Part shown: positions 1 through 13,953 of the stretch, in pieces | Numbering within the stretch: position 1 is the first letter of the stretch | Layout of the letters: every line of letters begins with the position of its first letter | Assembly (NCBI GenBank): GCA_023265355.1 | Contig: JAHFTZ010000013.1 | Coordinates: forward strand, 1-13,953 | Origin: Terriglobus sp. | GTDB taxonomy: Bacteria > Acidobacteriota > Terriglobia > Terriglobales > Acidobacteriaceae | DNA: 13,953 nucleotides | Direction: 5' to 3' | Program-made: the position numbers and the translations under genes | Notes under the pieces: generated by a model | What the model saw: only the letters and a program-made list of their open reading frames with translations | What the model was told of the DNA's origin: nothing | The model's database searches: none

Positions 1-1
1 C

Positions 2-1942
2 TTCAACACGTATACCCGTAAGCAGTTGAGCGTTGATCTCGGCCGCCTGGTGACTGGCTTTGTCGGTACGCATAACTTCAAAGGCGGCTACTCCTTTGTT
101 CGGACCGGTAACAACGTAAAACAGATCTACGACTACGCGAATGTAACTCTTTATTACGGTAAAAATTATTCCGTAGGTACAAGCCCAACAGCTTGCGATG
201 GCATCATCGCTGCTAACCAGGCGGTATATGGTGTCACCGCCGCCACGAAAAATTGCCAAGGCAACTATGGATATGCCATCGTCCATGACGGTACCGATGT
301 TCTGGGCTCCATCAGCAGCAATGCTCATGGCTTGTACGTCCAGGACGATTGGACCGTTGCACACACCGGACTGACCATCAATGCAGGCATTCGTCTTGAT
401 CGCGAGTTTGTTCCACCGTATAGCCCTGGTGATCCCAGCATCACCTTCGGTTGGGGCAGCAAGGTCGCTCCTCGTATTGGTGGAGCCTATGACCTTTTAC
501 ACAACGGTAAGCTCAAAGTTTTCGCAAGTTATGGAAAGTACTTTGACATTCTGAAGTTTTCGCTGCCCCAGGGATCTTTCGGAGGAAACTACTGGCATGA
601 TTGCGTATACACACTGGATAGTCCCAACTTCAATCTTATTCAGCCCACCGCACCTGTAGGGCCCGATGGCTTCCGTCACTCCTGCGGCCTATCGGGCCTC
701 GCGCCGGGAGTTCCGGCGAATCCTGTCACGGACGTAACAGGTGCCGGCGGTAACGTTGGGCGATTTATTGAAAATATCGATTTCCGCGCAGTCAATAACA
801 GTTCGGACGATCCGGGAGTGGATAGCAGTATCAAACCGACTTCGCAGCATGAGTACGAGGCGGGAGCGGATTGGGCTGTTACACCAACCTTCTCCTTCAA
901 TACGCGGTTTGTACACAAAGCATTAGATAAGACAACGGAAGATATCGGTCTCAATGATACTTACGGTTTTTACATCGGAAACCCGGGTAGCGCGTACGCT
1001 GATGTTCTTCATCGGGCCTTGCCGAATGTCTATCGTAACGCTGTGAACAATAACGTCGCGGGTGCAGCTGCATTTCTGAATCCCGGGGGCATCTGCCCAC
1101 AGTGCCCGGCTCAACCCAGTGCGATCCGTACTTACAACGCATTGGAGTTTCGCGTGGAGAAGCGCGCCACGAATTATTTTGTGACCGCGTTTTATACCTA
1201 TAGCCGCCTTCGTGGAAATTACCCTGGACTTACAAGCACGTTTATCGCAGACGGCTCGGGTGGCCGCCACAGCCCTAACAATAACCGGTCGTTCGACCTT
1301 CCAAACATGCAGTTCACGGCTCATGGAACTCCGTTTGGAGGACCTCTGCCCACCGATCGTCCGCATTCGATTACGGCTCTCGGTTCTTATAAGTTGAAGA
1401 GCCTTCTGGGCGAAACCAGCCTTGGTCTTACCCAGATCCTTTCTTCCGGTTCTCCGATCTCAACTTGCCAGCCGCTCGGAGGCGCGAGTACGAGCGCTTG
1501 CCAGTTTGTGGAAGATCAGGGTGGTTTCGTGAACTATACCCGGGCTGCAAACGGGGACTTAGTCGCGGGTACCGTTGAACACAACCGCCGTACCCCGGTT
1601 TACTCGCAGACAGGAGCCAACCTCGCCCATTATGTCAAAGTGAGTAAAGAGCATGAAAATCGTCGGATCGGCGGCGAACTCAATGTCAGCAACCTACTCA
1701 ATCAGCACGCAGTCATGGCAGTCTATGAGTTACCTACCACTGCGGCGGCAACCATCACCACAAGTGGAAACCCTACCGGCACCGATTACAACGCACTTAT
1801 GACCGGCTTTGATTACACGGCCGTTGCCAACGGAAAACTGGCAAACTCCACACAGCCGAAGATTCTTTCAAATCAATACAATCTTCCCAACCTCTTTCAA
1901 CCCGCCCGCAACCTCCGCTTTAAGGTCGCGTTCATCTTCTAA
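2..1942 (+). CDS. TonB-dependent outer-membrane receptor, C-terminal part (5' end outside window)
   Basis: The reading frame is open from the first bases of the window, so the TTG at 26 is unlikely to be the real start; the N-terminal carboxypeptidase-regulatory-like domain and plug expected for this family lie upstream. What remains (about 646 residues) is beta-barrel: alternating polar/aromatic strands, a 'GLYVQDDW' strand followed by 'LTINAGIRLD', then 'APRIGGAYDL', 'EFRVEKR', 'YTYSRL' and 'DRPHSITALGSY', all typical of the large Oar-like receptors abundant in Acidobacteriota. It ends in 'LRFKVAFIF', a classic outer-membrane C-terminal strand with terminal Phe. Such receptors import large or scarce substrates using TonB energy; the substrate cannot be read from the sequence. 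The eight cysteines fall in four consecutive pairs in presumed loops. Base composition looks less GC-rich at third positions than in the genes to its right. Followed directly by an intrinsic terminator. Family assignment is confident, ligand unknown. Confidence 0.9.
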   Translation, partial: FNTYTRKQLSVDLGRLVTGFVGTHNFKGGYSFVRTGNNVKQIYDYANVTLYYGKNYSVGTSPTACDGIIAANQAVYGVTAATKNCQGNYGYAIVHDGTDVLGSISSNAHGLYVQDDWTVAHTGLTINAGIRLDREFVPPYSPGDPSITFGWGSKVAPRIGGAYDLLHNGKLKVFASYGKYFDILKFSLPQGSFGGNYWHDCVYTLDSPNFNLIQPTAPVGPDGFRHSCGLSGLAPGVPANPVTDVTGAGGNVGRFIENIDFRAVNNSSDDPGVDSSIKPTSQHEYEAGADWAVTPTFSFNTRFVHKALDKTTEDIGLNDTYGFYIGNPGSAYADVLHRALPNVYRNAVNNNVAGAAAFLNPGGICPQCPAQPSAIRTYNALEFRVEKRATNYFVTAFYTYSRLRGNYPGLTSTFIADGSGGRHSPNNNRSFDLPNMQFTAHGTPFGGPLPTDRPHSITALGSYKLKSLLGETSLGLTQILSSGSPISTCQPLGGASTSACQFVEDQGGFVNYTRAANGDLVAGTVEHNRRTPVYSQTGANLAHYVKVSKEHENRRIGGELNVSNLLNQHAVMAVYELPTTAAATITTSGNPTGTDYNALMTGFDYTAVANGKLANSTQPKILSNQYNLPNLFQPARNLRFKVAFIF

Positions 1943-1968
1943 CCAACGAAAGAGTTAGCGTCACAGGA

Positions 1969-1996
1969 GGGGAGCCGTTTGCGGCTCCCCTTTTTT
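1969..1996 (+). terminator. Intrinsic terminator after the TonB-dependent receptor
   Basis: A perfect 9-bp stem, GGGGAGCCG (1969-1977) pairing with CGGCTCCCC (1982-1990), closes a 4-base loop TTTG and is followed by six T residues (1991-1996). It lies 26 bases after the receptor stop codon. The T tract is present only in the + direction, so it serves the receptor and not the convergent oxidoreductase, whose stop codon begins two bases beyond it. Confidence 0.93.
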
Positions 1997-1997
1997 C

Positions 1998-3308
1998 TCA
2001 GATTTTTTCTGGGAGAGCAGGGCCGCGTGTGGGCTTTGTGGGTGCTGCGATCTTTACCGTGCGGCCAGTGGCTGCCGATTTATAAATCGCTTCGATGATG
2101 CGCTGGTCTTGCAGGCCCTCTTCGCCGGGGGTGTGTGGCTGGATGTTATTGCGGACGCAGGTGGCGAAGTGGTCCATTTCCAGAGCGAACTGGTCCTTGT
2201 CTTCGATGTTGGGTTCGAAGGTGGTGTCCTTCTTCTCGCTGCCTTCTCCGGTGAGCATGCTGTACCTGAACTTCGAGCCGTGATAACCAAATGCAGGCGA
2301 CATCTCGGCCCAGGCGTCACTGCCTTCTAGCCGGAGCATGGCAGAGCGGTGAACGTCATAGCCGGTGACGCATGTGGCGATCAGGCCGGAAGGAAAGTGC
2401 GCTGTAAAACTGCAGCGGGCTTCTACTTCGGCGAAGCGTGGGTCATCTTTCGGCTGATAGATGGTGGCGTGGACTTCGTCGGGCTCTTCACCTGAGAGGA
2501 AGCGGGCTGCGTTGAGGCAGTAAATACCAACGTCCGGCAGCGCACCGCCGCCAGCAAGCGCCTTCTTCAAGCGCCACTGACTTGGGTCGCCGGTGTTTTG
2601 CGAGTTTGTACTGAGGATGGACTTCAGCTTTCCGAGCTTGCCATCGGCAACCATCTTTTTGAGATAGCGGTTCATCGGCTCGTACTGCTGGCGGTAGGCG
2701 ATCATCAGCTTCACGTTCGCGCGGTTGCAGGCCTCGATCATCGCCTCGCAGTCGGCGGCGCTGTTGGCCATGGGCTTTTCGCAGAGGATATGTTTGCCGA
2801 TCTTCGCGCTGCGGAGAACGAACTCCTTGTGCATGCCGTCGGGGAGGACGATATAGATGGCGTCGACACCGGGCATCTGGGCCAGGCGTTCAAAGTGGGC
2901 GTAATCCGTGATGTTGCTCTCGGGAATGCCATACTGCGCGGCGACCTTCTGCGCCTTGGCGCGATCGCCGGAGACGAGTGCTATTGCCTTCGCATACTTG
3001 GAAGCGCCAAAAGCGGGGAGGATCTGATTTATGGACAGGCGACCCAGGCCTACGATCGCATAGCCCACGCGCGTGTCTTTGGGAAGGGAGGGACCGGGTG
3101 CGTGTTCCTCAGTTTCTGTCTCGCCGTGAATCTGGGAGAGATCGACATAATTCTGCTGCGGAGGGATGGTGGCAGTTGCAGAACTGCCCTGCGCTATGGC
3201 GCCTGTAGCCAGCGTGGTTGCGGCTACCGTGCCCGTGGCTGCGCGCAGAAAGCTGCGTCGCGAAACCGTTTCCGAGGTACCTGCAGGCGAAAGCTCTTGC
3301 TTGTCCAT
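1998..3308 (-). CDS. Tat-exported Gfo/Idh/MocA oxidoreductase, glucose-fructose oxidoreductase-like
   Basis: 436 residues. The N-terminus carries a twin-arginine signal ('SRRSFLR' at 16-22, then an Ala/Thr-rich hydrophobic stretch to about 40), so the protein is probably folded with its NADP(H) cofactor and exported to the periplasm. After a roughly 35-residue arm comes a Rossmann fold beginning 'VGYAIVGLGRLS' (81-92), then 'EKPM' (177-180) with the family lysine, and 'GGGALPDVGIYCLN' (253-266) with D259 and Y263. These match the Lys/Asp/Tyr catalytic arrangement of Zymomonas glucose-fructose oxidoreductase, and 'QILPAF' and 'GEEP' also recall that enzyme. The family couples oxidation of one sugar to reduction of another with tightly held NADP; the true substrate here is inferred, and a sugar dehydrogenase or glycosidase-like MocA relative is possible. 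The ATG at 3308 is the only start that leaves a sensible Tat n-region. No clear Shine-Dalgarno sequence. Its start codon interlocks with a possible start of the divergent rnr gene. Confidence 0.9.
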   Translation of the reverse strand: MDKQELSPAGTSETVSRRSFLRAATGTVAATTLATGAIAQGSSATATIPPQQNYVDLSQIHGETETEEHAPGPSLPKDTRVGYAIVGLGRLSINQILPAFGASKYAKAIALVSGDRAKAQKVAAQYGIPESNITDYAHFERLAQMPGVDAIYIVLPDGMHKEFVLRSAKIGKHILCEKPMANSAADCEAMIEACNRANVKLMIAYRQQYEPMNRYLKKMVADGKLGKLKSILSTNSQNTGDPSQWRLKKALAGGGALPDVGIYCLNAARFLSGEEPDEVHATIYQPKDDPRFAEVEARCSFTAHFPSGLIATCVTGYDVHRSAMLRLEGSDAWAEMSPAFGYHGSKFRYSMLTGEGSEKKDTTFEPNIEDKDQFALEMDHFATCVRNNIQPHTPGEEGLQDQRIIEAIYKSAATGRTVKIAAPTKPTRGPALPEKI

Positions 3309-3318
3309 GCGAAGTTGG

Positions 3319-6000
3319 ATGCGCGCAGCGTATTCTGCTTGTGTGTCTGGCCATCCTTATCCGCATACCGACCGCGATGTTTTGCGCCACGTCCAACGGG
3401 CTCCCGGTGGGAGAGCCGGGTACAAGCAGCTCGTGCGCGAACTGGGCATGGGCGGCGGGCGCGAGCGGCGTCTTCTCCTGGAACAACTTGCACGAATGAC
3501 CGCACGTGGCGCGCTGGTGAAGGTAGACCGCGACATGTGGTCGCTTCCCGACGCGGCCACGGAGCGCGCAAAGAGCGATACGGGTCGCCGTGGCGACGCC
3601 GCTCTGCGCGGACGATCGGCGACGCGCGAAAACCTTGTGGCCGGAAGGCTCGACCTCCATCGCGATGGCTTTGGTTTTGTGCGCACGAAGGATAGCGGTG
3701 GCGATCTCTTTATCCCTCCCAACGAACTGAACAGCGCGATGCAGGGCGACGAGGTGCTGGTGGATGAGGCCCCACCCACGCACGACGGACGTAGATCGGG
3801 CCGCATTGTTCGCGTGTTAACGCGCAAGAATCCTACCGTGGTTGGCATTTTTCATGTCGCACGCGGTGGGCGGTATGGCGATCCACTCCTGCGCGGCAAC
3901 TACGTCAAGCCTCTCGATGAGCGCATGACGCAGCCGGTGCTCATTCCCCCCGGAGCGGAGGTCGTGCGTGCGGGCGTAAGTACGGACCGAGTTCTTGGTG
4001 ATGAGGCACGCGCGCAGCAGCGCGATCTGCCCATGGGAGAGGTGCTGACTGCGGAGCAGATGGACGGCCTTGCAGTCGATGTCGAGATCACGGACTTTCC
4101 CGGCGTCGCGCGTCCGGCGAAGGGTCGCGTCATCGAAGTCCTCGGCGACGCCGATGCCTTCGGTGTCGATGTGGAGATCGTGATTCGCAAGCACCATCTT
4201 CCGCACACGTTTCCTGCAGAGGTTCTCGCGGAGGCCAAGGATCGCGCGTCCTATAACGTTGCGTCGCTGCGCGATGACGAGGTGACGGAGCGGGAGGATT
4301 TCCGTGGACTGCCGATCGTCACCATCGACGGTGAGACGGCGAAGGACTTTGACGATGCAGTGATGGTGCGCGACCTTCCCGATGGAACGTATGAGTTGCA
4401 GGTACACATCGCCGATGTAGCGGAATACGTTTTGCCGGGAACCGCGCTCGATCTGGAAGCGCGCCTGCGCGGCAACAGCGTTTACTTTCCTGACCGCGCG
4501 ATTCCGATGCTGCCGCAGGAGTTGTCGACAGGGGAGTGCTCCTTGCGTCCGGACGAAGACCGCCTCGTGCTCTCGTGCATCATGCAGATCGATGCGCGTG
4601 GAGAGGTGCTGGGATACCGCGTCTGCGAAGGCATCATCCGTTCCGCGCGGCGCATGACGTATACGAACGTGCAGCGCGTGCTTGACGGTGATCCCGCGGC
4701 GCTCGAAGAGTTCATGGAGTTCGTGCCGGAGTTCGACCGCATGTACGGCCTTGCACTCAAGTTGAACGGAAAGCGGAAACGACGCGGCTCGATTGATTTT
4801 GACCTTCCTGAGCCGGTCATCCAGTTCGACGCGCTCGGTGCGATGACGGGGATCGTGCGTTCAGGGCGCGCGTGGTCCAACCGGTTGATTGAAGAGTTTA
4901 TGCTCTGCGCAAACGAGTGCGTGGCACGGTGGATCGAATCGCAGGGCGTGCCGGGGATCTATCGTATCCACGAGATGCCCGACCCCAAGCGCATCGTGGA
5001 GTTCGAGGACACTGCCGCAGGATTTGGCTATACGCTCGGCGTCGGCAATCTCCCGGTGAAGAAGATCCAGATGAAGGGCGACCGTCGCGAGCAGCAGAGA
5101 CGTGGCGCGCGTGGCCAGACCGGTGCGCGGCGCGCCCCGACGCACGAGATCGTGGAAGAGATCAATGTGACGCCGCAGATGTACCAGCGGCTAACGGAGA
5201 AGATCGCGGGCAAGCCGGAGGAGCGTATTCTGGCGTACCTTATGTTGCGTTCGCTCAAGCAGGCGCGCTACTCCGAGAAGAACGAAGGCCACTTCGCCCT
5301 GGCTGCGCCAGCGTACACGCACTTCACGTCGCCGATCCGGCGATATCCGGATCTCATCGTGCATCGCATTCTGAAGACGCTTCTGCATGAAGGCGCTGAC
5401 CCCGAGGGCACGGCGGAGTTCGACGTGACTCCTCCGCAGGCGCGGCATACGGAGCTTGAGCCGCCCGTTCCCCTGAGCGAAATCGCTGCCATCGCGCAGG
5501 AGACCAGCGAGAGCGAGCGCCGTGCCGCCGATGCGGAGCGCGAGTTGATCGAGTGGAAGAAGATCAAGTTCATGCAGGACCGCGTGGGCGAAGACTTTGA
5601 CGCGATGATTTTGTCCGCGACGAAGTACGGGCTCTTCGTAGAACTGCATGATCTGTATGTGGAAGGCTTGGTGCCTCTGCACACGCTCACCGACGACCGT
5701 TACACCTTCCGCGAGCAGCAGCGCGAGATCTGCGGCGAACACACAGGCCGTTGCTATCGTCTGGGGATGAAGGTGCGCGTCCTTCTGGACCGGATCGACC
5801 GCTCGCAGCGCAAGCTGCAGTTCGCGATTCTTCCACCGACGGACGAGGAACTCCCGACAGAGAAGCGCAAGCCCTTCCGCAGCAAAACCCTGATCAAGAA
5901 AGAGAAGGTAGCGCGAAAAGCCGCCTCGTCGCGCCATTCTTCTCCTGATCGAAGCGGAAAGCCCAAGAAAAAGCCAAAAGGAAAGGGCAAGCGGCGCTAG
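3319..6000 (+). CDS. rnr: Ribonuclease R (3'-5' exoribonuclease, RNB family)
   Basis: About 893 residues from this start. It degrades structured RNA from the 3' end in the cytoplasm (mRNA turnover, rRNA quality control). Domain order: winged-helix domain (about 17-75, 'DRDVLRHVQ...GYKQLVRELG'), cold-shock domain 1 (about 105-160, 'DGFGFVRT'), cold-shock domain 2 (to about 300), RNB catalytic domain (about 320-685) with the four metal-binding aspartates D337, D343, D345 and D346 in 'IDGETAKDFDDAV', the late RNB motif 'HFTSPIRRYPDLIVHR' (668-683), S1 domain (about 756-835) and a Lys/Arg-rich tail (about 849-893). It is longer than the E. coli enzyme (813) because of inserts in the second cold-shock domain (about 213-250) and an Arg-rich loop near 585-607. 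Start is uncertain: the frame stays open back to 3166 but that would run antisense through the Tat signal of the divergent gene; ATG 3307, ATG 3319 and GTG 3343 are all possible, none with a good ribosome site. 3319 is the first that does not overlap the neighbour. Confidence 0.93.
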   Translation: MRAAYSACVSGHPYPHTDRDVLRHVQRAPGGRAGYKQLVRELGMGGGRERRLLLEQLARMTARGALVKVDRDMWSLPDAATERAKSDTGRRGDAALRGRSATRENLVAGRLDLHRDGFGFVRTKDSGGDLFIPPNELNSAMQGDEVLVDEAPPTHDGRRSGRIVRVLTRKNPTVVGIFHVARGGRYGDPLLRGNYVKPLDERMTQPVLIPPGAEVVRAGVSTDRVLGDEARAQQRDLPMGEVLTAEQMDGLAVDVEITDFPGVARPAKGRVIEVLGDADAFGVDVEIVIRKHHLPHTFPAEVLAEAKDRASYNVASLRDDEVTEREDFRGLPIVTIDGETAKDFDDAVMVRDLPDGTYELQVHIADVAEYVLPGTALDLEARLRGNSVYFPDRAIPMLPQELSTGECSLRPDEDRLVLSCIMQIDARGEVLGYRVCEGIIRSARRMTYTNVQRVLDGDPAALEEFMEFVPEFDRMYGLALKLNGKRKRRGSIDFDLPEPVIQFDALGAMTGIVRSGRAWSNRLIEEFMLCANECVARWIESQGVPGIYRIHEMPDPKRIVEFEDTAAGFGYTLGVGNLPVKKIQMKGDRREQQRRGARGQTGARRAPTHEIVEEINVTPQMYQRLTEKIAGKPEERILAYLMLRSLKQARYSEKNEGHFALAAPAYTHFTSPIRRYPDLIVHRILKTLLHEGADPEGTAEFDVTPPQARHTELEPPVPLSEIAAIAQETSESERRAADAERELIEWKKIKFMQDRVGEDFDAMILSATKYGLFVELHDLYVEGLVPLHTLTDDRYTFREQQREICGEHTGRCYRLGMKVRVLLDRIDRSQRKLQFAILPPTDEELPTEKRKPFRSKTLIKKEKVARKAASSRHSSPDRSGKPKKKPKGKGKRR

Positions 6001-6029
6001 GCCGGTCCATTCGCGTCTTCTTTGTCCGC

Positions 6030-6045
6030 AACTTATACAATCGAA
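6030..6045 (+). promoter_or_regulatory. Possible -10 element upstream of yggX
   Basis: The 61-base gap between rnr and yggX contains TATACAAT at 6034-6041, which offers a good sigma-70 -10 hexamer (TATACA or TACAAT). No convincing -35 hexamer lies 16-18 bases upstream; the best is TTCGCG at 6010-6015, a poor match. No terminator is visible in the gap, so yggX and the hem genes may also be read through from rnr. Weak call. Confidence 0.3.
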
Positions 6046-6061
6046 AGACAGGAGTTCAGCA

Positions 6062-6334
6062 ATGGCGAACATGGTATTTTGCGCAAAGTATAAGCAGGAG
6101 ATGGAAGGTCTGGACGAGCCTCCGTTCGACTCCGACTTCGGTCAGAAGATCTACAAGACGGTCTCGAAGAAGGCCTGGGGCGAGTGGATCGAGCGCCAGA
6201 AGATGCTGCTGAACGAGTACCGGCTTCAGCCCTGGACGCCGCAGGCGCAGGAGTTCCTGGTCGAACAGATGAACGACTTTTTCTACGGCTCTGGCGGCGA
6301 AGTGCCGAAGGAGTTCGTGGCGCCGACGGCTTAA
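6062..6334 (+). CDS. yggX: Fe(2+)-trafficking / oxidative-damage protection protein YggX
   Basis: 90 residues, the usual size of YggX. The sequence keeps the family pattern: 'VFCAKYKQEMEGLD' with the conserved Cys7, then 'GQKIYKTVSKKAWGEWIERQ', 'KMLLNEYRL' and a C-terminal 'FLVEQMNDFFYG'. In enterobacteria YggX limits iron-driven damage, helps protect Fe-S proteins and is proposed to buffer labile ferrous iron; it is a small cytoplasmic protein. The start is firm: AGGAG at 6050-6054 lies 7 bases before the ATG. It sits 61 bases after rnr and only 4 bases before hemE, suggesting co-transcription with the heme genes. An iron protein directly ahead of uroporphyrinogen decarboxylase and ferrochelatase suggests, as inference only, a link between iron handling and heme synthesis. 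Confidence 0.93.
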   Translation: MANMVFCAKYKQEMEGLDEPPFDSDFGQKIYKTVSKKAWGEWIERQKMLLNEYRLQPWTPQAQEFLVEQMNDFFYGSGGEVPKEFVAPTA

Positions 6335-6338
6335 TCCC

Positions 6339-7439
6339 ATGTCGATGACACCACTGGAACTTGGCCGCAAGGCCGCGCAGGAAGAGATCGCCGCAGGGGG
6401 CAGCCGCTTTGTGCGCGCCTGTCTTCGGCAACCCGTGGACCGTACGCCTGTGTGGTTTCTACGCCAGGCCGGGCGCTACATGCCGGAGTATATGGCCGTG
6501 CGCAAGCACCACTCCCTGCTGGAGATCTGCCGTAACCCCGACGTGGCATCTGAGGTGACGATCACCGCAGCGGAGCGCCTGGGCGTGGATGCGGCGATCA
6601 TCTTTGCCGATCTGCTTCTGCCGTTTACGCCGATGGGTCTGGACTTTGAGTTTGTGAACGGTGAAGGCCCCGTCGTGCATGCTCCCATTCGCACGCTGGA
6701 GCAGGTGCAGGCTCTGCGCACCGACCGCGCGGAAGAACTGAGCTACGTTGCGCGGGCGATTGAGAAGGTTGCGGCGCACTTCGAAGCTCCACGCGAAGAC
6801 GGCGACCAGCTTGGCATCATCGGCTTTATCGGCGCGCCGTTCACGCTGGCCAGTTACATGATTGAAGGCGCTTCGTCCCGCAACTACATCGAGACGAAGA
6901 AAATGATGTATTCCAATGGAGCGGCGTGGAAGCTCCTGATGCAGAAGCTTATCTCTGTGCTGGTGGAGTATGCGCAGCAGCAGGTGGAAGCGGGCGCGGA
7001 CGTCATTCAGATCTTCGACAGTTGGGCGGGTGCGCTCTCTGTGAGCGACTACCGGCAGTTCGTTCTTCCCATCACGAAAGAGCTTGTGCAGCGTGTGCAG
7101 GCCCTCGGTGTGCCTGTCATTTACTTCGGCGTGGATACGGCGTCGTTGCTCAAAACGATGCGTGAGACTGGAGCGGATGTTCTCGGTCTCGACTGGCGCG
7201 TACCTTTGGATGAAGGCTGGAAACTCGTCGGCAGCGGATGCGCTGTGCAGGGTAATCTTGACCCCATCGCTCTTTTTGCACCGGAAGACCTTCTGAAGCA
7301 GCGCGTGAAGGAAGTGCTCGACGCTGCGGGCAATCGCAACGGACACATCTTTAATCTGGGACACGGCATCGTTCCAGGTACACCCGTAGAGAACGTCATC
7401 AATGTCGCTCGATGGGTCCAGGAGATGAGCGCGCGATGA
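6339..7439 (+). CDS. hemE: Uroporphyrinogen decarboxylase (HemE)
   Basis: 366 residues, normal family length. Catalyses the four decarboxylations turning uroporphyrinogen III into coproporphyrinogen III in the cytoplasm. The N-terminal signature 'PVWFLRQAGRYMPEY' (37-51) contains the substrate-binding arginines R42 and R46; the key aspartate is D91 in 'FADLLLPF'; 'GFIGAPFTLASYMIEG' (162-177) is the second signature with Y173; the C-terminal 'NLGHGI' carries H342. All expected active-site residues are present. The gene starts 4 bases after yggX with no obvious ribosome site close by (an AAGGAG at 6308-6313 is too distant), so translation may be coupled to yggX; ATG 6345 is an alternative start two codons in. 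Its TGA stop overlaps the hemH start codon as ATGA at 7436-7439. Confidence 0.97.
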   Translation: MSMTPLELGRKAAQEEIAAGGSRFVRACLRQPVDRTPVWFLRQAGRYMPEYMAVRKHHSLLEICRNPDVASEVTITAAERLGVDAAIIFADLLLPFTPMGLDFEFVNGEGPVVHAPIRTLEQVQALRTDRAEELSYVARAIEKVAAHFEAPREDGDQLGIIGFIGAPFTLASYMIEGASSRNYIETKKMMYSNGAAWKLLMQKLISVLVEYAQQQVEAGADVIQIFDSWAGALSVSDYRQFVLPITKELVQRVQALGVPVIYFGVDTASLLKTMRETGADVLGLDWRVPLDEGWKLVGSGCAVQGNLDPIALFAPEDLLKQRVKEVLDAAGNRNGHIFNLGHGIVPGTPVENVINVARWVQEMSAR

Positions 7440-7954
7440 ACTTCTTTTACTTCCTCGTTGGTCTGCTTGCTGGAAAGAAGGTCGCGCCCGTCAACGAGAG
7501 CGCTGTGTTTCTTCTCGCACATGGCACGCCCGATGTTCTCAGCGAGATGGCGGCTTACCTCAAGCTGGTCACCGGGGGACGCGGTCTGCCGCAGCACGTC
7601 GTGGAAGAGTTGCAGCATCGCTATGCAGAGATCGGTCTGCGCGAGGAACCGACGGCGGAAGGTCCACACCTCACGCGCTGGACGCTGATGCAGGCTGCTC
7701 TGCTCGAAAAGAAGTTGAAGCAGCGCGTGTATGTCGGCATGCGGAACTGGAAGCCGTTCATCGCGGATACCGTCAAGCAGATGCAAAAGGACGGCGTGAA
7801 GAAGATCACGGCGATCTGCCTTGCTCCGCAGAACTCACGCACCAGCGTCGGTCTCTACCGCCGCGCGTTAATGGATGCCGTGGGCGAAAGCATGCAGGTG
7901 GAGTTTCTTGCCGGCTGGGCGGAGCATCCTTTGCTGGCAAGGGCATTTGCATAG
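7436..7954 (+). CDS. hemH: Ferrochelatase, N-terminal half, ending at an in-frame TAG
   Basis: 172 residues from the ATG that overlaps the hemE stop (ATGA). Ferrochelatase inserts Fe2+ into a porphyrin. This half holds the first of the enzyme's two Rossmann-like domains: 'FLLAHGTPDVLSEMAAYL' (usual strand-1 motif of the family), 'VYVGMRNWKPFI' (the conserved Arg/Trp-Pro porphyrin-side motif) and 'LAPQNSRTSVGLYRRAL', ending '...WAEHPLLARAFA' and then TAG at 7952-7954. The same frame continues immediately into the C-terminal half, so this is a nonsense interruption without a frameshift; read through, the whole gene would encode 371 residues with the stop at codon 173. The extreme N-terminus is odd: a hydrophobic stretch ('FFYFLVGLLAG') comes before the usual family start and might be a membrane contact. 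Whether this half is made as a stable protein is unknown. Confidence 0.85.
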   Translation: MNFFYFLVGLLAGKKVAPVNESAVFLLAHGTPDVLSEMAAYLKLVTGGRGLPQHVVEELQHRYAEIGLREEPTAEGPHLTRWTLMQAALLEKKLKQRVYVGMRNWKPFIADTVKQMQKDGVKKITAICLAPQNSRTSVGLYRRALMDAVGESMQVEFLAGWAEHPLLARAFA

Positions 7955-7960
7955 AAGATG
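7952..7960 (+). other. hemH: In-frame stop-restart junction (TAG AAG ATG) inside hemH
   Basis: Read in the hemH frame the bases are GCA-TAG-AAG-ATG-CGT. One codon separates the amber stop from an in-frame ATG, a distance at which terminating ribosomes can reinitiate. A single base change (GAG or CAG to TAG) would account for it. A weak purine-rich AAGGG at 7939-7943 lies 14 bases before the ATG, so an independent ribosome site is not convincing. TAG is an ordinary stop codon for the neighbours (rnr, the end of hemH, hemG, the fucosidase and the small membrane protein all end in TAG), which argues against amber being reassigned in this genome. Confidence 0.9.
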
Positions 7961-8551
7961 CGTTTTGCGCTGGAGCGTGCACGCTATCAAGCCGCTGATG
8001 GCAAGGTGGCTGTGCTGTTTACCGCGCACGCTGTCCCTTGCCGCACCATTCAGGCTTCGGTGAAGCCTGTAGAGCATCACGGCATGGTACTGGCCACGCA
8101 GCCGGATACCTACGCGATCGAGTGCAAGGCGACGGCAAAGCTGATCGCGAAGCAGATGCAGGACGTGCTCGATGAGCGCGACTGGTACTTCAGCTTTCAG
8201 AGCCAGGGTCTGAGCGGCGGACCGTGGATCGGACCGACCGTCGAAGATACGCTCACCTCGTTGAAGTTTGCAGGCTACGAACATGTGGTGCTGCAGCCGG
8301 TCGGCTTCCTCTGTGACCACGTCGAGATTCTTTACGACATCGACATCGCTTTTCAGCAGACGGCCAACGAGCTCGGTCTTACCATCTCGCGCGCCGAGAG
8401 TCTGAATGATTCGCCTACGCTCATCGCTGCTTTGGAAGATCTGGTGAAGCACGGTGTGCCCCCCGAGAGCAGACCGGTTCCGGCAGCCAGCGTGGTGGAA
8501 GTTCTGACGGTGCTGGCGCCTATCGAAGAACTTGCCGGGACGAACGCTTAG
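7958..8551 (+). CDS. hemH: Ferrochelatase, C-terminal half, carrying the catalytic residues
   Basis: 197 residues if translation starts at the ATG one codon after the internal TAG. This half carries the second domain and the active site: 'VLFTAHAVP', equivalent to the family 'SAHG(I/L)P' motif with the metal-site histidine (H24 of this fragment); 'FQSQGLSGGPWIGPTVEDTL', the conserved Ser-Gly-Pro-Trp-Gly-Pro segment; and 'LQPVGFLCDHVEILYDIDI', containing the catalytic glutamate equivalent to that in the family 'DH(I/V)ET' motif. Nothing in it looks decayed: there is no frameshift and no second stop. It ends in TAG at 8549-8551, followed without a gap by the hemG ATG. The break falls in the helical region between the two domains, about 22 residues before the histidine strand. 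It could be the downstream part of a recent pseudogene, of a gene with a sequencing error, or one subunit of a split enzyme. Confidence 0.85.
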   Translation: MRFALERARYQAADGKVAVLFTAHAVPCRTIQASVKPVEHHGMVLATQPDTYAIECKATAKLIAKQMQDVLDERDWYFSFQSQGLSGGPWIGPTVEDTLTSLKFAGYEHVVLQPVGFLCDHVEILYDIDIAFQQTANELGLTISRAESLNDSPTLIAALEDLVKHGVPPESRPVPAASVVEVLTVLAPIEELAGTNA

Positions 8552-9931
8552 ATGAGTCGCGTCGCGATTATCGGCGGAGGCATGGCGGGGCTTTCGGCAG
8601 CTTACGAACTGGCGCAGCGCAAGATCCCATTCGTTTTGTACGAGGCTTCTGCGCGTCCTGGCGGAATCGTCGAGACGGCGAGGGAAGAAGGTTTCGTCAT
8701 GGAGTGCGGCCCGGACGGCTGGGTTTCAGAGAAGCCCTGGGCGCGCGAGCTCTGCATTGAGCTTGGCCTTGAAGACGAACTGATCCCATCCAACGACGCA
8801 GAGCGCGTCACGTATATTCTCCGCGAAGGCACACTGCACGCGATCCCGCAGGGGATGCGCATGATGGTGCCAACGGACCTCGAAGCCCTGCGCGAATCGA
8901 AGCTCTTCTCCCCCTCGGCCATTGCAGCATACGAGCATGAGCCGCAGCGCGCGCAGGAATTGAAGGATTATGCGGAGAGCCATGCAGCAGAAGACGAGAG
9001 TGTAGCGAGCTTCGTTCGCCGCCACTTTGGCGAAGAGGTCACGCGCACGATTGCCGCGCCTCTGCTCGCCGGAGTCTTTGGTGGCGACGTCGAACGTCTG
9101 AGTGCGCAGTCGGTGATGCCGCAGTTTCTGGCGATGGAGCGCACGCACGGCTCGCTGATCTTGGGGTTGCGTGAACGAAGCCGCGCGCATGCAAAGGCGA
9201 TCTTTACGACTCTTCGCAGTGGGCTTGGAACGTTGATCGATGCCATGACCAGCGTTCTGCCCGAGGGAAGTGTTCGTCTGCAAAGTTGCGTTCAGAAGAT
9301 GGAACGTGAGGGCGACCTCTGGAAGGTGTGCGTGGGAGATCGGCCTGAGACCTTCGATGCGGTTTTCCTTGCAACGCCTGTACACCGCGCTCGCTCGCTT
9401 ATGGCTTCGGTGGATGCGGAGGCGGCGCAGTTGCTCGCAATCAGCGCGAGTTCTGCAGTGATTGTCGGGTTCGGTTTCAGCGCCGAGCAGGCGAAGTCTT
9501 TCAGCGTTCCCCAGGGCTTTGGATTCCTCGTTCCGCCGGGAGAAGAGGGAAGCGATCTGCTCGCGGCGACCTTCAGCGATCAGAAATACGCTGGGCGCGC
9601 ACCGGAGGGTGGACGAGCTCTGCGAGCCTTCTTTGGCGGGAACGCGGGCGAGCGTCTGCAGGGCGAGAGCGATGGCTGGTTGACCGCCCTTGCGAAGAAA
9701 CAACTGGGCGCTGCGCTAGGATATGAGCTTCCTGACGCGTCGTTGACCATCGTGCGTCGCTGGCCGCTCTCTTTGCCGCAGTATGAGGTCGGACATGCGG
9801 ATCGCATGCGGCGTTTGAACGAACGCCTCAACCTGTTGCCTGGACTTACGCTGCTCGGAAACGCATATCGCGGAGTCGGTCTGCCTGACCTGATCCGCGA
9901 CGGGCGTGAAGCGGCAAGGCAGATTTCTTAG
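8552..9931 (+). CDS. hemG: FAD-dependent protoporphyrinogen/coproporphyrinogen oxidase (HemY-type PPOX)
   Basis: 459 residues, normal for the oxygen-dependent flavoprotein PPOX family (called HemG in many pipelines, HemY in Bacillus; unrelated to the small E. coli flavodoxin-like HemG). It removes six electrons from a porphyrinogen to give the porphyrin. The N-terminus is a dinucleotide-binding fold, 'VAIIGGGMAGLSAAYELA' with the GxGxxG-like glycines at 8-13 and an acidic residue ending the second strand (E31), then 'ARPGG'. The body has 'GPDGW', 'LLAGVFGGDVERLSAQS' and the C-terminal FAD motif 'GLTLLGNAYRGVGLPDLIRDG'. Whether the substrate is protoporphyrinogen IX (classic route) or coproporphyrinogen III (the route of Gram-positives, where hemE-hemH-hemY also cluster) cannot be decided from these genes; no HemQ is in the window. 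The ATG directly follows the hemH TAG, so translation is probably coupled. Its stop codon overlaps the ribosome site of the next gene. Confidence 0.93.
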   Translation: MSRVAIIGGGMAGLSAAYELAQRKIPFVLYEASARPGGIVETAREEGFVMECGPDGWVSEKPWARELCIELGLEDELIPSNDAERVTYILREGTLHAIPQGMRMMVPTDLEALRESKLFSPSAIAAYEHEPQRAQELKDYAESHAAEDESVASFVRRHFGEEVTRTIAAPLLAGVFGGDVERLSAQSVMPQFLAMERTHGSLILGLRERSRAHAKAIFTTLRSGLGTLIDAMTSVLPEGSVRLQSCVQKMEREGDLWKVCVGDRPETFDAVFLATPVHRARSLMASVDAEAAQLLAISASSAVIVGFGFSAEQAKSFSVPQGFGFLVPPGEEGSDLLAATFSDQKYAGRAPEGGRALRAFFGGNAGERLQGESDGWLTALAKKQLGAALGYELPDASLTIVRRWPLSLPQYEVGHADRMRRLNERLNLLPGLTLLGNAYRGVGLPDLIRDGREAARQIS

Positions 9932-9940
9932 GAGCGAACG

Positions 9941-10591
9941 ATGCGACGCTGGCTTGCCCTGTCGATCTTTCTTTTCTGCGGCGCGCTTGCAGCGCAACAG
10001 CGCATGGTCACGGAAAAGATCGAGTGGACCTGGGCGGACAGGCCTGCAACGGTGGATGCGAAGTTGCCGAACGTCCTGCTCCTCGGTGATTCCATCACGC
10101 GCGGCTACTATCCCGAGACGGCGAAGCAGTTCGCAGGCATCGCCAATGTTTATCTCTTTGCCACCTCCGCTGCGTCCGGCGATCCCAGGCTACCTGTTCA
10201 GTTGCGTGAATACTTTGCGATGGCGGGAGTTCGTTTCGCTGTGGTTCACTTCAATAACGGCATGCACGGCTGGGGTTACACGGAGAAGGAGTACACAGCG
10301 GGGCTGCCCGGCATGATCGCCGCAGTGCGCGCTGGCGCTCCGTCTGCCAAGCTGCTCTGGGCCACGACTACACCAGTGCTGCATGATTCGGCAGAGAGTA
10401 CGAACGCCCGCATCGACACGCGCAATGCCGGTGCTTCTGCACTCATGGCGCGGGAGAAGGTCGTTATCGACGATCAGCATGCCCTGATGCTGAAGCATCC
10501 GGAGTTGCATGACGGCGATGTACACTTCACCGCTGCAGGCTACGCTTTGGAAGCGGAGCAGGCTACTGCTGCGATCCGACGGCTTATCTAA
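9941..10591 (+). CDS. Secreted SGNH/GDSL-family hydrolase (esterase-like)
   Basis: 216 residues. A signal peptide covers about residues 1-19 ('RRWLALSIFLFCGALAA'), so the mature enzyme is periplasmic or secreted. Block I is 'VLLLGDSITRGY' with nucleophile S51; block III is 'VVHFNNGMHGWGY' with the oxyanion-hole Asn around 105-106; the C-terminal block is 'DGDVHFTAAGY' with H195 and D191 or D193 as acid partner. 'LLWATTTPV' is also typical of this subfamily. Members act on acetylated or acylated sugars or other esters; the natural substrate cannot be told. The start is clear: AGGAG at 9930-9934 lies 6 bases before the ATG and overlaps the hemG stop codon, so the gene is likely read in the hem operon although it has no evident role in heme synthesis. 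It ends in TAA, followed by hairpin repeats. Confidence 0.9.
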   Translation: MRRWLALSIFLFCGALAAQQRMVTEKIEWTWADRPATVDAKLPNVLLLGDSITRGYYPETAKQFAGIANVYLFATSAASGDPRLPVQLREYFAMAGVRFAVVHFNNGMHGWGYTEKEYTAGLPGMIAAVRAGAPSAKLLWATTTPVLHDSAESTNARIDTRNAGASALMAREKVVIDDQHALMLKHPELHDGDVHFTAAGYALEAEQATAAIRRLI

Positions 10592-10612
10592 GTAGAGTAG
10601 AAACGTTTTATT

Positions 10613-10652
10613 TGTCATCCCGCAGCGAAGCGGAGGGATCTGCTTTTTAAGA
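10613..10652. repeat. Intergenic hairpin repeat, REP-like (type 1)
   Basis: The stretch from TTGTCATCCC onward has outer arms ATCCC (10617-10621) and GGGAT (10635-10639) and inner GC pairs around a GAA loop, with two mismatches in the stem. It is followed by CTGC and TTTTT (10644-10648), so it could act as a weak terminator for the upstream hydrolase gene. Elements of the form GTCAT(C/T)C..GCGAAGC..GGAT are, from memory, widespread between genes in Acidobacteriota and other bacteria. Only one copy occurs in this window, so repetition itself is not shown here. Confidence 0.5.
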
Positions 10653-10675
10653 ACGGAGAGCAATAGCAAACCAAT

Positions 10676-10709
10676 CCCATTCTTTCGCGATGAAGCGGCG
10701 AAGAATGGG
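10676..10709. repeat. Intergenic hairpin repeat (type 2)
   Basis: An inverted repeat with arms CCCATTCTTTCGC (10676-10688) and GCGAAGAATGGG (10698-10709). They pair over 12 bp with one bulged T, leaving a 9-base loop. There is no T tract on either side, so it is not a classic intrinsic terminator, though it may block read-through or mark transcript ends between the two convergent genes. The motif 'CCCATTCTT...AAGAATGGG' resembles a repeat I associate with Acidobacteriota intergenic DNA; single copy in this window. Confidence 0.5.
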
Positions 10710-10732
10710 GCACGCCGCGGAGCCCTTCGCGA

Positions 10733-12100
10733 CTAAATACCCACTCCAGCCCTTGGCTTATCGCGCCGCACGAAGTCGGTATCCTGCATCGGAACACCAT
10801 CGCACTCCAGCACAATCGTCGTCACCGGCGAGTCCGGTGCATGCTCCGGAAGATGTGTGAGATGGGTGCGAAAGCCGTCCTGTGTGACCGTGACACTTGC
10901 GCCGGTCTTCAGGACCTTCGCGGAGAGCACCTTATTCTTCAGGCCCGAGATGGAGACGTCAGTTCCTGGCCAGAAGTACACGTGCATCTGCAGTTGAGCA
11001 CCGCGCCGCGTAAAACTGGCGTACTCCGAGCCTCGCGGTTGGCAGGTATCCGGGTTGTTGTAGATGCAGTCGCCGCTGGTCTGCATCCACCTGCCCACTT
11101 CCGTGAGGATGCGCACAGACTCTTCTGGAATGGAGCCGTCCGTTCCGCGCGGACCAATATTGAGCAGGTAATTGCCACCATCGCGCGAGCAGGTAATGAG
11201 ATTGCGAATGACGGTGCGCGAAGATTTCCAGTTGTCGTCCGCCGCCTGGTATCCCCAACTGTCGTTGAGCGTCATGCAGCTCTCCCACGGACGCCCGCCC
11301 TTTTCCGCGACGATCCTCTGCTCCGGGGTGGAGAAGTCGCCGGGCAGATCGTTGCGGTTGTTCACGATGATCTCAGGCTGCAGCTCGAAGACCATCTTGT
11401 TCATCTTCTCGGATTCCCAGCCTTTCGCATCGAGCGGCCAGTGCACGTCGTACCAGAGCACGTCGATCTTGCCGTAGTTCGTCAGCAGTTCGCGAATGAG
11501 GCCATGGGTGTAGTCTACGAAGCGGCGTCGCGCAGCTTCGTCCGTCGCGCACTTGGCGCCGTCGGGATGGTGCCAGTCCATCAGAGAATAATAGAAGCCG
11601 ACGCGCAGACCCTCGGCGCGGCAGGCCTCAACGTACTCGCGCACGATGTCGCGCTTCGGTCCGAGGTTTACGGAGTTGTAATTGGTCAACTTCGTATCCC
11701 AGTTGCAAAAGCCTTCGTGGTGCTTCGTCGTCAGAACGACATACTTCATGCCTGCGGCCTTGGCCAGCTTGGCCCAGGCCGCGGGAGCGCCCGGCTTGGG
11801 ATGAAAGATCTGCGTGTAGGTCTGGTACTCGGCGACGGGGATGGCTTCTTCTTCCATCGCCCACTCGTGGCGCGCGTGCGCGGAGTACAGACCGAAGTGG
11901 ATGAACATGCCGAATCTGGCGGCATGCCACCACGCCATGCGCCGCGCCTGCTCTTCCGTTGCCGCGCCACCGTTGGTGTACTGACCTGTACCCGTTCCTG
12001 TGCCCTCCGCCGAAACCGAAGGCGTTGCAAGTGCGAGAGACGCTGCGGCTGCGCCAGCGCCGAGGAGCATGCCGCGACGGGAGATCCTGAGCTCGTTCAT
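10733..12100 (-). CDS. Tat-exported alpha-L-fucosidase, glycoside hydrolase family 29
   Basis: 455 residues. A twin-arginine signal ('SRRGMLLGAG' at 7-16, then an Ala-rich stretch ending near 'SVSA' at 28-31) directs export. The catalytic barrel begins about residue 50: 'RFGMFIHFGLYS' (62-73), 'YVVLTTKHHEGFCNWD' (120-135), 'GFYYSLMDWHHPD' (168-180) and 'IDVLWYDVHW' (212-221), where D218 matches the GH29 nucleophile; a beta-sandwich C-terminal domain follows. Such enzymes remove terminal alpha-L-fucose from glycans by a retaining mechanism. The acid/base residue is poorly conserved in GH29 and I do not assign it. The ATG at 12100 is the only start that keeps the Tat region intact; there is no Shine-Dalgarno sequence, but a promoter lies immediately upstream, suggesting a leaderless transcript. 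It lies 49 bases downstream of the small membrane protein gene on the same strand. Confidence 0.92.
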   Translation of the reverse strand: MNELRISRRGMLLGAGAAAASLALATPSVSAEGTGTGTGQYTNGGAATEEQARRMAWWHAARFGMFIHFGLYSAHARHEWAMEEEAIPVAEYQTYTQIFHPKPGAPAAWAKLAKAAGMKYVVLTTKHHEGFCNWDTKLTNYNSVNLGPKRDIVREYVEACRAEGLRVGFYYSLMDWHHPDGAKCATDEAARRRFVDYTHGLIRELLTNYGKIDVLWYDVHWPLDAKGWESEKMNKMVFELQPEIIVNNRNDLPGDFSTPEQRIVAEKGGRPWESCMTLNDSWGYQAADDNWKSSRTVIRNLITCSRDGGNYLLNIGPRGTDGSIPEESVRILTEVGRWMQTSGDCIYNNPDTCQPRGSEYASFTRRGAQLQMHVYFWPGTDVSISGLKNKVLSAKVLKTGASVTVTQDGFRTHLTHLPEHAPDSPVTTIVLECDGVPMQDTDFVRRDKPRAGVGI

Positions 12101-12107
12101 ACCAGCG

Positions 12108-12137
12108 GTTGTAGATGCGCGACGGGCCGCTTGTCAA
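12108..12137 (-). promoter_or_regulatory. Promoter for the alpha-L-fucosidase gene, probably giving a leaderless mRNA
   Basis: On the - strand a perfect -35 hexamer TTGACA (12137-12132) is followed after 18 bases by TACAAC (12113-12108), a 4-of-6 match to the -10 consensus. The -10 ends 7 bases before the ATG at 12100, so transcription would begin at or next to the start codon. The gene has no ribosome-binding site, which fits. This suggests the fucosidase can be transcribed independently of the two genes upstream. Confidence 0.5.
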
Positions 12138-12149
12138 CGCTCAATCGCG

Positions 12150-12461
12150 CTAGAAGCCGTAGTGGGTTACGTCCGTCAGCTTGAAACCGAACTTCATGGC
12201 CAGTCCCAGAGCAATCGCCAGCACCAGGGCCACGGTTGCTGGGGCAAGACCTCCGCGAAGCCGCTTGCGCAGAGCTTCGATGAGCACGATGACGAGATAG
12301 ACCACAAAGACCGCGATCAGCCAGTCGGCTTCAAAGGTCCGCCGCTGCGTTGCTGTCTGCCAGAGCATGTGCGAAAGGCCCAGGGGATGCCAGAGCATCA
12401 CAACGGCTCCCACAATCAGGAGAAGAATCGTTTGAGCGAGAGCGGAGAGGACGTGCTTCAT
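12150..12461 (-). CDS. Small integral membrane protein of unknown function, three predicted helices
   Basis: 103 residues; I do not recognise the family. Three hydrophobic segments stand out, at about 3-24 ('VLSALAQTILLLIVGAVVML'), 47-64 ('WLIAVFVVYLVIVLIEAL') and 72-90 ('LAPATVALVLAIALGLAM'). A basic stretch 'RKRLRGG' (65-71) follows helix 2 and, by the positive-inside rule, should face the cytoplasm. Its ATG overlaps the stop of the adenosine deaminase gene (ATGA, 12458-12461), so the two are translationally coupled. A GGAG lies about 10 bases before the ATG within the end of the deaminase gene. The coding reading is supported by the overlap and the coherent membrane pattern. The link to the secreted deaminase hints at a related role at the envelope (anchoring or transport), which is only inference. 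Confidence 0.75.
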   Translation of the reverse strand: MKHVLSALAQTILLLIVGAVVMLWHPLGLSHMLWQTATQRRTFEADWLIAVFVVYLVIVLIEALRKRLRGGLAPATVALVLAIALGLAMKFGFKLTDVTHYGF

Positions 12462-13915
12462 TTCCGTTTTGCTCCAGTGTTGAAGGTGGATTCAAATGCT
12501 TTGACGCGGCGGTCAAACTCCGCGAGGGCAGCGGCCTTGTCGCCTTCGCTCAGGAAGCTGTGTTCGAGCGAAGTTCTCGCCATGGTGCGCAGATCTTTGT
12601 AAGAGAGATCCTGCTCCAGAGCGCCGCGCACGTATTCGTTCGTAATGTCGCTGCGCGAGACGCCTTCGTCATCGGTCGAGAGCGCCACGGGGACGTGCGC
12701 CGCGCGGTAGCTCGTCAGCGGATGATTCTTTCCGACCACACCGAGGATGCCATCGTTCGAGGTCAGGTTGATCTCCACCATCACATTCTTCGCTGCAAGT
12801 TCGGCGAGAAGACCCGTGGCGTCGTCCTCGTACATCACATCCACACCGTGTCCGATGCGCTCCGCGTGAGCGACTTCAACGGCCTCGCGAATGTGAAAGC
12901 GGAGACCGTCGGGAGGAACCATGCCCAGGGTCAGTTCGCCTGCGTGCAGAGAGATGTGCGCCTTCGGATAGAGCGTGTGGAATTGTCCGACCATCTTCAT
13001 CTCATCCGAGTACTGGCTCATGGAGGCGAAGGTGTCCTCCGGCTGAACGTAGTTGAGGCCGACGACGCGGCTGTCCGTGGACGCCAGCTCAAAGGCGACG
13101 AGGGTCTGCGCGAAGACTGTAGGCATCGGCAGGGCGCGCAGTACCTGGTAGAGGTAGCGCACCTGAACCTTGCAGGCCGGTGTGGCTTGGGGGGTGCCGC
13201 AGTGCTCGCGCTGGAGGCGATCCGCTTCGGTCGCGGCAAATTCGCTGCGTGCCGCTTCGACGGCGTCTTTCAATACCTGCGGATCGATGGAGGCCTTCGC
13301 TGCGGCTACGTCTCCGGTGTATTGGACCTTGGAGGCGATCCCTAGGATGCGCGAGAGATCGGGCGTGTTCATGATCTCGACATACTGCTCGTTCTGCGAG
13401 GCGGCGCGCGTGGCTACCTCATCCACCCAGCGGCCGGAGTAGCCTCTCCCTCCAGCGGAAAACTTATCGAAGGTCGAGAAGAACTGGTCGTGTCCGCTGG
13501 TACCGGACGTGGGAACGAAGGTACGCATGGAGAAGCTGTCGATCAGGGCGTCGTAGAGCTTCTGCTCATGCAGCGCCGTGGAGGCGGGAATGAGCCCCTC
13601 GCCACAGACCGGCAGAGGCGGAGTCGACCGCGTGCTGCCCTTCGCCGGTGCAAACGTCATGTGAGTCCGGTCTATACAGACCATGTTGTGCGCCGCGGCA
13701 TCGATGAAGCTCTCCGCGTAGATCGCGCCGGTGAGATGGATGTGCAGGTCGCCTCCCTTGGGCATCTGCACCAGAAAAGCACGCAGAGCGGGCGGATTCT
13801 TCTTCGCGGCAAGAAATGCGCGTTCCACCGGCGTGGACTGCGCATGCGCGAAGACACACGGGATTAAGGCAAGGGCGGCAAGACTGTGGAAGCGCATGGA
13901 GACTCTTTTCTGCAT
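12458..13915 (-). CDS. Secreted adenosine deaminase-like metallohydrolase (ADA2/ADGF-like)
   Basis: 485 residues. A signal peptide occupies about 1-25 ('MRFHSLAALALIPCVFAHAQ'); the Cys after Pro does not form a proper lipobox, so it is not an obvious lipoprotein. Motifs of the adenosine/AMP deaminase superfamily appear in order: 'KGGDLHIHLTGA' with zinc ligands H58 and H60, 'SLHAGE' with H324 and the catalytic E327, 'RIGHGVD' with H356, 'NLTSND' and 'LSTDDEG' with zinc ligand D415 and neighbouring D416. Export and length near 500 residues, with extra N-terminal sequence around 85-210, resemble ADA2/ADGF-type extracellular deaminases more than cytoplasmic Add. Expected reaction: deamination of adenosine to inosine outside the cytoplasm for purine salvage; a different aminopurine substrate is possible. 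Start could be ATG 13915 or ATG 13897 (six codons in, leaving a neater signal peptide); neither has a strong ribosome site. Its stop overlaps the following membrane protein gene. Confidence 0.92.
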   Translation of the reverse strand: MQKRVSMRFHSLAALALIPCVFAHAQSTPVERAFLAAKKNPPALRAFLVQMPKGGDLHIHLTGAIYAESFIDAAAHNMVCIDRTHMTFAPAKGSTRSTPPLPVCGEGLIPASTALHEQKLYDALIDSFSMRTFVPTSGTSGHDQFFSTFDKFSAGGRGYSGRWVDEVATRAASQNEQYVEIMNTPDLSRILGIASKVQYTGDVAAAKASIDPQVLKDAVEAARSEFAATEADRLQREHCGTPQATPACKVQVRYLYQVLRALPMPTVFAQTLVAFELASTDSRVVGLNYVQPEDTFASMSQYSDEMKMVGQFHTLYPKAHISLHAGELTLGMVPPDGLRFHIREAVEVAHAERIGHGVDVMYEDDATGLLAELAAKNVMVEINLTSNDGILGVVGKNHPLTSYRAAHVPVALSTDDEGVSRSDITNEYVRGALEQDLSYKDLRTMARTSLEHSFLSEGDKAAALAEFDRRVKAFESTFNTGAKRK

Positions 13916-13953
13916 GGAATAGACGTGGCTAGAATACCGGATTCCATGCGCGG
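13916..13953 (-). promoter_or_regulatory. Possible promoter fragment upstream of the adenosine deaminase gene
   Basis: On the - strand the sequence TATTCT (13936-13931) is a 4-of-6 match to a -10 hexamer and lies 15 bases before the ATG at 13915. A matching -35 would fall at about 13954, at or beyond the window edge, so it cannot be tested. Low confidence. Confidence 0.2.

Follow-up and report, generated by a model that had tools for sequence, protein, structure and literature searches.

Does a ferrochelatase gene that is interrupted by a single stop codon encode an enzyme made in two pieces, or does the stop codon belong to the assembly rather than to the cells that were sampled? This question is raised by a stretch of DNA of 13,953 nucleotides (hereafter, the window), in which hemH forms a single frame of 371 codons at positions 7436–8551 of the forward strand, with TAG at codon 173 (7952–7954) as its sole interruption. 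This stretch corresponds to contig C457 in a metagenome-assembled genome (MAG) of 2.71 Mb in 480 contigs, which is 70.72% complete and 0.83% contaminated. The organism would be a Terriglobus-like acidobacterium, judging from named homologues and from the nearest named locus (uncultured Terriglobus sp., 71% identity). Judging from the assembled sequence, the TAG is probably an error in the consensus of this fragmented MAG, or else a nonsense variant that is in the minority or not fixed. In a draft MAG, one private stop can thus mimic a split enzyme, and comparison with relatives removes most of the interest that such a gene would otherwise have.

The hemH Gene and Its Neighborhood

The N-terminal part of hemH (7436–7954, forward strand) comprises 172 codons plus the in-frame TAG, and matches the PF00762 profile with 92.6 bits over positions 2–168 of 317. 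The TAG is followed by one AAG codon and then, with the frame kept, by an ATG at 7958, from which the C-terminal part (7958–8551, forward strand) extends for 197 codons to a TAG stop and matches PF00762 with 121.8 bits over positions 176–315 of 317. When the frame is read through its one TAG, a profile search yields 228.1 bits over positions 2–315 of 317, compared to a cut-off of 27. The stretches LAHGTP, MRNWKP and PQNS are present in the N-terminal half, and TAHAVP, SGGPWIGP and DHVEIL in the C-terminal half; TAHAVP and DHVEIL are the His and Glu stretches of the active site and have catalytic roles. An earlier reading made from the sequence alone had described this frame with its single TAG, six motifs divided between two halves, and an ATG one codon after the stop, and each of these was seen again, with both halves matching PF00762.

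The gene encodes an ordinary ferrochelatase and has hemE and hemG as its neighbors. Its ATG overlaps the stop codon of hemE (as ATGA), an intact gene for uroporphyrinogen decarboxylase at 6339–7439 of the forward strand (TIGR01464, 410 bits, cut-off 302.95). Directly 3′ of hemH lies an intact gene for a protoporphyrinogen/coproporphyrinogen oxidase of the HemY/CgoX type (hemG/cgoX; 8552–9931, forward strand; TIGR00562, 229.7 bits, cut-off 97.85). Also upstream are a gene for a YggX-type Fe(2+)-trafficking and oxidative damage protection protein (6062–6334, forward strand; PF04362, with NF003817 over its cut-off) and a gene named by eye as RNase R. At 9941–10591, the window encodes a protein of 216 residues, SGNH/GDSL hydrolase-like by eye, which is without a match in the otherwise collinear region of G194, the nearest same-genus genome.

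Codon 173 in Relatives

Codon 173 is a sense codon in all 18 other genomes of the same genus that were searched, being GAG in 8, GAA in 5 and GAT or GAC in 5 (Glu in 13, Asp in 5). In each of these relatives, the frame runs without a stop from the AHGTP stretch across the aligned site (one, L050, ends later, at a contig end), the C-terminal half is matched in all 18, and the split is conserved in none of them. In G194, codon 173 is GAG, and the identity to the window gene is 165/172 in the N-terminal half and 174/198 in the C-terminal half. In an alignment of 25 hand-chosen relatives with an intact gene (A1), position 173 is occupied by Glu in 23 proteins and by Gln in the other 2.

Across the family, a ferrochelatase match was found in 283 of 300 genomes, the MAG included, with no inside stop among the matches listed. 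Ten same-family genomes with weak matches also contained no inside stop in any of 16 ferrochelatase matches, 8 of which start within 20 bases of a contig start. In the genome G127, ferrochelatase occurs in two pieces in different frames on contig C141 (L200, L212), and the same genome has another partial match.

When 5.77 billion proteins were searched, with the best 120 listed per query and with scoring in two of the runs confined to the 8000 candidates that shared the most words, each half of hemH (P0001 and P0121) was represented by a single sequence from one contig. The intact relatives P0241 (95% identity, 2 members) and P0242 (93% identity, 4 members), both of 371 residues, carry Glu at position 173. 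A second contig, of 14,297 nucleotides, encodes the same two hemH halves and is probably from the same assembly. The search also returned P0123, a C-terminal half of 195 residues on a contig of 1,669 nucleotides, which starts at the equivalent of Met175 and has likely been cut by the contig start, and P0243, a ferrochelatase of 495 residues on a contig of 2,447 nucleotides in which the N-terminal half occurs twice in tandem and which may be a chimera or a true duplication. A BLASTN comparison of hemH with a plasmid collection gave no match.

Outside this assembly, no TAG at codon 173 was found in the 18 genus genomes or among the protein matches listed. The sequence-only reading had proposed to look up this codon in close relatives, and the answer is a sense codon for Glu or Asp in every same-genus genome and TAG in one assembly. 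It had also held that a private TAG accompanied by a second, intact hemH elsewhere in the genome would count against it; no such copy came to light, and the 70.7%-complete MAG contains no other PF00762 match.

Constraint on the Interrupted Gene

The same reading had seen no damage in hemH besides the TAG, and this is borne out by counts of private amino acid changes among four close sequences. In the N- and C-terminal halves, respectively, these number 2 and 2 in the window, 2 and 4 in P0241, 2 and 5 in P0242, and 3 and 8 in G194, giving a total of 4 in the window compared to 6, 7 and 11 in the intact copies. Since the interrupted gene has fewer private changes than its intact relatives and no further lesions, hemH is without decay, and a decayed pseudogene was rejected as an explanation. 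This means that the stop is either very young or absent from the cells.

Relative to G194, dN/dS is 0.029 in the N-terminal half (dN 0.021, dS 0.70) and 0.107 in the C-terminal half (dN 0.074, dS 0.69). The C-terminal half diverges more than the N-terminal half in all six pairs, intact ones included; between P0241 and P0242, for example, there are 6 differences in 172 residues compared to 22 in 199.

The Restart Codon and the Position of the Break

The ATG that follows the stop corresponds to Met175 of the intact family, as the aligned codon is ATG in 10 of the 18 genus relatives and the residue is Met in 20 of the 25 relatives in A1. The putative restart codon is, on this comparison, an ancestral methionine. 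An ATG occurs within two codons of 5 of the 105 codons in the G194 gene that are one change away from a stop, so its presence after the stop amounts to a coincidence of about 5%. In addition, 24 of the 30 bases preceding the ATG at 7958 are identical to those of the intact G194 gene. The predicted duplex with the anti-Shine-Dalgarno sequence is −4.1 kcal/mol for this ATG, compared to −7.4 kcal/mol for the hemH start, −4.0 for hemG and −2.1 for hemE.

The stop had been placed in the linker between the two ferrochelatase domains, and the structural model contradicts this. An AlphaFold2 model of P0241, the intact relative with 95% identity (mean pLDDT 80.5), places residue 173 midway along a helix at residues 165–185 (block pLDDT 94–96), which sits between strands at 154–158 and 190–198. 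Residue 173 aligns with residue 159 of Bacillus subtilis HemH (1ak1), whose second domain we take to start near residue 129, so the break would fall well within the second domain. Among open-licence papers, judged by their titles and the beginnings of their abstracts, none on a split ferrochelatase was found. In sum, nothing positive was found for a split enzyme, and a functional split is not supported.

TAG as Stop or Sense Codon

A sense reading of UAG in this lineage is so improbable as to be negligible. The pattern that would favor such a reading is that the three internal stops accepted in the MAG (in hemH, in the COX1 gene on contig C477 and in the MFS gene on contig C50, described below) are all TAG, and that Glu positions are affected in two of the three genes. 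However, 57–61% of one-step nonsense changes would yield TAG with this codon usage, and the chance of three TAGs out of three is about 0.18–0.23, which makes the pattern unremarkable. The third site, in the MFS gene, is Trp in G194, and five early stops that were set aside comprise one TAG, three TGA and one TAA.

More directly, TAG functions as a terminal stop. Of the 87 orthologues compared with G194 (see below), 61 align with the G194 gene up to its final residue; every one of these ends at the same place in the MAG as in G194, and their stops are TAG in 18, TGA in 22 and TAA in 21, which already contradicts recoding. Near hemH, the genes that end in TAG include RNase R, hemG/cgoX, the gene at 10733–12100 (fucosidase-like by eye) and orf103. 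The sequence-only reading had judged reassignment unlikely from the stops of the neighboring genes, and the orthologues lead to the same judgment. No tRNA with a CUA anticodon was found among 22 tRNA matches, a set that is incomplete like the MAG itself.

Other Interrupted Genes in the Assembly

Interrupted conserved genes are a background of this assembly, although their rate is poorly measured. Comparison of the MAG with its G194 orthologues, in which a frame filter reduced 184 best hits to 87 genes (30,845 codons), revealed 7 in-frame stops. Five of these, at codons 13–48, were set aside because the longest G194 open frame probably begins upstream of the true gene. This leaves two internal stops, in hemH and in an MFS gene (L077, contig C50), where TAG stands in place of the TGG of G194 at about base 30, about 30 bases from the contig start. 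A COX1 gene (L218, contig C477, reverse strand) contains one in-frame TAG at base 556 and is otherwise open; the site is GAA in the 93%-identical G194 orthologue, and four further orthologues (66–68% identity) are without an inside stop. Seven genes aligned only partly despite room on the contig, and a clear frameshift is seen in one of them, an ABC transporter gene (L080, contig C381, about 1245–1269), with which the G194 orthologue aligns in two frames. The COX1, MFS and ABC transporter cases, beside hemH, are the reason for regarding interruption as background.

The gene sample was partly chosen. Sixty-six of the 87 genes are on 20 contigs, including C50 and C457, that were selected because of hits or of signs that aroused suspicion, and the other 21 are on 40 contigs taken by number. 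No in-frame stop occurs in those 21 genes, and the estimate of the background thus comes from genes that were in part chosen. When the MAG was scanned by protein family, stops were flagged in 2 of 20 MFS matches (C50 and C273) and 1 of 6 COX1 matches, and no inside stop in 29 ABC_tran, 21 TonB barrel and 18 adh_short matches. In the MFS gene on C273, the flagged TAG seems to be where the protein naturally ends, and this case was discarded. A scan of 20 contigs by codon usage only, which listed nothing with a first scoring and many doubtful frames with a second, was replaced by the comparison with G194 orthologues.

Demand for Heme

The COX1 family has 6 matches in the MAG, of which 3 are whole and free of stops. 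A ChdC/HemQ-like gene is found on contig C29 (PF06778, 187 bits; NCBIfam HemQ_actino, 106 bits, below the cut-off of 235), and with this gene in the genome the ferrochelatase is possibly of the coproporphyrin type. Together, the COX1 genes and the ChdC-like gene suggest that the cell needs heme. This apparent need favors a consensus error or unfixed variant over a recent nonsense mutation.

Weighing the Explanations

The most probable explanation, as stated at the outset, is that a base error in the MAG consensus, or a minority nonsense variant entering it, would have created the TAG, which would not be fixed in the population. We infer such a technical or unfixed cause on the ground that hemH would hardly be dispensable in a cell that has several heme-copper oxidases and no ferrochelatase besides this one. 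The confinement of the TAG to this assembly, with sense codons in 18 of 18 genus relatives, points in the same direction, as do the similar interruptions of other conserved genes in a fragmented MAG and the normal constraint on the rest of hemH. Several observations fit this explanation less well: the stop is at base 7952 of 13953, in the middle of the contig rather than at its edge, the presence of an ATG two codons further on is a mild coincidence, and none of the 21 genes sampled by contig number has an in-frame stop. The P0123 half that begins at the equivalent methionine and the 14,297-nucleotide contig with the same two halves also run against it, though the former is likely a contig-start cut and the latter probably belongs to the same assembly. 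A possible but doubtful alternative is a genuine nonsense mutation that arose very recently and became fixed in the strain that was sampled; the cell would then depend on the uptake of heme, on residual read-through, or on another ferrochelatase encoded in the part of the genome that the MAG lacks. It agrees with the change of a single codon without further decay and with the lack of a second PF00762 match, albeit in an incomplete MAG; moreover, 2 of the 25 intact relatives have Gln at this site, so the enzyme might still work if weak near-cognate read-through occurs. Against it stands the apparent need for heme; in addition, a further copy would not be anticipated, since each of the 18 genus genomes (80–100% complete) yields one ferrochelatase match.

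It is very unlikely that the enzyme works despite the stop, either by leaky read-through of UAG or because translation terminates and then restarts at 7958, giving two polypeptides that would assemble. For such an enzyme to exist, the TAG would have to be real and heme would have to be made by read-through inserting Gln or a similar residue (relatives have Glu, Asp or Gln) or by fragments reassembling across a broken helix, which is equally improbable. The kept frame, the ATG two codons past the stop, the conserved residues in both halves, an anti-Shine-Dalgarno duplex no weaker than those of hemG and hemE, and the start of P0123 at the equivalent methionine can be cited for it. However, the ATG is the ancestral Met175, the sequence before it is mostly that of the intact G194 gene and forms a weaker duplex than the hemH start, the break cuts a helix of the P0241 model, no relative examined has kept the split, and the incomplete tRNA set has no CUA anticodon. 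Of the three explanations offered by the sequence-only reading, error and recent nonsense mutation thus fit the data, while the two-piece enzyme that it stressed is left without positive support. If the stop is real and the gene works, reassembly of fragments or read-through would have been put to a natural test in a heme enzyme.

Comparison with Known Systems

The nearest known system is the class II ferrochelatase HemH/CpfC (PF00762), represented by B. subtilis HemH (1ak1) and Listeria CpfC (8at8). The P0241 model matches 1ak1 (Foldseek E 2.6e-20, TMt 0.85) and has the ferrochelatase fold, and the window gene keeps TAHAVP and DHVEIL and has hemE and hemG/cgoX as neighbors. Unlike HemH/CpfC, it has an in-frame TAG at codon 173, which is seen only in this assembly.

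Nonsense interruptions of single genes are a common annotation problem in draft genomes and MAGs. The window gene resembles them in that one codon is changed, the remainder of hemH is intact, the change is absent from relatives, and similar cases exist in the same MAG (COX1 on C477 and MFS on C50). It differs from them in that an ATG happens to follow the stop after one codon.
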